From the NCBI GenBank assembly GCA_947627175.1, contig CANQVA010000002.1, positions 151,084 through 215,083 of the forward strand: a stretch of 64,000 bases of DNA, in the 5' to 3' direction. Below are positions 1-64,000 of this stretch, in pieces. The stretch's first letter is position 1. Each line of letters opens with the position of its first letter. Source of the stretch: an uncultured Ruminococcus sp. GTDB lineage: Bacteria > Bacillota > Clostridia > Oscillospirales > Ruminococcaceae. The position numbers were made by a program, and so were the translations under genes. A model generated the notes under the pieces. It was given only the letters and a program-made list of their open reading frames with translations, was not told the DNA's origin and did not search any database.

Positions 1-604
1 CAGATATGAAAGTTCTTAAAACTCCACAGCCGTCAATACAAGCCGCATCTTCAAGTTCTTTTGGTAGACCTCTGAAAAACTGTCTGAAAATAAGAATCAT
101 AAGACCCGAACGAATGCCGTTTCCCGTAAGTGCGGGAAGATACATTGTAAGCATATTATCAATAAGATTAACAGTAAACAGTCCTTTTATACCAAAATTC
201 ATAAATTGTGTATAAAGGGGTAGTGAAATGACTTGCGGTGGCACAAGAATCATCATTATAACTATTCTGAAAAGAAACTTTTTTCCCCTGAAATTGAACC
301 TTGCAAAACCATACCCCGTAACAGCACATGAAAACACCTGAACAAGTGAACAGCCGACATTCAGAATGATAGTATTTTTAAGAGCGTTTCCGAAATCCAT
401 AGCTTTTACAGTATCTCTTATAACGTCGAGAGTGAAATTTTCGGGAATCCATATCACAGCAGGATTATTCATATCATTTTTTTCCCTGAATGCACAGCTA
501 ATCATATATATAACAGGATAAATAATTATAAAACTTATTCCGACAAGAATTACAAACCTGAAAAAAGACCATATTTTTTCGGTAATTTTGCCTGCATCTG
601 CCAA
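1..604 (-). CDS. Carbohydrate ABC transporter permease, MalG type (partial, runs off left edge)
   Basis: This reading frame is absent from the ORF track because its stop lies outside the window. Translating the minus strand from a TTG codon at 604 gives MADAGKITEKIWSFFRF, followed by hydrophobic segments. The frame stays open to base 1 and ends within an EAA-type loop (EDAACIDGCGVLRTF), the permease contact site for the ATPase. An AGGTGGGA ribosome-binding site lies about six bases before the TTG. MalG-type inner-membrane permeases pair with a MalF-type partner to move sugars or oligosaccharides inward. The partner is the gene just upstream (620-1519), so this is the last visible gene of the eight-gene operon. 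The TTG start is inferred from the RBS and the open frame; the substrate is unknown. Confidence 0.85.
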   Translation of the reverse strand, partial: MADAGKITEKIWSFFRFVILVGISFIIIYPVIYMISCAFREKNDMNNPAVIWIPENFTLDVIRDTVKAMDFGNALKNTIILNVGCSLVQVFSCAVTGYGFARFNFRGKKFLFRIVIMMILVPPQVISLPLYTQFMNFGIKGLFTVNLIDNMLTMYLPALTGNGIRSGLMILIFRQFFRGLPKELEDAACIDGCGVLRTFIS

Positions 605-619
605 AACAATTCCCACCTT

Positions 620-1519
620 TCATTCAGATTCATAGAATACAAATCTGTTTAATATCATAACAGCAACGCCTATACCTGCCATTACTATAACAAAGTAAAT
701 CCACGACATAGCCGCCGCCTCACCGAAAGCCCATTCATTTCTCATATCGCTTATGCGTTCCATAACCGTATTCAGCGGACTTGTAAACGAGTCTATAACA
801 GTAAAAACAGTATTCACTAAAATAAATGGGCTTATATACGGAAAAGTTACTCTCCAGAAATATTCCCATGAAGTAGCACCCTCTATTTCTGCGACTTCTC
901 TTGCTGAACGTGGAATATTTTGCAATGATGCAAGAAAAATCAAAATCTGTATACCGCTGTTCCAGACTATCCCGAAAATATTGTCTGCAACTGTTGAAAT
1001 AATATCAACTGTTTTGTCACTTATTCCATATATACCGAGAAATTCAAGCAATTCACCTATTAAATCAGTTGACATCATTGTTGAAAAATTTGACATATCA
1101 TTATTTCCCGATGTTTCCATATCATTAGTTATAATTTTATAAACAGGCCCCGTTACAATAATTACAGGTAGAAAAAATATTGCCCTTGCCAAAGTTCTTC
1201 CCCTGAATTTCTGATTAAGAATAACAGCAATAAACATTGAAAATATGATAATCAACGGAGTTTTCCACAGCGTTTCAAAAAGCATATCACCGAGATATTC
1301 AGTGTATTTTCCGTCTTCGGTAAGTACTTTTATATATTTGTCCATTCCTACCCATTCAGTAACAGTTTTTCCCGATTCAACAGTAACTTCACTGAAAGAA
1401 TATAACAATGATTTTACAAGCGGAATAATGAAAAAAACAATAGTTCCGATAAGCCATATTGAAATAAAACCGTATCCGCAGAGGGATTTTTTCTTTGAAT
1501 ATGAAATTTTCTTTTTCAT
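620..1519 (-). CDS. Carbohydrate ABC transporter permease, MalF type (second pair)
   Basis: The 299-residue membrane protein has a basic N-terminus (MKKKISYSKKK) and about six hydrophobic segments. A clear EAA loop (EVAEIEGATSWEYFWRVTFPYISPFI) lies near residues 207-233. Length and motif fit the MalF/UgpA/LplB class of binding-protein-dependent sugar permeases. The start codon overlaps the stop of the DUF5696 gene by one base (TGATG), implying translational coupling. Residues 125-170, between two membrane segments, are longer and more polar than in the first-pair permease (6743-7636), so the two pairs are not simple duplicates. The substrate cannot be read from the sequence. Confidence 0.9.
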   Translation of the reverse strand: MKKKISYSKKKSLCGYGFISIWLIGTIVFFIIPLVKSLLYSFSEVTVESGKTVTEWVGMDKYIKVLTEDGKYTEYLGDMLFETLWKTPLIIIFSMFIAVILNQKFRGRTLARAIFFLPVIIVTGPVYKIITNDMETSGNNDMSNFSTMMSTDLIGELLEFLGIYGISDKTVDIISTVADNIFGIVWNSGIQILIFLASLQNIPRSAREVAEIEGATSWEYFWRVTFPYISPFILVNTVFTVIDSFTSPLNTVMERISDMRNEWAFGEAAAMSWIYFVIVMAGIGVAVMILNRFVFYESE

Positions 1520-3753
1520 CAGAAAACAACCTCCGTATAATTATTAAGTTTTATTATACTACCGTTTAAATCAATAGTTTTTTCATCAAAATCAGCTTTT
1601 ATTACAGTACCGTCTGACCATACCGACGTAATAATATTTCCTGAGTTTTCAACATTATAACTAACAATTGTTGAATCACAGACAGCTTGCAAAACAGGTT
1701 TAAGTATTTTATATTCAGCAGATATTGTGTCAATCCATTTTTCATAGTTTGCATAATACAGACCGTCATATTCAGTATCTTTAAGAACAGATGTTTCTTC
1801 ATAAATCATATCACATTTCAAACTGCTCCCCGTAACTGCCGACATAAGCAAAAGATTTTCAGCATCAGGGTCGGCATTCACAGCAGTTGAAGTATAAGGC
1901 ACAATTCCGTGCATGACCATCTGATAAAAAGGTATATCACAGTCGGATAAGTCAAAACCGCTTGACGAAAGAGGAACATTTATAATATGATTTACATACG
2001 GAAATACATATGCATTCGCACCGTCGGCAAGTATTCCGCCGTCAAGGGATTTTTCAATTTCTGAAAGATTTTCCGTGATAATATTCATTGTATCATTACG
2101 TGAAATTTTATTTTTGCCGTAGTCACCGTAAAGAAAAGTTGTAAGACTTCCAAATGAAACGCCGTTCAGTTCTGAATGTAAATAATTCGCCTGAATTTCG
2201 GAAAATATTTCATTGAAACATTCCGGTGAAAGCAACATACTGCTTTTCCGTAAACTGTCCGGCACTCCGTAAGCCAAATCATAATAATTTATTTCTGAAT
2301 AAGAACCCGATATTCTCACGGCTGAACCAGAAAACATATTATAGCCGTTTCCTGAATTAAAATAAATATTGTCTGATACAGGATAAAACTCATAATTATT
2401 ATTTTCGACAAAATCTACAAAATCCCTGAAATCTTTTTTTCCGCCGAGTGTGCGTGAAGGTACTGCACCGGTGTCTACTTTATTTTTTATGCCGTCATCA
2501 GTCCAGTTTCTGTATAAAACAACCATATTGTCAACACCGTTTTCTTTCAGTTTTTCGAGAATTATTTTTGCTCCGTCATAATCCGTCACTGACTGTTTCA
2601 TCATAAAAGGAATACCGAAAACAGACTTTTTTCTTTCCGTACCGCCGTACAGTTCAACATACAGGGAAAAATTATCAGGTTTTTTTTGCAGGTTACATTT
2701 ATTGAGAAGATAGTTTCTGTAACATTCGGCAACGTCTGTACAACTGACATTTTTCTTAGCAATCGGATAATACAGAATCTCAATGTCACCGCAATTTATA
2801 TCACCGTTTTCAAAAATTGTAAGTCTTTCGCCGTTACTTCCGGCAGTGTAATATGTATCTGTACCACGCAGAACAAAAGTAAAATTACAGGTATTGTAAT
2901 TACTTCCCGACTGTCCCGAAACTTCCGCAGAAATAAAAGCATTTGAATCACCTTTTGATGCTATCGCAAGCATCGCATTATTTTCTTTGACTATACCGTA
3001 AACAGGCAAATAAGCCTGCTCACTTACTGAATATCTTTTTTCAGGGACTAAAGCCTTATCGTTTCCATAAATATGCTGACTGTAAGGTTCTGCCCATGTT
3101 TTCCCGTTGTTGAAATTTATCAATGCACCGCTTCCGTCAGGGACAATAAAATAACCGCTTTCCGTATTGTCCGATGCTCCGAAACTTCCCAACAGTGTTA
3201 TTTCAACGGCAATATTTGACGCACTGCTTTCTTTAATTTCCGAAATTTCAAGACTTGCTTTCAGACAGTCATTTTCAAGAGTATAGTCAATGTAAAAACT
3301 GAACCCGGCATTTTTATAATCATAATAAAGCCTTATTCCGTTATCAATGTCAATAACTCCGACTTCACAATCATTGCTCCCTGAACGCAGAAAATTATTG
3401 TCTGAACGCTTTTCGGGAATACCATAACGCAAAACTGCTGACGAAAGAAGTTTTTCTTTTGTAACGTTCGGAGTTTCTGAATCAATATCACTTTCGGCAG
3501 GCGATGACCACCATATATAACCGTCTGATTTATCTTCAAGTCCAAAAACGGCAGTTTCATCATATACAAGAAGTCTGAATCTTTCATTTTCACAGGCAAT
3601 ACGCATTTCTTTATTGTGGGAAAAATTTATATTATCATAAATAATACTTTTATTATCGGCTTTCCGCATATCGTTTTCAGCGTTAATATTTACGGAAAAA
3701 GTCATAAGCATAACAGAAATCATACAAGTTAAAATAATTTTTATCCATTTCAT
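1519..3753 (-). CDS. Secreted DUF5696-type protein
   Basis: The 744-residue protein opens with a signal peptide (MKWIKIILTCMISVMLMTFSVNINA). A long, apparently single-pass-exported region follows, with a YIWWSSP motif near residue 80, a GSGALINF motif near residue 210 and many aromatic residues. This pattern matches my recollection of the DUF5696 family, which in Firmicutes sits beside sugar ABC transporters; no catalytic role is established. The central part (residues 360-600, with VVLYRNWTDDG and a run of alternating strands and helices) looks like a TIM-barrel-like fold and could be a divergent glycosidase; that is inference. It is coupled to the downstream permease by a one-base overlap. 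The start has a GGTGAT ribosome-binding site eight bases upstream. Confidence 0.7.
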   Translation of the reverse strand: MKWIKIILTCMISVMLMTFSVNINAENDMRKADNKSIIYDNINFSHNKEMRIACENERFRLLVYDETAVFGLEDKSDGYIWWSSPAESDIDSETPNVTKEKLLSSAVLRYGIPEKRSDNNFLRSGSNDCEVGVIDIDNGIRLYYDYKNAGFSFYIDYTLENDCLKASLEISEIKESSASNIAVEITLLGSFGASDNTESGYFIVPDGSGALINFNNGKTWAEPYSQHIYGNDKALVPEKRYSVSEQAYLPVYGIVKENNAMLAIASKGDSNAFISAEVSGQSGSNYNTCNFTFVLRGTDTYYTAGSNGERLTIFENGDINCGDIEILYYPIAKKNVSCTDVAECYRNYLLNKCNLQKKPDNFSLYVELYGGTERKKSVFGIPFMMKQSVTDYDGAKIILEKLKENGVDNMVVLYRNWTDDGIKNKVDTGAVPSRTLGGKKDFRDFVDFVENNNYEFYPVSDNIYFNSGNGYNMFSGSAVRISGSYSEINYYDLAYGVPDSLRKSSMLLSPECFNEIFSEIQANYLHSELNGVSFGSLTTFLYGDYGKNKISRNDTMNIITENLSEIEKSLDGGILADGANAYVFPYVNHIINVPLSSSGFDLSDCDIPFYQMVMHGIVPYTSTAVNADPDAENLLLMSAVTGSSLKCDMIYEETSVLKDTEYDGLYYANYEKWIDTISAEYKILKPVLQAVCDSTIVSYNVENSGNIITSVWSDGTVIKADFDEKTIDLNGSIIKLNNYTEVVF

Positions 3754-3771
3754 AACAGATTATCACCGTTT

Positions 3772-4401
3772 CTATGCCCTTATTCTGTAAACAATTTCCA
3801 TGTATACAGTTGAAATGAAAATATAAATCTGCTGTATAAGTGCCATAAAAAGCACAAGCAATGCAAGCATTATGAACATTGAAACAACAGTAAGAAATAA
3901 CGCTGAAAACGTCTTTAAAATCGTGTACTGATGTACTGACTTTACAGCGGAAAAAATAAGAATAGCTGTCCATAGAGTGCCTATTATTTCAACAGCCTGC
4001 ATGAAAATATATTCGTCCCTCACAAGAAAATGTGAAAGAATTGTATTTATATACATCTGAGAAATATAGGGAACAAGTGCATATGCACTGTAAATAAATA
4101 TATTTTTCATAGTCCCCTCTCCGTCAAGTATTGTACATACAGACCAGTTCCCGACCGTCCAAGCCATAAAAAGAACTATAGTTTTTATAAAATACGGAAT
4201 AATATTGAAAGTCCTGTCATATACAGCGTAAAATTGAAAACCATAAAGCCGTTCATGTGCAATTTCCGCAAAGAAAAACATGAACAATATAAATAAAGCT
4301 ATTTTCATTGAACCTGATTTTTTCCAACGCATATCTTCAAAACCCTCAAAAATATGAGTTACTGCGTGTTTCAGCCATTGTCTTTGCGTTAAATCCATCA
4401 T
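3772..4401 (-). CDS. Yip1-family integral membrane protein
   Basis: The 209-residue protein has a short soluble N-terminus (residues 1-28, including HIFEGFEDMRWKKSGS) and about five membrane segments. This layout is typical of the bacterial YIP1 (Yip1-domain) family, whose function is not known. The start overlaps the stop of the NHL/TPR gene by four bases (ATGA). It lies between the beta-propeller protein and the DUF5696 protein inside the sugar-uptake operon, so a role linked to the transporter is likely but unproven. No catalytic residues are evident. Confidence 0.7.
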   Translation of the reverse strand: MMDLTQRQWLKHAVTHIFEGFEDMRWKKSGSMKIALFILFMFFFAEIAHERLYGFQFYAVYDRTFNIIPYFIKTIVLFMAWTVGNWSVCTILDGEGTMKNIFIYSAYALVPYISQMYINTILSHFLVRDEYIFMQAVEIIGTLWTAILIFSAVKSVHQYTILKTFSALFLTVVSMFIMLALLVLFMALIQQIYIFISTVYMEIVYRIRA

Positions 4402-5855
4402 GAACGCCTTTTTCTCCTTTTTCTTATTTTTCTTAATACTGTAACAACAATTCCTGCTGTTACTGCAATAAATATTTTTCCTGAATTTTCTTTAAGAAAT
4501 ACGCTTCTGTATTCTTCAAAAGCCTTGTTGTATAGTTCGGAATTTCCCGCCATTTTGGCATATTTCATTGAGTTTTTATAATCGCCCTTTCTCAGCAGTG
4601 CAAAAGATGTACCATTATATGCATATGTATAATTTCCGTCACGTCTTAATACTTCATACCATAAGTCAAGGGCTTCCTCATAATATCCCGTGTTATACAG
4701 TTCAACCGCTTTGTGTACTGTTTTTCCGAAAGATGTTTCAGTAAAAACAGTTATATTGTTTTTCCGTGAATCAAGAACATAAATATTTTCCCCTGCCGAC
4801 TCAACAGCCGACGGTTTTTCAAAACCTCCTGCTTGTCCTGCAAGAGTTCCCACAATAAAAAGTAATCTGCATTCTTCATCATACTGAAAAATATGACCTG
4901 TACTGAAATCAAGGCAATTTATATTTCCACTGTCTGAAATATCAATGTCGCATATTGTCGAATCATGTATATTATAATATGAAGTGTCATATTTCGGTTT
5001 ATAGTCACCGAAAACAACGTCTTTATCTGCGAAAATGTTCTTTCCGGAAGGATTGAGTTTTTTCACCCTGTCAGCCGATACATCCGACGATTCTGTACAA
5101 GTGAAAATAAAATCACCCTTTATGTCAAAACCTGTTATTCCTGTAGGTACTGTCCTTGTACGCCGTTCTTTTTTCTTGTCTGACATGAAAATATTCATGA
5201 AATGATTACGGATAACTTTGAAAGTCGGTTCAACTCTGTTTGAGCCGTAAAAGCCTTTAAATTTTCCCTCCGGGCTGAACATTGCACAACCTGTTGTAAT
5301 ATTTTCAATAACGGAATATATATTTCCTGCTTTATCTGCAATTACACGTTTCGGGAGAAAAGTTTTATTATTGTCATAAATTTCGTCATCAGGCTTTGTA
5401 ATTTCAGAAATCACTTCCGAATCACGATTGACAATAAGTATTCTTGAATTTTGTGTATCAGCTATATAAATAATATCGTCCGAAACGAATACCCCCTCGG
5501 GCTTTTCAAGGGTAGTTAAAGAACCGTCCGACATTTTAAAACTGTCATAAACTTCGGAAACATTTTCAAGACTGCTGTCAATGCTGACAATTCTGTTGTT
5601 TCCCGTATCAGCTACATAGAATTTATCACCATCAAAAAATATATCACTCGGTTCATCAAACGAATCCGCACCTATATCATTCCCCGAAACAGTACGTTTT
5701 ACAATATATCCTGCCTGTGAGGGTACAGCATCGCCCCAGCGGTCATAATTATATGATATATAAGGTTCAGCATTCAGTGACAATAAGTTTATATTGCTTA
5801 ATAAAATCAAAATACAGAAAATCAGTATAAAAACATTTTTCAATTTCAGTTTCAT
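4398..5855 (-). CDS. Secreted NHL-type beta-propeller protein with TPR segment and C-terminal membrane anchor
   Basis: The 485-residue protein has an N-terminal signal or anchor (KNVFILIFCILILLSNINLLSLNA). NHL-like propeller repeats follow at about residues 60-380: FFDGDKFYVADTGNNRIVSID, VFVSDDIIYIADTQNSRILIVN and, later, SAGENIYVLDSRKNNITVF. Residues about 385-450 form a TPR-like helical pair (YNTGYYEEALDLWYEVLRRDGNYTYAYN). The C-terminus is one hydrophobic segment ending in KIRKRRKRRS, predicting an outward-facing protein tethered to the membrane. NHL propellers commonly bind proteins or ligands. Its position in the operon suggests an accessory or sensing subunit of the uptake system, which is inference. 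It starts two bases after the preceding permease stop. Confidence 0.75.
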   Translation of the reverse strand: MKLKLKNVFILIFCILILLSNINLLSLNAEPYISYNYDRWGDAVPSQAGYIVKRTVSGNDIGADSFDEPSDIFFDGDKFYVADTGNNRIVSIDSSLENVSEVYDSFKMSDGSLTTLEKPEGVFVSDDIIYIADTQNSRILIVNRDSEVISEITKPDDEIYDNNKTFLPKRVIADKAGNIYSVIENITTGCAMFSPEGKFKGFYGSNRVEPTFKVIRNHFMNIFMSDKKKERRTRTVPTGITGFDIKGDFIFTCTESSDVSADRVKKLNPSGKNIFADKDVVFGDYKPKYDTSYYNIHDSTICDIDISDSGNINCLDFSTGHIFQYDEECRLLFIVGTLAGQAGGFEKPSAVESAGENIYVLDSRKNNITVFTETSFGKTVHKAVELYNTGYYEEALDLWYEVLRRDGNYTYAYNGTSFALLRKGDYKNSMKYAKMAGNSELYNKAFEEYRSVFLKENSGKIFIAVTAGIVVTVLRKIRKRRKRRS

Positions 5856-5857
5856 TT

Positions 5858-6730
5858 CTAACTCCTGATACCTGAATAAGCCATAGTTTCAATTATCTGT
5901 TTCTGTGCAAGAGTAAACACCACAACAGGCGGAACAAGCATAAATACAGCCGCCGCCATAGCAATTCCTGCACGTGCAATACCTGCTGATGATATTTGAT
6001 TGACAACAGTTGGTAGTGTTTTGTACTGTTCATGAAATACAAAAGCCCCTGACTGAACATTCCATGATGACTGAAAAGCAAAAATAATAAGTGTCAATAA
6101 AGCCGGTTTCTGATTAGGCATGACAATCTGCCAACATATACGGAAAAGTCCTGCACCGTCTGTTTTTGCGGATTCTATTATTGAATCGGGAATTTGACTT
6201 ATTGACTGTTCCATGAGAAATAGTCCCATAGGTGAGGCAATTAAAGGAAGAATTACCGCAAGCAGACTGTCAATAAGATTCAGCTTTGCCATTACCATAT
6301 ATTGCATTATATAAATAACATTACTTTGATAAAGAAGTGAAATAACTATTATATTACTGATTAACTTTCTTCCGGCAAAACGGCATTTTGCAAGGACAAA
6401 AGCCGCCGTTGACGTAATTATACACTGAAACAACGTAACTGAAACGGTAACTGTTATGCTGTTGAATACATACCTTGAAAACGGTACTCTGTTCTGTCTG
6501 ATAATTTCAAACATATCCTTGAAATTATTCATAGTCGGACGGAGTGTATATAATTTCGGCGGAAATATAAAAAGTTCCTCAACCGGCTTGACAGACATTA
6601 CAAAAATAAGATAAATCGGAAAAAGCATGAAAATTCCCAGTACTGAAAGAAACAGAAATATCAGAACAGTACCGCCTTTTTTCCGTCCCATCTTTATACA
6701 TGAAGTCTTATTTTTTCTGATATTTGACAT
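5858..6730 (-). CDS. Carbohydrate ABC transporter permease, MalG type (first pair)
   Basis: The 290-residue membrane protein has six predicted membrane segments. The EAA loop reads ESAKTDGAGLFRICWQIVMPNQKPALL (about residues 187-213), matching the MalG family's E-A-A-x-x-D-G-A-x(3)-F consensus. It forms the inward sugar channel with the MalF-type protein encoded just upstream (gap 12 bases). The basic N-terminus ends in KMGRKKGG before the first membrane helix. The second MalG-type protein at the left edge is a distinct sequence, so the operon encodes two permease pairs. Confidence 0.92.
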   Translation of the reverse strand: MSNIRKNKTSCIKMGRKKGGTVLIFLFLSVLGIFMLFPIYLIFVMSVKPVEELFIFPPKLYTLRPTMNNFKDMFEIIRQNRVPFSRYVFNSITVTVSVTLFQCIITSTAAFVLAKCRFAGRKLISNIIVISLLYQSNVIYIMQYMVMAKLNLIDSLLAVILPLIASPMGLFLMEQSISQIPDSIIESAKTDGAGLFRICWQIVMPNQKPALLTLIIFAFQSSWNVQSGAFVFHEQYKTLPTVVNQISSAGIARAGIAMAAAVFMLVPPVVVFTLAQKQIIETMAYSGIRS

Positions 6731-6742
6731 TTCTGTTTCCCC

Positions 6743-7636
6743 TCAGTCCGTATATTTTCCGAAAACTCTGTTCACAGCCCTGTTCGCCATGTACATTACT
6801 ATAAAAAGTATCATACATATTGCAGAAGCATACCCCATTTCATAACGAACCCAGCCATAATCATATGCATGGGTCATTATAGTATGTGCCTTATAGTCCG
6901 TACTCGGAAAACCAACAACATTCTGTATAACTGTTCCGGCAGTAAAAGAACTTACAATCTGCATTACAGACGCAAAAAGAAGATGCGGTTTCATTGACGG
7001 AATAACTATATATACAAGTTCCTGCCACCTGTTGCTTATACCCTCCACTGCCCCGACTTCATACATTGAACGGTCAATATTCTGAAAACCTGCACGCATA
7101 GCAAGAAATCCTGCTCCAAGTGAAAGCCATAACTGCACAACAATAGCCGTTCCGAGTACATAATTTCCGTCTGTAAGCCATTGTATCGGCGATGTTATAA
7201 TACCTATATTTATAAGAAAAGAATTTAAATATCCGTTAATATCACCGCTGAAAATAATTTTCCATACTGAATATACATTTGCCATTGACGGAATATAAAA
7301 TATAAGCGTGAATATTGTTTTTAAATTTGAGGGCATTTCATTTATCAGCCATGCAAGCAGAAAACAAAGTACAAAACTTACAAACCCTGTAAAAAATGCA
7401 AATACAGCTGTAACTCCTATTGACTTTATAAAAATCTTATCCGACAGAAAAAGTGCGGTATAATTTGAAAGCCCTGTAAAATTCGGTTTCTGTACCATGT
7501 TGAAATCCGTAAATCCTATAGGTACAGACATAAGAACAGGTACAACTGTAAATATTATAAAAAGAATCATAAAGGGAGCAAGCATTAAATAACATTCCTT
7601 GTTTTTTCTTATTTCAGATAAAACATTCTTCAACAA
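6743..7636 (-). CDS. Carbohydrate ABC transporter permease, MalF type (first pair)
   Basis: The 297-residue protein starts in MLKNVLSEIRKNKECYLMLAPFMILFIIFTVVPVLMSV. This is the typical MalF/UgpA start, with a short cytoplasmic tail and a first membrane helix ending in a proline-containing turn. The EAA loop reads EVGAVEGISNRWQELVYIVIPSMKPHL. It lies two bases after the solute-binding protein gene and 12 bases before its MalG partner, so the three make a classical sugar importer core. The importer has no ATPase gene here and must borrow an MsiK/MsmK-like ATPase encoded elsewhere. Confidence 0.92.
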   Translation of the reverse strand: MLKNVLSEIRKNKECYLMLAPFMILFIIFTVVPVLMSVPIGFTDFNMVQKPNFTGLSNYTALFLSDKIFIKSIGVTAVFAFFTGFVSFVLCFLLAWLINEMPSNLKTIFTLIFYIPSMANVYSVWKIIFSGDINGYLNSFLINIGIITSPIQWLTDGNYVLGTAIVVQLWLSLGAGFLAMRAGFQNIDRSMYEVGAVEGISNRWQELVYIVIPSMKPHLLFASVMQIVSSFTAGTVIQNVVGFPSTDYKAHTIMTHAYDYGWVRYEMGYASAICMILFIVMYMANRAVNRVFGKYTD

Positions 7637-7638
7637 CG

Positions 7639-10551
7639 CTATTCTTTCCTTTCTTCATTTATGTTTTTCTGCTTTCTTTCTATTTCGTCGTTTATGTCAT
7701 GATTGTACCACAGAAATGTATCACGTGGGTTTTCATGTTCATTGACAACTTCCCTGAAAGCGTTCATAATATTTCTTGTAACGGCATATGACGACGGAAG
7801 GACGGGTATTTCAATAAGTTCTTCACGCTGGTCAAAAAGACGTGAAAGTTCACTGTCAGACCATGAAAGACGTTTAAGTGCCTCAGTATTGGCAGTGTTG
7901 AAACGTCCCATTGTGCCGAGAAGTCCCTCAATCTGATTTCCGTATCTGACTTGTGTATCCGTATCCGTAAACCACTTTATAAACTTCCACGCATTTTCAA
8001 TATTTTCCGCTTTCCTGAAAATAACAGCTCCCGAAGTGTTTGAGTTGGCGGCATGGGAAAGAGTACCATTATTTTCAGTTGCGGGAACAGGACAGAAATT
8101 CCATAATCCTCTTATTTCGGGGGCAACATATGAAAGCTGATTAAAAAATGTATAGTCCGAAATAACAAGCGGATATTCACCGGTTCTGAAACGGCTGAAA
8201 GCGTCGTATGACTGTTCAAAACTGTATTCTGTATAAAAGTCCGTCCACTTTTCAAACGCCTCAACAGCAACAGACGAATCAAAAGAAGATTTTGTCATTT
8301 TCTGATTATAATAGTTAATTCCCCTCTGTAACAAAAGCAATGCAAAAGTATTACCTGTTTCCGTTGATGGTGAAATATCAGTGGACGGCAAAACAAGTCC
8401 GACAGACATATAATTCCTCTGAATCGAGGGGAGCATATCAATTAAATTTTCCCACGTTTCGGGCGGAGAAGTATAACCGAGTTCAGAAAGAATGTCAGTG
8501 CGGTAAAAAAGCATCGGAAAAGACTGTGTTATCGGCAAACCGTACACACCGCCGTTATATTCATAGTGGGTCATTGCATTTTCCTGAAAACGTTCTGTTA
8601 CTTCCTGATAGTCGCAAAACTGCGATACATCAACAAGCAGATTTCTTGACGCAAGGTTCACGGGATATTCTCCGCCCAAAAATAACGCCACGTCAGGAGC
8701 TTTTCCCGCAAGTGAAGCCTCAACTATACCGCCCGTCACAAGGCTTACAGAAACGGGAATGCCTGTATTCCGCATAAATTCGTCTGCCATTTCCTTTACT
8801 GTTTCTGCCTGCTCACGTCCGAGATTGACCCATACATTCAGTGCCTTTTCACCCGTAACATCGGAAAGCGTGGAATAGTCCTCAAAAAAAGAACCAAAAA
8901 AAGCCTTTATTCCGAACCATAGCGACTTGAAAAAATTGCCCTTGCATTTTGAAAAATCAATTCCCGACGTTGCAAATTCAATATAATCTATTTCAAGAGG
9001 CTGTTCACGGCATTCTCTTATCCATGACGAAACAGAAGTTATACTCTCTTTAATCTGCGAAAGATAAAGCGGAATTTTCAGCGGTTTTTTTATGCACTTG
9101 TCAAGAATTACAGTCATTCTTTCAATAACTGCCGCCTCTGAACCTGATGTTCCCGACAAACTTTCAATATCATTCTGAATATCTTTCAGTTCTGACGAAA
9201 TTTCCTTGAATCCGTCAATAAGTCCCGGAATTTTTTCATGCACGTAATAATCCGTGTACTTGTCGGGAGATACCCCGGTAATCATCAGAATTTTTCTGTA
9301 ATATGTATTGAGTTCGGAAATAATATCTTCAAGTTTGCGGACGGAATTGCCTATTTCACCCGGAACACATTCCATTGTTAAAGTATGGTCACAGTCTGCT
9401 GTAAGCCATATATAAATATTTTCGCCGTCCGATTCGGGAGAAGCAATATTCCAGTCATTGCCATAATAAAATTTAACCTGATTCAATTCTTCACATGGTA
9501 CTTGACCATCTAAATATATACGCCTGTTTGAGTAAAAACCTCTCATTTTATTTTGACGGTACTTTATACCGATTTTATACCAACCGTCATTTTTTATATC
9601 TTCTTTCTTTATAATCCATGTGGCACATTGCAACGATTTTTTCCAGCTTTCAGCACCAAAAGTATTATACACTACTTTTACGGGGTCAGACGGCGAAACA
9701 AGATAATCTGTATTATCATATGTCGGAAAAAGCGTTGAATCAGATTTATATACAGCGTTTTCGCCCTCTATTCTGAAAATGTTTTCAGGCGTTGAAAAAA
9801 TATCAGCAGATGCACTGTATTCACTGTATGAAGGCAGTTTTTCGGGATTATAGAATTTAAAGCTGTCAATTACAAATTCCGCTCTTTCAGATTTAAAAGC
9901 GATTTCATGTTTTCCCTTTTCCAGATAAAAAAATAGTGGTTCATTGAAAAGTCCGTCAATATCTTTAAAATCGCTGTTTTGCCACATTCCCTGCTGAACC
10001 TGCGGAGAACGCACTTGATTTCCGTGCGAATCCGTGTATATATCTTTTTCATTGACCCATACTCTATTAAGAGTTATGCGTGAAGCCGTATCATACGGAA
10101 CTTTGCCGTCAATACTCATAGAAAATTCTATTGCAGAACTGTCTGATTCAAGCGGAAAATAAGTCATATTAACGCAGTAAATTCCCGTTTCCTCAACTTC
10201 TATATTATAGGAAATATTTCCGTTTCTGCTTTTCCATATAAGCACATTATTTTTCATTCCGTAACTGCCTTCTGAAAAATCTCCGTTTTCAGTTGAAATA
10301 AATTCAGTACCGATAATTTCAATAACCTTGTCGGGGCGTTTTTCCATGCAGTACAAATCATAATATTTACTGTAAGAAATTATATCTGTATCTTCTGTAT
10401 CAATACGGTAATAGTCTTTACACATAGCCGAAAATGTTTCATCTGATACTTGAAAATTTTCCGCAAAAGCTGACATTAAACCATTTCCGCAAAAAACGGC
10501 AAACGACATCAGACACGACAACAGGATAAAAAAGTATTTCTTTATCAACAT
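7639..10551 (-). CDS. Large extracellular solute-binding protein with N-terminal beta-sandwich modules
   Basis: The ORF track starts at 10617. That start lies within the promoter (TTGACA at 10612-10617, TATACT at 10589-10594), so the real start is the ATG at 10551, four bases after AGGTGA, giving 970 residues. A signal peptide ends near SAFA/EN; no good lipobox is present. Two aromatic-rich beta-sandwich-like regions follow (roughly residues 40-240 and 270-400), then a helical linker with possible coiled coil (about 405-520). A family-1 type solute-binding domain occupies about 590-950 (ALNVWVNLGREQAETVKEMADEF, YGLPITQSFPMLFYRTDIL). It would capture sugars for the permeases encoded downstream. 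Being roughly twice the usual length, it may bind polymer with the N-terminal modules. Confidence 0.85.
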   Translation of the reverse strand: MLIKKYFFILLSCLMSFAVFCGNGLMSAFAENFQVSDETFSAMCKDYYRIDTEDTDIISYSKYYDLYCMEKRPDKVIEIIGTEFISTENGDFSEGSYGMKNNVLIWKSRNGNISYNIEVEETGIYCVNMTYFPLESDSSAIEFSMSIDGKVPYDTASRITLNRVWVNEKDIYTDSHGNQVRSPQVQQGMWQNSDFKDIDGLFNEPLFFYLEKGKHEIAFKSERAEFVIDSFKFYNPEKLPSYSEYSASADIFSTPENIFRIEGENAVYKSDSTLFPTYDNTDYLVSPSDPVKVVYNTFGAESWKKSLQCATWIIKKEDIKNDGWYKIGIKYRQNKMRGFYSNRRIYLDGQVPCEELNQVKFYYGNDWNIASPESDGENIYIWLTADCDHTLTMECVPGEIGNSVRKLEDIISELNTYYRKILMITGVSPDKYTDYYVHEKIPGLIDGFKEISSELKDIQNDIESLSGTSGSEAAVIERMTVILDKCIKKPLKIPLYLSQIKESITSVSSWIRECREQPLEIDYIEFATSGIDFSKCKGNFFKSLWFGIKAFFGSFFEDYSTLSDVTGEKALNVWVNLGREQAETVKEMADEFMRNTGIPVSVSLVTGGIVEASLAGKAPDVALFLGGEYPVNLASRNLLVDVSQFCDYQEVTERFQENAMTHYEYNGGVYGLPITQSFPMLFYRTDILSELGYTSPPETWENLIDMLPSIQRNYMSVGLVLPSTDISPSTETGNTFALLLLQRGINYYNQKMTKSSFDSSVAVEAFEKWTDFYTEYSFEQSYDAFSRFRTGEYPLVISDYTFFNQLSYVAPEIRGLWNFCPVPATENNGTLSHAANSNTSGAVIFRKAENIENAWKFIKWFTDTDTQVRYGNQIEGLLGTMGRFNTANTEALKRLSWSDSELSRLFDQREELIEIPVLPSSYAVTRNIMNAFREVVNEHENPRDTFLWYNHDINDEIERKQKNINEERKE

Positions 10552-10588
10552 CAAATCACCTGCATAACGTTTTATATCCACTAAAACA

Positions 10589-10617
10589 AGTATAACAATT
10601 TTCTTACTGACTGTCAA
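10589..10617 (-). promoter_or_regulatory. Promoter of the sugar-uptake operon
   Basis: On the minus strand, TTGACA (10617-10612) and TATACT (10594-10589) are separated by exactly 17 bases. Transcription would start near 10582, about 30 bases before the reassigned ATG at 10551. The promoter lies inside the ORF-track version of the gene, which argues against that longer start. Confidence 0.85.
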
Positions 10618-10762
10618 GAATTATTATAATATAAAAATTAAAATATTTTTCAATAAAAATAGATTAAATATTTTTTCATTGCTGAAATTTGTATATTTTC
10701 AATAACAATTATTTCTATTTTGATATAAGAAATAACATATTATATAATTTTTTATAAAACTA

Positions 10763-10814
10763 TTGACAAATGGTAATTTTTATGATATCATAATGATATC
10801 ACATTGTGACAATA
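10763..10814 (+). promoter_or_regulatory. Promoter and palindromic operator candidate upstream of the NatAB-like exporter
   Basis: TTGACA (10763-10768) is followed after 17 bases by TATCAT (10786-10791). Two copies of the palindrome TGATATCA (10783-10790 and 10794-10801) overlap and follow the -10 region. A further palindrome ATTGT-G-ACAAT (10803-10813) follows. Such symmetric sites over a promoter usually bind a dimeric repressor; no regulator gene is adjacent, so the protein is unknown. Confidence 0.5.
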
Positions 10815-10835
10815 TTATTAAAGGAGTAAATTTAT

Positions 10836-11576
10836 ATGGAAAAAGTCCTTGAAGTAAAGGGACTTACCAAGCAATATACAAAAGTACTTGCTGTGGATAA
10901 CGTTTCTTTCGATATAGGCGAGGGGGAAATATTCGCCCTTATAGGCCCTAACGGTGCCGGAAAAACTACTACAATAAGAATGATTTCAACACTTCTGAAA
11001 TCAACTTCCGGCGATGCTGTTATAGCAGGTTACAGCATAAACAAAGAACCAGAAAAAGTAAGGGAATATATTACATATTTGCCCGATGAAGCAGGTGCTT
11101 ATAAAAATATGACCGGTACAAACTATCTTAAATTTATGGCTGGTCTTTTTTACACCGACCCGAATAAAATTATTGAATGCGTGAACCGTGCAAAAGAAAT
11201 ATGCGGACTTGGCGAAAGACTTAACGACAAAATAGGCAGTTACAGCAGAGGCATGATAAGAAAACTCCTTCTTTCAAGAGCTGTTATGACAAAGCCTAAA
11301 CTTGCTATACTTGACGAACCGACAAGCGGTCTCGATGTATTGAATGCAATTGAAATAAGGAAGATGATAAAAAAACTCGCAAGTGAAGAAAAAATGTCAT
11401 TCCTGCTTTCGTCACACAATATGCTTGAAATTGAATTTGTTTCTGACCGTGTGGGAATTATTGCAAAAGGTCATCTTATGGTTACGGGTACGGGTGAAGA
11501 ACTCAAACAACGTTACAATGCATTGAATCTTGAAGAAGTTTTTGAAAGGGTGGTGATTGAAAATGAAATTCATTAA
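10836..11576 (+). CDS. ABC exporter ATP-binding protein, NatA-like
   Basis: The 246-residue ATPase has Walker A GPNGAGKTT (residues 37-45), a non-standard signature YSRGM (about 138) in place of LSGGQ, Walker B LAILDEP followed by the D-loop TSGLD, and a switch histidine in SSHNM. The spacing and the C-terminal region EVFERVVIE fit the NatA/CcmA branch, whose members energise export of Na+, drugs or peptides. AAAGGAG lies upstream of the ATG. The gene overlaps the permease gene, so the two are co-translated. The degenerate signature is common in this branch and is not taken as loss of function. Confidence 0.93.
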   Translation: MEKVLEVKGLTKQYTKVLAVDNVSFDIGEGEIFALIGPNGAGKTTTIRMISTLLKSTSGDAVIAGYSINKEPEKVREYITYLPDEAGAYKNMTGTNYLKFMAGLFYTDPNKIIECVNRAKEICGLGERLNDKIGSYSRGMIRKLLLSRAVMTKPKLAILDEPTSGLDVLNAIEIRKMIKKLASEEKMSFLLSSHNMLEIEFVSDRVGIIAKGHLMVTGTGEELKQRYNALNLEEVFERVVIENEIH

Positions 11577-12888
11577 CCTGCTTCAAAAAGAACTCAAAGA
11601 ACTTATAAATGCACAAATGATAGCAAGTCTTGTCTTAATAATGGCAATACTAATGTTTGTCGGCAACATAACTCAGAATGCCATTGATGACACAATAGAA
11701 GAAAACAACAACCCCAAAATCAATATAAGTGACCGTGATGACACAGATTTTACAAAAAGCCTTATAGAAACACTCAGAAGTACAGGGGCAGAAGTTAAAG
11801 AATTTGACACAGAGGGTGACGGCTATGCCGATATTCTTAAAAATAATGACATAAAAAATCTCGTCATTCTTCCTGAAGGATTAACTGAAACAATTGAAAA
11901 AAATGAACGCCCGCAAATTATTACAGTTTCAAGAATGACATCAGCGGCGGCAATGTCAAATATTTCAACAGGAAATTCAGGTGCAGTTGAATTGATTCAG
12001 AAAAGTATCGCCGATACTATCGCAGAAAGTTCAGGAATTACTACAGAAGAACTTGAACTTATAGAAAATCCCATAACATTGCAGGATAATACAGTTGTTG
12101 ATGATAAATCCGCCGAAATTTCCGTTAATAGTATAGTAAATAAAGTAATGATGCAGAATACAATTCTTCCGATTATTGTATTTCTTCTTATCATGATGAC
12201 TTCACAATCGCTTATCAGTTCAATTTCAAATGAAAAAATTGATAAAACACTTGAAACACTTCTTTCGTCGCCTGTATCAAGAACATCAATTATAACTGCA
12301 AAAATGCTTGCCGCCGCTGTTGTGGCACTTATCAATGCCGCCGCTTTCATGGTAGGATTTTCAAAATTTTTAAAAGGTGCATCGGCTGATGCAATAAGCG
12401 GTGTTGTATCAGATACTATGGGCGTTGACGAAGCTATAGAACAACTCGGTCTTTCATTGTCAGTCGGTGACTATATACTTGTCGGATTACAACTTTTCCT
12501 TACAATTATGATATGTCTTTCAGTTTCAATCATGCTGGGAGCGTTAGTCAATGATACAAAATCTTCACAGACTGTTATTATGCCTATTATAATTCTTGCA
12601 ATGGTTCCCTATATTATTTCAATGATATCAGATATAAATACTCTCCCTATGGCAATAAGAATTATTGTGTATGCTATACCGTTTACACACACATTTTCAG
12701 GAATATCAAATCTCATGTTCGGAAATAACACTATTTTCATATGCGGTCTTATATATCAGATAGTCATATTTTTTGTATGTATGTTCTTTGCCCTCCGTCT
12801 TTTCAATTCAGACAAAATTCTCACTATCTCCCTGAATCTCGGTGCAAAGTCAAAATATAACAGAAAAAAAGAAAAAACAAAAGATTAA
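11563..12888 (+). CDS. ABC-2 type exporter permease, NatB-like
   Basis: The ORF-track start (TTG, 11557) gives MKMKFIN. The ATG two codons later (11563) is better placed, about seven bases after GGTGGTG, and gives 441 residues. The layout is that of NatB/YhaP permeases: one N-terminal membrane helix (about residues 20-40), a large extracytoplasmic domain (45-205), then five or six helices. The IDKTLETLLSSPVSRTSIITAKMLAA segment is the conserved coupling loop of ABC-2 exporters. It forms a two-gene exporter with the overlapping ATPase. The substrate is unknown; Na+, a lipopeptide antibiotic or a peptide are possible. Confidence 0.9.
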   Translation: MKFINLLQKELKELINAQMIASLVLIMAILMFVGNITQNAIDDTIEENNNPKINISDRDDTDFTKSLIETLRSTGAEVKEFDTEGDGYADILKNNDIKNLVILPEGLTETIEKNERPQIITVSRMTSAAAMSNISTGNSGAVELIQKSIADTIAESSGITTEELELIENPITLQDNTVVDDKSAEISVNSIVNKVMMQNTILPIIVFLLIMMTSQSLISSISNEKIDKTLETLLSSPVSRTSIITAKMLAAAVVALINAAAFMVGFSKFLKGASADAISGVVSDTMGVDEAIEQLGLSLSVGDYILVGLQLFLTIMICLSVSIMLGALVNDTKSSQTVIMPIIILAMVPYIISMISDINTLPMAIRIIVYAIPFTHTFSGISNLMFGNNTIFICGLIYQIVIFFVCMFFALRLFNSDKILTISLNLGAKSKYNRKKEKTKD

Positions 12889-12895
12889 CAGAAAC

Positions 12896-12925
12896 GGACG
12901 TTCAGAAAATGAACGTCCATTTTTT
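12896..12925 (+). terminator. Rho-independent terminator after the NatAB-like exporter
   Basis: A perfect eight-base-pair stem GGACGTTC / GAACGTCC with a seven-base loop is followed by ATTTTTT. It ends the exporter operon just before the convergent glycosyltransferase gene. Confidence 0.9.
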
Positions 12926-12932
12926 CATGTCA

Positions 12933-13925
12933 TTATTTATTATTTTTATCGTTGATAAATTCCGCACCTGTTTCATTCAGAAAATCAGCAACAATAAAGC
13001 GTGGTCTTTGCTTTACTTCTGCATAAATTTTACCGATATATTCGCCGATTATTCCAAGACAAAGAAGCTGCAATCCGCCTATAAGCCATATTGAACACAT
13101 AGTGCTTGACCAGCCGCCGACAGATAAGCCGGCAATTTTAACAATAAAACTCCATATGAATGCTATAATGCTAACTACAAACATTACAAAGCCGAGTGAA
13201 GTTATAAGTTTAAGCGGTTTTGTGCTGAATGAAGTTATTCCGTTTACAGCAAATGAAACCATTTTTTTCAGTGGATACTTGCTTTCACCTGCAAAGCGTT
13301 CATGGCGTTCATAATAGACATTGCAGCTCTGAAAACCAATAAGCGGTATCATTCCACGCAAAAAAAGATTTACTTCTTTAAAATTTGCGAGTTCATTCAA
13401 TACACGACTGCTCATAAGGCGAAAATCCGCATGATTATAAACAACATCCGCACCCATTATTTTCATGAATTTATAAAAGCCCTCTGCTGTGAATTTCTTG
13501 AAAAAAGTATCGGTTTTTCTTGCACTCCTTACACCGTAAACAACTTGATTTCCTTCGTAATATTTTTTTACCATAGCATCAATAGTATTTATATCGTCCT
13601 GCAAATCAGCATCCATAGTTATAGCCATATCGCATATATCTTTTACAGTCATAAGACCGGCAAGCACGGCGTTCTGATGACCGCTGTTTTTGGCGAGGTT
13701 TATCCCTGAAAAAAAATGCGGATATTCCTTGTGAAGTTCCTGAATAATTGACCATGTACTGTCCTTTGAACCGTCATTCACAAATACAATTCTACTTTCG
13801 GAGGAAATAAGATTCTGCTTAATAAGCGTTTCATATTTTTCTTTTAATTGCCTTGCCGTTTCATGCAGAACTTCCTCTTCATTGTAACATGGAACGACCA
13901 TATATAAAATTTCCGGCATATTCAT
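12933..13925 (-). CDS. Family 2 glycosyltransferase, GtrB/DPM1-like (polyprenyl-phosphate sugar synthase)
   Basis: The N-terminal GT-A domain shows VPCYNEEEV, VNDGSKDSTW and ITMDADLQDD (the metal-binding D-x-D region), plus the FRLMSSRV and RGMIPLIGF motifs. Two C-terminal membrane helices (about residues 230-255 and 270-295) end in EYIGKIYAEVKQRP. This is the standard layout of the GtrB/YfdH/CsbB group, which loads a hexose from a nucleotide sugar onto undecaprenyl phosphate for cell-envelope decoration. The ORF track begins at a TTG (13934) that sits only about three bases after AGAGGA. The ATG at 13925, about 12 bases after it, is preferred, though the choice is uncertain. No flippase or GT-C partner is adjacent. 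Confidence 0.88.
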   Translation of the reverse strand: MNMPEILYMVVPCYNEEEVLHETARQLKEKYETLIKQNLISSESRIVFVNDGSKDSTWSIIQELHKEYPHFFSGINLAKNSGHQNAVLAGLMTVKDICDMAITMDADLQDDINTIDAMVKKYYEGNQVVYGVRSARKTDTFFKKFTAEGFYKFMKIMGADVVYNHADFRLMSSRVLNELANFKEVNLFLRGMIPLIGFQSCNVYYERHERFAGESKYPLKKMVSFAVNGITSFSTKPLKLITSLGFVMFVVSIIAFIWSFIVKIAGLSVGGWSSTMCSIWLIGGLQLLCLGIIGEYIGKIYAEVKQRPRFIVADFLNETGAEFINDKNNK

Positions 13926-14074
13926 TGATATCAACAGTCCTCTTTTTACTGATTATTTTTTCTCTATTATACCATACTACACATGAAACGTCAATATTTC
14001 ATTGAAATTTTCGCATTTTTCTCACATATAAATTATTCATGAAAATTTTTGTGCAAAAAATTATAAAATAACTC

Positions 14075-14103
14075 TTGACAAAACCAAAACTTTATGTTAT
14101 AAT
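14075..14103 (+). promoter_or_regulatory. Consensus promoter of the SRP RNA gene
   Basis: TTGACA (14075-14080) and TATAAT (14098-14103) are both perfect consensus hexamers with a 17-base spacer, as expected for a stable-RNA gene. It probably also supplies some transcription into dnaX. Confidence 0.95.
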
Positions 14104-14107
14104 GTGA

Positions 14108-14131
14108 AACAGAGCATATGTCTGCTCTGTT
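14108..14131 (+). other. 5' leader hairpin of the SRP RNA transcript
   Basis: AACAGAGCA / TGCTCTGTT forms a perfect nine-base-pair stem with a six-base loop. It starts almost at the expected transcription start and lies about 14 bases before the SRP RNA stem. No T-run follows, so it is not a terminator. It could protect or direct processing of the precursor. Confidence 0.6.
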
Positions 14132-14144
14132 ATTTCAGAAATGA

Positions 14145-14276
14145 AATTCCGGAATATAGATGTGCGGGCCCTGTGCAACAAGACCCCGTGAACCATGTCA
14201 GGCGGGAGACCGAGCAGCATTAAGCGGATTGTTTTGTGTGCCGCAGTAAGCCTGCACATCTATGTGCCGGAATTTT
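14145..14276 (+). ncRNA. ffs: Signal recognition particle RNA, small bacterial type (4.5S-like)
   Basis: A long helix closes the ends: AATTCCGGAATATAGATGTGC pairs with GCACATCTATGTGCCGGAATT. The conserved domain-IV tip is present, with ACCATGTCAGG on one side and GAGCAGCA on the other, the Ffh-binding internal loops. At about 130 bases there is no room for an Alu domain, so this is the short form and not the about 270-base form of Bacillus. The RNA binds Ffh and targets membrane and secreted proteins to the translocon. The position directly upstream of dnaX is the usual one in Firmicutes. The 3' end runs into a T-rich stretch (TTTTTTCTTG) that could terminate part of the transcripts. Exact ends are estimated from the pairing. 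Confidence 0.95.
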
Positions 14277-14321
14277 TTCTTGTAAAACTCCCCCATAAAT
14301 ATAATGAAAGGAAACAGTCTG

Positions 14322-15935
14322 ATGTATAAGGCACTCTATCGTAAATGGCGACCCATGACTTTTGATGACGTTATATCACAACAACATATAACAGATACCC
14401 TTAAAAATCAGATTACAGGCGGAAAAACGGCTCATGCATATCTTTTCACGGGTTCAAGGGGAACAGGTAAAACTACTTGTGCAAGAATACTTGCAAAGGC
14501 TGTAAGCTGTCGTAATATGAAAAACGGCAACCCTTGTCTTGAATGTGACATATGCCGTGATGCTGACAACGGCTCTCTTACCGATATAGTGGAAATTGAT
14601 GCGGCTTCAAATAACGGTGTTGACGATATACGTGAATTGCGTGAAGGTGCTGTATATACCCCTGAAAGAAGTGCATACAAGATATATATAATAGATGAAG
14701 TTCATATGCTTTCAACAAGTGCATTCAACGCTCTGTTGAAAATTATGGAAGAACCGCCTTCATATGTTATGTTTATCCTTGCAACAACTGAAATTCACAA
14801 AGTCCCGGCGACTATTGCTTCACGTTGTCAAAGATATGATTTCAGAAGAATACGCCCGGAAGATATTGCATCAAGGCTTGAATATATCGCTGAACAGGAA
14901 AAACTCACCCTTACAAAAGATGGTGCTTCACTTATTGCAAAACTTGCCGACGGCGGTATGCGTGATGCTATATCACTGCTTGACCAATGTTCAGTATGTG
15001 CCGAAACGATAAACGCCGAAACAGTTTCAAATGCGGCAGGTATTGCAGGACGTGACTATCTGTATGAAATTCTTTATGCTGTTTTTTCTTGTGACACGGC
15101 AAAGGCTCTTTCAGTTACGGGAAATTTGTATGATATGTCAAAAGACCTCACAAGACTTTGTGAAGAACTTATAAATCAACTTAGAAATATCATGCTTATT
15201 CAGGTTTCACCGCAGACCGCACGTAATCTTATTGTATGTATGCCCGAAGAAATGGAAAAGCTGAATGACCTCGCACAGAAAACTACTCTTGAAAAAATTA
15301 TGGACAGCCTTTCTGTTTTGCAAAAATGCCGTGAAAATATGTCAAAAGTCATGAACAGGCGTGTTGAATTTGAAATGACACTTATAAAACTTTGCGGAAA
15401 TAAAAATAATACTCCGCAGGCTATTGACAATTCTGAAATTTATGATAAAATAAAACAGTTGGAGAATAAGCTGAATTCTGTTTCCGCCGGAAATTATTCA
15501 AACACCGTGCGGAAAGCTCAACCTGAAATTCTCACTGCCACAAGTCCCGCCCCTGATGCTGAACCCGTCCCGAATGTGGATATAGGAAAACTTAAAAATG
15601 ATGACATGATTCAATGTTCACGGTGGGAAGAAATAATTGAAATCCTTAAAACAGTAAAACCCGACCTTGCAGCTGCCCTTGAAGGTTCATATGCACTCAC
15701 AGCAGGCAATGTAATTTTCATTACAGCAGTAAACCGCTTTTTTATGCAGATATTCAAAAAAAACAAGGATTATGCACTTACACTCGGTGATACTATAAAT
15801 AAGGTTCTCGGACAGCGATATGCCATAAAGGCACGATGTGCAACAAGCATTGAAGAACAGAAAAGTATGGCTGAAAAACTTATTCAGAAAGCAAATGCCA
15901 ACGGCATTGAAACGGCTGTTGACAATAATCAATAA
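14322..15935 (+). CDS. dnaX: DNA polymerase III subunit gamma/tau
   Basis: The ORF-track ATG at 14304 has no ribosome-binding site. The ATG at 14322 follows AAAGGA by nine bases and gives MYKALYRKWRPMTFDDVISQ, the family's canonical start (537 residues). The clamp-loader AAA+ ATPase shows Walker A GSRGTGKTT, the four-cysteine zinc site CRNMKNGNPCLECDIC, Walker B IIDEVHML and the SRC arginine-finger motif ASRCQRYDFRR. The oligomerisation domain and a low-complexity linker follow (about residues 370-430). The last 110 residues are the tau-like tail that contacts the polymerase. It loads the sliding clamp at the replication fork. It is followed by ybaB and recR, the usual operon. Confidence 0.98.
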   Translation: MYKALYRKWRPMTFDDVISQQHITDTLKNQITGGKTAHAYLFTGSRGTGKTTCARILAKAVSCRNMKNGNPCLECDICRDADNGSLTDIVEIDAASNNGVDDIRELREGAVYTPERSAYKIYIIDEVHMLSTSAFNALLKIMEEPPSYVMFILATTEIHKVPATIASRCQRYDFRRIRPEDIASRLEYIAEQEKLTLTKDGASLIAKLADGGMRDAISLLDQCSVCAETINAETVSNAAGIAGRDYLYEILYAVFSCDTAKALSVTGNLYDMSKDLTRLCEELINQLRNIMLIQVSPQTARNLIVCMPEEMEKLNDLAQKTTLEKIMDSLSVLQKCRENMSKVMNRRVEFEMTLIKLCGNKNNTPQAIDNSEIYDKIKQLENKLNSVSAGNYSNTVRKAQPEILTATSPAPDAEPVPNVDIGKLKNDDMIQCSRWEEIIEILKTVKPDLAAALEGSYALTAGNVIFITAVNRFFMQIFKKNKDYALTLGDTINKVLGQRYAIKARCATSIEEQKSMAEKLIQKANANGIETAVDNNQ

Positions 15936-15959
15936 AACTAATTTAAAGGAGATTTAAGA

Positions 15960-16307
15960 ATGAAAGCAAGAATACCAAAAAATGTGGGCGGAAGTGCCCA
16001 AAACATGAACCAGATGATTAAACAGGCTCAGAAAATGCAGGATCAAATTACCGAACTTCAGGAAAGTATCGAAGAGAGAGAATTTTCTGCTACAGCAGGC
16101 GGTGGTGCTGTTGAGGTTGTTATCAACGGAAAGAAAAACATCAAGTCCCTTACTATCAAGCCCGAAGTAGTTGACCCCGAAGATATTGATATGCTCCAGG
16201 ATTTAATCATCAGTGCAGTAAATGAAGCTGTAAATAATGTAGAATCAACTACAGAATCCGAAATGAGTAAGATTACCGGCGGTGTCGCAATACCGGGATT
16301 ATTCTAA
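15960..16307 (+). CDS. YbaB/EbfC family nucleoid-associated protein
   Basis: The 115-residue protein carries the family signature of an N-terminal helix rich in Q, M and K (MNQMIKQAQKMQDQI) and the core EFSATAGGGAVEVVINGKKNIKSLTIKPEVVDPEDIDMLQDLIISAVNEA. YbaB/EbfC dimers bind DNA non-specifically and are almost always encoded between dnaX and recR, as here. GGAG precedes the ATG, 24 bases after dnaX. The stop abuts the recR start with no gap. Confidence 0.96.
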   Translation: MKARIPKNVGGSAQNMNQMIKQAQKMQDQITELQESIEEREFSATAGGGAVEVVINGKKNIKSLTIKPEVVDPEDIDMLQDLIISAVNEAVNNVESTTESEMSKITGGVAIPGLF

Positions 16308-16910
16308 ATGGCAGACCATAACGCTCTCCCCCTTGTCGTCCTCGCCGAAAAATTCGCTTCACTGCCGGGTATCGGAATGAAAACCGCCCAACGACTCGCC
16401 TATTATGTTATGTCTATGGATGACACGGCAGTTGAAGAATTTGCAAAGGCTCTTACGGACGCTAAAAGGAATGTTCATAAGTGTAAATGCTGTCAAAATC
16501 TTACAGAAAAGGAAATATGCCCTATATGTTCATCAGAGGAACGCAACAAAAGCGTTATATGTGTTGTCGAAACTCCAAAGGACGTTACGGCATTTGAACG
16601 TACAAGGGAATATAACGGCGTTTATCACGTTCTTCACGGTCTTATTTCGCCTATGGATAATGTTACCCCCGATAAAATCCATGTGAAAGAACTGCTTGCA
16701 CGTATTTCAAAGGGAAATATAAGTGAGGTAATAATGGCTACAAATCCCACTGTTGAAGGTGACGCAACTGCTATGTACATTGCAGGACTTCTGAAACCTC
16801 TCGGAATAAAAGTAACACGCCTTGCATTCGGGCTACCTGTCGGAGGAATACTTGAATATGCGGACGAAGTAACGCTGTATAAGGCTCTTGAAAACAGAAA
16901 TGATATGTAA
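16308..16910 (+). CDS. recR: Recombination mediator protein RecR
   Basis: At 200 residues it matches the usual RecR length. An N-terminal helix-hairpin-helix (FASLPGIGMKTAQRLAYYVM), a four-cysteine zinc finger (CKCCQNLTEKEICPIC) and a Toprim domain (ICVVETPKDVTAFERTREYNGVYHVLHG) appear in family order. With RecO/RecF it loads RecA on SSB-coated single-stranded DNA. The start codon directly follows the ybaB stop, so translation is probably coupled. Notably recA itself lies about 3 kb away in a convergent operon. Confidence 0.98.
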   Translation: MADHNALPLVVLAEKFASLPGIGMKTAQRLAYYVMSMDDTAVEEFAKALTDAKRNVHKCKCCQNLTEKEICPICSSEERNKSVICVVETPKDVTAFERTREYNGVYHVLHGLISPMDNVTPDKIHVKELLARISKGNISEVIMATNPTVEGDATAMYIAGLLKPLGIKVTRLAFGLPVGGILEYADEVTLYKALENRNDM

Positions 16911-16914
16911 ATCA

Positions 16915-16948
16915 AAAAAGGACGGTTGTATAAAACCGCCCTTTTTAT
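16915..16948. terminator. Bidirectional terminator between recR and the DtxR-like gene
   Basis: An A-run, then GGACGGTT-GTATA-AAACCGCCC, then TTTTTATT. The stem works in both directions: it ends dnaX-ybaB-recR on the plus strand and the eleven-gene recA operon on the minus strand. Confidence 0.8.
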
Positions 16949-16950
16949 TA

Positions 16951-17334
16951 TCAGTTTTTTTTCTTTATTGTACGTTTCACAATTCCTTTCAGGCGTTCAC
17001 AAGTATCCTGCGGAAATTCAGTCACGAATTTTACAGCATGGTCATGTGCTTCTTCCGGAGGAAGTTTAAGAAAGTTATGGAAAAACATATACACTTCATG
17101 GAATGTAGAGAATATTTCGTTTACAGCTTTTTCGCCCTCAGCAGTAAGCACAACGCTGTTGCAGAAATCCTCATACACAAGACCGCAATTTGCAAGACAG
17201 CGGAGCATCTTGCTTACACTCGGACGTGATACGCCAAGATGACGTGAAATATTTACACAACGGACGTATTCATCAACGTCGGAAAGTTCCTTTATAGCAA
17301 TAAGGTATTTTATATGTCCTGCACAGTGTTTCAT
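16951..17334 (-). CDS. DtxR/MntR-like metal-dependent transcriptional regulator
   Basis: The 127-residue protein begins with a winged helix-turn-helix: VRCVNISRHLGVSRPSVSKMLRCLANCGLVYEDFCNSVVLTAEGEKA. This matches the DtxR/MntR N-terminal domain (V-x-x-I-A-x-x-L-G-V-S-x-x-S-V-x-x-M-L-x-x-L). The remaining helices (about residues 68-120) could form the metal-binding dimer domain, but the usual metal-ligand pattern (E-x(2)-C/E-H) is only partly visible (HEVYMFFHN, EEAHDHA). No SH3-like third domain is present, so MntR-like length. It is the last gene of the operon. It would repress or activate metal-uptake genes elsewhere; the target metal is not determinable. Confidence 0.8.
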   Translation of the reverse strand: MKHCAGHIKYLIAIKELSDVDEYVRCVNISRHLGVSRPSVSKMLRCLANCGLVYEDFCNSVVLTAEGEKAVNEIFSTFHEVYMFFHNFLKLPPEEAHDHAVKFVTEFPQDTCERLKGIVKRTIKKKN

Positions 17335-17349
17335 TTTTTCATTTCTCCT

Positions 17350-17934
17350 TTACTTGTCCGAATCAATCAGATGCCAATAACCTTTAAGATAAACACCTCC
17401 GGAAATTACCGTGAGTGCCGTCGAAATCCATATAAGCACCGGAATAACTATATTATCTACGGCATTTTTTACACCGTCAGCAATATTCAAATCAAAGTCA
17501 TAACACACACTAAGCCATATGAGCGACGCAACTATTGAAACCATTGTAAAAGCCGTTTTTAATTTTCCCCACATTCCTGCGGCAACTACTATACCACTAT
17601 CAGCCGCAAGCAGTCTCAACCCTGAAACCATAAATTCCCTTGCACTTATTATAATAAGAGGCAATGCACCCATATTTATTTCAGGGAGTTCCACAAAAAC
17701 AGTCAATGCCGCAATTACAAGAACTTTATCAGCAAGCGGGTCAAGAAATTTTCCGAAATTAGTGACAAGATTTCTCTTTCTTGCGATTTTTCCGTCAAGA
17801 GCATCAGTAATTGATGCAGCCGCAAAAATAACAAGGGCTATCAGAAAATGAAACGGCATTTTCCAGTAGATAAACAGCAGAAAAAACGGAATAAGACAAA
17901 CTCTCAACAAAGTCAGTTTGTTTGGCAGGTTCAT
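17350..17934 (-). CDS. pgsA: CDP-diacylglycerol--glycerol-3-phosphate 3-phosphatidyltransferase
   Basis: The CDP-alcohol phosphatidyltransferase signature D-G-x2-A-R-x8-G-x3-D-x3-D is complete: DALDGKIARKRNLVTNFGKFLDPLADK (about residues 44-70). The protein has 194 residues and several membrane helices, and starts MNLPNKLTLLRVCLIP, typical of PgsA. It makes phosphatidylglycerophosphate, the committed step to phosphatidylglycerol. The start overlaps the rimO stop by four bases. The rimO-pgsA pairing is common in clostridia. Confidence 0.95.
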   Translation of the reverse strand: MNLPNKLTLLRVCLIPFFLLFIYWKMPFHFLIALVIFAAASITDALDGKIARKRNLVTNFGKFLDPLADKVLVIAALTVFVELPEINMGALPLIIISAREFMVSGLRLLAADSGIVVAAGMWGKLKTAFTMVSIVASLIWLSVCYDFDLNIADGVKNAVDNIVIPVLIWISTALTVISGGVYLKGYWHLIDSDK

Positions 17935-19262
17935 TTGTCTATCACCTCTCCTATTAAATCATAGTCAAGTGTATCTGTAATCTTTATTTTAACGTATTCA
18001 CCGACAGAAAGAGATTTTCCCGACGTAAAAAAAACTTTTCCGTCTATATCGGGAGCATCAAGGCGTGTACGTCCGAACCAGCATTCGGCTAATCTGTCAT
18101 ATCCTTCAACAACAGTTTCAAGTTCTTTTCCAAGCAACTTTTCGTTATTTTCCGCACTTATAAGCAGTTGCTGTCTCATTATAATATCTGCACGGTGATT
18201 TTTTACTTCTTCGTCAATCTGTCCATCGAAATCAGCCGCCTTTGTTCCTTCTTCCTGAGAGTATGCAAAACAGCCGAGACGGTCAAATCTTACTTTTTTG
18301 ACAAATTCGGAAAGTTCCGTAAATTGTTCTTCCGTTTCAGACGGAAAACCTGTAATAAGAGTAGTACGCAGAATAACACTGGGTATTTTTTCCCTGATAT
18401 GTGCAAAGAGATTTTCAAGACTTTCACGGTTTCCCCAACGGTTCATACGTCCGAGAATTTCACCGTTGCAATGCTGTATCGGAATTTCAAGATATTTCAC
18501 AAGTTTTTCCTCTCCTGCAATCGTTTCAAGAAGTTCATCAGTAATTCTTTCAGGATAGCAATAAAGTGTACGAATCCAATGTATACCGTCTATTTTACAA
18601 AGACGGTGGAGAAGTTCCGGAAGTTTTGATTCACCGTACAAATCTTCGCCATAGCGTGAAGTGTCCTGAGCTATGACAATAATTTCTGTAACGCCATTTT
18701 CTGCAAGCCATTCAGCCTCTTTAATTACTTCTTCTATGGGAATACTGCGGAATTTTCCTCTTATCTGCGGTATTGCACAATAAGTGCAACAATTGGAACA
18801 GCCTTCTGCAATTTTAAGATAAGCAAAAAACGGCAGTGTAGAAATAATTCTTTCTCCCGCAAGTTCAGCGTCAAGTTTCGGAGCAAAGTTTACATATCTT
18901 TCATTTGCAAGCACACGGTCAAGAACGTCAACAATGTCCTTATTGTTTCCTATTCCTATAACAGCATCGGCTTCGGGAAACAGTTCAGCAGTTTCTTCCC
19001 TGTATCTTTCCGAAAGACAACCTGTAACCACAATTTTTTTAAGAGTTCCGTCTGCCTTGAGTTTAGCCAGTTCGAGAATAGTCTCAATAGCCTCCTCCTT
19101 TGCAGACTGTATAAAACCGCAGGTATTTACAACGGCAATATCTGCAAGCCCCGGTTCTGTAACAAGTTTATAACCGTGACTTTTCAATTTATACAACATT
19201 CTCTCGGAGTCAACAAGATTCTTTGAACACCCGAGCGATACCATTCCGACTTTAACCGGCAT
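17931..19262 (-). CDS. rimO: Ribosomal protein S12 methylthiotransferase RimO
   Basis: At 443 residues it has the three RimO/MiaB domains. The N-terminal UPF0004 domain (MVSLGCSKNLVDSERML, with cysteines also in VVNTCGFI and VVTGCLSERY) binds the second iron-sulfur cluster. The radical-SAM core carries C-x3-C-x2-C in GCSNCCTYCAIPQIRG. The C-terminal TRAM domain follows (from about residue 375, LGKELETVVEGYDRLAECWFGRTRLDAPDIDG). DAPDIDG is typical of RimO rather than MiaB. It methylthiolates the conserved aspartate of ribosomal protein S12. It lies two bases after recX and is coupled to pgsA. Confidence 0.96.
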   Translation of the reverse strand: MPVKVGMVSLGCSKNLVDSERMLYKLKSHGYKLVTEPGLADIAVVNTCGFIQSAKEEAIETILELAKLKADGTLKKIVVTGCLSERYREETAELFPEADAVIGIGNNKDIVDVLDRVLANERYVNFAPKLDAELAGERIISTLPFFAYLKIAEGCSNCCTYCAIPQIRGKFRSIPIEEVIKEAEWLAENGVTEIIVIAQDTSRYGEDLYGESKLPELLHRLCKIDGIHWIRTLYCYPERITDELLETIAGEEKLVKYLEIPIQHCNGEILGRMNRWGNRESLENLFAHIREKIPSVILRTTLITGFPSETEEQFTELSEFVKKVRFDRLGCFAYSQEEGTKAADFDGQIDEEVKNHRADIIMRQQLLISAENNEKLLGKELETVVEGYDRLAECWFGRTRLDAPDIDGKVFFTSGKSLSVGEYVKIKITDTLDYDLIGEVIDK

Positions 19263-19264
19263 TT

Positions 19265-19891
19265 TTAGCCCTCCCTGTTGTCAAAATATTCTCTTACTGT
19301 ACTATTTATTTCATCAAAACTATATCCGTACCTCACAAGAGAACTCTTGACCTTTTCTATTGATTTTCTGTCATTTCTGTCTGTAAGCAGACGAGAGTAT
19401 TTTGTTTCAATAAGATGAGTAAGATTTTCTTTAAATACTTCCTCATACGGCTGAAGAACGTCTTCCGCAAGATATTCGTCTATTCCTTTCATGATAATTT
19501 CATGTTTTGCACGGCGAAAACCATACTTTTTTGCTTCAACGTATCTCACCGCAAGTTTTTCCGCATATCGTTCATCACTGATAATTCCCGATTTTTCAAG
19601 TTTTTCCACAACTGCACCGCATAGTTTTTCATTTTTGTATGTCTTTATGAGTTTTTCACGCATTTCAAATGCAGAATAATCACGATAATCAAGGCAATAC
19701 AATGAATACTGATAAGCACGCCTGAAATTTGACGCATATATTATTTTTTTTAATTCACTGCGTTCAAGTTCCATGCCGTTGTGAATATTGAAATCAGCTA
19801 TAATATCGGCATGAAGATAGATTTTTCTTGTTTCATCTATCTCCGCCTCATAAGTAGTACCCTTGTAAATTTTAACAGAAGTTATTTTCAT
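19265..19891 (-). CDS. recX: RecX family recombination regulator
   Basis: The 208-residue protein shows the three-helix RecX repeats, including YCLDYRDYSAFEMREKLIKTY, LEKSGIISDERYAEKLAVRYVEAKKYGFRRAKHEIIMKGI and SLVRYGYSFDEINSTVREYF. The N-terminal 50 residues are an extra beta-rich extension often found in Firmicute RecX. RecX binds RecA filaments and modulates them. The start overlaps the recA stop by one base (TAATG), so the two are translationally coupled. Confidence 0.93.
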   Translation of the reverse strand: MKITSVKIYKGTTYEAEIDETRKIYLHADIIADFNIHNGMELERSELKKIIYASNFRRAYQYSLYCLDYRDYSAFEMREKLIKTYKNEKLCGAVVEKLEKSGIISDERYAEKLAVRYVEAKKYGFRRAKHEIIMKGIDEYLAEDVLQPYEEVFKENLTHLIETKYSRLLTDRNDRKSIEKVKSSLVRYGYSFDEINSTVREYFDNREG

Positions 19892-21051
19892 TATTCCTCA
19901 GCAGGTGTAAATTCCTCAAAATCTTCATCATCTGAAAGAATGTCATTATCATCTGTTTCATCGTCTGAAATCTTATTAACATTTTCCGGCTGATTTTTTT
20001 CGGAATTATTATTCATTATTTCTTCCCTGCGTGCAAGAATCTGTTCTTCAATTTCTTTCATAAGAGCCTCATCGTTTTTGAGAAGTTCTTTTACATTGTC
20101 ACGTCCCTGACCGAGTTTCTGGTCTTTATAACTGAACCACGAACCGCCTTTTTTTATAATCTCAAGTTCAACAGCCATATCAAGAACTTCGCCTGTACGT
20201 GAAATACCCTGTCCGTACATCATATCAAAAGTAGCTTCTTTAAAAGGCGGTGCGACCTTGTTTTTTACAACCTTACAGCGTGTTGACGCACCTATAATTT
20301 CACCGTTTGACTTTATAACTTCACCTTTTCTAACCTCAATACGTACAGAGGCATAGAATTTCAAAGCACGTCCGCCGGGAGTAGTTTCGGGATTACCATA
20401 CATAACACCAATTTTTTCACGTATCTGATTTATGAAAATTGCCACGCAGTTTGACTTTGAAATAGCACCTGTAAGTTTTCTCATTGCCTGCGACATAAGG
20501 CGGGCGAGCTGTCCGACGTGCAAATCTCCCATATCTCCATCAATTTCCGCACGGGTAGTCATAGCGGCTATAGAGTCAATAACTATTACATCAATAGCTC
20601 CGGAGCGTATAAGGGCTTCAGCAATTTCAAGTGCCTGCTCACCGCTGTCAGGCTGAGATACAAGAAGTTCATCTGTATTTACGCCGAGTGCCTTTGCATA
20701 AACGGGGTCAAGAGCGTGTTCAACGTCGATAAAAGCAGCCTCACCGCCCATTTTCTGAGATTGTGCAATAACAGAAAGTGCAACAGTTGTCTTTCCTGAA
20801 CTTTCAGGGCCGTAAATCTCAACAATACGTCCCTTTGGAACTCCGCCTATGCCTAACGCCATATCAAGAGTCATAGAACCTGTCGGGATTGCATCAACGT
20901 CAAGTGTTTTTGTCTGCCCAAGACGCATTACAGCACCTGCACCATATTTTTTTTCAATCATTTTCAATGCACCTTCAAGTGCGGTTTTTTTATCCTCTCT
21001 TGTCGTAACACGTACAACAGAAGCCTTTTTTGCAAGTTCTTTTTTAGCCAT
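19891..21051 (-). CDS. recA: Recombinase RecA
   Basis: The 386-residue protein carries Walker [10 protein letters not shown] (residues 81-89), Walker [19 protein letters not shown] with L1 loop [19 protein letters not shown]2 region [32 protein letters not shown] and an acidic C-terminal tail ([19 protein letters not shown]). All catalytic motifs look intact. It forms filaments on single-stranded DNA, catalyses strand exchange and triggers LexA cleavage. The start overlaps the prmC stop by one base. I see no separate promoter or Bacillus-type SOS box in the preceding 70 bases, so it appears to depend on the operon promoter. Confidence 0.99.
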
Positions 21052-21905
21052 TATATTTCCTCCTGTTTCTGAGCCGTAACTGTTCTTATAATATTTTGAG
21101 TGTCACAGCTGAATTTTATGTTATAAAAATTATTTGACTCTAAAATTTTTTTAACAGAATCATGTTGTCCGTCACCAAATTCATATGCAATCCAGCCATT
21201 TTTTTTAACAGACTTTTTCCATATGAAAGTTATTTTTCTGTAAAAATCAAGACCATCATCACCGCCGAAAAGTGCGGTTTTTGGTTCAGCCTGTACTTCT
21301 TTTTGTAAGTTCTTCATTTCCTCTGCTGTCAGATATGGCGGATTACTTACTATAATATCAAAATCCCTGAATTTTTCGGAAGTTTCAGCTGAAAGAACAT
21401 CTGCCTTTACTGCATTTACCATTGAATTATTCAATCTGATATTTTCTTCAAGATATTCAAAAGCTGAATCGAATTTTTCAACTGCCCATACTTCAGAATG
21501 TGGAATTTCTTTTTCAAGCGTTATTGCAATACATCCGCTGCCACTGCATAAATCAAGTATTTTCGGGGATTCAAGCCTGTTTTTTTTAACAATATCAAGA
21601 ATATTTTCAATCAGTGTTTCTGTTTCGGGTCGTGGTATAAGTACGCCTTCGCCTACTCTGAAAGTATATTTCCAGAAATCCCACTCCCCTAAAACATATT
21701 GTAAAGGATTTCCCTCACAACGATATTCAACATTGTTATATACTTTGTAAATCTGCGAATCACTGACTTTTTCATTCGGTTTGAACAGTGGATTTTTTTC
21801 CTTGAATACGTCTTGAAAAATACACATCGTATCAAATTCAGCATTGTCAATGCTGTCTTTTTTCATAGTCTTCACACAATTCCTGTATAATTCAAGCCGT
21901 GTCAT
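21051..21905 (-). CDS. prmC: Peptide chain release factor N5-glutamine methyltransferase
   Basis: The SAM-binding motif [17 protein letters not shown] and catalytic motif SNPPYLT are those of PrmC/HemK, which methylates the GGQ glutamine of release factors 1 and 2. The N-terminal helical domain that recognises the release factor is present (about residues 1-80, with [13 protein letters not shown] and [13 protein letters not shown]). The ORF-track start is a GTG at 21911. The ATG at 21905 overlaps the DUF1385 stop (TAATG) and follows AGGTGG, so it is preferred (284 residues). prfA is not adjacent. Confidence 0.95.
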
Positions 21906-22831
21906 TACCACCTGTCCTCCTCTTTATCCTGCGGAATACAAGGTTTCATAGCGGCAATTGCAATTTCAATCATACTGTCATCGGGTTCACGTGTTGTTAT
22001 TCTCTGCATCGCAAGACCCGGAGCAGATAATATTTTTGTAAAAAGATTATCATGATTTCCCGCAAGTCTTATACATTCATAAGAAATACCCACAATAAGC
22101 GGAAGAAGTACAAGTGATGCAACTATTCTCTGCCATGTCACCGTAAAAGGCACAAAACACATTACGAAAATGCCGACTATCAGAACTATAAATATAAAAC
22201 TCGTTCCGCATCTCTTGTGAAAACGTGTCTGTTTCCGAACATTCTCAACAGTCAGAGGGAGTTCCGCCTCATGACAGGCAATAGTCTTGTGTTCTGCACC
22301 GTGATATTCATATTGTCTGCGTATATCTTTCATAAGACTTACAAGAGCCATATACGCCACAAAAATTACTATTTTTACAATGCCCTCCAATATTGAACGG
22401 ATTATTCTGTGTTCTTCTACTCCCGAAATAAAGCCTATAATAATTTTGGGTAGAAAAATAAACAGCCCCAACGCAAGAACTATGCCGATAAGCATACCTA
22501 TATACATAACAACGTCAAATAACTTTGAGTCCTCTTCTTCTGCCTTTTCTTCTGTCAATTGCTTTTCAGCAGATTTCATCATGTACTTATAACCCTTTGA
22601 AAGAGATGTTACGAAACTTACACACCCTCTGACGAGAGGAGTTTTTTTGTACCACGGAGCATTTTTTCCGTTGTTTTCGTCCCATGTTTCAAGGTCTATA
22701 GAACCGTCAGGCAGTCTGCACGCCATTGCACCCTTATTAGGGCCAAGCATCATTATCCCTTCAATGAGAGCCTGTCCGCCGATTTTTGATTTAAATTTTT
22801 CACAACATTGTGAATCTTTACTTTCTTTCAT
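21905..22831 (-). CDS. DUF1385 family membrane protein
   Basis: The 308-residue protein opens with KIGGQALIEGIMMLGPNKGAMACRLPDG, the hallmark of DUF1385. Several membrane helices follow, with conserved EYHGAEHKTIACHE between the third and fourth. The histidine and glutamate residues of that loop suggest metal binding, but no function is established. DUF1385 genes commonly precede prmC, as here. Both are coupled by a one-base overlap. Confidence 0.9.
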   Translation of the reverse strand: MKESKDSQCCEKFKSKIGGQALIEGIMMLGPNKGAMACRLPDGSIDLETWDENNGKNAPWYKKTPLVRGCVSFVTSLSKGYKYMMKSAEKQLTEEKAEEEDSKLFDVVMYIGMLIGIVLALGLFIFLPKIIIGFISGVEEHRIIRSILEGIVKIVIFVAYMALVSLMKDIRRQYEYHGAEHKTIACHEAELPLTVENVRKQTRFHKRCGTSFIFIVLIVGIFVMCFVPFTVTWQRIVASLVLLPLIVGISYECIRLAGNHDNLFTKILSAPGLAMQRITTREPDDSMIEIAIAAMKPCIPQDKEEDRW

Positions 22832-22842
22832 TATTATTTCTC

Positions 22843-24246
22843 CTATTGTGTTTTTGCAGGAAGTGTAATTTTAACTGTTGTTCCCTTTCCTTCTCCTGCA
22901 CTTGAAATTTCCATAGTTCCCTCATGCATGGCAATAATTTCATCTGCAACAGCAAGACCTATTCCCGAGCCACGCCTTGTATGATTAGCCTTATAGAATT
23001 TTGTCTTTACTTTCGGAAGGTCAGACTCTTTTATACCGCAACCCGTATCAGAAACAGTGACTACAACATTTCCCTCTGATTCAGATGCATTTATAGTTAC
23101 AATATCGCCCGGAGATGAATATTTTACCGCATTGTCAATGACATTTATAAAAACCTGCCTTATACGGTTTTTGTCACCGAAAACAAATGGCAACATTTCG
23201 GGGTCATTATATATGACTTTTATATCCTCACGCCGTGCCTTTTCACTGTACATAAGAACAGCATCGCCAAGTTCGGCAAGTATATCCATATTAGCGGCAT
23301 GAAGTGTAAAATGACCGCTCTGCATACGTGAGAAGTCAAGCAGTTCTTCAACCATTTCTGAAAGGCGTTCTGTTTCGCTGACTATAACGCCAACGCCTTT
23401 TTTGACGGTATCGGGATTTGACTCACTGTCAAGCATGAGAGTTTCCGCCCAGCCTTTTATAGCAGTAAGAGGCGTTCTCAACTCATGTGAAACAGAAGAT
23501 ATAAATTCATTCTTCATAGCTTCAGCGTTTGAAAGTTCGTCCGCCATGTGATTTATAGCCATACACAAATCACCTATTTCATCATTGCTGTTATTGCTGA
23601 TACGAACCGAAAAGTCACCTATTGCAAATTTCCTTGCTATACCGCTTATTTGCCGTATTGGTTTTACAATAGAACCTGCAAAATAAAGACCTGTAATTAT
23701 ATTTATCAATATAATTGCAACACATACTACTGTTACAACAATTGCACTTGATTCTATTGTGTTATCAATTTCAGTAAGCGATGTAACCATACGCACTGAA
23801 CTGTATTCACTGTTGAATGAAGAAATAGAAACGGAAACGGCAAGAATCTTTTCACCGCCCGGCAATTTTCCGACATACGAACCCTCACCGGAATCCATAG
23901 CTTGTTCATAGTCAGGCATACGTGTGTTTTCGTCGGGAGAGAATCCCGAAGAAGTCAAGACAACTCTGCCTTTTGAGTTTATCGCCATAAGTTCTATTTT
24001 ATCCTTTTCATTGAACGTTTCAAGCATATTTCTCATTTCAGCCGAAAAATTCGCCGCATTATCCTGAGAGTGAATACTCAGAACACTTGTTACAGCATTT
24101 ATTTTTGAAACAAGATACTGTTTCGCTGAACTGTAGAAATAATTCTGTATTGCATAAACAAACATAAGACCAAATACAATCATTACAAGTATTACGACAC
24201 TGAGGTTATTAAAAATCCAGCGTTTTGTTATACTTTTTTTAGCCAT
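22843..24246 (-). CDS. Membrane-bound sensor histidine kinase
   Basis: The 467-residue kinase has two membrane helices (about residues 12-32 and 168-190) flanking an extracytoplasmic sensor domain of about 135 residues. A HAMP segment (VKPIRQISGIARKFAIGDFSVRI) follows, then HisKA with phospho-acceptor SSVSHELRTPLTAIKGWAE and HATPase_c with N-box NVIDNAVKYSS, G1 VSDTGCGI and G2 GSGIGLAVADEI. It pairs with the OmpR-type regulator just upstream (one-base overlap). The PhoR/WalK-like layout suggests envelope stress or nutrient sensing, but the signal is unknown. Confidence 0.95.
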   Translation of the reverse strand: MAKKSITKRWIFNNLSVVILVMIVFGLMFVYAIQNYFYSSAKQYLVSKINAVTSVLSIHSQDNAANFSAEMRNMLETFNEKDKIELMAINSKGRVVLTSSGFSPDENTRMPDYEQAMDSGEGSYVGKLPGGEKILAVSVSISSFNSEYSSVRMVTSLTEIDNTIESSAIVVTVVCVAIILINIITGLYFAGSIVKPIRQISGIARKFAIGDFSVRISNNSNDEIGDLCMAINHMADELSNAEAMKNEFISSVSHELRTPLTAIKGWAETLMLDSESNPDTVKKGVGVIVSETERLSEMVEELLDFSRMQSGHFTLHAANMDILAELGDAVLMYSEKARREDIKVIYNDPEMLPFVFGDKNRIRQVFINVIDNAVKYSSPGDIVTINASESEGNVVVTVSDTGCGIKESDLPKVKTKFYKANHTRRGSGIGLAVADEIIAMHEGTMEISSAGEGKGTTVKITLPAKTQ

Positions 24247-24947
24247 TACTGAGTATCATTCCATTTATATCCGTATCCCCATATAGTTATTATATACTTA
24301 GGACTTGAGGGTTCTTCTTCTATCTTCATACGGATTCTTCTTATATTAACGTCAACAATTTTGTCATCGCCGTAATAACTTTCGCCCCATATATGATTCA
24401 GAATACTTGCACGGTCAAGAGCAGTGTTTTTATTATTCATAAAAAATTCAAGTATCTGATATTCAACTTGTGTCAATTCAATAGGAACATCATTTTTTGT
24501 TACTGTACGGCTTTTGAGATTCAGAACAAAAGGCCCTGACTCAATAAGTGATTGTTTTTCATTTTTTATGAAACTCATACACACACGCCTATAAATAGCA
24601 TCAACACGTGCTGTAAGTTCTGACGGAGAGAATGGTTTTGTTATATAATCGTCCGCACCAATCATAAGACCGCTTACTTTGTCCATTTCCTGAGTACGTG
24701 CTGTAAGCATTATAATTCCTATTGTCGAACTTTTTTCACGGATTTTCTTGCATACTGTGAATCCGTCAATGCCCGGCATCATTATGTCAAGCAGAACAAT
24801 ATCAAAATTTCCGTGTTCTGTTTCAAATGTCCTTAAAGCCGCTTCACCGCAGTCAACGTCTACAACATCGTAACCTGCACGCTTTAAATTTATAACAACA
24901 AATTCACGTATAGTTTCTTCATCCTCACAAATAAGAATACGTTTCAA
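24246..24947 (-). CDS. OmpR/PhoB-family response regulator
   Basis: The 233-residue regulator has a receiver domain with acidic pocket CEDEE, phospho-acceptor D in VLLDIMMPGIDGF, T in MLTARTQ and K in DDYITKPFS. A winged-helix effector domain (about 135-230) ends in VDVNIRRIRMKIEEEPSSPKYIITIWGYGYKW. It is encoded with its histidine kinase. The regulon is unknown, but its location between a lipoprotein gene and the kinase gene is consistent with envelope control. Confidence 0.95.
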   Translation of the reverse strand: MKRILICEDEETIREFVVINLKRAGYDVVDVDCGEAALRTFETEHGNFDIVLLDIMMPGIDGFTVCKKIREKSSTIGIIMLTARTQEMDKVSGLMIGADDYITKPFSPSELTARVDAIYRRVCMSFIKNEKQSLIESGPFVLNLKSRTVTKNDVPIELTQVEYQILEFFMNNKNTALDRASILNHIWGESYYGDDKIVDVNIRRIRMKIEEEPSSPKYIITIWGYGYKWNDTQ

Positions 24948-24970
24948 TTTTTTCAGCTCCTTTTTATAAA

Positions 24971-26290
24971 TTATTCCTTGAATTTAAAACCAACTGCCAC
25001 ATCTCCCGACGAAACTGAAAGACCGTCGTCGTTTTCGTCATCTGAAACGGGTATATATGCAAGATATGCCGATTCACCCTTAGTATGCATAAGCATATAG
25101 CCGTTTGAAATTCTGTCCTCTTTTGAGGGTGAATCATCTGCAAAGTAAATACGCAGAAGTTCACGACCGACAGTTTTGTCTTCATAGGCACAGAAAACTA
25201 TTTCATCATTGACATAATCACGTCTGACTGTAACGTTATTTCCCCATTTTTCAGGAAATACAAAAATATATCCGTCATTTATGCTGTAATATGATGAATA
25301 TTTCTTTTCTATTTTGTCATCTTCATTGACAAAATACCAGTTTGTAATTTTCATCTGTTCACTTTCGGAAACGTCCTCATACCCCGGAGAAATAGCCTGA
25401 ACAGGTATTTCAAGAATGCCGTCACCGTCAATATCAAAAGATGCACAGCCGGCAGGTCTTACGGTAAATATTGATTCTTCCGATGTAGAGAAAACTTTTT
25501 TCAGCCCTGTATCGTCCATATATATTATATCCGTCTGAATAAGACCCGTACCGAGAACAGCATCTATATAAAGCCCAGTTCTTTTGCCGTCAATACTGCC
25601 ATAATTAAGACTGTCAAATTCCGTAAAACTTCCGCTTAATTTCCTGCTGTATTTATAATATATACCTTTTTCGTCAAGTTTATAAGCCTCTGCAACGGCA
25701 AGGGCACCCGATGATGAACCCGACAATAAAAGAAATTCATTTTCATTATCTTTGTCAAGGTCGGTAACATCTATGAAAGAATATGATTCAGAAAAAGTTT
25801 CCTCAATATTTCCGTCAGTATAGCTGTATATTGATACATTTTTTTCTGAACGGTTTATAAGACTGCTCCCGATAATAAGGTTTACACGGTCATTTGAACC
25901 GAGTTTTGAAATCATTACTTTTTCAATTTCCGCACCCTTTGCAGGAGTGTCACAGACTGAACGCCATTTGTCGTCGAAACGGTCAAGAATATTTATACGC
26001 AGTGTATTTTCTTCAACAGCAATACTTGTCTTTTCATAGAAAACAACAGCTTCATTTACGTTATCACCGTCAATATCCTCAATTATAAAAGCTGAAAGAT
26101 ATTTCCCCGATTTGGGATATTTTAGACTTATAGAACCCCCTGTTGCATCTGTCAATGCTCTGTAAATCTGTTCCTGTTCAATACTTAATTTAGGCGGTGT
26201 CATAAGATTATCAATACTTGAACTGAACATACAGCCTGCCAGAAAGAATACATACAAAAAAACTACTGTAAATAATTTTATAATTTTCAT
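24971..26290 (-). CDS. Lipoprotein with FG-GAP/VCBS-like repeats, function unknown
   Basis: The 439-residue protein has a lipoprotein signal peptide (FLYVFFLAGC, cysteine 20). Calcium-binding-like repeats follow with D-x-D-G/N-D patterns: IEDIDGDNVNEAVVFYEK, VTDLDKDNENEFLLLSG and FDIDGDGILEIPVQA. These resemble FG-GAP/VCBS beta-propeller blades. It should sit on the outer face of the membrane. It is in the same operon as the two-component system (gap 23 bases), so it could be an accessory sensor; this is inference. I do not recognise a named family. Confidence 0.75.
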   Translation of the reverse strand: MKIIKLFTVVFLYVFFLAGCMFSSSIDNLMTPPKLSIEQEQIYRALTDATGGSISLKYPKSGKYLSAFIIEDIDGDNVNEAVVFYEKTSIAVEENTLRINILDRFDDKWRSVCDTPAKGAEIEKVMISKLGSNDRVNLIIGSSLINRSEKNVSIYSYTDGNIEETFSESYSFIDVTDLDKDNENEFLLLSGSSSGALAVAEAYKLDEKGIYYKYSRKLSGSFTEFDSLNYGSIDGKRTGLYIDAVLGTGLIQTDIIYMDDTGLKKVFSTSEESIFTVRPAGCASFDIDGDGILEIPVQAISPGYEDVSESEQMKITNWYFVNEDDKIEKKYSSYYSINDGYIFVFPEKWGNNVTVRRDYVNDEIVFCAYEDKTVGRELLRIYFADDSPSKEDRISNGYMLMHTKGESAYLAYIPVSDDENDDGLSVSSGDVAVGFKFKE

Positions 26291-26299
26291 TATTGAACT

Positions 26300-27658
26300 T
26301 TATTTTCTTTCAGATATTTTAATATATTCTTTTTCCTTTGCTACAGCTTTATATGCGGGACGTATAATTCTGTTGCCGGTAATAAGTTCTTCCATACGGT
26401 GAGCCGCCCAGCCTGCCATACGTGCAACTGCAAAAAGAGGTGTAAAAAGTTCTTCGGGAATACCGAGCATTCTGTAAACAAGCCCTGAATACATATCAAC
26501 GTTTGCACACATATCTTTTGAACTGCCTTTAATTTCCGTAAAAATTTCAGGTGTAAGGCGTTCAACAGTTTCAAGCAGACGAAATTCAGCTTCAATTTCC
26601 TTTCCCTTTGCAAGTTCAAAGGCTTTTTTCTTGAGAATTACTGCACGTGGGTCAGAAATTGTATATACAGCGTGACCCATTCCGTAAATAAGCCCCGAAC
26701 CGTCGTTTGCCTCTTTGCGGATAATCTTACGCATATAGTCTGCAACTTCGCCTTCATCATTCCAGTTTTTTATATTAGCCTTTAAATTGTCAAGCATATT
26801 TATAACTTGTAAATTAGCACCGCCATGGCGTGAACCTTTAAGTGCACATATAGCCGATGAATATGCTGAATATGGGTCTGTACCTGAAGAAGTAAGCACA
26901 CGGCACGTAAATGTAGAATTATTTCCTCCGCCATGTTCAGCCTGAATCATAAGCAGGCGGTCAAGCATCTGTGCTTCATCATTCGTATACTGTCTGTCAG
27001 GGCGAAGAAGTGAAAGTATACACTGTGCAGTATTTTCTTCATAATCAATAGGATGCATAATCATACTTTCATTGTCGAAAACACGTTTTTTAACCTGATA
27101 AGCCGCAGTCATTATAACAGGGAGTTTTGCAATAAGGCTTATGGCTGTACACATTTCATTTTCAAGCCCCTTATTTTCACACTCATCGTCATATGAATAA
27201 AGAGCAAGAACAGAACGTGAAAGTTTATTCATGATATTTTTTGAAGGTGCTTTCAGAATCATATCTTCAACAAAACCATTCGGCAAGTTACGTTTAAGGG
27301 AAATGTATGAACTGAATCCCGAAAGTTCTTTTTCTGTGGGAAGATGACCAAAAAGCAGAAGAAAAGCAGTTTCTTCATATCCGAAACGTTTTTCAGCCTC
27401 AACGTTTGCGACAATATCATTTATATTATATCCACGGTAAATAAGCTGTCCGGGAATAGATTCAACTTCCCCCTCATTTATTACATATCCGTGAACATTG
27501 CATATATTTGTTATGCCTGCAACAACACCTGTTCCATCACTGTTACGCAAACCCCTTTTAACATGATATTTATCATAGAGATTAGAGTCAATTCCGGAAT
27601 TTTCATTAAGCTGACTGCATAAATTTGTAATATCAAAATCTGAAATCAAAGATGGCAT
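26300..27658 (-). CDS. gltA: Citrate synthase
   Basis: The 452-residue protein carries citrate-synthase signatures: AEHGGGNNSTFTCRVLTSSGTDPY (first active-site histidine), GSRHGGANLQVINML and GMGHAVYTISDPRAVILKKKA (second histidine and substrate arginine), with the C-terminal VDMYSGLVYRMLGIPEELFTPLFAVARMAGWAAH containing the catalytic aspartate. It condenses acetyl-CoA with oxaloacetate. In anaerobic clostridia this supplies glutamate through the oxidative branch. It heads the eleven-gene operon. Paralogues such as 2-methylcitrate synthase share the motifs, but no prp genes are near. Confidence 0.93.
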   Translation of the reverse strand: MPSLISDFDITNLCSQLNENSGIDSNLYDKYHVKRGLRNSDGTGVVAGITNICNVHGYVINEGEVESIPGQLIYRGYNINDIVANVEAEKRFGYEETAFLLLFGHLPTEKELSGFSSYISLKRNLPNGFVEDMILKAPSKNIMNKLSRSVLALYSYDDECENKGLENEMCTAISLIAKLPVIMTAAYQVKKRVFDNESMIMHPIDYEENTAQCILSLLRPDRQYTNDEAQMLDRLLMIQAEHGGGNNSTFTCRVLTSSGTDPYSAYSSAICALKGSRHGGANLQVINMLDNLKANIKNWNDEGEVADYMRKIIRKEANDGSGLIYGMGHAVYTISDPRAVILKKKAFELAKGKEIEAEFRLLETVERLTPEIFTEIKGSSKDMCANVDMYSGLVYRMLGIPEELFTPLFAVARMAGWAAHRMEELITGNRIIRPAYKAVAKEKEYIKISERK

Positions 27659-27691
27659 AATAGCAACACTCCTTAAATATATTCATATCTA

Positions 27692-27720
27692 ATTATACAC
27701 CATATCGGAAATTATGTCAA
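27692..27720 (-). promoter_or_regulatory. Promoter of the citrate synthase-recA operon
   Basis: On the minus strand TTGACA (27720-27715) and TATAAT (27697-27692) are both perfect and are separated by 17 bases. Transcription would begin near 27685, about 27 bases before the gltA ATG. It is the only strong promoter I found upstream of the eleven-gene run. Confidence 0.92.
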
Positions 27721-27747
27721 ATACTTTAAGTGTGAGGTAATGCAAAA

Positions 27748-28749
27748 ATGAAAAAATATTTTTCAACACTGCTGTTTATGGCGGTTTCTATTGTCTTTCT
27801 TCCTGCCGTGCCTGTATTTTTTTCAAAAAGTGCAGAGGCAATTCCCGAAAATGTTTCCGACGGCAAACAAACAGAAAACACAACAACGTCGTCATACGTC
27901 GGAGAGCCTTACAAGGTTCTTGACGTTTCAAGCGGAGAAATAATTGAAGTTGATGAAAAAGATTATGTAATAGGAGCAGTATGTGCCGAAATGCCTGCTA
28001 CATTCGAGAATGACGCACTAAAAGCACAGGCTGTTGCGGCACATACATATGCAGAACGTCAACGCATACTTGAACGTTCTGACCCTACCCCCGAACTATG
28101 CGGAGCTGATTTTTCAAATGATACTTCAAAATATCAGGGATATTTCACGAAAAATCAGGCTATGCAATACTATGGCAGTAATTTTGAAGTATATTATGAA
28201 AAAATAGCTGACGCTGTAAATGACGTTCTGCCATATATTATCACTTATGGGGACGAGCCGATTATTTCAGCATTTCATTCAATGTCATCAGGAAAGACGG
28301 AAAGTGCGGAAAATGCGTGGGGTACTGCTGTTGACTACCTTGTGGCGGTTGACAGCAGTTATGACAAATCTGCACCGAAATATATGGAAGAAGTCCGATA
28401 TGAAAAAGAAGAATTACGTCAGATACTGGTAGAAAAATTTTCCGGAATTTTATTGTCAGATGATTTTACATCATGGATTAAAATAAATACCGTATCAGAT
28501 TCAGGAACAGTTCTTTCAGCTATGGTAGGGGATTTCAAAGTAAGTGGAAATGATATAAGAGAAGCTCTCGGACTGCGTTCAGCGTGCTTTGAAATAAACT
28601 ATGACGGAGATATTGCCGTCATAACAACGAAAGGTTTCGGACATGGTGTAGGAATGAGCCAATACGGTGCAAATTCAATGGCTGCTGAGGGAAAAACATG
28701 GCGTGAGATTCTTGAACATTATTACCCGAATTGCGAAATAGAAAAATAA
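27748..28749 (+). CDS. SpoIID/LytB-domain protein (peptidoglycan lytic transglycosylase-like)
   Basis: The 333-residue protein has a signal peptide or N-terminal anchor (residues 1-31) and a short linker. The SpoIID domain begins VLDVSSGEIIEVDEKDYVIGAVCAEMPATFENDALKAQAVAAHTYAER, in which the glutamate of AEMP is the catalytic residue, and ends in GFGHGVGMSQYGANSMAAEGKTWREILEHYYPN. SpoIID cleaves glycan strands during engulfment in spore formers. Without spoIIIE/M/P neighbours this could equally be a cell-wall remodelling enzyme outside sporulation. It is transcribed divergently from gltA. Confidence 0.9.
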   Translation: MKKYFSTLLFMAVSIVFLPAVPVFFSKSAEAIPENVSDGKQTENTTTSSYVGEPYKVLDVSSGEIIEVDEKDYVIGAVCAEMPATFENDALKAQAVAAHTYAERQRILERSDPTPELCGADFSNDTSKYQGYFTKNQAMQYYGSNFEVYYEKIADAVNDVLPYIITYGDEPIISAFHSMSSGKTESAENAWGTAVDYLVAVDSSYDKSAPKYMEEVRYEKEELRQILVEKFSGILLSDDFTSWIKINTVSDSGTVLSAMVGDFKVSGNDIREALGLRSACFEINYDGDIAVITTKGFGHGVGMSQYGANSMAAEGKTWREILEHYYPNCEIEK

Positions 28750-28838
28750 GATAATCAATGCATAATATTATTCATATCCGATAATAATATGATTACAAAT
28801 AACCGTAAAATCAGTATTATTGAAAGGAGCGAATAAAA

Positions 28839-29069
28839 ATGGTTGAGGTATATTTTTCTGAAAATTGCATATGGTGCAGACGAATGAAACGCTATCTTGA
28901 CGAAAAAGGCGTGATTTTCCGCACAATAAATGCACGTGAGCCTTTTAACTCACGCCGTGTTATTGCAATGACCGGACAGCGTTCACTTCCTGTTACCGTA
29001 ATCGGAAAAACAACTGTAATAGGCTTTGACAAAAATGCCGTTGACATGGCATTACAGAATATTCAGTAA
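28839..29069 (+). CDS. Glutaredoxin-like thiol oxidoreductase (NrdH/YruB type)
   Basis: The 76-residue thioredoxin-fold protein has the redox motif CIWC (residues 11-14), the cis-proline segment GQRSLPVTVIG and a terminal helix. Length and motifs fit NrdH-like or YruB-like glutaredoxins, which reduce disulfides in ribonucleotide reductase or other partners. GAAAGGAG lies upstream of the ATG. It stands alone between SpoIID-like and convergent RodA genes and is followed by two terminators. Confidence 0.88.
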   Translation: MVEVYFSENCIWCRRMKRYLDEKGVIFRTINAREPFNSRRVIAMTGQRSLPVTVIGKTTVIGFDKNAVDMALQNIQ

Positions 29070-29140
29070 AAAAGGGGAACAATTTCGTTCCCCTTTTAAA
29101 ATTGTCTACAAAGACTCTCCGAAAAGCGGAGAGTTTTTTT
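29068..29140. terminator. Two tandem terminators between glutaredoxin and rodA-like gene
   Basis: AAAAAAGGGGAAC-AATTTC-GTTCCCCTTTT (about 29069-29097) is followed by ACTCTCCG-AAAA-GCGGAGAGTTTTTTT (about 29114-29140). The first favours plus-strand termination. The second can act on both strands and also ends the minus-strand yifB-rodA transcript. Confidence 0.85.
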
Positions 29141-29141
29141 A

Positions 29142-30302
29142 TTATTCGTCGTTGTCATCATAAAAAACATTATATATTATGGCTCTGTGGCTGTAAGTAC
29201 TTAGCACTATTCCAATAACTGCGTACATACTCACCATTGCCGTACCGCCTGCACTCATAAAAGGCAACGGTACGCCGATAACAGGAGCAACTTTCAGAAC
29301 CATTCCTATATTCATTACACAATGTGCAAAAATCATACCGAACGAACCTATACATATAAATTTTCCGAGACGGTCTCTTGTTACATGGCTGTTTGCGAAT
29401 ATTTTAAGACATATATATGCAAGTATTATCAGAATACCGACTGAACCGACAAAGCCGAAAACTTGTCCGGCATAGGTAAAAATAAAGTCATTGTGTATTT
29501 CGGGAACATATATATATTCATTCGCATCTGCAAAAAGACCTTTTCCGAAAACTCCGCCCGATTTAAGGGCAGCAAGTCCTAAATCCTGTTGATATTCAAT
29601 ATAATCGGGGTCTGTTCCGGGGTGAAAGAGAATCAGTATTCTTTTTTTATGGAAATCACTCAGGGCAAAAAACCACATTGCCGCTATTCCTGCCGCTATC
29701 ACAAAAGGTGCGGTGATAACATATTTCCATGAAATTTTGGCAGAACATATCATAAATACAAATATTATCGCAAAAACAATTGCCGTACCGTAGTCACCTT
29801 GTTTTCCTACAATTGCAAGAGGAACAGCGGCGTGCAGACAAAGAAGCAACATATGAACGGGCTTGTTCATATCTTCTTCATCACGTGAAAGATGATATGC
29901 AAAAGTCAGTATAAAGACTATTTTCAGAATTTCAGACGGCTGAAATTGAAATGAACCGAATTTCAGCCATGCCTTATCGTCCGCCCCTTCCCTCTGATAC
30001 CCAAGAGAAGTAAACGTTAACGCAACGAGTGCGAGTGCTATAGGAGTATATATAAACCATAGTTTCACAAGTTTTCTATAATCCACGAATGAAAGAAGTA
30101 TTGCCACTCCTATTCCTAAAACCATGGAAAAAAGCTGTGTCTGCCAATAGCTGTCGCCTACTCCTTCGCCACTGCTTATACCGCTTTTACTTATGGAATA
30201 AATCAAAAGGGTACTTATAACAGAACAGATTGAAACGGCAACAAGCAGCCCTATATCAACACTGTGCTTGTTTCCGGACAAATTTTTAAAAGCAGATTTC
30301 AT
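29142..30302 (-). CDS. rodA: SEDS-family peptidoglycan glycosyltransferase, RodA/FtsW type
   Basis: The 386-residue membrane protein has about ten helices. It carries conserved SEDS motifs: AWLKFGSFQFQPSEILKI, the extracytoplasmic loop ending HNDFIFTYAGQVFGFVG, and GMVLKVAPVIGVPLPFMSAGGTAMVSMYAVIGI near the C-terminus. The aspartate in HNDF is the usual catalytic position. These proteins polymerise lipid II with a class B penicillin-binding protein. The absence of division genes nearby favours RodA (elongation) over FtsW, but SpoVE or FtsW remain possible. Confidence 0.9.
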   Translation of the reverse strand: MKSAFKNLSGNKHSVDIGLLVAVSICSVISTLLIYSISKSGISSGEGVGDSYWQTQLFSMVLGIGVAILLSFVDYRKLVKLWFIYTPIALALVALTFTSLGYQREGADDKAWLKFGSFQFQPSEILKIVFILTFAYHLSRDEEDMNKPVHMLLLCLHAAVPLAIVGKQGDYGTAIVFAIIFVFMICSAKISWKYVITAPFVIAAGIAAMWFFALSDFHKKRILILFHPGTDPDYIEYQQDLGLAALKSGGVFGKGLFADANEYIYVPEIHNDFIFTYAGQVFGFVGSVGILIILAYICLKIFANSHVTRDRLGKFICIGSFGMIFAHCVMNIGMVLKVAPVIGVPLPFMSAGGTAMVSMYAVIGIVLSTYSHRAIIYNVFYDDNDE

Positions 30303-30333
30303 TTCGTTCTCCTTATTCTTTTATATTATATTT

Positions 30334-31851
30334 TTAATCCCTGTCAAGGGCTCTGTACTGTACAGATGCAGAAATATGTCTTTTATTTATATCTTCACAG
30401 CCTTCAAGGTCTGCAATCGTTCTTGCAACTTTCAGAATTTTGCCATATACTCTACCACTGAAATGCATTTTTTCAAATATGCCTTTCAAAAAGTTATCTG
30501 ATTCTTTATCAATGGGACAATATTTCTGTATCATGTCGGGCGTTATTAAAGCATTACATTTTATTGAAGTATTTTTAAAACGTTCTTTTTGTATTTCTCT
30601 TGCCGCCATAACTCTTTTTCTTACGTCGGCTGAAGATTCAGCACGGACTTTTGAAGTAAGGTCATTATAGTCAAGCGGTGCAACTTCAACCTGTAAATCA
30701 AAACGTTCCATTAAAGGGCCTGAAAGCCGTGAATTATACGCTTCTATCTTTTTGGGCGAACATTTACACGGTATTGTCGGATGACCGTAGTATCCGCACG
30801 GGCAAGGATTCATTGCACCTATAAGCATAAATTCACAAGGATATGAACAAGTTCCGTTTACACGTGAAATTGTAACTATTCCGTCTTCAAGAGGCTGTCT
30901 TAGAACTTCAAGTGTTTTTCTGCTGAACTCCGCAATTTCGTCAAGAAACAAAACACCGTTATGTGCAAGTGAAATTTCCCCCGGCTGGGGAATAGTGCCA
31001 CCGCCGACAAGCCCTATTTCAGAGGCGGTATGATGCGGAGCACGAAAAGGTCTTTTTGTTATTATTGGCGTTTTCTCATCAACTAAACCCATAACCGAAT
31101 GAATTTTTGTAGTTTCGAGTGCTTCCTCAAAAGTGAGGGGCGGGAGAATTGACGGCATTCTTTTCGCAAGCATACTCTTTCCACACCCCGGAGTGCCGAC
31201 AAGCATAATATTATGACCGCCTGCCGCCGCAATTTCAAGTGCTTTTTTAGCCGCCTGTTGTCCCTTTACGTCTGAAAAATCAAGATGTTCGTCATCATAT
31301 GACGTTTTCGGAGGGATATACCTTTTACACGGTGAAAGACATTTCTGGTTACGGAAATGAAGTATAAGTTCCTCCGCATTCTTAACTGCATATACTTTTA
31401 TTCCGTCAATGACCGATGCCTCAAATGAATTATCATAAGGCACAAATATAGAATCAAATTTCATTTCCCTTGCAAGCATTACCATAGAAAGCACGCCGTT
31501 TATATGTCTTATGTTGCCATTGAGAGAAATCTCCCCTATAAATGCACACTTATCGGGCGATACGTCTATAAGCCGAAGTGCGTGGAGCATAGCCATGAAA
31601 ATAGCCATATCATGCACAGAACCGCTTTTCTTTGTATCTGCCGGAGCAAGATTTATCATTACACGTGAAATCGGAAACTTTATATTGCACGCCCTTAGTG
31701 CGGCACGTATTCTTTCACGGCTTTCCCTCACAGCAGCGTCAGGCAGTCCTACAATGTCAAACTGCGGACTTCCCCTGCTTATATCAATTTCCACATCAAC
31801 GGGAAAAGCATTTATCCCCATAATACCAAAACTTGAAACTTTAGCAAACAA
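30334..31851 (-). CDS. YifB/ComM-family Mg-chelatase-like AAA+ ATPase
   Basis: The 505-residue protein begins with a Lon-protease-like domain (FDIVGLPDAAVRESRERIRAALRACNIKFP; residues 1-190). The ChlI-type AAA+ domain follows, with Walker A GTPGCGKSM, Walker B GVLFLDEIAEF and the cysteine-rich loop GAMNPCPCGYYGHPTIPCKCSP. The C-terminal helical Mg_chelatase_C domain ends at GCEDINKRHISASVQYRALD. ComM homologues promote branch migration during integration of transformed DNA. It lies 31 bases upstream of rodA. Confidence 0.96.
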   Translation of the reverse strand: MFAKVSSFGIMGINAFPVDVEIDISRGSPQFDIVGLPDAAVRESRERIRAALRACNIKFPISRVMINLAPADTKKSGSVHDMAIFMAMLHALRLIDVSPDKCAFIGEISLNGNIRHINGVLSMVMLAREMKFDSIFVPYDNSFEASVIDGIKVYAVKNAEELILHFRNQKCLSPCKRYIPPKTSYDDEHLDFSDVKGQQAAKKALEIAAAGGHNIMLVGTPGCGKSMLAKRMPSILPPLTFEEALETTKIHSVMGLVDEKTPIITKRPFRAPHHTASEIGLVGGGTIPQPGEISLAHNGVLFLDEIAEFSRKTLEVLRQPLEDGIVTISRVNGTCSYPCEFMLIGAMNPCPCGYYGHPTIPCKCSPKKIEAYNSRLSGPLMERFDLQVEVAPLDYNDLTSKVRAESSADVRKRVMAAREIQKERFKNTSIKCNALITPDMIQKYCPIDKESDNFLKGIFEKMHFSGRVYGKILKVARTIADLEGCEDINKRHISASVQYRALDRD

Positions 31852-31884
31852 AAAAATTCCTCCTGCAATTTTCTACTACATTAT

Positions 31885-31913
31885 AGTATAGCACTTTTCG
31901 GAAAAAATGTAAA
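31885..31913 (-). promoter_or_regulatory. Promoter of yifB-rodA
   Basis: On the minus strand TTTACA (31913-31908) and TATACT (31890-31885) are separated by 17 bases. The start would be about 31878, 27 bases before the yifB ATG, which has a GGAGG ribosome-binding site. Confidence 0.75.
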
Positions 31914-32031
31914 TATTCCGTGAGAGGATAAAAGCGTTTTTTCCGAAATTATTAAGTAAATAATAAATGTCAAATCATCTTGGCAGGAGAAATTTCAACT
32001 GACCGCAAAAAAATTTAAAATATAAACTATA

Positions 32032-32063
32032 AAAAGCGACTAAGAACAATTTTAGCCGCTTTT
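32032..32063 (-). terminator. Terminator after the LRR gene
   Basis: Read on the minus strand, AAAAGCGGCTAA and TTAGTCGCTTTT form a 12-base-pair stem with one G-U pair, followed by T-rich sequence. It ends the BspA-type gene about 35 bases after its stop. Confidence 0.75.
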
Positions 32064-32098
32064 GTTATGATATATTGATTATATTGAAAAATCTGGTG

Positions 32099-32860
32099 TT
32101 ATTGTTTTTCAAGGTTTGTACAACCTTCAAATGCCGATTCTCCAATCTTTGTCACGCTATCCGGAATTGCAACACTTATAAGGCTTGTACAATCTTCAAA
32201 TGCACCCTCGTCGATTTCTGTCACATTGTTAGAAATTATTATGCTTTTAAGACTTGTACAATTTTCAAATGCCCATTCTCCGATTTCTTTAACACCATCA
32301 GGAATAATAATATCTGTTCCATTGCCTTTATATCTCAAAAGAATATTATTGATAATTCCGAAACCATTATTATCTTTACATAGCTTATTGAGATACGGAG
32401 TGTTTGAAAATGCACGCCAGCCGATTTTTGTAACATTATTCGGAATTGTTATACTTTTAAGGCTTTTACAATAATAAAATGCAAATTTTCCGATTTTTGT
32501 TACGCTGTCAGGAATCATTACGCTTGTAAGACTTGTACAACCTGAAAAGATATCTCTTTCAATTTCTGTAACGCCGTCCGGAATTGTAACGCTTGTAAGA
32601 CTTATACAATCTTCAAATGCACTCTTGCCGATTTTTGTAACACTGTTTGGAATTGTTATACTTTCAAGGCTTTTACAATATTCAAATGCCGCTTCACCGA
32701 TTTTTGTAACACCATTTGGAATTGTTATACTTTTAAGGCTTTTACAATATTCAAATGCCGCTTCACCGATTTCTGTAACACCATCAGGAATAACAACTTC
32801 TGTTTCGCCGTCTTCCTGTATGTATTTTTTAAGTATGCCATTTTCTATTTTAAATGACAT
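32099..32860 (-). CDS. BspA-type leucine-rich repeat (LRR_5) protein without signal peptide
   Basis: The 253-residue protein consists almost wholly of 23-residue LRR_5 repeats of the form S-V-T-I-P-x-G/S-V-T-x-I-G-x-x-A-F-x-x-C-x-S-L. About nine are present, interrupted near residues 150-175 by NKLCKDNNGFGIINNILLRYKGNG. There is no signal peptide or anchor, so unlike classic surface BspA it should be cytosolic unless exported some other way. The repeats are also close at the DNA level (69-base units). BspA repeats usually bind proteins or surfaces; no partner is evident. It is transcribed alone, with its own promoter and terminator. Confidence 0.88.
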   Translation of the reverse strand: MSFKIENGILKKYIQEDGETEVVIPDGVTEIGEAAFEYCKSLKSITIPNGVTKIGEAAFEYCKSLESITIPNSVTKIGKSAFEDCISLTSVTIPDGVTEIERDIFSGCTSLTSVMIPDSVTKIGKFAFYYCKSLKSITIPNNVTKIGWRAFSNTPYLNKLCKDNNGFGIINNILLRYKGNGTDIIIPDGVKEIGEWAFENCTSLKSIIISNNVTEIDEGAFEDCTSLISVAIPDSVTKIGESAFEGCTNLEKQ

Positions 32861-32898
32861 AATATTTTCCTCCTTATCATTTTAAAAAATATAAACAC

Positions 32899-32927
32899 AT
32901 TATATCATGTTTTGCGAAAAATGTCAA
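32899..32927 (-). promoter_or_regulatory. Promoter of the LRR gene
   Basis: On the minus strand TTGACA (32927-32922) and TATAAT (32904-32899) are perfect, with a 17-base spacer. AGGAGG then precedes the ATG. Confidence 0.92.
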
Positions 32928-32957
32928 TAAAAAAGCGGGCGGATTCTGCTCCGCCCG
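32928..32957 (-). terminator. Terminator after the 33-kb lipoprotein gene
   Basis: On the minus strand CGGGCGGA-GCAGAA-TCCGCCCG is a perfect eight-base-pair stem, followed by CTTTTTTATT. It starts five bases after the lipoprotein stop and directly precedes the LRR promoter. Confidence 0.93.
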
Positions 32958-32961
32958 TAAA

Positions 32962-33708
32962 TCAATATTCAGGTTCTTCTTCAGGGATTTCAACGGTCTG
33001 TTCTGTTTCTCCGTCAATTATTTCAATAGTTTCTTCTGCATTCATTTCAGGATATTCCGCTGTTTCCTCTGCGTTTTCTTCGGGAATTTCCACAACAGCA
33101 GAATTTTCAATTGTTTCTGTGCTTGCCTGTGTTTCAGAAACAATTTCCGTTGTTGTTTCTGTAGTAATTTCTGTTGTATTTTCCGTTTCAATTTCTTTCA
33201 TATCATTGAAAACAACTTTAAGTTTATTGTTTCCCATTTCAAAACAAGACAATTTTCCGTCCCTGCTCACTGAAATTATGTAGTCACCGCCTTCAAGACT
33301 TCCGCTCACTTCAAGCATATCGCCGTTTTCATTTCCTTTGAGTTCTTCAAGACGTGCATTTGTGTCAACTGCCTCCATAAGATTCAGCATCATAGCTTTT
33401 ACAGGCAGTGCCGACTGAGGAACGGAAAAATCAAGCCCCTTATAGGACGCTTTTATATTTCCTCCGTTAAATTCCAGCTTTACACCGCTTAAAGTATTTG
33501 GCGATTCAAACTCAATGTCCCATACTCCGTCGCCGAAACGTTTCATAACACCGTCAGCATTCAGTTTGTCAATCGTAATGTTTACAGACGATTGAAAAGC
33601 ACAATTAAGTCCGTTTTTTCGTGAAGTTTCATTTTTGAGAGGTGTCGAACACGAAAAAAACATAACGGCAGTAATGACCATAACCGCAAATGAAATAAGC
33701 CTTTTCAT
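32962..33708 (-). CDS. Lipoprotein with Glu/Thr-rich tail, function unknown
   Basis: The 248-residue protein has a lipoprotein signal peptide with cysteine in VMFFSC (residue 20). The body (about residues 30-170) is a beta-rich domain (FGDGVWDIEFESPNTLSGVKLEFNGGNIKASYKGLDF). The last 75 residues are a low-complexity acidic and threonine-rich tail (ENTTEITTETTTEIVSET) that could span the wall. Small homologous ruminococcal lipoproteins exist in my recollection, but I cannot name a family. It sits alone downstream of nnr. Confidence 0.75.
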   Translation of the reverse strand: MKRLISFAVMVITAVMFFSCSTPLKNETSRKNGLNCAFQSSVNITIDKLNADGVMKRFGDGVWDIEFESPNTLSGVKLEFNGGNIKASYKGLDFSVPQSALPVKAMMLNLMEAVDTNARLEELKGNENGDMLEVSGSLEGGDYIISVSRDGKLSCFEMGNNKLKVVFNDMKEIETENTTEITTETTTEIVSETQASTETIENSAVVEIPEENAEETAEYPEMNAEETIEIIDGETEQTVEIPEEEPEY

Positions 33709-33795
33709 AATACTTTTTTCTCCAATCTTTGTATTTTTTTAAGACTTTTTTTACATCTGAGCGGTTAATTAAAATCGCCTGAATTTACTTTCCTT

Positions 33796-35328
33796 TTATT
33801 TTATTCGTCTGAATGAATCGGACAGACAATTTATAATATCTCTCGGCAACATTGCTTCCTGAGTTAATTTTTCGGCTGCAATATCTCCTGCAAGTCCGTG
33901 CATATAAGCTCCGATATACGCCGATTTAAACGGACTGTAACCCTGTCCGGCTATCGTCCCTATCATACCCGCAAGTATATCACCGCTTCCGCCTCTGCTC
34001 ATTCCTGCATTGCCTGTAGGATTTACGGCAATTCTTTTTCCGTCTGTAATAATTGTACCTGCACCTTTCAATACAACAATAATATTATATGCCGATGCAA
34101 GCATTATCGCTGAATGCAGACGTTTTCCCGATAATTCTTCAACCGTCCAATTATGAGTACCATTTTCATATAATTTATCAGATACTGCATTAAGTAAACG
34201 TACCATTTCGCCTGCGTGGGGAGTTAATATAATGTCTGTCTTTTTCTTTAGTAAAATATCTATGTCCGACACTATGCAATTTATTCCGTCTGCGTCTATA
34301 ATTATGGGAACTTCTGAATTTTCTACGACAAATTTCGTCAATTCAACAGTTTCAGGAGTTACACCCATGCCACAGCCTATTACAACAGCATCATATTTTT
34401 TAAAATTCAGTTTTTTCGGTTCAAAACGCATAAACCCGTTATTATCGTTTGACATTTCAATAAAAGTCGCCTCAGGTGCAAGAACTGAAACTGTATCAAT
34501 GCACTTTTCTACAGTCGCAAGCTGTACCAGTCCCGCCCCACTTCTCAACGCTCCTGAAACCGCAAAAAATCCTGCACCCCTCATTAAATTACTTCCTGCA
34601 ATAATCAGAACTTTTCCGAATGTTCCCTTGTGTGAAGTGCTTTTGCGTTTTGGCGGAAAATCTGAAAAATCTTTACGTTCTGTAAGAATATATTCTTTTT
34701 CTGAAACATCAACGGCTTTTTCGGGAATACCTATGTCTGCAACAGTTATTTTTCCGCATAGGTCTTTTAAAGGGTATTGTGTCATGCCGGACTTAATAAA
34801 ACCAAAAGTCAGAGTTTCATCTGCCCTGAAAGCTGAAAATGTTCCGTTTCTGCTGTCCGCACCGCTCGGAATGTCTACGGCTATTTTGTAAGCGTTTTCA
34901 CAAAGTGAAAATATATCAGATATTTTTTTATCGGGTTTACCGTGAAAACCTGTTCCGAAAATACCGTCAACAATTATATCTGCTTCTGATATGCATAACT
35001 GATAATTTTCATGTACATTCACACGTCCTGAAACTCTGTTATACATTTCTTTAGCAAGTTCAGTCTTAGGCATACCGCATACTAAAACCATATTTATATT
35101 TTTATAACCCATATCCGAAAGTATTCCTGCTGAAACAAAACAGTCACCGCCATTGTTTCCCGTACCCACGAGGAAAACTACTTTTTTATCAGTATCTTTT
35201 CTGCAATGACCGTCTATAAATTCCGCAAGTTTTTTCCCGGCGTTTTCCATAAGCTGTTTTCTGGAAACACCCAGTTTTTCAGATTCGTCTTCAATATTAC
35301 GCATTTGTTCAGGTGTAACTATACGCAT
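33796..35328 (-). CDS. nnr: Bifunctional NAD(P)H-hydrate epimerase/dehydratase
   Basis: The 510-residue protein fuses two repair enzymes. Residues about 1-210 are the YjeF_N epimerase (MRNIEDESEKLGVSRKQLMENAGK, VGTGNNGGDCFVSAGILSDMGY, VDGIFGTGFHG, KIAVDIPSGAD). Residues about 220-505 are the ribokinase-like NnrD dehydratase (SHKGTFGKVLIIAGSNLMRGAGFF, ILTPHAGEMVRL, NPTGNAGMSRGGSGDILAGMIG). Together they restore damaged hydrated NAD(P)H. The fusion is standard in bacteria. Confidence 0.96.
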   Translation of the reverse strand: MRIVTPEQMRNIEDESEKLGVSRKQLMENAGKKLAEFIDGHCRKDTDKKVVFLVGTGNNGGDCFVSAGILSDMGYKNINMVLVCGMPKTELAKEMYNRVSGRVNVHENYQLCISEADIIVDGIFGTGFHGKPDKKISDIFSLCENAYKIAVDIPSGADSRNGTFSAFRADETLTFGFIKSGMTQYPLKDLCGKITVADIGIPEKAVDVSEKEYILTERKDFSDFPPKRKSTSHKGTFGKVLIIAGSNLMRGAGFFAVSGALRSGAGLVQLATVEKCIDTVSVLAPEATFIEMSNDNNGFMRFEPKKLNFKKYDAVVIGCGMGVTPETVELTKFVVENSEVPIIIDADGINCIVSDIDILLKKKTDIILTPHAGEMVRLLNAVSDKLYENGTHNWTVEELSGKRLHSAIMLASAYNIIVVLKGAGTIITDGKRIAVNPTGNAGMSRGGSGDILAGMIGTIAGQGYSPFKSAYIGAYMHGLAGDIAAEKLTQEAMLPRDIINCLSDSFRRIK

Positions 35329-35356
35329 TTTTTCACGCTCCTTTATTTCTATAGTG

Positions 35357-35896
35357 TCAATTCATTTCTTCCCGTGCAAGTTTGCTCCTAAGACTTCCCG
35401 AAAGAAAACGCTTTATATTTTCAAGCATTCTCTCATCAGGTGAAAATATAAGCCTTGTCTGACCATATACTTCATGCTGAAAATCTGCATAATATTCATG
35501 TGATGCTATGTTATCCGAACTGATAACAACAGTCATTTCGGCAGTTTCTTCAAGGTCATCGTTGTACTTTCCGAAATCTTTAAATTTATTGACTTCAACG
35601 CTGAGTAATGATTTCCGCCTTTTTTTTGCAATTATTTTATCAATGTCAAGTTCTCCGTTAGTAAAGGCATATTCATATTCAATGTAAGAGGACTGAACAA
35701 GAAAAAAAGTTCCGTATCCTGCTCCGACTGCAAGTGCAAATCCAATAAAAGAAACAGGCGGATTGCCAAGAGTGAGGAACCCGAACAACGCAAGTATAAT
35801 TGTTCCTGCTGTTCCGCCAACGGCTTTTAAAATACGTTTTGTCTTGTCTGATGAAGTTTCATTTCTTTTAACAAGCTGTTCTGCAAAATTATCCAT
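35357..35896 (-). CDS. DUF6106-like membrane protein
   Basis: The ORF track starts at a TTG (35905) only three bases after GGAG; the ATG at 35896, about 12 bases after it, is a better-formed start and gives MDNFAEQLVKRN (179 residues). Two membrane helices lie about residues 25-65. A cytoplasmic region follows, with SSYIEYEYAFTNGELDIDKIIAKKRRKSLLSVEVNKFKDFGKYND. The YEYAFTNGELDIDKI segment matches what I recall of DUF6106, a clostridial family of unknown role. It lies 28 bases upstream of nnr and is probably co-transcribed. Confidence 0.65.
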   Translation of the reverse strand: MDNFAEQLVKRNETSSDKTKRILKAVGGTAGTIILALFGFLTLGNPPVSFIGFALAVGAGYGTFFLVQSSYIEYEYAFTNGELDIDKIIAKKRRKSLLSVEVNKFKDFGKYNDDLEETAEMTVVISSDNIASHEYYADFQHEVYGQTRLIFSPDERMLENIKRFLSGSLRSKLAREEMN

Positions 35897-36060
35897 AATT
35901 TTCAATATCTCCGTTCTTTAAAATAATATACATATATAATAGCACAAAAAATAATATATTTCAATAAATATAATTCTTTTTTATTTATTTTAATTTTAAT
36001 ATATTTTTTTCCTGAAAATATATTCAGAAGAGATTGATTATATACTTTTTTCGGCAAGAC

Positions 36061-36089
36061 TTGACGAATTGTGAAAATTATGATATAAT
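36061..36089 (+). promoter_or_regulatory. Promoter of the membrane protein-arsR-amidohydrolase operon
   Basis: TTGACG (36061-36066) and TATAAT (36084-36089) are separated by 17 bases and lie about 45 bases before the ATG at 36135. Confidence 0.85.
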
Positions 36090-36134
36090 ATATCAAAAGC
36101 AATATCATATTATGTATTACGAGGGGGCGGACGT

Positions 36135-36572
36135 ATGGAATTTATACTTGTCATTGCAGTTATAGGGGTACTTTGTATTGTTTTTCAGGTAAGCACGGAT
36201 ATAATAATAATGTGTACATTTATACTTATATTTATTGCTTTTGCAATTACTGCACTGTTATTTGTATATTTTTTTATATGTCTGCTGTTTTCGGAAAAAC
36301 GTGAAGCAGAATTTTCAAGAACCGTAAAATCCGATAAAGATAAATTCAGTAAGGCTTATTATATAATTGATGGCGTTGAATATCCCTGTATTTTCCCGGC
36401 GGAAAAATTTTTCGGGATAGAGTTTTACAAAAAAGATAAAAAATATAACGTTCATCTTAACAAACGCTTTAAATTTTTATATGACAGATTTGCATATGCA
36501 ACCTGTATTATTGGATTTCTGACAAGTATATTTCTTGTTGTCATAATGATAATAGGATATATTAAAGCATAA
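36135..36572 (+). CDS. Small membrane protein of unknown function
   Basis: The 145-residue protein has two closely spaced helices at the N-terminus (residues about 2-20 and 23-55). A soluble middle part follows (DKDKFSKAYYIIDGVEYPCIFPAEKFFGIEFYKKDKKYNVHLNKRFKFLYDRF), then a C-terminal helix pair or one long helix (ATCIIGFLTSIFLVVIMIIGYIKA). I do not recognise a family. It begins an operon with a metal-type ArsR regulator (gap 10 bases). An export or sensing role linked to that regulator is possible but unsupported. Confidence 0.6.
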   Translation: MEFILVIAVIGVLCIVFQVSTDIIIMCTFILIFIAFAITALLFVYFFICLLFSEKREAEFSRTVKSDKDKFSKAYYIIDGVEYPCIFPAEKFFGIEFYKKDKKYNVHLNKRFKFLYDRFAYATCIIGFLTSIFLVVIMIIGYIKA

Positions 36573-36582
36573 GGAGGAAAAA

Positions 36583-36921
36583 ATGGATAAAAATATTGAA
36601 AATATAGGAAATATTGAAGAAAGAATTTTAAGACTGATGCCCGACGAAAACACTTTATATGAAGCAGCAGAACTGTTGAAAGTTTTCGGAAATTTTACAA
36701 GAATAAGAATTATTTTTGTACTTTGCCGTGGTGAAATGTGTGTGTGCGATATTGCGAATATGCTTGATATGACACAATCTGCAATATCACATCAACTCCG
36801 TGTACTTAAACAGGCACGGCTTGTAAGAACACGCAGGGACGGAAAAACTATCTTTTATTCACTTTGCGACAATCACGTTAAAACTATTTTCTATCAGGCA
36901 ATTGAACATACAATGGAGTGA
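36583..36921 (+). CDS. ArsR/SmtB-family transcriptional repressor
   Basis: The 112-residue protein has the winged-helix ArsR core, LKVFGNFTRIRIIFVLCRGEMCVCDIANMLDMTQSAISHQLRVLKQARLVRTRRDGKTIFYSL. The MCVCD box is the thiol metal-binding (alpha-3) motif of metal-responsive members, and a C-terminal helix with histidines (DNHVKTIFYQAIEHTME) matches the alpha-5 site of SmtB/CzrA/CadC. It should therefore dissociate from DNA on binding Zn, Cd, Pb or a similar metal. It precedes an amidohydrolase by six bases, not the expected efflux pump. Confidence 0.92.
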   Translation: MDKNIENIGNIEERILRLMPDENTLYEAAELLKVFGNFTRIRIIFVLCRGEMCVCDIANMLDMTQSAISHQLRVLKQARLVRTRRDGKTIFYSLCDNHVKTIFYQAIEHTME

Positions 36922-36927
36922 TTTTTT

Positions 36928-37731
36928 ATGAAATACTTTGATTTTCATACACACGCCTTTACAGATTCACTCGCCGAACGTGCTTTGTCTGCTCTTTCCG
37001 ATACAAGCGGAAAAGTTCCTGCAACTGACGGAACTGTAAAAGGTCTGCATGAGATAATGAAAAAAAACGGAATTGATGAATTTTTAATTCTGCCTGTTGC
37101 AACAAAACCTTCACAACAGATTTCAATAAACAACTGGGCTGTTGAAATAATGGGCAACGGAATTTATTCTTTCGGAACGATTCACCCCGATTCAGATGAT
37201 GCATTAAACGAAATTGAACGCATAAAATCTCTCGGTCTTTATGGTGTAAAATTTCATTCGGAATATCAGAATTTCTGCCCCGATGAAGAAAGAATGTTCC
37301 CGATATATGAAAAAATAGCCGATGAGGGTCTTATAGCTTTATTTCACGGAGGCTGGGACCCTTTCGGAAACGAAAATATAAAATGTACACCCGAACGCAT
37401 GGCAAAAGCAATTGAAAAATTCCCTCAGCTTACTTTCGTTGTGGCACATCTTGGCGGTATTTTCGTATGGGACGATGTAGAAAAATATCTTGCGGGACGT
37501 TTTGAAAATTTGTATCTTGATGTAAGCGTAATAGCAAGTTTTAATATAAGCGACAGTCAGCTTATGAGAATTATAGAAAAGCATGGAATTGATAAAATTC
37601 TTTTCGGAAGCGACTGCCCGTGGGATAATCCTGCAAACGAAATTGAAATGATAAACCGTTTGCCTATATCTGACACAGATAAAGAAAAAATATTTTACAA
37701 AAATGCTCACAGACTTCTTAATATTATATAA
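36928..37731 (+). CDS. Amidohydrolase_2-family metal-dependent hydrolase
   Basis: The 267-residue TIM-barrel protein has the metal site F-H-T-H (residues 6-9) and further ligands in VKFHSEYQNF, ALFHGGWDPFG, VVAHLGGIF and FGSDCPWDN. These are characteristic of the COG2159/amidohydrolase_2 group, which includes decarboxylases and lactonases. The substrate is not determinable. It shares an operon with an ArsR repressor, an unusual pairing. Confidence 0.85.
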   Translation: MKYFDFHTHAFTDSLAERALSALSDTSGKVPATDGTVKGLHEIMKKNGIDEFLILPVATKPSQQISINNWAVEIMGNGIYSFGTIHPDSDDALNEIERIKSLGLYGVKFHSEYQNFCPDEERMFPIYEKIADEGLIALFHGGWDPFGNENIKCTPERMAKAIEKFPQLTFVVAHLGGIFVWDDVEKYLAGRFENLYLDVSVIASFNISDSQLMRIIEKHGIDKILFGSDCPWDNPANEIEMINRLPISDTDKEKIFYKNAHRLLNII

Positions 37732-37743
37732 AAGTTATATTAT

Positions 37744-37772
37744 TTGACTAATTAACAAAATATTAGGATAAT
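37744..37772 (+). promoter_or_regulatory. Candidate promoter of the CPBP-like gene
   Basis: TTGACT (37744-37749) and GATAAT (37767-37772) are 17 bases apart, leaving an 80-base leader before the ATG at 37852, which follows GGGTGGGTG. Confidence 0.5.
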
Positions 37773-37851
37773 GTAACCAGAATAATAACAATAATCTTTA
37801 AAAAATATGATAATATAGCTACAGGCAGTATTTTTGAAGGGTGGGTGAAAT

Positions 37852-39015
37852 ATGAAAACTGCCAGTGATTACGAAAAAACAATTATAGATGTGGTTGAAG
37901 AATTTGACTATTCTACGCAAAATGAATCATATAATAAAAAATTTCGAAAATGGCGGAAAAATAAAAATAATCCTTATGCATTCAACTTTTCTGTAAATAA
38001 AAAAGAAAGTATTTTCATAGACGGTAAAGGCTTTGTAAGCAATTCCCCTGCTGAATCGGAAAATGAAACGATACGCAGGATTTTTTTTATAATAGGCTCT
38101 GCTATGCTCCTATGGGTAACTGTTGACAATCTCATCGGAAAAATGATTATATTTTTTCTTGACATAATCGGCGTTAATATACACGCTACTTTTTTCAGCA
38201 CATCATGCTACGGTGGGAGTGTAGAAATTGTCACTGTACTTATAGTAACATTTCTGATTAAAATATATATTCCTGTATTTTATGTACACAAAAGACTTAA
38301 AATGCCATTTCAGGTTGAATTTATGAGTACAATGAATCACCCATCAGAATTGATAGGTGCAATAGCACTATCTCTTATGGTGTGTACAGTAGCAAATATT
38401 CCTGATGCCTATTCCAGCAGTGCGAAAGAAATTTATGCCTATTTCAAAAGCATTCAAACTGATATTTACGTATGGGAACAGACTGAATATGTTGTATATA
38501 CAATTTTTGACGTTGTTGTGTTCTCCATATCTTCTGAAATACTTTTCAGGGGAGCAATATTTTCAGCACTAAGACAATTCGGCGATAGTTTCGCAATTAT
38601 TACTACTTCTGTTATGGCGTCGCTTTTAACTCAGGATATTCAGGAAATGCCTTCTGTTTTCCTTATTTCTGTAATTGCTTCAGTCGGTATGCTGAAAAGC
38701 GGTTCAATATTTACCGCCTTTGCCGTCAGTACTGTATATAAAATGTATCAGCTTTCAATTGTGATTATTGAAATGAATACATCTGAAAATATGTTCCTTA
38801 TACGAAACTTTATAATGACGCTGATATTTATTGTCAGTAGTTTTACATCATTAGCTGTATATATACACGGAAAACATCAGGAAAGACATTATTTTGCCGA
38901 ATATCATTCCGATATATCTGCCGGGAAACGCCTTATATTTTCATTTAAATCTTTTCCGTTTGCAGAAGTTGCATTTGTATGTCTTGTTGCCGCAACTATA
39001 AAAATAGTTTATTAG
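37852..39015 (+). CDS. CPBP-like intramembrane protein with degenerate active site
   Basis: The 387-residue membrane protein has a charged N-terminal tail (about 75 residues) and about eight helices. The segment SSEILFRGAIFSALRQFGDSFAIITTSVMASLLTQDIQEMPSVFLISVIASVGMLKSGS resembles the Abi/CPBP family core (E-E-x3-R ... F-x3-H ... H). However, the first glutamate is serine (SEILFR), the following histidine is replaced (ASLLTQD) and the last motif (AVSTVYKM) lacks its His/Asn ligands. A catalytically dead homologue or a divergent family is implied. CPBP members are prenyl-protein proteases and bacteriocin-immunity proteins. Its stop is seven bases from tadA, so they probably share a transcript. 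Confidence 0.7.
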   Translation: MKTASDYEKTIIDVVEEFDYSTQNESYNKKFRKWRKNKNNPYAFNFSVNKKESIFIDGKGFVSNSPAESENETIRRIFFIIGSAMLLWVTVDNLIGKMIIFFLDIIGVNIHATFFSTSCYGGSVEIVTVLIVTFLIKIYIPVFYVHKRLKMPFQVEFMSTMNHPSELIGAIALSLMVCTVANIPDAYSSSAKEIYAYFKSIQTDIYVWEQTEYVVYTIFDVVVFSISSEILFRGAIFSALRQFGDSFAIITTSVMASLLTQDIQEMPSVFLISVIASVGMLKSGSIFTAFAVSTVYKMYQLSIVIIEMNTSENMFLIRNFIMTLIFIVSSFTSLAVYIHGKHQERHYFAEYHSDISAGKRLIFSFKSFPFAEVAFVCLVAATIKIVY

Positions 39016-39022
39016 GAGTTAT

Positions 39023-39505
39023 ATGGACGAATATATGAAAAGAGCCGTTGAACTTGCTGAAATTGCCGCAAGTGAGGGAGAAGTTCCCGTCGGTGCTGTT
39101 GTTGTAAAGAAAACTACCGGTGAAATAGTAGGGGAGGGACGGAATATGCGTGAGGGTAAAAAAAATGCCCTCGCCCACGCCGAAATAATAGCTATAGATA
39201 TGGCGTGCCGTACCCTCGGCGGATGGAGACTTCCGGAGTGTTCAATATATGTCACATTAGAACCGTGCCCTATGTGCTGTGGTGCAATAATAAACGCAAG
39301 AATTGATGATGTAATTTTCGGGGCATACGACTTGAAAAGCGGTTCTGTCGTATCAGTTCAAAAAATGTTTGAACTTCCTTATAATTACAGACCGACTGTA
39401 AGAGGAGGCATTGCAGAAAAAGAATGTGCAGACATTTTGTCCCTATTTTTCAGGAATTTAAGGAAAAATAAAAAAAATCAAAAAAAATTTTCAAAAAACC
39501 CTTGA
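39023..39505 (+). CDS. tadA: tRNA(adenine-34) deaminase TadA
   Basis: The 160-residue zinc deaminase has the ligand motifs HAEIIAID (with catalytic glutamate) and PCPMCCGA (two cysteines). The lysine-rich tail is typical of TadA, and the conserved GAYDLKSGS segment follows. It converts A34 to inosine in tRNA-Arg(ACG), an essential reaction. GGAG lies just upstream of the ATG. The stop codon overlaps the -35 hexamer of the next promoter. Confidence 0.96.
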   Translation: MDEYMKRAVELAEIAASEGEVPVGAVVVKKTTGEIVGEGRNMREGKKNALAHAEIIAIDMACRTLGGWRLPECSIYVTLEPCPMCCGAIINARIDDVIFGAYDLKSGSVVSVQKMFELPYNYRPTVRGGIAEKECADILSLFFRNLRKNKKNQKKFSKNP

Positions 39506-39530
39506 CAAATGATTTTTTTTGTGATATAAT
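39502..39530 (+). promoter_or_regulatory. Consensus promoter of tRNA-Leu
   Basis: TTGACA (39502-39507) and TATAAT (39525-39530) are perfect and 17 bases apart. The -35 begins inside the tadA stop codon region. Confidence 0.95.
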
Positions 39531-39580
39531 ATTAAAGCAGTCAGGTGATAAGCCTCTTGTAATACTGATTATACTGCAAT

Positions 39581-39665
39581 GCGAGTGTGCTGGAATAGGC
39601 AGACAGGCACGTTTGAGGGGCGTGTGTCGAAGGACGTATGGGTTCAAGTCCCATTACTCGCACCA
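39581..39665 (+). tRNA. tRNA-Leu, anticodon GAG
   Basis: The acceptor stem GCGAGTG pairs with TACTCGC (one G-U), followed by discriminator A and an encoded CCA. The anticodon stem CACGT/GCGTG encloses TTGAGGG, giving anticodon GAG, which reads CUU and CUC. The short variable arm stem (TGTCGAAGGACG region) fits a type II leucine tRNA, and TTCAAGT is the T-loop. It is a single-gene transcript with its own promoter and terminator. Confidence 0.97.
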
Positions 39666-39666
39666 C

Positions 39667-39698
39667 AAAAAAAGACTTCTCATTGAGAGGTCTTTTTT
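39667..39698 (+). terminator. Terminator after tRNA-Leu
   Basis: AAAAAAAGACTTCTC-ATT-GAGAGGTCTTTTTTAT forms a hairpin with a T-run two bases after the encoded CCA. Confidence 0.9.
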
Positions 39699-39717
39699 AT
39701 ATTATATTTTTCGATGA

Positions 39718-39758
39718 TAAAAAAATCCGCTGTACACACGTACAGCGGAATTTTTTTA
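39718..39758. terminator. Bidirectional terminator between tRNA-Leu and htpG
   Basis: CCGCTGTAC-ACAC-GTACAGCGG is a perfect nine-base-pair stem flanked by an A-run and a T-run. It ends htpG on the minus strand and backs up the tRNA terminator on the plus strand. Confidence 0.92.
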
Positions 39759-39770
39759 TTCTTTTGATTA

Positions 39771-41675
39771 TTACATCAGTTCACATATAAGATTAGAAAA
39801 TTCAACGGGATTTTCAATATTCATACCCTCAATAAGAAGTGCCTGACTGTAGAGGAGTTTTGCATATTTGCCGAGTTTTTCTTTATCGCCTGATTCTTTC
39901 ATTGATTTCAGCTTGCCGAAAATTTCATGTTCAGGGTTGATTTCAAGTACCCTTTGAGCCGTTATTTTCTGACCGTTAGGCATTGAATTAAGAACTTTTT
40001 CCATTTCAAGAGAAATTTCTCCCTCACTTGTAATACATACAGGGTGTGATTTAAGCCTTTGTGAAAGAATTACTTTTGAAACTTTGCCATCAAGAGCTTC
40101 TGAAAGTTCTTTAAGCAAATCAGCATTTTCTTCTTCTTTAGCCTTAATTTCTTCCTGCTTTTCGGTGCTTTCAAGTCCGAGGTCATCGGCTGAAACAGAC
40201 TTGAATTCTTTGTCTTTATATTTAATGATAGATTTTATAGCAAACTCATCAATATTATCTGTAAGATAGAGAATTTCAAAACCGTTTTCTTTTACAAGTT
40301 CAGTCTGTGGTAACTGTTCAATTCTTTCGACGCTGTCGCCCGTTGCATAGTAAATAAACTTCTGTTCTTCACGCATACCTGTAACATATTCGTCAAGTGT
40401 TACAAGTTTCTTTTCCTTTGAAGAAGTAAACATCAACAAATCCTGAAGTTTTTCCTTGTTCATTCCATAATCGCTGTAAATGCCGTATTTAAGCTGTAAA
40501 CCGAAAGCCTTCCAGAATTCTTCGTATTTTTCACGGTCATTTTTAAGCATCTTTTTAAGTTCGTTGCTTATAGTCTTTTCAATGCTCTTTGCGATAACTT
40601 TAAGCTGTCTGTCATGCTGTAGCATTTCACGTGAAATATTGAGGGATAAATCTTCCGAATCAACAAGACCCTTTACAAAACTGAAATAATCGGGCAACAG
40701 GTCAGCACACTTGTCCATTATAAGAACGCCGTTTGAATAAAGCTGTAAGCCCTTTTCATATTCCTTTGAATAGAAGTCAAACGGAGCTTTTGACGGAATA
40801 TAAAGAAGTGCGTTATAATTGGCGTTGCCCTCATTTTTCACGTGTGCATAACGGAGAGGTTCGCTGTAATCATAGAACTTTTCCGTGTAGAAGTGTTTGT
40901 AATCCTCATCTTTAAGTTCAGTTTTATTCTTTTTCCATAGAGGCGTCATACTGTTGAGTGTTTCAACTTCAATATACTCCTCATATTCAGGCGTTTTTCC
41001 TGCTTCTTTGTCCTCATCGGACATTTCTTTCGGACGGCTGTGTGTTACTTCCATTTTAATCGGGAAACGGATATAATCAGAATATTTCTTGACGAGTGAT
41101 TTAAGTCTGTACTGGTCAAGAAAATCAGTGTAATTTTCGTCGTCTGTATCTTCAAGGAGTTCGAGAATAATTTCCGTACCCGCATTTTTCTTTTCAGTTT
41201 CTGTAATCGTGTAACCGTCAACGCCTTCAGATTCCCATTGATAAGCCTTATCACTTCCATATGCCTTTGAAATTACAGTGACTTTCTTTGCAACCATGAA
41301 AGCAGAGTAAAAGCCTACACCGAACTGTCCTATAATCTGATTTTCTTCTTCAAGTTTGTTTTCCGTCTTGAATTTAAGTGAACCGCTGTTGGCGATAGTA
41401 CCAAGATTGTTTTCAAGTTCTTCTTCCGTCATGCCTATGCCGTTATCGGCAATTTTAAGAGTGCGTGTATCCTTATCTGCTGTAATCCATATTGCAAAAT
41501 CTTCCTTGTTAAGACCTACTTTATCATCAGTAAGCGACTTGAAATAAAGTTTGTCAATAGCATCACTGGAGTTAGAGATAAGTTCTCTGAGGAAAATTTC
41601 CTTGTGCGTATAGATTGAATGAATCATCATTTCAAGCAGTCGTTTGGACTCTGCCTTGAACTGTCTTGTTTCCAT
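39771..41675 (-). CDS. htpG: Chaperone HtpG (bacterial Hsp90)
   Basis: The ORF track starts seven codons early. The ATG at 41675 follows GGAGATG by seven bases and gives [45 protein letters not shown] (634 residues). The GHKL ATP-binding motifs are present: [38 protein letters not shown]. The middle domain carries the conserved arginine segment [12 protein letters not shown]. It is an ATP-dependent foldase induced by heat. A perfect CIRCE operator lies directly upstream, so HrcA regulation is expected. Confidence 0.98.
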
Positions 41676-41700
41676 AAAAAAACATCTCCAAATCATAATT

Positions 41701-41727
41701 TTAGCACTCTCACTCTTTGAGTGCTAA
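41701..41727. promoter_or_regulatory. CIRCE operator (HrcA-binding site)
   Basis: TTAGCACTC-N9-GAGTGCTAA is the perfect CIRCE inverted repeat. It lies between the htpG promoter and its start codon, in the 5' leader, the usual position for repression of groESL and dnaK by HrcA. Its presence upstream of htpG puts this Hsp90 under HrcA here. Confidence 0.97.
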
Positions 41728-41731
41728 AAAT

Positions 41732-41761
41732 AGTATATAACTTTTTCACACTCAAAGTCAA
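41732..41761 (-). promoter_or_regulatory. htpG promoter
   Basis: On the minus strand TTGACT (41761-41756) and TATACT (41737-41732) have an 18-base spacer. CIRCE begins four bases after the -10 hexamer and so covers the expected start. Confidence 0.8.
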
Positions 41762-41884
41762 GAGTTACAAGAAATATTTACAATTTGTTCATAATTATAC
41801 TGCTGTCTATTATATTTTGAACAGCGTCTGTAATTGTTCAGTAAAAAAATTATATCTTTTTTGTAATTATTCGTCAAAAATCTA

Positions 41885-41913
41885 TTGACATAAGAGGAGA
41901 AAAAGTATATAAT
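41885..41913 (+). promoter_or_regulatory. Promoter of rny
   Basis: TTGACA (41885-41890) and TATAAT (41908-41913) are perfect with a 17-base spacer. Transcription would start near 41920, about 300 bases before the rny ATG. Confidence 0.93.
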
Positions 41914-41919
41914 AATTAT

Positions 41920-42221
41920 GTTGTATTTATTTGCAGAATATTACTTCGGGCAGTATTTGCAGCCTTGTTTTAAATCATGATTAAAGCGGATAAGTCCGTA
42001 AAGAGATATAAGGATATACCGCTGATTTAATGAATTATGATAACGGAAAATATATTTTTTCCGCTATATTTTTCGGGCTTTGAATTTTTTTGTTCAAGCT
42101 CTTAATCAATATATTTTTACAAATGAATAAAATAATGCGGCATTTACCGCCTTTAAGTAGTAATCAAATTTATGATACAAGATTGTTAATTAACTATATT
42201 TTAAAGGAGGTAATGCACTGT
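41920..42221 (+). other. Long structured 5' leader of rny
   Basis: About 300 bases separate the rny promoter from the ATG. I see three possible hairpins: AGCGG...CCGCT around 41983-42025 enclosing GGATAAGTCC; CGGAAAA/TTTTCCG near 42044-42064 followed by CTATATTTTTC, which could be a weak attenuator; and GCGG-CATTTA-CCGC near 42137-42150. No known riboswitch consensus is recognised. A 17-codon ORF at 41977-42030 has no ribosome-binding site. Confidence 0.55.
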
Positions 42222-43811
42222 ATGAACTTGACTATTTCTATCGTCCTTATTATAGCTGCACTTATAGTAGGTGCTGTTGTTGCCGGTTTTATTACTTACA
42301 ACAAGGCGTACCAAAAGGGCGTTGACGCAGGTATCGAACAGCGTAAACAACAAGCTGAATCTGTTATAGGTTCGGCTGAAAAACAGGCAGAACGTATAAT
42401 TGAGGACGCTAAAAGGGATGCTGATAACAAGAAAAAAAGTACGTTAGTTGAAGCTAAAGATGAAATCCATAAACTTCGCACAGAAGCAGATAAAGAAATC
42501 AAGGAACGCAGAGCAGAGTTGTCCCGTCAGGAAAGACGTATGCAACAAAAAGAGGAAAATCTTGACAGGAAAAATGATAATCTTGAAAGAAAAGATGATA
42601 TCCTCAATCAGAAAATTAAATCTGCTGACGAAAAACTTAAAGATGCAGAAGCTATTAAGAAAAGTCAAATGGACGTTCTTGAAAAAATTTCAGGATTTAC
42701 GCAGGAGCAGGCAAAAGAATACATAATTTCAAAACTTGAAGATGACCTCATACACGAAAAGGCTGTTAAAGTTGCAGCTTATGAACAGCAAATTAAAGAT
42801 GAGTGCCACGAAAAAGCAAGAAGTTATATTTCTCTCGCTATAGCAAAAGTCGCATCAGACCAAGTGTCAGAAGCTGCCGTTTCTGTTGTTCCTCTTCCGA
42901 ATGATGAAATGAAAGGACGCATTATAGGACGTGAAGGCAGAAATATCCGTACCCTCGAAAGCCTCACCGGCGTTGACCTTATTATTGACGATACCCCGGA
43001 AGCTATCACTCTCTCGTGCTTTGACCAGATTCGCCGTGAAGTCGCAAGAATTGCCCTTGAAAAACTCATTGCGGACGGCCGTATTCACCCGACACGAATT
43101 GAAGAAATGGTTGAAAAGGCTCGCCGTGAAGTTGAATACCGTATAAAACAGGAGGGCGAACGTGCCATTATTGAAACCAATGTTCACGGTATGAACCACG
43201 AACTTGTAAAACTTATCGGCAGACTTAAATTCCGTACAAGTTACAGACAGAATGTGCTTGACCACTCTATCGAAGTTGCCAAACTCTGCGGAGTTCTTGC
43301 TTCTGAACTCGGCGTTGATGCAAATATGGCAAGACGTGCGGGACTTCTCCACGATATCGGAAAAGCTCTTACTTCCGAAATTGAAGGCTCTCATGTACAG
43401 ATAGGTGTGGATGTTTGTAAAAAATACAACGAAAACCCCGTTATTATTCATGCTGTTGAGGCACATCACAACGATGTTGAACCTAAAACAGTTATAGCCT
43501 GCATAGTTCAGGCTGCTGACGCTATCTCCGCCGCAAGACCCGCCGCAAGAAGCGAAAATTATGAAAGCTATATCAAACGACTCCAGAAACTTGAAGAAAT
43601 ATGCACATCATATGACGGCGTTGAAAAATGCTTTGCTGTTCAGGCAGGACGTGAAGTCAGAATCATGGTTGTTCCCGAAATCATCAACGACGAAAAAATG
43701 GTACTCGTTGCAAGACAGATTGCACAACAAATTGAATCTGAAATGGATTACCCCGGACAGATTAAAGTAAATCTTATTCGTGAAAGCAGAGTTACTGATT
43801 ACGCTAAATAA
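42222..43811 (+). CDS. rny: Ribonuclease Y
   Basis: The ORF track extends 44 codons too far upstream. The ATG at 42222 follows AAAGGAGG and gives 529 residues, the family length. One N-terminal membrane helix (residues about 5-27) is followed by a long coiled coil (30-210) and a KH domain with [34 protein letters not shown]. The HD domain has the catalytic histidine-aspartate pairs [14 protein letters not shown] and [12 protein letters not shown]. It initiates mRNA decay as a membrane-bound endonuclease. An earlier ATG at 42213 sits only two bases after the Shine-Dalgarno sequence and is rejected. Confidence 0.97.
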
Positions 43812-43820
43812 ATTAACGTG

Positions 43821-43850
43821 ATGCGGACGGTAATAACCGTCCGCATTTTT
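43821..43850 (+). terminator. Terminator after rny
   Basis: ATGCGGACGGT-AATA-ACCGTCCGCAT is a perfect 11-base-pair stem followed by TTTTG. It separates rny from the dockerin protease. Confidence 0.92.
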
Positions 43851-43880
43851 GATAAAAATTATATAAAGGAGATGCAAATC

Positions 43881-45608
43881 ATGAAAAAAAGTTCATTCAG
43901 AAAAAAATTGATAACATTATCCGCAACAATTTCTGTTTCGGTATGTTCAATATCAATGCCTGTATTTGCCGGCTGGCAACAAATAGGCTGTATGGGAGAC
44001 CTTAACAATGATGCTCAGGTAAATATTGCTGACTTGCTCCTACTCTCAAAATATATTCTGAATCAAATCTCCCTTACATCAGAAAATTCTTATCATGTAA
44101 ACTATAACTACTATTCCATAAACGGAAAAGAAGCAGACAATTCCCTTGAATACCTGCAAACCGCCGATATAAATCAGGACGGAAAAATTGATATATTTGA
44201 TTTGATTATGATGCGGAAATATGTTATAAACAAATGGGCTGACCCTGTTTACAGCTGGTCGGACAAAACGGAAACTTCTTCATCAACTTCAACTGAAACT
44301 ACAACAACTTCTACAACTTCTACACAAGATTCGGAAACAACTTCTTCAACAACGACCACAACAACTGTTACGTCAGAATTTATTGAACCTCCCGTTAAAG
44401 ATTTATATGGTTCTCTTCCCTCACAGAACGATGCGGAACTTGTAATATTCTATGTAGATTTTCCCGATTGTCCTTATACATATGAACCATCTACAGAAGA
44501 AATAGAAAAAATGGCTTTCGGTGATGAAAGCACATATGACAAAAACTATCCGTTTGAGAGTATGTCATCATTCTATGAACGTTCTTCAAAGGGTAGTATG
44601 AAACTTGACGGAAAAGTTTTCCGCTATACTACAAAAGAAAACAAATCAGCTTATGAGGGCGATATATATCATGTAAATCTGATAAACGAAGTTTTTCAGG
44701 CGTTTGAAAACAGCGAGGACTTTACTCAATTTGACGGCAACGGCGATAAAATAATTGATGCAACTCTTATATCTGTACCTGAAGAAGCCGGTCAGGAAAA
44801 CTGGTGGCCTGCTGCCGGACAGTATGGCGGACAAAATGGACTGAAAGTTGACGGTATGTCTGTAGGTCATGTCATAGTAGGAAATGCACAGATAGAAAGC
44901 AAAACCGACTACAAGAACTTCAACAGCAGTTATGTCCATGAATTGGGTCATTGTATGGGATTGCCCGATTTTTACCTCTATAACGGCGAAAAAGATTTTG
45001 AAGGTATGCACGGTTCAGCAGGCTATGACCTTATGGATGAGGCGACCTCCGATTTATCAGCAGTTTCAAAACTCATGCTTGGTTGGTTCAAAAAAAATCA
45101 AGTGGAAGTTTATGACAGTTCAGCAGGTACACAAACTTTTACCCTTACAAATGCACAGACTGAAAACGGCAATTGTGTAATTATTCCGTGCGGAAAACTT
45201 GAAGAAAATTATTATTCTGAATTTTTCATAGTAGAATACACAACACTTGACGTAAACAACAGCAGTCTTAAAAAAGATTTCTGGTGGAGACCGACAGGAA
45301 GCGGTATACGTGTACTTCATGTAAACGGTGAAATATGCGATAACTACGGTTGGAAGTACTGGAAATATGCAAGCGGTCAGAATGATGCTACAAACAACGA
45401 CGACGGCAAACGTTTTGTAAGGGTTATAGATGATACAGATACAGATAATCTTTATAAAACGGGGGACGTGATTGACAGCAGTATTTCAGGGTTCAATTGG
45501 TATGACGATGACGGAAATCAGACTGTTGACCCTAAAATTAAAATAACCGTTGGAGAACAGACTGACGACAACTACACAATAACAATTTCAACAGTTTCAG
45601 AAAAATAA
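43881..45608 (+). CDS. Secreted M6-like metalloprotease with N-terminal dockerin
   Basis: The ATG at 43881 follows AAAGGAG and starts a signal peptide (MKKSSFRKKLITLSATISVSVCSISMPVFA); the ORF-track start 21 codons earlier is rejected. The mature protein starts with a type I dockerin: GDLNNDAQVNIADLLLLSKYILNQ and ADINQDGKIDIFDLIMMRKYVINK (about residues 38-128), two F-hand calcium loops. A Ser/Thr-rich linker (about 135-170) follows, then the protease domain with zinc motif HELGHCMGLPDF (H-E-x2-H-x2-G-x-P-D) and a GYDLMDE Met-turn. The M6 class includes immune inhibitor A. The dockerin should attach it to a cohesin-bearing scaffold. N-terminal placement is unusual, as most dockerins lie at the C-terminus. 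Confidence 0.92.
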   Translation: MKKSSFRKKLITLSATISVSVCSISMPVFAGWQQIGCMGDLNNDAQVNIADLLLLSKYILNQISLTSENSYHVNYNYYSINGKEADNSLEYLQTADINQDGKIDIFDLIMMRKYVINKWADPVYSWSDKTETSSSTSTETTTTSTTSTQDSETTSSTTTTTTVTSEFIEPPVKDLYGSLPSQNDAELVIFYVDFPDCPYTYEPSTEEIEKMAFGDESTYDKNYPFESMSSFYERSSKGSMKLDGKVFRYTTKENKSAYEGDIYHVNLINEVFQAFENSEDFTQFDGNGDKIIDATLISVPEEAGQENWWPAAGQYGGQNGLKVDGMSVGHVIVGNAQIESKTDYKNFNSSYVHELGHCMGLPDFYLYNGEKDFEGMHGSAGYDLMDEATSDLSAVSKLMLGWFKKNQVEVYDSSAGTQTFTLTNAQTENGNCVIIPCGKLEENYYSEFFIVEYTTLDVNNSSLKKDFWWRPTGSGIRVLHVNGEICDNYGWKYWKYASGQNDATNNDDGKRFVRVIDDTDTDNLYKTGDVIDSSISGFNWYDDDGNQTVDPKIKITVGEQTDDNYTITISTVSEK

Positions 45609-45626
45609 AAAGAAGGGTTTTTAAAA

Positions 45627-47036
45627 ATGTCAAAGCAATTATTTAATACAACGGAAAAATCTAACTTCATTCTTAATATGACTGAAGAAAAATATTCACA
45701 GCTCGCATCTTTTGGTCTTTCGGCTGCTTGTTTCACAACGGCATTATTTGCTGTTATACCTGAATTTGTTGACAAACTTTCCTATTCGATAGTATCGGGC
45801 GGATTGGCAGTATCAGGTGTAATATGCATGATTCTTGCACTTATTGCAATTATGAAAAAATATGTAAAAAGAATTTTTCCTGTATGTGCTTTCGGTGCAA
45901 TGATTCTATGGGGCGTTATTTCGCTGATAAATTCATATTCGGTAAGCGTTTCATTTTACGGCTTTTCAGGACGTGGGGAGGGACTTCTCGCCATTATATT
46001 CTATTTCGGATTCTTTATAACCGCAATTTCAGTAAAACGTGAAAAAGCTGTAAATATAATAATAAATTCCGTTATAGCGTCGGGACTTTTTCATTCTGTT
46101 TTCGCTCTGATTCAGGTATTTACAGGGAAATTAAGCCATTACCGCTTTGTGTTCCTTAAAATAAAAACCTGTTCGGCAAGTGGTCTGGCACAGTCGCCTA
46201 TTTTTCTTGCAATGGTTCTTAGTCTTTCACTTACAGCATCACTTATAATGAGTATAACAACAAAAAGCAAAAAGAAACGTATTTTTTATATCATAAGTTC
46301 ATGTATATTTTCATTTGTAATGATGTTTACATATTCACTTGTGGGAATAGTCGGAATTATTTTAGGAATAATTTCCGCCGTTGCGGTTGTATTCATTTCA
46401 GATTGTCCGAAAATAAGAATTATTTCAATACTTTCGGCAATTGTTCCTGCTGTTATATCAGTAATTATTGTAAATGCCGGACTTATTGGTGATATTTCTT
46501 CTTATAAACTGTATGATGGTTATACGCTTTGGTGGGCTGATTCTTATATGCGTATTTCCGCAAGCGGTGACTATGATAAAGATAAAGTTAATATATCAGA
46601 TATATCAGATGTTTATAAATATCTTAATAACAAAACTGTAGATATAATACGCAAATATCCCCTTACGGGAACAGGCCCTGAACAACTTGTATATCCTCAA
46701 CTTTACACATACGGCAATGTTGACCCAGAACTTAATGATATAAATGAAATTGTATCAGTAAATTATGGAACTTTTGATAAAGTTTACAATGAATATCTGT
46801 ACACCGCCGCAACACGTGGCATTCCCTCACTTATTGCACTTTTATTTATATTTGGCTCGGTACTGGTCAGCGGTTTCAGAAAAATAAAAAAATCACCGAC
46901 TGATACAACTGTCTGTACGTTTATGATGTTTGTATGCGGAATTATCATATTCTTCATAAGCTGCGGAAATATAACGTTTTCGCCTGTATTCTGGAGTATA
47001 GCCGGATTATTGATATGTTCGCCAAAAAAAGAATAA
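45627..47036 (+). CDS. O-antigen ligase/polymerase-like membrane protein (Wzy_C type)
   Basis: The 469-residue protein has about ten to twelve membrane helices. The central segment (SFYGFSGRGEGLLAIIFYFGFFITAISVK) and the long outer loop YPLTGTGPEQLVYPQLYTYGNVDPELND match the Wzy/WaaL pattern, in which G-x-G-P-E/x is conserved. These enzymes join lipid-linked glycans. The gene lies 18 bases after the dockerin protease, so it may be co-transcribed, although the functions are unrelated. A glycosylated cellulosome protein is one possible substrate; that is speculation. Confidence 0.8.
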   Translation: MSKQLFNTTEKSNFILNMTEEKYSQLASFGLSAACFTTALFAVIPEFVDKLSYSIVSGGLAVSGVICMILALIAIMKKYVKRIFPVCAFGAMILWGVISLINSYSVSVSFYGFSGRGEGLLAIIFYFGFFITAISVKREKAVNIIINSVIASGLFHSVFALIQVFTGKLSHYRFVFLKIKTCSASGLAQSPIFLAMVLSLSLTASLIMSITTKSKKKRIFYIISSCIFSFVMMFTYSLVGIVGIILGIISAVAVVFISDCPKIRIISILSAIVPAVISVIIVNAGLIGDISSYKLYDGYTLWWADSYMRISASGDYDKDKVNISDISDVYKYLNNKTVDIIRKYPLTGTGPEQLVYPQLYTYGNVDPELNDINEIVSVNYGTFDKVYNEYLYTAATRGIPSLIALLFIFGSVLVSGFRKIKKSPTDTTVCTFMMFVCGIIIFFISCGNITFSPVFWSIAGLLICSPKKE

Positions 47037-47066
47037 TTATCGTGAGTTCAGGCTAACAAAAAAGTA

Positions 47067-47095
47067 TTGATTTTTTTCTGTAAATATGATAAAAT
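47067..47095 (+). promoter_or_regulatory. Promoter of the ferredoxin gene
   Basis: TTGATT (47067-47072) and TAAAAT (47090-47095) are 17 bases apart, about 45 bases before the ATG at 47140. Confidence 0.75.
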
Positions 47096-47139
47096 GTATT
47101 TACGGATTTATTCCTGAAAAATTTCGGAGGTGAATTGTT

Positions 47140-47310
47140 ATGGCATATATTATTAGTGATGATTGCATCAGCTGCGGTGCTTGTGCTGCTGAATGTCCTG
47201 TTGACGCTATTTCAGAGGGCGACGGAAAATATGTTATTGATGCTGATGCTTGTGTAGAATGCGGTGCTTGTGCAGGAGTTTGTCCTGTTGCTGCTCCTCA
47301 GGCTGAATAA
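47140..47310 (+). CDS. 2[4Fe-4S] ferredoxin (56 residues, not in ORF track)
   Basis: The ATG follows CGGAGGTGAATTGTT and the frame ends TAA at 47310. The translation begins MAYIISDDCISCGACAAECPVDA and contains two classic C-x2-C-x2-C-x3-C-P motifs (CISCGACAAECP and CVECGACAGVCP), each binding one [4Fe-4S] cluster. At 56 residues it matches clostridial ferredoxins. It carries electrons for pyruvate-ferredoxin oxidoreductase, hydrogenase or nitrogenase-type partners in the cytosol. It is a single-gene unit with its own promoter and terminator. Confidence 0.97.
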   Translation: MAYIISDDCISCGACAAECPVDAISEGDGKYVIDADACVECGACAGVCPVAAPQAE

Positions 47311-47331
47311 TTTTACATAATGTGCAAAGAT

Positions 47332-47363
47332 AAGCAGTTCCTTGCGGAACTGTTTATTTTTTT
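47332..47363 (+). terminator. Terminator after ferredoxin
   Basis: CAGTTCC-TTGC-GGAACTG is a seven-base-pair stem with a T-run (TTTATTTTTTTC). The T-run abuts the next promoter's -35 (TTGACA at 47365). Confidence 0.9.
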
Positions 47364-47364
47364 C

Positions 47365-47394
47365 TTGACAATATATATTGTTATGTGTTATACT
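47365..47394 (+). promoter_or_regulatory. Promoter of the DUF4352-like lipoprotein gene
   Basis: TTGACA (47365-47370) and TATACT (47389-47394) have an 18-base spacer. The ATG at 47452 follows GGAGGATTTATA. Confidence 0.8.
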
Positions 47395-47451
47395 ATAAGC
47401 ATACATGAAAAAATTAAAAACCGGATAAACACTCACATGGAGGATTTATAA

Positions 47452-48081
47452 ATGAGAAAATTAAAACTTACCGCAATTATTCTTGCAATGGCAATTTCTG
47501 CCGTATCGGCTTTTTCCTGTTCGGATAAAACTTCCGATAGTTCAAATCTCCCAAACGGGGAAATTTCATATATTGACCCGAATCAATCTGTACAAGATGA
47601 GCCTAATAAATATTCAAGAAACGCAAACAAGACAAATTCAGCTTTCGGGCAGGAAATGGAAGTAAACAGTACTGCTTTTACTCTTAATTCCGTTGTAAGA
47701 GTACCTTCCCCGGCAGGTGACTGCGATTATATTTATATTAACATTACCATAAAAAATAAGGCAGATGTTGAATATCAGGTATGGGCATTGAATAATTTCT
47801 TTATAGCACTCCCCGACGGAAAAGAAATTTCATATGATGTGCGTACAACGCTTTATGCAAATAGTAATAATTTTACTAAATGTATTGAAGAACCCGTTAC
47901 AATTCCCGCAAACGGCGAATTTACTGGTTTTCTTGCAGGCGGTTTTGCAGTTCCGTCAGGAACAGATTCTTTCACAGTCGGATTTTTCCCGACGCTTAAC
48001 AATGAAATTGATAAATCGCAAGTTATACTCTCACCTGTAAGTGCTGAAAATATAAGCACAGATGATTCAGTACTTAAATAA
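47452..48081 (+). CDS. Lipoprotein with DUF4352-like immunoglobulin-fold domain
   Basis: The 209-residue protein has a lipoprotein signal peptide (MAISAVSAFSC, cysteine about 23) and a Ser/Asn-rich linker. The beta-sandwich domain (about residues 65-190, with SAFGQEMEVNSTAFTLNSVVRVPSP, DYIYINITIKNKADVEYQV and PANGEFTGFLAGGFAVPSG) resembles DUF4352, a common Gram-positive surface domain of unclear role. Nothing nearby suggests a partner. Confidence 0.75.
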   Translation: MRKLKLTAIILAMAISAVSAFSCSDKTSDSSNLPNGEISYIDPNQSVQDEPNKYSRNANKTNSAFGQEMEVNSTAFTLNSVVRVPSPAGDCDYIYINITIKNKADVEYQVWALNNFFIALPDGKEISYDVRTTLYANSNNFTKCIEEPVTIPANGEFTGFLAGGFAVPSGTDSFTVGFFPTLNNEIDKSQVILSPVSAENISTDDSVLK

Positions 48082-48105
48082 ATAATAACACGGAAAACTG
48101 ATAGT

Positions 48106-48136
48106 CCCCTGCTCCCATCAGCAGGGGAATTTTTAT
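48106..48136. terminator. Terminator between the lipoprotein and flippase genes
   Basis: CCCCTGCT-CCCATC-AGCAGGGG is a perfect eight-base-pair stem followed by AATTTTTATT. It overlaps the last codon of the convergent flippase gene, which stops at 48133. Confidence 0.88.
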
Positions 48137-49734
48137 TCAAGAACAATTTTTCCCGAACGTCTTATACCTGAACCACAAATGGCAAGCACTGATATATAAA
48201 TTATTCCTCCGACTGCAACCGACAAGGCAAGTACACTGAATCCGTTCATTCCTAATCTCTGTGTAACTCCTGAAACAAGATACGCTGAACCTGCACACAT
48301 TGCACCTGCATATAAAATCACTGCAAACGGCATTATTTTAAGGCTTATACCTGAATATTTTATGTATAGTTTAAGTGATATAATAAGTATTACCGCATAG
48401 CATAACGACGTTGACACCGCCGCACCGTCAATGCTTATCAACGGTATAAGAATTATATTTCCAATAAGTTTTATTACAGTGCCGAGAATCATTATTTTCA
48501 TAGGCAATGCTACTTTTCCTATAGCCTGTAACATACTGAAAAGAGGAAACGATACACACAAGCATACCATACCCGGCATAAGAAGTCTTAAAGAATTTAT
48601 ACATATTTCCGTTTCTTCCGTCTGCTTAGGAAAAAGAAATCCCAATATTTCAGGTGCAAGTATTGCTATTCCGAAAGCTGACGGCACTGCAATAACAGCA
48701 GATGCAAGCAACGCCTGCATACTGTTTTCCGAAAGTGATTTTATATCCCTGTTTTCCCATGCCTCCGTTATGCACGGCAAAACACCTTTTCCAAGCATAT
48801 TAGTGACAGATGGAACAAGATTGAAAACAGTCAGTGCAATGCCGGCAAATGAACCATAAATAAAATCGGGCATTTCTTTTTCTGATACAGATACATTTAT
48901 TCTGCTACCAAAATGCGATATACAGCCAATAACAGTCCACATATCTATAAGTGCGGTAAGATTTGTAACTACCGCACTTATTCCCGTTGGAATTGCATTG
49001 ACGGCAAGTTCACGAACAATGTCACTGCGTTTCATAACAGTATTTTCTCCGCCTGAAAAAGTATTTTTTCCGAAAATTCTCATAAATCCGAAAAATAACG
49101 TTGCACCGGCAGATGACAGAGTGACACCGAGTATTCCGGCAGCAGCCGCAATTGCTCTTGTATCTGTAATTTCAGGAAAATAAACCATTATTTCATTACT
49201 GTTTTTTGTTACATATCCGCAAAGAAATAGACCTGCGAAAACTTTTACAATTCCCTCTATTACTTGTGAAAATGCTGTAGGGTACATATTGCTCATACCC
49301 TCATAATATCCACGCTCAACAGACATTATACAACCGAAAAATACAGACGGCGATATCATGGCAACAGCCAATGATGCTTCCGTACTTCCGGCAGAATATA
49401 CGCTGAAAGACTTTGACAGCAGAAATGTTACAGCACTACCGACAAGTCCCACGGCAGAAAATAATATCAATGCCGTATTCCGTACTTTCTTTGCATTTTT
49501 ATACATTCCGAGAGCAATACTTTGTGCTGTCATTCGTGCGACGGCTGAAGAAAGCCCCGTGACGGTTAGTGCGTAAATCGGCATGAAAAGACTATATGCA
49601 CAGCTGAAATAACTCATTCCTACACCGCCTAACAGATTTGTAAGCGGTATTTTAAATAATGCCCCCAGTGCTTTTGCAGCTGCTGCCGAAAGCATAAGTA
49701 TCAGCGAACCTTTCAAAAAATTCTGTTTTTTCAA
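48133..49734 (-). CDS. SpoVB/MurJ-like polysaccharide or lipid II flippase (MOP superfamily)
   Basis: The ORF track begins at 49794. The TTG at 49734, five bases after AAAGGGTGAT, gives LKKQNFLKGSLILMLSAAAAKALGALFKIPLTNLLGGVGMSYFSCAYSLFMPIYALTVTGLSSAVARMTAQ (533 residues), the canonical SpoVB-like start. About fourteen helices follow. Spore-former SpoVB, Wzx and MurJ are related; SpoVB moves lipid II in spore cortex formation, MurJ in vegetative growth. The absence of nearby murein or capsule genes leaves the role open. Confidence 0.85.
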   Translation of the reverse strand: MKKQNFLKGSLILMLSAAAAKALGALFKIPLTNLLGGVGMSYFSCAYSLFMPIYALTVTGLSSAVARMTAQSIALGMYKNAKKVRNTALILFSAVGLVGSAVTFLLSKSFSVYSAGSTEASLAVAMISPSVFFGCIMSVERGYYEGMSNMYPTAFSQVIEGIVKVFAGLFLCGYVTKNSNEIMVYFPEITDTRAIAAAAGILGVTLSSAGATLFFGFMRIFGKNTFSGGENTVMKRSDIVRELAVNAIPTGISAVVTNLTALIDMWTVIGCISHFGSRINVSVSEKEMPDFIYGSFAGIALTVFNLVPSVTNMLGKGVLPCITEAWENRDIKSLSENSMQALLASAVIAVPSAFGIAILAPEILGFLFPKQTEETEICINSLRLLMPGMVCLCVSFPLFSMLQAIGKVALPMKIMILGTVIKLIGNIILIPLISIDGAAVSTSLCYAVILIISLKLYIKYSGISLKIMPFAVILYAGAMCAGSAYLVSGVTQRLGMNGFSVLALSVAVGGIIYISVLAICGSGIRRSGKIVLE

Positions 49735-49805
49735 AAAATCACCCTTTACAATTACAGTCATTAAGAAAATTAAATTCAATTTTCTTGTTTTCACAAAAAT
49801 ATATG

Positions 49806-49834
49806 TTGCAGAATCAGAAAATATGTGGTATAAT
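49806..49834 (+). promoter_or_regulatory. Promoter of the aminotransferase-trpS operon
   Basis: TTGCAG (49806-49811) and TATAAT (49829-49834) are 17 bases apart, about 67 bases before the ATG at 49902. Confidence 0.8.
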
Positions 49835-49901
49835 ATAAAATAAGCTGTTTTCAGTTTCCAAATTCACATAAATGACATAAAATGAAAGGCTGGTTTTAAA
49901 A

Positions 49902-51095
49902 ATGAACTATAAATTTTCTGATAAAGTCACAAAGCTACAGGCTTCAGCTATCAGAGAAATTCTCAAATTTACATCAGTCCCCGGTGTAATCTCCTTTGCG
50001 GCAGGAAATCCTGCTCCCGAGGCGTTTCCGACGGAAAGAATCGCAGAAATTTCTGCTGAACTTCTTAGAGATGACCCGATTCTTGCGTTGCAGTACAACA
50101 TCACTGAGGGATATGCTCCGTTAAGGGATTTTCTGAAAAAGTGGCTTGCATCAAAAAAATGCTATAATGCAGACTTTGACGACATTATTGTAACGTCAGG
50201 CGGTCAGCAGGCTAACGAACTTTCATGTAAAGTACTTCTTAATGAGGGTGAAACACTACTTTGTGAGTCACCGTGCTTTATAGGTTCTCTTAATGCTTTC
50301 CGTTCTTATAATGTTAATCTCTGCGGTGTTGACATGGACGACGACGGCATAAATCTTGAAAAACTTGAAAATGCCGTTAAAACTCAGAAAAACGTAAAAA
50401 TGCTTTATGTTATCCCGAATTTCCAGAACCCGACAGGCAGAACAATGTCACTTGAAAAAAGAAAAGCTGTCTATGAGCTCGCCTGCAAATATGACTTTAT
50501 CATTCTTGAGGACGACCCATACGGTGAACTTCGTTTTGCAGGTGAAAACATTCCGACAATAAAAAGTCTTGACACGGAAGGACGTGTTATTTATTCAAGT
50601 ACGTTTTCAAAAATTCTTTCGTCAGGTTTCAGAACGGGTTTTGTTTCCGCACCTTCTGAAATTATACAGAAAATTGTTGTCTGCAAACAGGTTTCAGACG
50701 TTCATTCAAACATATGGGCACAAGTTGTTGCACAACGTTTTATGACTACTGTAAACCTTGATGAACATTTTGCAAGTCTGCGTAAAATTTATAAAAAGAA
50801 GTGCGATATTATGTGTTCATACATTGACGGCGGATTTTCTGAAAAAATTTCTTATGTCAGACCGGAGGGCGGGCTTTTTGTATGGTGTACACTCCCCGAT
50901 GACTGCGATATGAATGATTTCTGTAAAAAAGCCATTCAGGAATACAAAATTGCTGTTGTTCCCGGAAATGCGTTTAATATTGACGAATCTGAAAAAAGTC
51001 ATTCATTCCGCCTGAATTATTCCACACCTACAAATGAACAGATTGAAAAGGGTATGGAAATACTCGCAAAAATGACTAAGGATATACTCGGCTAA
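49902..51095 (+). CDS. PLP-dependent aminotransferase, class I/II (2-aminoadipate transaminase-like)
   Basis: The 397-residue enzyme has the fold-type I pattern. It begins ASAIREILKFTSVPGVISFAAGNPAPEAFPTERIA, has the substrate and PLP-phosphate loop TSGGQQANELSC, the NPTGRTMS segment, ILEDDPYGELRF and the Schiff-base lysine in YSSTFSKILSSGFRTG. The arginine binding the alpha-carboxylate lies in SHSFRLNYST. This start and length resemble LysN/MocR-related aminotransferases that use branched or aromatic amino acids. Substrate is not determinable. Confidence 0.9.
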   Translation: MNYKFSDKVTKLQASAIREILKFTSVPGVISFAAGNPAPEAFPTERIAEISAELLRDDPILALQYNITEGYAPLRDFLKKWLASKKCYNADFDDIIVTSGGQQANELSCKVLLNEGETLLCESPCFIGSLNAFRSYNVNLCGVDMDDDGINLEKLENAVKTQKNVKMLYVIPNFQNPTGRTMSLEKRKAVYELACKYDFIILEDDPYGELRFAGENIPTIKSLDTEGRVIYSSTFSKILSSGFRTGFVSAPSEIIQKIVVCKQVSDVHSNIWAQVVAQRFMTTVNLDEHFASLRKIYKKKCDIMCSYIDGGFSEKISYVRPEGGLFVWCTLPDDCDMNDFCKKAIQEYKIAVVPGNAFNIDESEKSHSFRLNYSTPTNEQIEKGMEILAKMTKDILG

Positions 51096-51132
51096 GACCG
51101 ATATCTATATTATAAATGAAAGGAATTTTATT

Positions 51133-51651
51133 ATGCCAAACAGAATGACTGAAAGATATGCCGTAACTCAGAAGTACCTCATGACAAGAGGTCAGGCTAT
51201 CAACTTCCCTGCACGCTTTTTCAATGCAAACTTAAAGAAAAATGAGGTTTTCGGCGTTGTTATTGATATACCAATGTCCCCGACAGTCCTCGCTTCTATG
51301 GTCTGCTTCATCAACGGAGCCGCAAACCTCTATTTCAACAACGGTGGAGAATATACAGGTGCTTCTCAAAAGTACAGAAATCTTGTTCAAGCTGCTCACA
51401 CTCTCGTTGCGAATGCCGGTCAGCTTCTCCCAAGATGTCAGAAAACAAAGTCCTATGACCTTCCGAAAGGAAAAACTCACTATATTTTCCTGCTCACAAA
51501 AAACGCCGTTTACAAGACGGAAATAAAGCCGGGTATTATTCCTGAAACAGAGCCCGAACTCCGTACATTCTATGTACTTTATCAGCGTGTTTTGAATGAA
51601 TTAAGAAGTTGTCAGCTTAAAGACGATGCAGCAGCACGCAACGCAAAATAA
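51133..51651 (+). CDS. Conserved protein of unknown function upstream of trpS
   Basis: The 172-residue protein has no signal peptide or membrane helix. The N-terminus is basic (MPNRMTERYAVTQKYLMTRG), with an alpha/beta core containing VVIDIPMSPTVLASMVCFINGAANLYFNNGGEYTGA and ATHTL-like helices around LVQAAHTLVANAGQLLP. I do not recognise the family. The ribosome-binding site AAAGGAATTTTATT precedes the ATG. It follows the aminotransferase by 37 bases and precedes trpS by 17, so it is in the same operon. Confidence 0.7.
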   Translation: MPNRMTERYAVTQKYLMTRGQAINFPARFFNANLKKNEVFGVVIDIPMSPTVLASMVCFINGAANLYFNNGGEYTGASQKYRNLVQAAHTLVANAGQLLPRCQKTKSYDLPKGKTHYIFLLTKNAVYKTEIKPGIIPETEPELRTFYVLYQRVLNELRSCQLKDDAAARNAK

Positions 51652-51668
51652 GGAGGATGTAATTCTGA

Positions 51669-52667
51669 ATGGAAGATAAAAAGCTGATTTTCAGCGGTAT
51701 TCAACCAACAGGCACTTTTACTCTCGGCAATTATATCGGTGCGGTGAGAAATTGGGGAACTCTTCAGGAAAAGTATAACTGTATCTATTGTGTTGTTGAT
51801 ATGCACGCAATCACAGTAAAACAAGACCCCATAAAATTAAGACAGAATACTTTAAATTCTTATGCACTTCTCATGGCGTGCGGAATTGATGTGGAAAAAT
51901 CCATACTCTTTATACAAAGTCATGTAAAAACCCATGCCGAACTTAGTTGGATTCTCGGCTGTAACACACAATTCGGCGAACTCTCACGCATGACACAGTT
52001 TAAGGACAAAAGCAAAAAACACGCAGACGATGTAAATTCAGGACTTTTTACTTATCCTGTACTCATGGCTGCCGATATTCTCGCATATAATGCCGACCTC
52101 GTCCCCGTGGGCGTTGACCAAAAACAACATCTTGAACTTGCAAGAAACATTGCACAACGTTTTAATCAGAGATACGGCGATTTCTTTAAACTTCCCGAAC
52201 CGTATATTCCCGAAGTCGGTGCAAAAGTAATGTCATTGCAAGACCCCACAAAGAAAATGTCAAAGTCTGACGAAAACCCAAATTCCGTTATTCTTATCCT
52301 TGACGACAAAGACACAATTATAAGAAAATTCAAACGTGCAGTTACAGATAGTGATACAGAAGTATGTTACCGTGAGGGAAAAGACGGAATAAACAATCTT
52401 ATGACGATTTATTCAAGCGTTACCGGAAAAGACTTTGCATCTATTGAATCAGAGTTTTCCGGAAAGGGATACGGCGATTTCAAACTCGCTGTCGGTGAAG
52501 CTGTAGCAGACAGTCTTGAACCCGTAAGAACAGAATTTGCAAGACTTATTGCAGATAAAGCCTATCTGAAAAAATGTTATACAGAGGGTGCTGAAAAAGC
52601 ATTGAAATATTCACAGAGAATAGTTTCAAAAGTATACAGAAAAGTAGGATTTGTTGACAGAGTATAA
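51669..52667 (+). CDS. trpS: Tryptophanyl-tRNA synthetase
   Basis: The 332-residue class I synthetase has FSGIQPTGTFTLGNYIGA (HIGH-like, with the tryptophan-pocket Gln), YCVVDMHAITV, GVDQKQHLELARN and the KMSKS signature TKKMSKSDENPNSV. It charges tRNA-Trp. Length matches bacterial TrpS. No T-box leader precedes it, only 17 bases separate it from the previous gene. Confidence 0.98.
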   Translation: MEDKKLIFSGIQPTGTFTLGNYIGAVRNWGTLQEKYNCIYCVVDMHAITVKQDPIKLRQNTLNSYALLMACGIDVEKSILFIQSHVKTHAELSWILGCNTQFGELSRMTQFKDKSKKHADDVNSGLFTYPVLMAADILAYNADLVPVGVDQKQHLELARNIAQRFNQRYGDFFKLPEPYIPEVGAKVMSLQDPTKKMSKSDENPNSVILILDDKDTIIRKFKRAVTDSDTEVCYREGKDGINNLMTIYSSVTGKDFASIESEFSGKGYGDFKLAVGEAVADSLEPVRTEFARLIADKAYLKKCYTEGAEKALKYSQRIVSKVYRKVGFVDRV

Positions 52668-52676
52668 AACATAAGC

Positions 52677-52705
52677 CGGGCGGAATTATCCGCCCGTGTG
52701 TTTTG
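52677..52705 (+). terminator. Terminator after trpS
   Basis: GGGCGGA-ATTA-TCCGCCC is a seven-base-pair stem followed by GTGTGTTTTG. The T-run is weak, so termination may be partial. About 140 bases of AT-rich DNA with no recognised feature follow before mazG. Confidence 0.65.
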
Positions 52706-52846
52706 ATTTACAGGTAAATTTTTACAAAACGCATTGTTGATTGAGATTATATTAAAGCTATATCTACAAAAATCAAAAAATATATTGCATTTTATCAGAT
52801 TTTAAGCTATTATATTAGTTGAGCCGTCTTTAAAGGAGGATTTTTT

Positions 52847-53668
52847 ATGGTTGATTTTCAGCAGAAAGAACATTATTCCATTGATGATTTAATTGATATA
52901 GTCCGTCTGTTGCGTGGGGAGGGCGGTTGCCCGTGGGACAGAGAACAGACGCATGAATCAATAAAAAGTGATTTTATTGAGGAAACTTGTGAGGCTATTG
53001 AGGCTATTGACCTGAAAGACACTGACCTGCTCCGTGAAGAACTCGGCGACGTTCTTCTTCAGGTTGTTTTTCATTGCAGAATAGAAGAAGAAAATAATTC
53101 ATTTAACTTTGATGACGTATGCAATGAAATATGCCATAAACTTATAGTCCGTCATCCACACGTTTTCGGTGAAATTACGGTTAATTCAACGGGTGAGGCT
53201 CTGAAAAACTGGGACGCTATCAAAATGAAAACAAAAGGTCAGGAAACATATACTGATACTCTTGAAAGCGTTGCAAAAACACTCCCTGCTCTTATGAGGG
53301 CACAAAAAGTCGGAAAACGTGCAATGCGTGCAGGCATGGATTTCAATTGTGCTGATGATGCAATAGCCTGTATTTCTGCCGAAAAAGCCGAACTTGACGA
53401 AGCTGTTGCAGAGGGTGATGAAAAGCATATTGCGGAAGAAATAGGCGATTTGCTGTTTTCATGTGTTAATGTGGCACGCCATCTCGGAATAGATGCTGAA
53501 CTTGCTTTGAAAGCCTCTACCGATAAATTCATAAGGCGTTTTTCTGTTACTGAAAATCTGATTGTTTCTGATAATAACGATATGAAAAATCTTTCAATAG
53601 AAGAAATTGATGTCTACTGGGACAAGGCTAAACATATTATTGATTCGGAGGAAAATATAAATGACTAA
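52847..53668 (+). CDS. mazG: MazG-family nucleoside triphosphate pyrophosphohydrolase (YabN_C type)
   Basis: The 273-residue protein has two MazG domains. The first has GGCPWDREQTHESIKSDFIEETCEAIEAID with the metal-binding E-E-x2-E and LREELGDVLLQVVFHCRIEEE. The second (from about residue 160) has KAELDEAVAEGDEKHIAEEIGDLLFSCVNVARHLG. It hydrolyses non-canonical or excess NTPs. The following HU and rqcP genes reproduce the mazG/yabN-yabO order of Bacillus with HU inserted. AAAGGAGG precedes the ATG. Confidence 0.96.
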   Translation: MVDFQQKEHYSIDDLIDIVRLLRGEGGCPWDREQTHESIKSDFIEETCEAIEAIDLKDTDLLREELGDVLLQVVFHCRIEEENNSFNFDDVCNEICHKLIVRHPHVFGEITVNSTGEALKNWDAIKMKTKGQETYTDTLESVAKTLPALMRAQKVGKRAMRAGMDFNCADDAIACISAEKAELDEAVAEGDEKHIAEEIGDLLFSCVNVARHLGIDAELALKASTDKFIRRFSVTENLIVSDNNDMKNLSIEEIDVYWDKAKHIIDSEENIND

Positions 53669-53936
53669 AAATGAACTTATTGCTTCACTCGCAGGTAAAA
53701 TGAACTGCACAAAAAAAGACGCTGCCGCTGTTCTTGATGCTACACTTTTAACTATTCAGGAAAACCTTGAAAATGGTGAAAAAGTATATATTACAGGATT
53801 CGGTGCATTTGAAGTACGTGACAGAAACGAAAAAATCTGTATCAATCCCAAAACAAAGAATAAAATGGTTTGCCCTCCATGTAAAGCACCTGTTTTCAAG
53901 GCAGGCAAAACATTAAAGGCTTCTATCAATAAGTAA
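53661..53936 (+). CDS. HU-family DNA-binding protein with CPPC motif in the DNA-binding arm
   Basis: The 91-residue protein shows the HU fold: MTKNELIASLAGKMNCTKKDAAAVLDATLLTIQENLENGEKVYITGFGAFEVRDRNEK. The normal arm R-x-G-R-N-P-x-T-G-x-x-I-x-I-P-A becomes CINPKTKNKMVCPPCKAPVFKAGKTLKASINK, so three cysteines (CINP, CPPC) sit where HU contacts DNA. It could be redox or metal sensitive; this is inference. The ATG overlaps the mazG stop by eight bases. Confidence 0.9.
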   Translation: MTKNELIASLAGKMNCTKKDAAAVLDATLLTIQENLENGEKVYITGFGAFEVRDRNEKICINPKTKNKMVCPPCKAPVFKAGKTLKASINK

Positions 53937-53940
53937 AAAA

Positions 53941-53973
53941 ACGGGAGCAGGTATAAACGCCTGTTCCCTTTTA
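53941..53973 (+). terminator. Hairpin (attenuator or weak terminator) between HU and rqcP
   Basis: GGGAGCAGG-TATAAACG-CCTGTTCCC is a nine-base-pair stem (one G-U) followed by TTTTAATTG. The short T-run suggests partial termination that would make HU transcripts exceed rqcP. Confidence 0.65.
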
Positions 53974-53993
53974 ATTGAAAGGAGATAAATAAT

Positions 53994-54236
53994 ATGCGAT
54001 TAGATAAGTATCTTAAAGTGACACGACTCATAAAAAGGAGAACCGTTGCAAACGATGCCTGCGATGCTGAAAAAATCGTTGTAAACGGAAAAATCGCCCG
54101 TGCGTCGTATGATGTTAAAGTGGGCGATATAATTGAAATAAATATGGGTACACGTCCGCTTAAAGTAAAAGTTCTGAACGTTACAGAACACGCAACAAAA
54201 GAAACTGCTGCTGATAATTATACTATAATAGAATGA
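53994..54236 (+). CDS. rqcP: S4-domain RNA-binding protein RqcP
   Basis: The 80-residue protein is a small S4 domain: MRLDKYLKVTRLIKRRTVANDACDAEKIVVNGKIARASYDVKVGDIIEINMG. This is the pattern of RqcP (YabO, Hsp15-like), which stabilises the P-site tRNA during C-terminal alanine tailing by RqcH on stalled ribosomes. Location downstream of mazG matches the Bacillus yabN-yabO order. GAAAGGAG precedes the ATG. Confidence 0.93.
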   Translation: MRLDKYLKVTRLIKRRTVANDACDAEKIVVNGKIARASYDVKVGDIIEINMGTRPLKVKVLNVTEHATKETAADNYTIIE

Positions 54237-54242
54237 AAAAAT

Positions 54243-54272
54243 AAAAGGGCATTTTTCAATGCCCCTTTTTTT
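54243..54272. terminator. Terminator after rqcP
   Basis: GGGCATT-TTTC-AATGCCC is a seven-base-pair stem followed by CTTTTTTTC. It ends exactly beside the stop codon of the convergent gene at 54273. Confidence 0.9.
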
Positions 54273-54740
54273 CTAACCTTTTTCATAATAATCGCCGTCA
54301 TCATCTTCATAGTCATTATCTTCATAATTATCATTACTGTAATTCACCTGCTGATTTACTGAAGCATTGATTTTATTAACGACTTGTTCTGATTTTTGGA
54401 TAGCCTGAACTTTGGAATTTTTGTACTGTTTTGACGAATCAACACTTGCCTTTACACTTTCAGTTACGCTTTTACCCTCTGAACGATTTTTGAAATATGG
54501 AATAACGATAGTGACTACTCCGAATATTTCATCAACGACAGGCAGAGCGTCAGGCGAAACAAAGTTTATAAGTGCAAGTGCAAGTGCAAGACCCTGATGA
54601 CCTTTTTTCATGAATATGTATGCTCCGATAATCGAAACAATACAACCTACAGTATCCAATGCACACAGTAATACAATAATACCAATAGCCGCACCAATTG
54701 AATATGGTTCAACTTGTTTATTGTTTGAATTATTAGCCAT
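54273..54740 (-). CDS. Membrane protein with disordered acidic C-terminus
   Basis: The 155-residue protein has three or so membrane helices in the first half (IGIIVLLCALDTVGCIVSIIGAYIF, GLALALALINFVSPDALPVVDEIFGVVTIVIPYF). A polar helix (GKSVTESVKASVDSSKQYKNSKVQAI) follows, then a tail rich in N, Y, D and E (NYSNDNYEDNDYEDDDGDYYEKG). I cannot name a family or function. It is a single gene between two terminators. Confidence 0.6.
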   Translation of the reverse strand: MANNSNNKQVEPYSIGAAIGIIVLLCALDTVGCIVSIIGAYIFMKKGHQGLALALALINFVSPDALPVVDEIFGVVTIVIPYFKNRSEGKSVTESVKASVDSSKQYKNSKVQAIQKSEQVVNKINASVNQQVNYSNDNYEDNDYEDDDGDYYEKG

Positions 54741-54862
54741 GTTTTTTTATACCTCCCTTAAATTTATTATAATTCTATTATACATATCATATCAGACAAG
54801 CGTATGTCCGTTCAAAAAAAATTTACATTTAAAAAAATCTATCTGAAAATACATCTTAAAAC

Positions 54863-54892
54863 AAAAAAAAGGTACATACAAATGTACCCTTT
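54863..54892 (-). terminator. Terminator after the SDR gene
   Basis: On the minus strand GGTACAT-TTGT-ATGTACC is a perfect seven-base-pair stem followed by TTTTTTTG. Confidence 0.88.
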
Positions 54893-54895
54893 TCT

Positions 54896-55849
54896 TTATT
54901 TTGTATTCTTTATATCCCAGCGAAATTCAACAATTTTCGACGCTTTAGTGCAGTCAAGTATATTATTATGTTCAAGCTTTGACATATCAAGATAACGATA
55001 ATTTTCTTTTTCTTCACTGTTCTTTGAAAAAATACCTTTTATTTTTGATAATGCACCGCCTGCGTTTCTTGAAATAACCGTGCCGAGGTGATAATGTTCT
55101 CTCATAAAAGCAATAATATCCGCCGCTGTTGTAATATTTTTGTCGCTTACATTGTAAGTACCTGAATAAGAAGTATCCTCTGCATTTCTTACAAAACAAA
55201 GTATAAAGTCAACAAGATTATGCACACAACAAAGCTGAAAACCGTATTGTCCCGTACCTGAAACAAATTTTACATTGTCTTTCGGGTCTGTAATCTTAGC
55301 AGTAAGATTTTCAATAAAATCATGCGTATACACCGGAGCGACCCTTATAACACAGGCTATTACGTCCTTATGGTTATTAAACTCTGTTATAAATGCCTTT
55401 TCGGACTCAAATTTCAGATTTGCATAATTTGTTACAGGTTTAAGTTTATTTGTTTCCCGTATAGGTTCACGGCTTTTCTGAAAATCATAAACTTGGTCTG
55501 TACTGATGAGAATAAACTCTTTCACGCCTGAATTAAGTGCTATATTATATAAAAATTTGTCACACTGAGAAGAAATCATCATCTGCGTTTCAGTAACAAT
55601 AGATTCAAAATCGTTGTCAACTGTACAGGCAGCATGAACAACTATATCAATTTTATGAGCTTTAAAAATACTTTCATAAGCGTCTTTATCGTCCGGAGCG
55701 GCTTCAATAAAATGATAGTGGAGTTTTCCCGTATTATAATCCCCCTCTTTTTCGTCAGCCGCAATAACAGAATTACCCTTTTTCAGAAGTCCGGAACAAA
55801 TATATTTTCCGATAAGTCCGCACCCTCCTGTTACAAGAACTGTTTTCAT
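54896..55849 (-). CDS. NAD(P)-dependent sugar epimerase/dehydratase (SDR)
   Basis: The ATG at 55849 lies nine bases after GGAG and gives MKTVLVTGGCGLIGKYICSGLL; the ORF-track GTG at 55855 is too close to the RBS (317 residues). The Rossmann motif GGCGLIGKY, ISTDQVYDF and the catalytic YANLK (Y-x3-K) fit an extended SDR of the RfbD/GalE/WcaG group. It would act on a nucleotide sugar. It is encoded alone under its own promoter, so its pathway is not evident. The last 30 residues (ILDCTKASKIVEFRWDIKNTK) look atypical. Confidence 0.85.
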   Translation of the reverse strand: MKTVLVTGGCGLIGKYICSGLLKKGNSVIAADEKEGDYNTGKLHYHFIEAAPDDKDAYESIFKAHKIDIVVHAACTVDNDFESIVTETQMMISSQCDKFLYNIALNSGVKEFILISTDQVYDFQKSREPIRETNKLKPVTNYANLKFESEKAFITEFNNHKDVIACVIRVAPVYTHDFIENLTAKITDPKDNVKFVSGTGQYGFQLCCVHNLVDFILCFVRNAEDTSYSGTYNVSDKNITTAADIIAFMREHYHLGTVISRNAGGALSKIKGIFSKNSEEKENYRYLDMSKLEHNNILDCTKASKIVEFRWDIKNTK

Positions 55850-55875
55850 GACCACATTCTCCTTTCTCTGTCTAT

Positions 55876-55904
55876 ATTATATCACAATATGAATAATTTT
55901 GCAA
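55876..55904 (-). promoter_or_regulatory. Promoter of the SDR gene
   Basis: On the minus strand TTGCAA (55904-55899) and TATAAT (55881-55876) are 17 bases apart, near the 3' end of the solute-binding protein gene. Confidence 0.8.
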
Positions 55905-55913
55905 GTGCATTAT

Positions 55914-57299
55914 TTATTCAGATGAACCCTTTTCATTGACCTCTGAAATATATTTATCAACGACTGAATAAATTGAATCATATGTTTCACTCCAAGGTGT
56001 GCCACGTGCAGTAAGTCTTAAGCTATTGTCAAGCAATTCACCGCATTCTGCCGAAACTCCCTTTGAAACGTCAATAAAAGGGTTTGCTTCTGCAAGCGAC
56101 TGCATACTTTCTTTCATTTCAAACATTTCATCACTCCAGCCGTAATCGTCAGACATCTGCTTGTCAGCTATTGCACGTGTTTCCTCATCTTCCATAACAA
56201 ATCTCTTACAATCAAGAAATTTTGCAACGCCTTCAGGATTCTTTCCGCCCTTTACAAAGGCGTAAGCCTCTATTCCGACAGGTATATAATATTCATCTGC
56301 TTCGGGGTCTTTCGGCATCGGAACAAAAAAAGCATCATCACCGAAAGTGCTTTTCCACTCTGACGGCTTTTTATAGAATTCATACAATCCGCACGGATAG
56401 AAAAGTGTTTTTCCCTCACCGATATAAGCCGGTTTATCGTTCCAGCCGTAATTTTCCGAACCAATTGCTATAAGATTATCCTTGTAAAGTTCATATATCC
56501 AATTCTGAACACGTTCCATTTCAGGCGTACCGAGATTATTTACGAGTTTTCCGTTTTCAAAGCCTACAGAGGGAATACCAATTGTATTGATAAGTCCAAA
56601 TTCAAACCACCAGCCGTCTATGCCGTAACGCTGATTTTCAGGGTCAACAAATTTTTCAAGCATATCCTGAAATGTGTCCCACGTCCATTCACCGTTTGCA
56701 TAAAGTTCAGCCGGGTCTTGTAAACCGGCTTCCTGAATAGTTTTTCTGTTATATATAACAGCACAATTGTCACCTGCTATACGTGTAACAGCTATATAAT
56801 GACTGCCATTCCATACAAGACTATCATTCATTTCACGTACACCGTCCCAGAGTGGCGAATCAAAGTTAATATAATCATCAGCAGGAACAAACATAGAACG
56901 AACAACGCCTTTCGGGAAAGCGTCAAGGTCTCCCGCATAAAATAAATCAATTCCTTCATCACCGTTTATAGACTTTGCAAGCTGTTCATAACGTTCTTCA
57001 TAAGTACACTGATGCCATTCAATATTTCCGCCGTAGCGTTCCTGAAATGCCACAAGAAAAGCCGGTGTGCTTTTTCCGAGGTTGTTGTCGGAATTTATAT
57101 CCCAATCCGAAAGCCACTTTATAGTCTTGTTTTCAAGTTCGCCTGTAAGAAGTTCCGAATCAGATACATTTGAACTTATTGCCTCTCTTGTGGAAGAATC
57201 AACGTCCATGCCTGTATTTGATTTATCCGAATCTCCGCAACTAAAAAATGATACAGACAACACTGTAACTAAAAATGAAGAAACAACAAATTTTTTCAC
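55914..57299 (-). CDS. Extracellular solute-binding lipoprotein (family 1), orphan
   Basis: The GTG at 57299 follows AAAGGAG and gives MKKFVVSSFLVTVLSVSFFSCGDSDKSN, a good lipoprotein signal with cysteine 21; the ORF-track start 21 codons earlier reads through the ribosome-binding site (461 residues). The mature part shows the SBP_bac_1 pattern: TIKWLSDWDINSDNNLGKSTPAFLVAFQERYGGNIEWHQ, GSHYIAVTRIAGDNCAVIYNRKTIQEAGLQDPAELYANGEWTWDTFQDML and the TLFYPCGLYEFYK segment. It should bind sugars or oligosaccharides. No permease genes adjoin it; it is the last gene of the galE-metF operon, 22 bases after the previous stop. Confidence 0.88.
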   Translation of the reverse strand: MKKFVVSSFLVTVLSVSFFSCGDSDKSNTGMDVDSSTREAISSNVSDSELLTGELENKTIKWLSDWDINSDNNLGKSTPAFLVAFQERYGGNIEWHQCTYEERYEQLAKSINGDEGIDLFYAGDLDAFPKGVVRSMFVPADDYINFDSPLWDGVREMNDSLVWNGSHYIAVTRIAGDNCAVIYNRKTIQEAGLQDPAELYANGEWTWDTFQDMLEKFVDPENQRYGIDGWWFEFGLINTIGIPSVGFENGKLVNNLGTPEMERVQNWIYELYKDNLIAIGSENYGWNDKPAYIGEGKTLFYPCGLYEFYKKPSEWKSTFGDDAFFVPMPKDPEADEYYIPVGIEAYAFVKGGKNPEGVAKFLDCKRFVMEDEETRAIADKQMSDDYGWSDEMFEMKESMQSLAEANPFIDVSKGVSAECGELLDNSLRLTARGTPWSETYDSIYSVVDKYISEVNEKGSSE

Positions 57300-57321
57300 T
57301 CCGCACACTCCTTTCGGATTT

Positions 57322-57996
57322 TTACCTTTCCGAACACGTCCGACCGTTTGCCGAAAATGCACAGCTGTCTTTCATTCTGCATGAATCACAGCCTTTTTTT
57401 CCATGATTAACGGGATTTTCAGATATTCCTATAATTGCAGTAACAGATTTTGACGGAATAAGCAGACTGTTTTCTGTAACGGTAAGCCCTATTCTCCTTT
57501 GTGCATTCAGAAATATAAGCAGTTCTTTCTGTATGTCAAGCGGTAAATCACCGTATCCGGCACTGAAACGCCATGTACGGTACTTTGCTTTTATATTTTC
57601 AAAAATTTCCTTTTCAGCAAGTTCACAAGCCTGCTCAACTCCTGCACTGCACAGACAATCAACCGCAAGGGCTTCCGCCATGTCTATAACGGCAGTACGG
57701 CGAATGAGTTTATCAGCCTCCGCCGAAAGCGTTACAGCCATAACTATTGCTTCTGTACAGCCTGAAAGATGTTTTCTTATATCACTTCCTGAAAGCATTT
57801 TATTTATACCGCCGAGAAAAACACCGTTTTCATCAAATTCAACAGTTGTTTTGCGGTAAACATATTTTGGGCGTACAGATTCCCTTACAATAATTTCACA
57901 TCTGTCAATCATTTCCGCTATTCTGTCATCGGGAACACCTTTTATTCCCATATAACGGCAAACTTCTTTCTTTGAAATGGGATTCAATTTCATCAT
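57322..57996 (-). CDS. Vitamin B12-dependent methionine synthase activation-domain protein
   Basis: The 224-residue protein matches the MetH activation (reactivation) domain: AVTLSAEADKLIRRTAVIDMAEALAVDCLCSAGVEQACELAEKEI and the SAM-binding RFSAGYGDLPLDIQKELLIFL (R-x-S-x-G-Y). The C-terminal 30 residues add a cysteine cluster, GCDSCRMKDSC, typical of the free-standing clostridial form. It donates a methyl group from SAM to reactivate oxidised cobalamin on a MetH encoded elsewhere. Its start overlaps the metF stop by four bases (ATGA), agreeing with a shared pathway. Confidence 0.92.
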   Translation of the reverse strand: MMKLNPISKKEVCRYMGIKGVPDDRIAEMIDRCEIIVRESVRPKYVYRKTTVEFDENGVFLGGINKMLSGSDIRKHLSGCTEAIVMAVTLSAEADKLIRRTAVIDMAEALAVDCLCSAGVEQACELAEKEIFENIKAKYRTWRFSAGYGDLPLDIQKELLIFLNAQRRIGLTVTENSLLIPSKSVTAIIGISENPVNHGKKGCDSCRMKDSCAFSANGRTCSER

Positions 57997-58853
57997 ATAC
58001 CGATAATTCCGGAAACAGCCTCACTGATTTTTCCTGCAACATAGGCGTTATTCATTGTATAAAGATGTATTCCGTCAACTCCGCTTGCAACAAGGTCAAC
58101 AATTTGATTTACAGCATATGCAATGCCCGCATCTCTCAGTGCCTCCGGATTATTTTCGTATTTCTGCATAATTCTTACAAATTTTCTCGGCAAACTTGCT
58201 CCGCACGTCGTAACCATTCGTTCAATCTGATTTTTATTGACAACAGGCATAATTCCTGCTTCAATCGGTACATTTATACCTGCAATTGCCGTCTTTTCAC
58301 GAAATTCATAAAAAGCATCATTATCAAAAAAAAGTTGTGTTATAAGATGTGATGCACCTGCATCAACTTTCTTTTTAAGATTGATTATATCATCAACAAG
58401 CGAATCAGCATCGGGGTGACATTCAGGGTAACAAGCCCCGGCAATGTCAAAATCACCCTTAGATTTTATATATGTTATAAGGTCGCTGGCGTGTGGAAAA
58501 TCCATTTTCGGTTCAATGTCGGGGTTTCTGTCCCCTCTCAATGCAAGTATATTTTCAATTCCCCTGTTCTTTATTTCATCAAGAGTTGAGGAAATTTCCT
58601 CTTTCGTGTAGTTGATGCACGGCAAATGAATCATTGGTGTTATGCCGTTTTCTTTTATTTTTGACGCTACGTCACAAGCAAACATATTATTACTGCTGCC
58701 ACCTGCACCAAAAGTTACACTTATAAAATCGGGTTTCAGGTTTTGTAATTCGTCAAGCGTCCTGTAAATAACATCAATGGAACTTGTTTTTTTAGGCGGA
58801 AAAACTTCAAACGAAAAAACTGTTTTCCTTTCAAATAATTCTCTTACTTTCAT
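57993..58853 (-). CDS. metF: 5,10-methylenetetrahydrofolate reductase
   Basis: The 286-residue TIM-barrel flavoprotein has FSFEVFPPKKTSSIDVIYRTLDEL (substrate-binding glutamate), FISVTFGAGGSS, NILALRGDRNPD and HLITQLFFDNDAFYEF. It reduces methylene-THF to methyl-THF for methionine synthesis. It is coupled to the MetH activation gene. In clostridia without an adjacent zinc-finger partner it may take electrons from NADH or ferredoxin. Confidence 0.96.
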   Translation of the reverse strand: MKVRELFERKTVFSFEVFPPKKTSSIDVIYRTLDELQNLKPDFISVTFGAGGSSNNMFACDVASKIKENGITPMIHLPCINYTKEEISSTLDEIKNRGIENILALRGDRNPDIEPKMDFPHASDLITYIKSKGDFDIAGACYPECHPDADSLVDDIINLKKKVDAGASHLITQLFFDNDAFYEFREKTAIAGINVPIEAGIMPVVNKNQIERMVTTCGASLPRKFVRIMQKYENNPEALRDAGIAYAVNQIVDLVASGVDGIHLYTMNNAYVAGKISEAVSGIIGI

Positions 58854-58869
58854 TACGTCCTCCGAATTT

Positions 58870-59541
58870 TTATTCTATGCTCCAGTCAATTTCTTCAATG
58901 CCGTTTTCACGCAGAAATTTATTTGCCTGTGAAAAATGTTTACAGCCAAAAAAGCCGTTATATGCTGAAAGCGGACTCGGGTGTGCAGATTTAAGTACAA
59001 GGTGATTCGGATTTGTTATAAACTTCTGTTTTTCCTTTGCATCACCGCCCCACAACATGAAAACCATTGGTTTTTCACGCTGATTAAGCAGTTTTATTAC
59101 ATCAGTAGTAAAATTTTCCCAACCTATTCCACGATGACTTTTAGGGGCGTGTGCCCTTACAGTAAGTACAGAGTTAAGCAGAAGAACACCATTTTCAGCC
59201 CATTTTGTAAGTTCTCCGTGTTTGCCGAGGTTGTCTGTTCCCACGTCGTCCCTGATTTCCTTAAAAATATTTACAAGCGATGGCGGTGGTGCAATTCCTT
59301 TCTTCACTGAAAAACTAAGCCCGTGAGCCTGCCCCTCATTATGATAAGGGTCTTGACCTATTATAACGCACTTTACATCATTATATGAAGTAAGTTTCAT
59401 TGCGTTGAAAATATCATACATATTCGGAAAAATTTTCTGTGTCTTATACTCATTTATCAGGGTCTGTCTGAGTTTAATATAATAGTCCTTTGTAAACTCA
59501 TCTTTCAGAAGTTCGTCCCAATCATTATTGAAATTTACCAT
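58870..59541 (-). CDS. ung: Uracil-DNA glycosylase
   Basis: The ATG at 59541 follows AAAGGAG by six bases (223 residues). The family-1 motifs are intact: VIIGQDPYHNEGQAHGLSFSV with the catalytic aspartate and phosphate-clamp tyrosine, and HLVLKSAHPSPLSAYNGFFG with the transition-state histidine. It removes uracil from DNA. It sits between a small unknown gene and metF; no functional link to methionine genes is expected. Confidence 0.98.
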   Translation of the reverse strand: MVNFNNDWDELLKDEFTKDYYIKLRQTLINEYKTQKIFPNMYDIFNAMKLTSYNDVKCVIIGQDPYHNEGQAHGLSFSVKKGIAPPPSLVNIFKEIRDDVGTDNLGKHGELTKWAENGVLLLNSVLTVRAHAPKSHRGIGWENFTTDVIKLLNQREKPMVFMLWGGDAKEKQKFITNPNHLVLKSAHPSPLSAYNGFFGCKHFSQANKFLRENGIEEIDWSIE

Positions 59542-59552
59542 AAACAACTCCT

Positions 59553-60008
59553 TTAAACATCTTCATAAACAGTGTCTTCATAATACTTGAACTTAACGAG
59601 TTTGTTCTTCCTGTATGTAAGCGAACCCTGCTGATTGAAAGGTATCGTTTCATATGCTTCTTTTGAACATTCTATGCGGACATTCTGTCCTTTTCTTGTC
59701 ACGAAAAATAATTCATAATATTCATCAATCAGCTTGACTTGCCCGTTACTTTCAATAACTCTCAAACGGTCATCACTTTTTCTGATTAGTGTCGCCATTT
59801 CAACAACGGGGGCAGATGTTTTTTTCTGCATAGGTTCAAAATATTCACTGCTTTTTGTCTTTCTGCGTTCCTCCGGTTCATCTTCCTCAAGAAAAAGTGA
59901 AATAAATCTCTGAAACGGCTTATCACCGCCGAAAGTCACAATTATAACAATCATAACTACGGCAATTGCACCGAACATAATAAGCATATTTCTTATCTCC
60001 GGTGACAT
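59553..60008 (-). CDS. Small membrane-anchored protein, DUF2500-like
   Basis: The 151-residue protein has one N-terminal membrane helix (residues 7-25), a charged linker (EEDEPEERRKTKS) and a beta-rich domain. LIDEYYELFFVTRKGQNVRIECSKEAYETIPFNQQGSLTYRKNKLVKF resembles DUF2500 and related domains (Y-Y-x-x-F-x-x-x-x-G-x-x-x-x-x-x-V/S-K-E-x-Y-x-x-I-x-x-x-x-x-G-x-L-T-Y). The function is unknown. It lies between galE and ung in the operon. Confidence 0.6.
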   Translation of the reverse strand: MSPEIRNMLIMFGAIAVVMIVIIVTFGGDKPFQRFISLFLEEDEPEERRKTKSSEYFEPMQKKTSAPVVEMATLIRKSDDRLRVIESNGQVKLIDEYYELFFVTRKGQNVRIECSKEAYETIPFNQQGSLTYRKNKLVKFKYYEDTVYEDV

Positions 60009-60043
60009 TTTATCAGTCCTTTCTTTTTATGCTGTCTATTTTT

Positions 60044-61057
60044 TTAATCAATTCCGTTCGGATTCTTCTTTGTGAAGTTCCAACTATCAGCACACATTTC
60101 ATCAATTCCCGACTTTGCCTCCCAGCCGAAAATTTCCTTTGCCTTTGATGCATCTGCATAACAAGTTGCAATGTCACCTGCACGGCGTGACGTGATTTTT
60201 TTCGGAATGGGCTTTCCGCACGCTTTTTCATATGCCGCTACAACTTCAAGAACGCTTGAACCCTTTCCCGTACCGAGATTTACAGGTTCAAAGCCACTAT
60301 GTTTCATGGCATAATCTATTGCACATACATGACCGCTTGCCAAATCCATAACATGAATATAATCTCTGACACCTGTGCCGTCGGGCGTGTCATAATCGTT
60401 TCCGTATACGCTGAGTTGTTCAAGTCTGCCGGAGGCAACTTGTGCGATATATGGAACAAGATTATTCGGAATGCCGTTAGGGTCTTCTCCTATAAGTCCG
60501 CTGCTATGTGCTCCGATAGGATTGAAATAACGGAGTGCAACCGCACTGAATTCACTGTCTGCAACGCATATATCACGGAGAATCTGCTCAATCATTACTT
60601 TTGTATATCCATAGGGATTTGTTGCAGATGTAGGCATATCCTCTGTATAAGGTGCTTTGTTGTTCATGCCGTAAACAGTTGCCGAAGATGAAAAAACAAT
60701 TTTCTTACAGCCGTTTTCACGCATTGCCCTCAGAAGAACAAGTGTACCGTAAATATTGTTCGTATAATATTCAAGCGGTTTTCTTACAGATTCGCCTACA
60801 GCTTTAAGACCTGCAAAATGTATTACTGCATCAATTTCATTTTTCTTGAAAATATCGGAAAGAGCATCATATTCGCAGATGTCAGCCTTGACAAAATCAA
60901 CTTTTTTCCCGCTTATCTGTTCAATTCTTCCGACTGTTGCCTCTTTGGAATTACTGAGATTATCAGCAATCACAATTTCATATCCGTTTTCAAGAAGTTC
61001 AACGCACGTATGACTTCCAATGAAGCCTGTGCCTCCTGTAACAAGAATTTTACCCAT
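60044..61057 (-). CDS. galE: UDP-glucose 4-epimerase
   Basis: The 337-residue SDR starts MGKILVTGGTGFIGSHTCVELLENGYEIVIADNLSNS, the GalE consensus, with FSSSATVYG, catalytic YGYTK and the family segments ALRYFNPIGAHSSG and DYIHVMDLASGH. It interconverts UDP-glucose and UDP-galactose. It is the first gene of a six-gene operon (galE, DUF2500-like, ung, metF, MetH activation, solute-binding protein). The leading role of galE suggests galactose or surface-glycan metabolism. Confidence 0.97.
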   Translation of the reverse strand: MGKILVTGGTGFIGSHTCVELLENGYEIVIADNLSNSKEATVGRIEQISGKKVDFVKADICEYDALSDIFKKNEIDAVIHFAGLKAVGESVRKPLEYYTNNIYGTLVLLRAMRENGCKKIVFSSSATVYGMNNKAPYTEDMPTSATNPYGYTKVMIEQILRDICVADSEFSAVALRYFNPIGAHSSGLIGEDPNGIPNNLVPYIAQVASGRLEQLSVYGNDYDTPDGTGVRDYIHVMDLASGHVCAIDYAMKHSGFEPVNLGTGKGSSVLEVVAAYEKACGKPIPKKITSRRAGDIATCYADASKAKEIFGWEAKSGIDEMCADSWNFTKKNPNGID

Positions 61058-61091
61058 AAAAAAATCCTCCTAAAAAATTTCTACACTTTCT

Positions 61092-61120
61092 ATTATATTA
61101 TATTTTCCCGATTTTTGCAA
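61092..61120 (-). promoter_or_regulatory. Promoter of the galE operon
   Basis: On the minus strand TTGCAA (61120-61115) and TATAAT (61097-61092) are 17 bases apart, about 35 bases before the galE ATG and AGGAGG. Confidence 0.85.
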
Positions 61121-61127
61121 TATATAA

Positions 61128-61156
61128 TTGAAAATTTCTTGTGAATATGTTATAAT
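61128..61156 (+). promoter_or_regulatory. Promoter of the TtcA-like gene
   Basis: TTGAAA (61128-61133) and TATAAT (61151-61156) are 17 bases apart, divergent from the galE promoter. The two promoters lie only eight bases apart. Confidence 0.85.
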
Positions 61157-61183
61157 AAAGTCAAATTTATAAAGGAGGAAAAT

Positions 61184-61903
61184 ATGCAGAAAATTCTCGG
61201 TTATATGCGTAAGGCTATTAAAGAATACAATCTTATAAACGACAATGACCGTATATGTGTAGGTATTTCAGGCGGAAAAGACAGTCTTGTAATGGTCAGG
61301 GGGCTTTCTCTGCTGAAACGTTTTATAGGAATTGATTATGAAATTGTCGGTATTACAATTGACCCACGCTTCAATAATACTGACGGTGACTATTCTGCCG
61401 TTTCAAAGTTCTGTGCCGAATGTAATATAGAATATCATATTGTCCCGACCCATATCAGCGAAATTGTTTTTGACGTGCGGAAGGAATCTAACCCATGCAG
61501 TTTATGTTCAAGAATGAGAAGAGGAGCAATTTATAACACGGCTGTTGAATTTGGCTGTAATAAAATTGCTCTCGGTCATAATTACGATGATGCAGTTGAA
61601 ACATTTATAATGAATTTATTCACTGAGGGACGAATAGGCTGTTTTTCCCCTGCCTCCTATATGGAGGACAAAAATATACATATTATTCGTCCGCTTGTTC
61701 TTGCACCTGAACGTGAAATTAAAAAAACTGCAATGAAAAATAATTTCCCTGTAATTGAATCGCTATGCCCTGCGGACGGTCACACAAACCGACAACAGAC
61801 GAAAAATTTTATTGCTGATATGGAAAGAAAAAACCACGGCTTTAAAAACAGAATTTTCGGAGCAATGCAGCGTGCTGACATAGACGGCTGGGGCGTAAAA
61901 TAA
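61184..61903 (+). CDS. TtcA-like tRNA 2-thiolation PP-loop protein
   Basis: The 239-residue PP-loop ATPase has the SGGKDS motif in VGISGGKDSLVMVRGLS and a C-x2-C in NPCSLCSRMRRGAIYNTAVEFGCNKIALGHNYDDAVETFIMN. The spacing and the LGHNYDDA segment are those of TtcA/TtuA-group sulfurtransferases that use an iron-sulfur cluster to thiolate C32 or U54 in tRNA. AAAGGAGG precedes the ATG. A second paralogue cannot be judged from this window. Confidence 0.88.
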   Translation: MQKILGYMRKAIKEYNLINDNDRICVGISGGKDSLVMVRGLSLLKRFIGIDYEIVGITIDPRFNNTDGDYSAVSKFCAECNIEYHIVPTHISEIVFDVRKESNPCSLCSRMRRGAIYNTAVEFGCNKIALGHNYDDAVETFIMNLFTEGRIGCFSPASYMEDKNIHIIRPLVLAPEREIKKTAMKNNFPVIESLCPADGHTNRQQTKNFIADMERKNHGFKNRIFGAMQRADIDGWGVK

Positions 61904-61938
61904 TTAAAAAAAGACTCTCCCGAGGGAGAGCCTTTCTC
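61904..61938. terminator. Terminator between the TtcA-like gene and scaE
   Basis: CTCTCCC-GA-GGGAGAG is a perfect seven-base-pair stem flanked by an A-run and by CCTTTCTCTT. On the minus strand the T-run (TTTTTTT) is stronger, so it mainly ends the scaE transcript. Confidence 0.88.
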
Positions 61939-61975
61939 TTATTCGTATGGACAAAATTTAATTAGAATTTTCTAA

Positions 61976-63019
61976 TTAGTCATTCTTCTTTCTGAGAACA
62001 AATGCTGTACCGATTGCAACTGCAAGACCTGCTGCTGCTACGCCTACACCTGCAACACCTGTCTTAGGTGAGCTCTTTGCACTGCTGTTGTCGCTACCAC
62101 CTTTCTTAGATGTGCTTGTGCTGCTTGTGCTTGTTTCTGTATTTTTATTTGTAGACTGTGTATCTGTAGGCTGTGTCTCTGTAGGCTCTGTAGTAACTGA
62201 ACCTGAAGTTGTATCAGTTGTAGTTGTTGAAGATGTAGATGTTGTAGATGATGTAGATGTTGTTGAAGATGTAGATATTGTAGTTGTTGTAGGCTTTGAT
62301 GTTGTTGTAGTTGTAGTAGTTGTTGTTGTTGTTGTAGTTGTTGTAGTAGTAGTTGTTGTAGTTGTTGTTGTTCCTTCGTCTTCAATCTGAATGTATCCCG
62401 GTACAAGACCCTGAGTAAATACATAGCCCTGCATAAGCTGACCTGTATGGTTATCTGACTTATTTGTGAACTTATCAACAGCGTTAGTTGAACTTCTGTA
62501 TACTATTTCAATCGGGTACTTGTCGCCTGCTGCAACATCTTCAGGAAGATTGAATGCCATTGTATAAAGTACGCCGTCGAAACCAAAGTCACCTGAACCT
62601 GATGTTGTGCAGAAAACACCATTTGTATATTCTTCAGTAGTAAGTGAGAGATATTTATTATCTTGACCTAAATTAACATCAGGTAAACCTAACTTGTTCT
62701 TTACAATTGAAAGACGTGGGTCATAGTCAAAATGCATACCTGTAGGAGCCCACTTTTCATCAGTACCGCCTGAAACAGTTACAGCAATCTGAACAGGAGT
62801 ACCGCTTGCAACGAGTTCCTTAGCCTCAGCAAGAGTAAGAGTTACTTGGTCAACTGTAACTATAGGCTTGATTTCAGACTGTGCAATTTCATCTGCAGTG
62901 AATCCGTTATCAGCACCTCTGATTTCATCAGCAGCAAAAGCTGAAACTGAAACAGCTGAAACTGCAACAGCAGAAACTGCAAGTGCTGCAAATGCTCTCT
63001 TTAAATAATTAGTCTTCAT
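61976..63019 (-). CDS. scaE: ScaE-type cell-wall-anchored cohesin (cellulosome anchoring scaffoldin)
   Basis: The 347-residue protein has a signal peptide (MKTNYLKRAFAALAVSAVAVSAVSVSAFA) and one cohesin (about residues 45-210). Its segments TGMHFDYDPRLSIV, TNGVFCTTSGSGDFGFDGVLYTM, DVAAGDKYPIEIVYR and QLMQGYVFTQGL match the ScaE cohesin of R. flavefaciens as I recall it. A threonine-rich linker (about 215-305), including a run of about 24 threonines, precedes SPKTG, a hydrophobic helix and RKKND, a sortase anchor with S for the usual L. ScaE binds XDoc dockerins and anchors the cellulosome to the wall. It follows the XDoc gene by 75 bases with a hairpin between. Confidence 0.93.
   Translation of the reverse strand: MKTNYLKRAFAALAVSAVAVSAVSVSAFAADEIRGADNGFTADEIAQSEIKPIVTVDQVTLTLAEAKELVASGTPVQIAVTVSGGTDEKWAPTGMHFDYDPRLSIVKNKLGLPDVNLGQDNKYLSLTTEEYTNGVFCTTSGSGDFGFDGVLYTMAFNLPEDVAAGDKYPIEIVYRSSTNAVDKFTNKSDNHTGQLMQGYVFTQGLVPGYIQIEDEGTTTTTTTTTTTTTTTTTTTTTTTTSKPTTTTISTSSTTSTSSTTSTSSTTTTDTTSGSVTTEPTETQPTDTQSTNKNTETSTSSTSTSKKGGSDNSSAKSSPKTGVAGVGVAAAGLAVAIGTAFVLRKKND
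62283..62372 (-). repeat. Threonine-codon trinucleotide repeat in the scaE linker
   Basis: The plus strand is almost purely GTT/GTA triplets here, coding for a run of threonines on the minus strand. Triplet slippage would change linker length without shifting the frame. The plus-strand VVVV ORF at 62088-62390 is a by-product of this repeat. Confidence 0.85.
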
Positions 63020-63055
63020 TATTGTTTATTCCTTTCAATAAATTAATTTTTGCAT

Positions 63056-63081
63056 AATCTGCCGCCACCCGACGGCAGATT
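63056..63081 (-). other. Intercistronic hairpin between the XDoc gene and scaE
   Basis: AATCTGCCG-8-CGGCAGATT forms a nine-base-pair stem on the minus strand. The following bases (ATGCAAAAATT) lack a strong T-run. It is better read as a processing or stabilising stem-loop than a terminator, allowing scaE to share the upstream transcript. Confidence 0.6.
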
Positions 63082-63094
63082 CAAAACATTATTA

Positions 63095-64000
63095 TTACTG
63101 TTCAAGTACTTCTGCCCAGATTTCTTTATCACCCAAAGTATTATCAGGTGAAGAAACTCTTGCATAGTACATCGAAATGTTTGTAGCGTCAACTGAGTCA
63201 AGCTGTCTTGCAGGCTTTAAACCTCTCCAGTTATTTTCAACTACATGAGTATTCTGGTTTACGTCACCGAGGAATGCTGCAAAGTGGTCATAAACTGAAT
63301 CAGGGTCTGTAACAAGAGTTGTATTCGTCAACGAAAGTTGTGTATCTTCGGGAGTACCATTACCGGCTGAAAGTACTGCATAGTACGCCAAAGCCTGTGT
63401 AGCATCTACGGCATTAGCGTAATTATCAAGGTTTATATCACCTTTAAGACCGATATATGCCTCAACTGATACATTATAACCGCCTTCATCTTTCAGGATA
63501 TCTCCCCGTGCAAGAATAGTCTTTCCTGTAACGTCAGTTATTTCTTCGCCATCATAGGTCAAAGCTGCATTATACTTGAACGTTGTATTATTTCTTGTGA
63601 ATGTCTTTTCGGGTGTTGATTCAAAGCCGAAACTATTTGTAATGTCAAGTTCTTCTGTTGTGTCGTCCGCATAGATGATATTAAGAACAATTCTGTCTAC
63701 CTGTTCTCTATTGAACTCTTCGTCAATGCTGTAGTAGAAACCATATCCATTAGTTTCAGCAGCTACAGAGAAACTCTTAACTTCACCGGCTAATACAAGA
63801 CCTGAGCCTGTAGTAGTTGTTGTTGAAGTTGATGTTGATGAGCCGTCATCTGATGAAGTAGTTGATGATGTTGAAGTTGATGATGAAATATCATTTGATG
63901 TTGATGTCGTTGAAGTTGATGACGAAATATCATTTGATGTTGATGTCGTTGAAGTTGATGACGAAATATCATTTGATGTTGATGTCGTTGAAGTTGATGA
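63095..64000 (-). CDS. Protein with C-terminal X-module/dockerin (CttA- or ScaB-like), partial at right edge
   Basis: The ORF-track entry 63095-63562 is only an internal ATG. The frame is open from 64000, giving at least 301 residues. The visible part starts with a Ser/Thr repeat linker (SSTSTTSTSNDIS units), then TTTTTGSGLVLAGEV and an X-module beta domain (about residues 75-190). The dockerin contains GLKGDINLDNYANAVDATQALAYYAVLS and FLGDVNQN...SVDATNISMYYARVS. This IGLKGD-x(n)-DAT...VYDxFxAFLxDV pattern matches the XDoc of R. flavefaciens CttA and ScaB in my recollection. Such XDocs bind ScaE, whose gene is immediately downstream. Catalytic or carbohydrate-binding modules lie outside the window. 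Confidence 0.9.
   Translation of the reverse strand, partial: SSTSTTSTSNDISSSTSTTSTSNDISSSTSTTSTSNDISSSTSTSSTTSSDDGSSTSTSTTTTTGSGLVLAGEVKSFSVAAETNGYGFYYSIDEEFNREQVDRIVLNIIYADDTTEELDITNSFGFESTPEKTFTRNNTTFKYNAALTYDGEEITDVTGKTILARGDILKDEGGYNVSVEAYIGLKGDINLDNYANAVDATQALAYYAVLSAGNGTPEDTQLSLTNTTLVTDPDSVYDHFAAFLGDVNQNTHVVENNWRGLKPARQLDSVDATNISMYYARVSSPDNTLGDKEIWAEVLEQ
63888..64000 (-). repeat. 39-base tandem repeat in the XDoc protein linker
   Basis: Near-identical 39-base units start at 63888, 63927 and 63966 (the last cut by the edge). Each encodes the 13-residue SSTSTTSTSNDIS linker unit. They may continue outside the window. Confidence 0.92.

Follow-up and report, generated by a model that had tools for sequence, protein, structure and literature searches.

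The left end of the 64,000-nucleotide stretch of DNA analysed here (the window) encodes a conserved eight-gene module, a variant of the CUT1 importers with an undescribed accessory triad of NHL, Yip1, and DUF5696 proteins. The module has the CUT1 feature of a solute-binding protein (SBP) together with MalF/MalG-type permeases, here in two pairs, and the gene set is unusual for its fixed accessory triad and for the loss of the GH129 catalytic residues in DUF5696. We consider it fairly probable that the module is a twin CUT1 importer for plant-polysaccharide fragments, equipped with a scaffold, a pseudo-GH129 subunit, and a shared ATPase. Uptake of large plant glycans by Gram-positive fibre degraders is less well described than the Sus systems of Bacteroidota, and the module offers concrete, testable genes for this process in fibre degraders of the rumen and gut.

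Organization of the importer operon

All genes and families named in the original prediction were confirmed on the minus strand, by Pfam or, in the case of MalF2, through its relatives (Table 1). MalF2 is the sole permease below the Pfam cutoff and its identity is clear from these relatives, while the Yip1 domain scores above its cutoff (35.7 bits vs 28.6). For the protein described as NHL/TPR, the NHL assignment stands; the TPR part was recognized by eye, with no Pfam TPR match. The most likely start of SBP1 is the ATG at 10551. The genes are transcribed in the order SBP1-MalF1-MalG1-NHL-Yip1-DUF5696-MalF2-MalG2 as a single tight operon, with intergenic gaps of 2–18 bp or overlaps of 1–4 bp. 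MalG2 ends at G000:C2:150776 (L002:16777), 308 bp left of the window, and the operon stops there. Transcription of the whole set from one promoter, as had been proposed, agrees with a strong extended -10 match before SBP1 and with a search for terminators within the operon, which returned none that was convincing (both by consensus matching).

Left of the window, beyond MalG2, we searched for an ATPase and a second SBP and found neither; four lipoprotein-like genes and, further off, ribosomal-protein genes lie on this side. These four tandem paralogs with E/T/S-rich linkers (L002:13144-16582) are located directly downstream of MalG2, and the one tested had no Pfam match. An ABC-2 type exporter, consisting of an ATPase and a permease (window 10836-12888, plus strand), is oriented divergently from the importer operon.

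Table 1. Predicted promoter and genes of the importer operon in the window, in the order of transcription.
Feature	Position in window	Strand	Evidence
Predicted promoter TTGACA-17-TATACT, extended -10 TG	10589..10617	-	11/12 consensus match only
SBP1, 970 aa, SBP_bac_1	7639..10551	-	Pfam E 7.5e-23
MalF1-type permease, EAA loop kept	6743..7636	-	BPD_transp_1
MalG1-type permease, EAA loop kept	5858..6730	-	BPD_transp_1
NHL beta-propeller, TPR-like region, C-terminal membrane segment 459-477	4398..5855	-	NHL E 9.6e-11
Yip1-family multi-span membrane protein	3772..4401	-	Yip1 E 1e-8
DUF5696, secreted or anchored, probable pseudo-GH129	1519..3753	-	E 6.9e-150
MalF2-type permease, EAA loop kept	620..1519	-	Likeness to relatives
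MalG2-type permease, 5' part in window	2..616	-	BPD_transp_1

SBP1 carries a signal peptide followed by two jelly-roll modules (residues about 77-395), a helical spacer (about 400-515), and the sugar-binding domain SBP_bac_1 (about 570-940). In the structure model, the N-terminal half appears as two beta-sandwich modules. The second module gave a profile match to 5x7g (CBM35/CBM6-like, E 3.7e-6) and the first a weak match to the CBM35 of a GDSL enzyme (E 0.012), neither having a Pfam match. Since Foldseek searches with full SBP1 returned solely SBP-domain matches among the best 50, the CBM-like reading of this half rests on the profile matches and the strand pattern of the model. The closest solved relative of the sugar-binding domain is the beta-1,2-glucooligosaccharide-binding protein Lin1841 (5YSB, E 4.3e-20), which, unlike SBP1, has no CBM-like N-terminal half; at about 20% identity, its substrate is not transferable to SBP1.

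The eight-gene set is conserved across Bacillota

To follow the gene order in related genomes, we used profiles of the eight proteins to survey 121 loci drawn from the same family, from other families of its class, and from named GTDB genomes. In 97 of these loci, all eight genes are present and identically ordered, with DUF5696 diverged to about 27% identity, which supports the set as a conserved unit. Another 19 are cut by contig ends yet consistent with this order, four contain all eight genes but with a tandem copy, frameshift, or insertion, and one (L102) holds a stand-alone DUF5696 relative. In L085, an insertion with two reverse-strand ORFs (L085:5332-10729) interrupts the DUF5696 gene. 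As 80 of the 121 loci come from close Ruminococcus relatives, these 80 are not independent; among the 40 other loci, identity of DUF5696 to the window copy falls to about 20%. The module is found in Ruminococcus flavefaciens and R. albus and also in genomes of the same phylum outside the class, including genomes of 6.8–7.3 Mb. It spans a wide range of Bacillota, and it has multiplied in single genomes beside enzymes for different polymers.

Across 36 loci sharing <50% DUF5696 identity with one another, the pairwise distances of the eight proteins are correlated (0.74-0.93), which partly reflects shared ancestry. NHL and Yip1 are fused into one protein in 17 of the 121 loci. The predicted membrane or surface location of the accessory proteins was supported, and a literature search for a described importer with NHL/Yip1 proteins found none. 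SBP1 and DUF5696 are equally numerous in the window's genome (G000) as well as in G178, G285, and G698, which was considered as evidence of obligate pairing. We dropped this argument because DUF5696 copies outnumber SBP1 in G694 and the DUF5696 counts of the other genomes are lower bounds.

The module combines two separable importers

In 22 loci representing several families, the gene right after MalG2 encodes a second SBP of about 480 aa. This SBP is absent throughout the Ruminococcus clade, the window included, where MalF2-MalG2 is retained; the second SBP has been lost in this clade. Furthermore, the two halves also occur apart in a few lineages. L194 and L198 carry an NHL/Yip1–DUF5696–MalF2–MalG2–SBP2 block without SBP1–MalF1–MalG1, adjoining pectic lyase, alpha-L-rhamnosidase, or apiosidase-like genes, L216 and L221 contain SBP1–MalF1–MalG1 alone, and in L202 the halves are in opposite order. 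The accessory triad belongs with the second permease pair and, given the second SBP in 22 loci and the separate halves, we regard the module as a merger of two importers. The original prediction had set its single system against two adjacent ordinary transporters, the second with an ATPase and SBP of its own just to the left. No such genes are present here, but the second SBP of the relatives and the separability of the halves qualify this part of the proposal.

In the window, MalF2-MalG2 would act as a second importer, probably fed by SBP1 or by an SBP encoded elsewhere. A search of the window's genome for a true ortholog of the second SBP yielded only distant SBPs. The window also encodes an orphan SBP_bac_1 protein of 482 aa with a lipobox-like start and no adjoining permease genes (55914-57362, minus strand), which could serve MalF2-MalG2 in trans. 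SBP1 itself may capture glycans via its two CBM35-like modules and deliver oligosaccharides to MalF1-MalG1, while the NHL propeller and Yip1 would form a membrane scaffold. Such an arrangement presumably involves a physical complex, and the single surface assembly of the operon products suggested earlier is plausible. Since the halves are separate in L194, L198, L216, and L221, such a complex may not be obligate.

A more far-reaching model, which we put forward tentatively as a possibility, is a Gram-positive supercomplex for glycan uptake, functionally parallel to SusCD, in which an NHL-Yip1 membrane scaffold would hold the two permease pairs and a pseudo-glycosidase would be the glycan receptor. 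The CBM-bearing SBP would hand long oligosaccharides to both pumps, and the many paralogs may be re-used for different plant polymers. The Sus-type systems of Bacteroidota couple surface glycan capture to import, with paralogs located beside substrate-specific enzymes. The module resembles them in its proposed combination of glycan capture with import and in having many paralogs near substrate-specific enzymes, but it is an ABC importer in a Gram-positive membrane, and its operon lacks SusC and SusD genes.

Conversely, the operon might encode two ordinary, independent CUT1 importers whose order is kept by a common substrate, with the accessory proteins co-transcribed but not binding to them. 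We think this unlikely. It would account for the 22 loci in which MalG2 is followed by another SBP, for the half modules, and for the EAA loops kept in all four permeases; however, NHL and Yip1 remain linked to DUF5696 and MalF2-MalG2 even between very highly diverged loci, and the Ruminococcus clade has retained MalF2-MalG2 despite lacking the second SBP.

DUF5696 has a GH129 fold without the catalytic residues

The AlphaFold2 model of DUF5696 (pLDDT 88.6, pTM 0.89) matched GH129-type enzymes best in Foldseek (5opq, E 1.7e-29), followed by GH101. The likeness to NagBb (5wzn) covers the whole-length fold, with a TM score of 0.73–0.75 on the target, and profile searches by sequence agree (8rzk/5opq E 3e-12, 5wzn 2.6e-10). 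DUF5696 resembles NagBb (GH129) and the ZgGH129-like 3,6-anhydro-D-galactosidase in fold (TM about 0.75) and profile (E 3e-12 to 3e-10), but unlike GH129 enzymes it lacks the set of D330, D435, and E478 and sits in a transporter operon. D330 and E478 of NagBb are positions that we take to be catalytic as well. Asp435 is a catalytic residue of NagBb (PMC5698469).

At the positions of NagBb D330, D435, and E478, the window protein has K423, S536, and D577, and an independent profile–profile alignment (E 1e-41) gave the same mapping. None of the 132 module copies has a complete triad: 73 keep none of the residues, 51 keep one, and eight keep two. All nine stand-alone relatives, in contrast, have D, D, and E. 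Since the triad is incomplete in all module copies and acidic residues are conserved to about 87% at most across the module family (31 copies), DUF5696 of the module is, as judged from its sequence, probably a pseudo-glycosidase, and the family would be an undescribed one. A search for DUF5696 by name across 5.39 million papers found no mention.

It is very unlikely that DUF5696 is instead still active, with catalytic residues at other positions, and trims glycans right before uptake. The full GH129-like fold and the variation of catalytic residues among GH129-like enzymes (PMC5698469, ZGAL_3152) would agree with activity, but no near-invariant acid is available among the 31 copies, and all three NagBb positions vary freely in the module while the stand-alone relatives keep them. 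These relatives (L102:8931-10616 and eight loci, L203-L210) are GH129-like proteins of about 570-600 aa with the catalytic acids kept, and we identified no characterized enzyme of this clade.

The preferred reading of DUF5696 is a pseudo-glycosidase. The protein has a signal peptide or an N-terminal membrane segment, with lipobox-like cysteines in some relatives (by eye), which places it outside the membrane. There it may, as a subunit of the MalF2-MalG2 half, bind glycans or dock to the transporter. The heavy chains 4F2hc and rBAT, whose ectodomain is an inactivated TIM-barrel glycosidase fold, serve amino-acid transporters. The likeness, an inactive glycosidase fold together with a transporter, is an analogy of function only; 4F2hc/rBAT are eukaryotic, belong to the GH13 lineage, and work with another transporter type.

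A shared ATPase may energize both permease pairs

As originally stated, the operon contains no ATPase, and we found none on either side, including its extension to the left. The original prediction saw this absence as unusual, which was not borne out: the window's genome encodes a single MalK/UgpC-type ATPase at G000:C6:73643-74770, an orphan of the MsmX/UgpC type with no ABC genes beside it in the flanking stretch examined. In Bacillus subtilis, MsmX energizes several sugar importers (PMC5730181, PMC7658222). The EAA loop, to which the ATPase docks, is kept in 117/117 MalF1, 115/116 MalG1, 123/125 MalF2, and 118/122 MalG2 sequences. Given the lone orphan ATPase, the kept EAA loops, and the MsmX precedent, the missing local ATPase is ordinary, and we infer that the orphan enzyme would drive both permease pairs.

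In one relative, a UgpC/MalK-type ATPase gene lies directly upstream of SBP1. ABC ATPase genes also precede SBP1 in five related genera (L074, L075, L076, L077, and L080); these were not counted as importer ATPases because the one tested, which has an AbrB/MazE-like tail, best matched LolD-type exporter models and not MalK. With CUT1 importers that share an ATPase (B. subtilis MsmX; AraNPQ, YtcQP-YteP, and others), the module has in common an SBP and a MalF/MalG-type pair, the lack of an ATPase of its own, and a genome with a single multitask ATPase (PMC5730181, PMC7658222). Unlike the MsmX-served importers, it has two permease pairs and the NHL/Yip1/DUF5696 triad in one conserved operon, and an SBP with CBM-like modules.

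Genomic context points to plant glycans as substrate

In relatives' loci chosen for inspection, for which no background rate is available, the module neighbors include GH10, GH43, SASA esterase, GH26, and GH9 enzymes, GH3 with a GDSL esterase, GH95, GH36, GH106, a pectic lyase, and apiosidase-like proteins; in these chosen loci they cover xylan, mannan, cellulose, and pectin. Genome G178 contains four module copies, one beside GH10/GH43/SASA genes and another beside GH26. No glycoside hydrolase gene lies beside the window copy, so that its role in plant-glycan uptake is one we infer from relatives and ecology. The window's genome has 64 dockerin matches, which mark a cellulosome-type fibre degrader, and few CUT1-type permeases; its near relatives with names belong to Ruminococcus. 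Glycan uptake, as first proposed, is the best reading of these data.

It is highly improbable that the module in this organism imports or senses its own envelope or host glycans and not plant-fibre fragments, a role with which the missing glycoside hydrolase neighbors and the histidine kinase/AraC regulators adjoining the module in some relatives would agree, but against which stand the dockerin-rich, cellulosome-type genome with its few CUT1-type permeases and the plant-polymer enzymes beside many relatives' modules.

Transcriptomics of R. albus 7 lists cellulose-induced ABC operons (PMC4300822), which could not be mapped onto the twin-importer module. Elsewhere in the window (61976-63019, minus strand), a secreted protein, cohesin-like by eye and with no Pfam match, has a threonine-rich linker and a C-terminal PKTG-like anchor.
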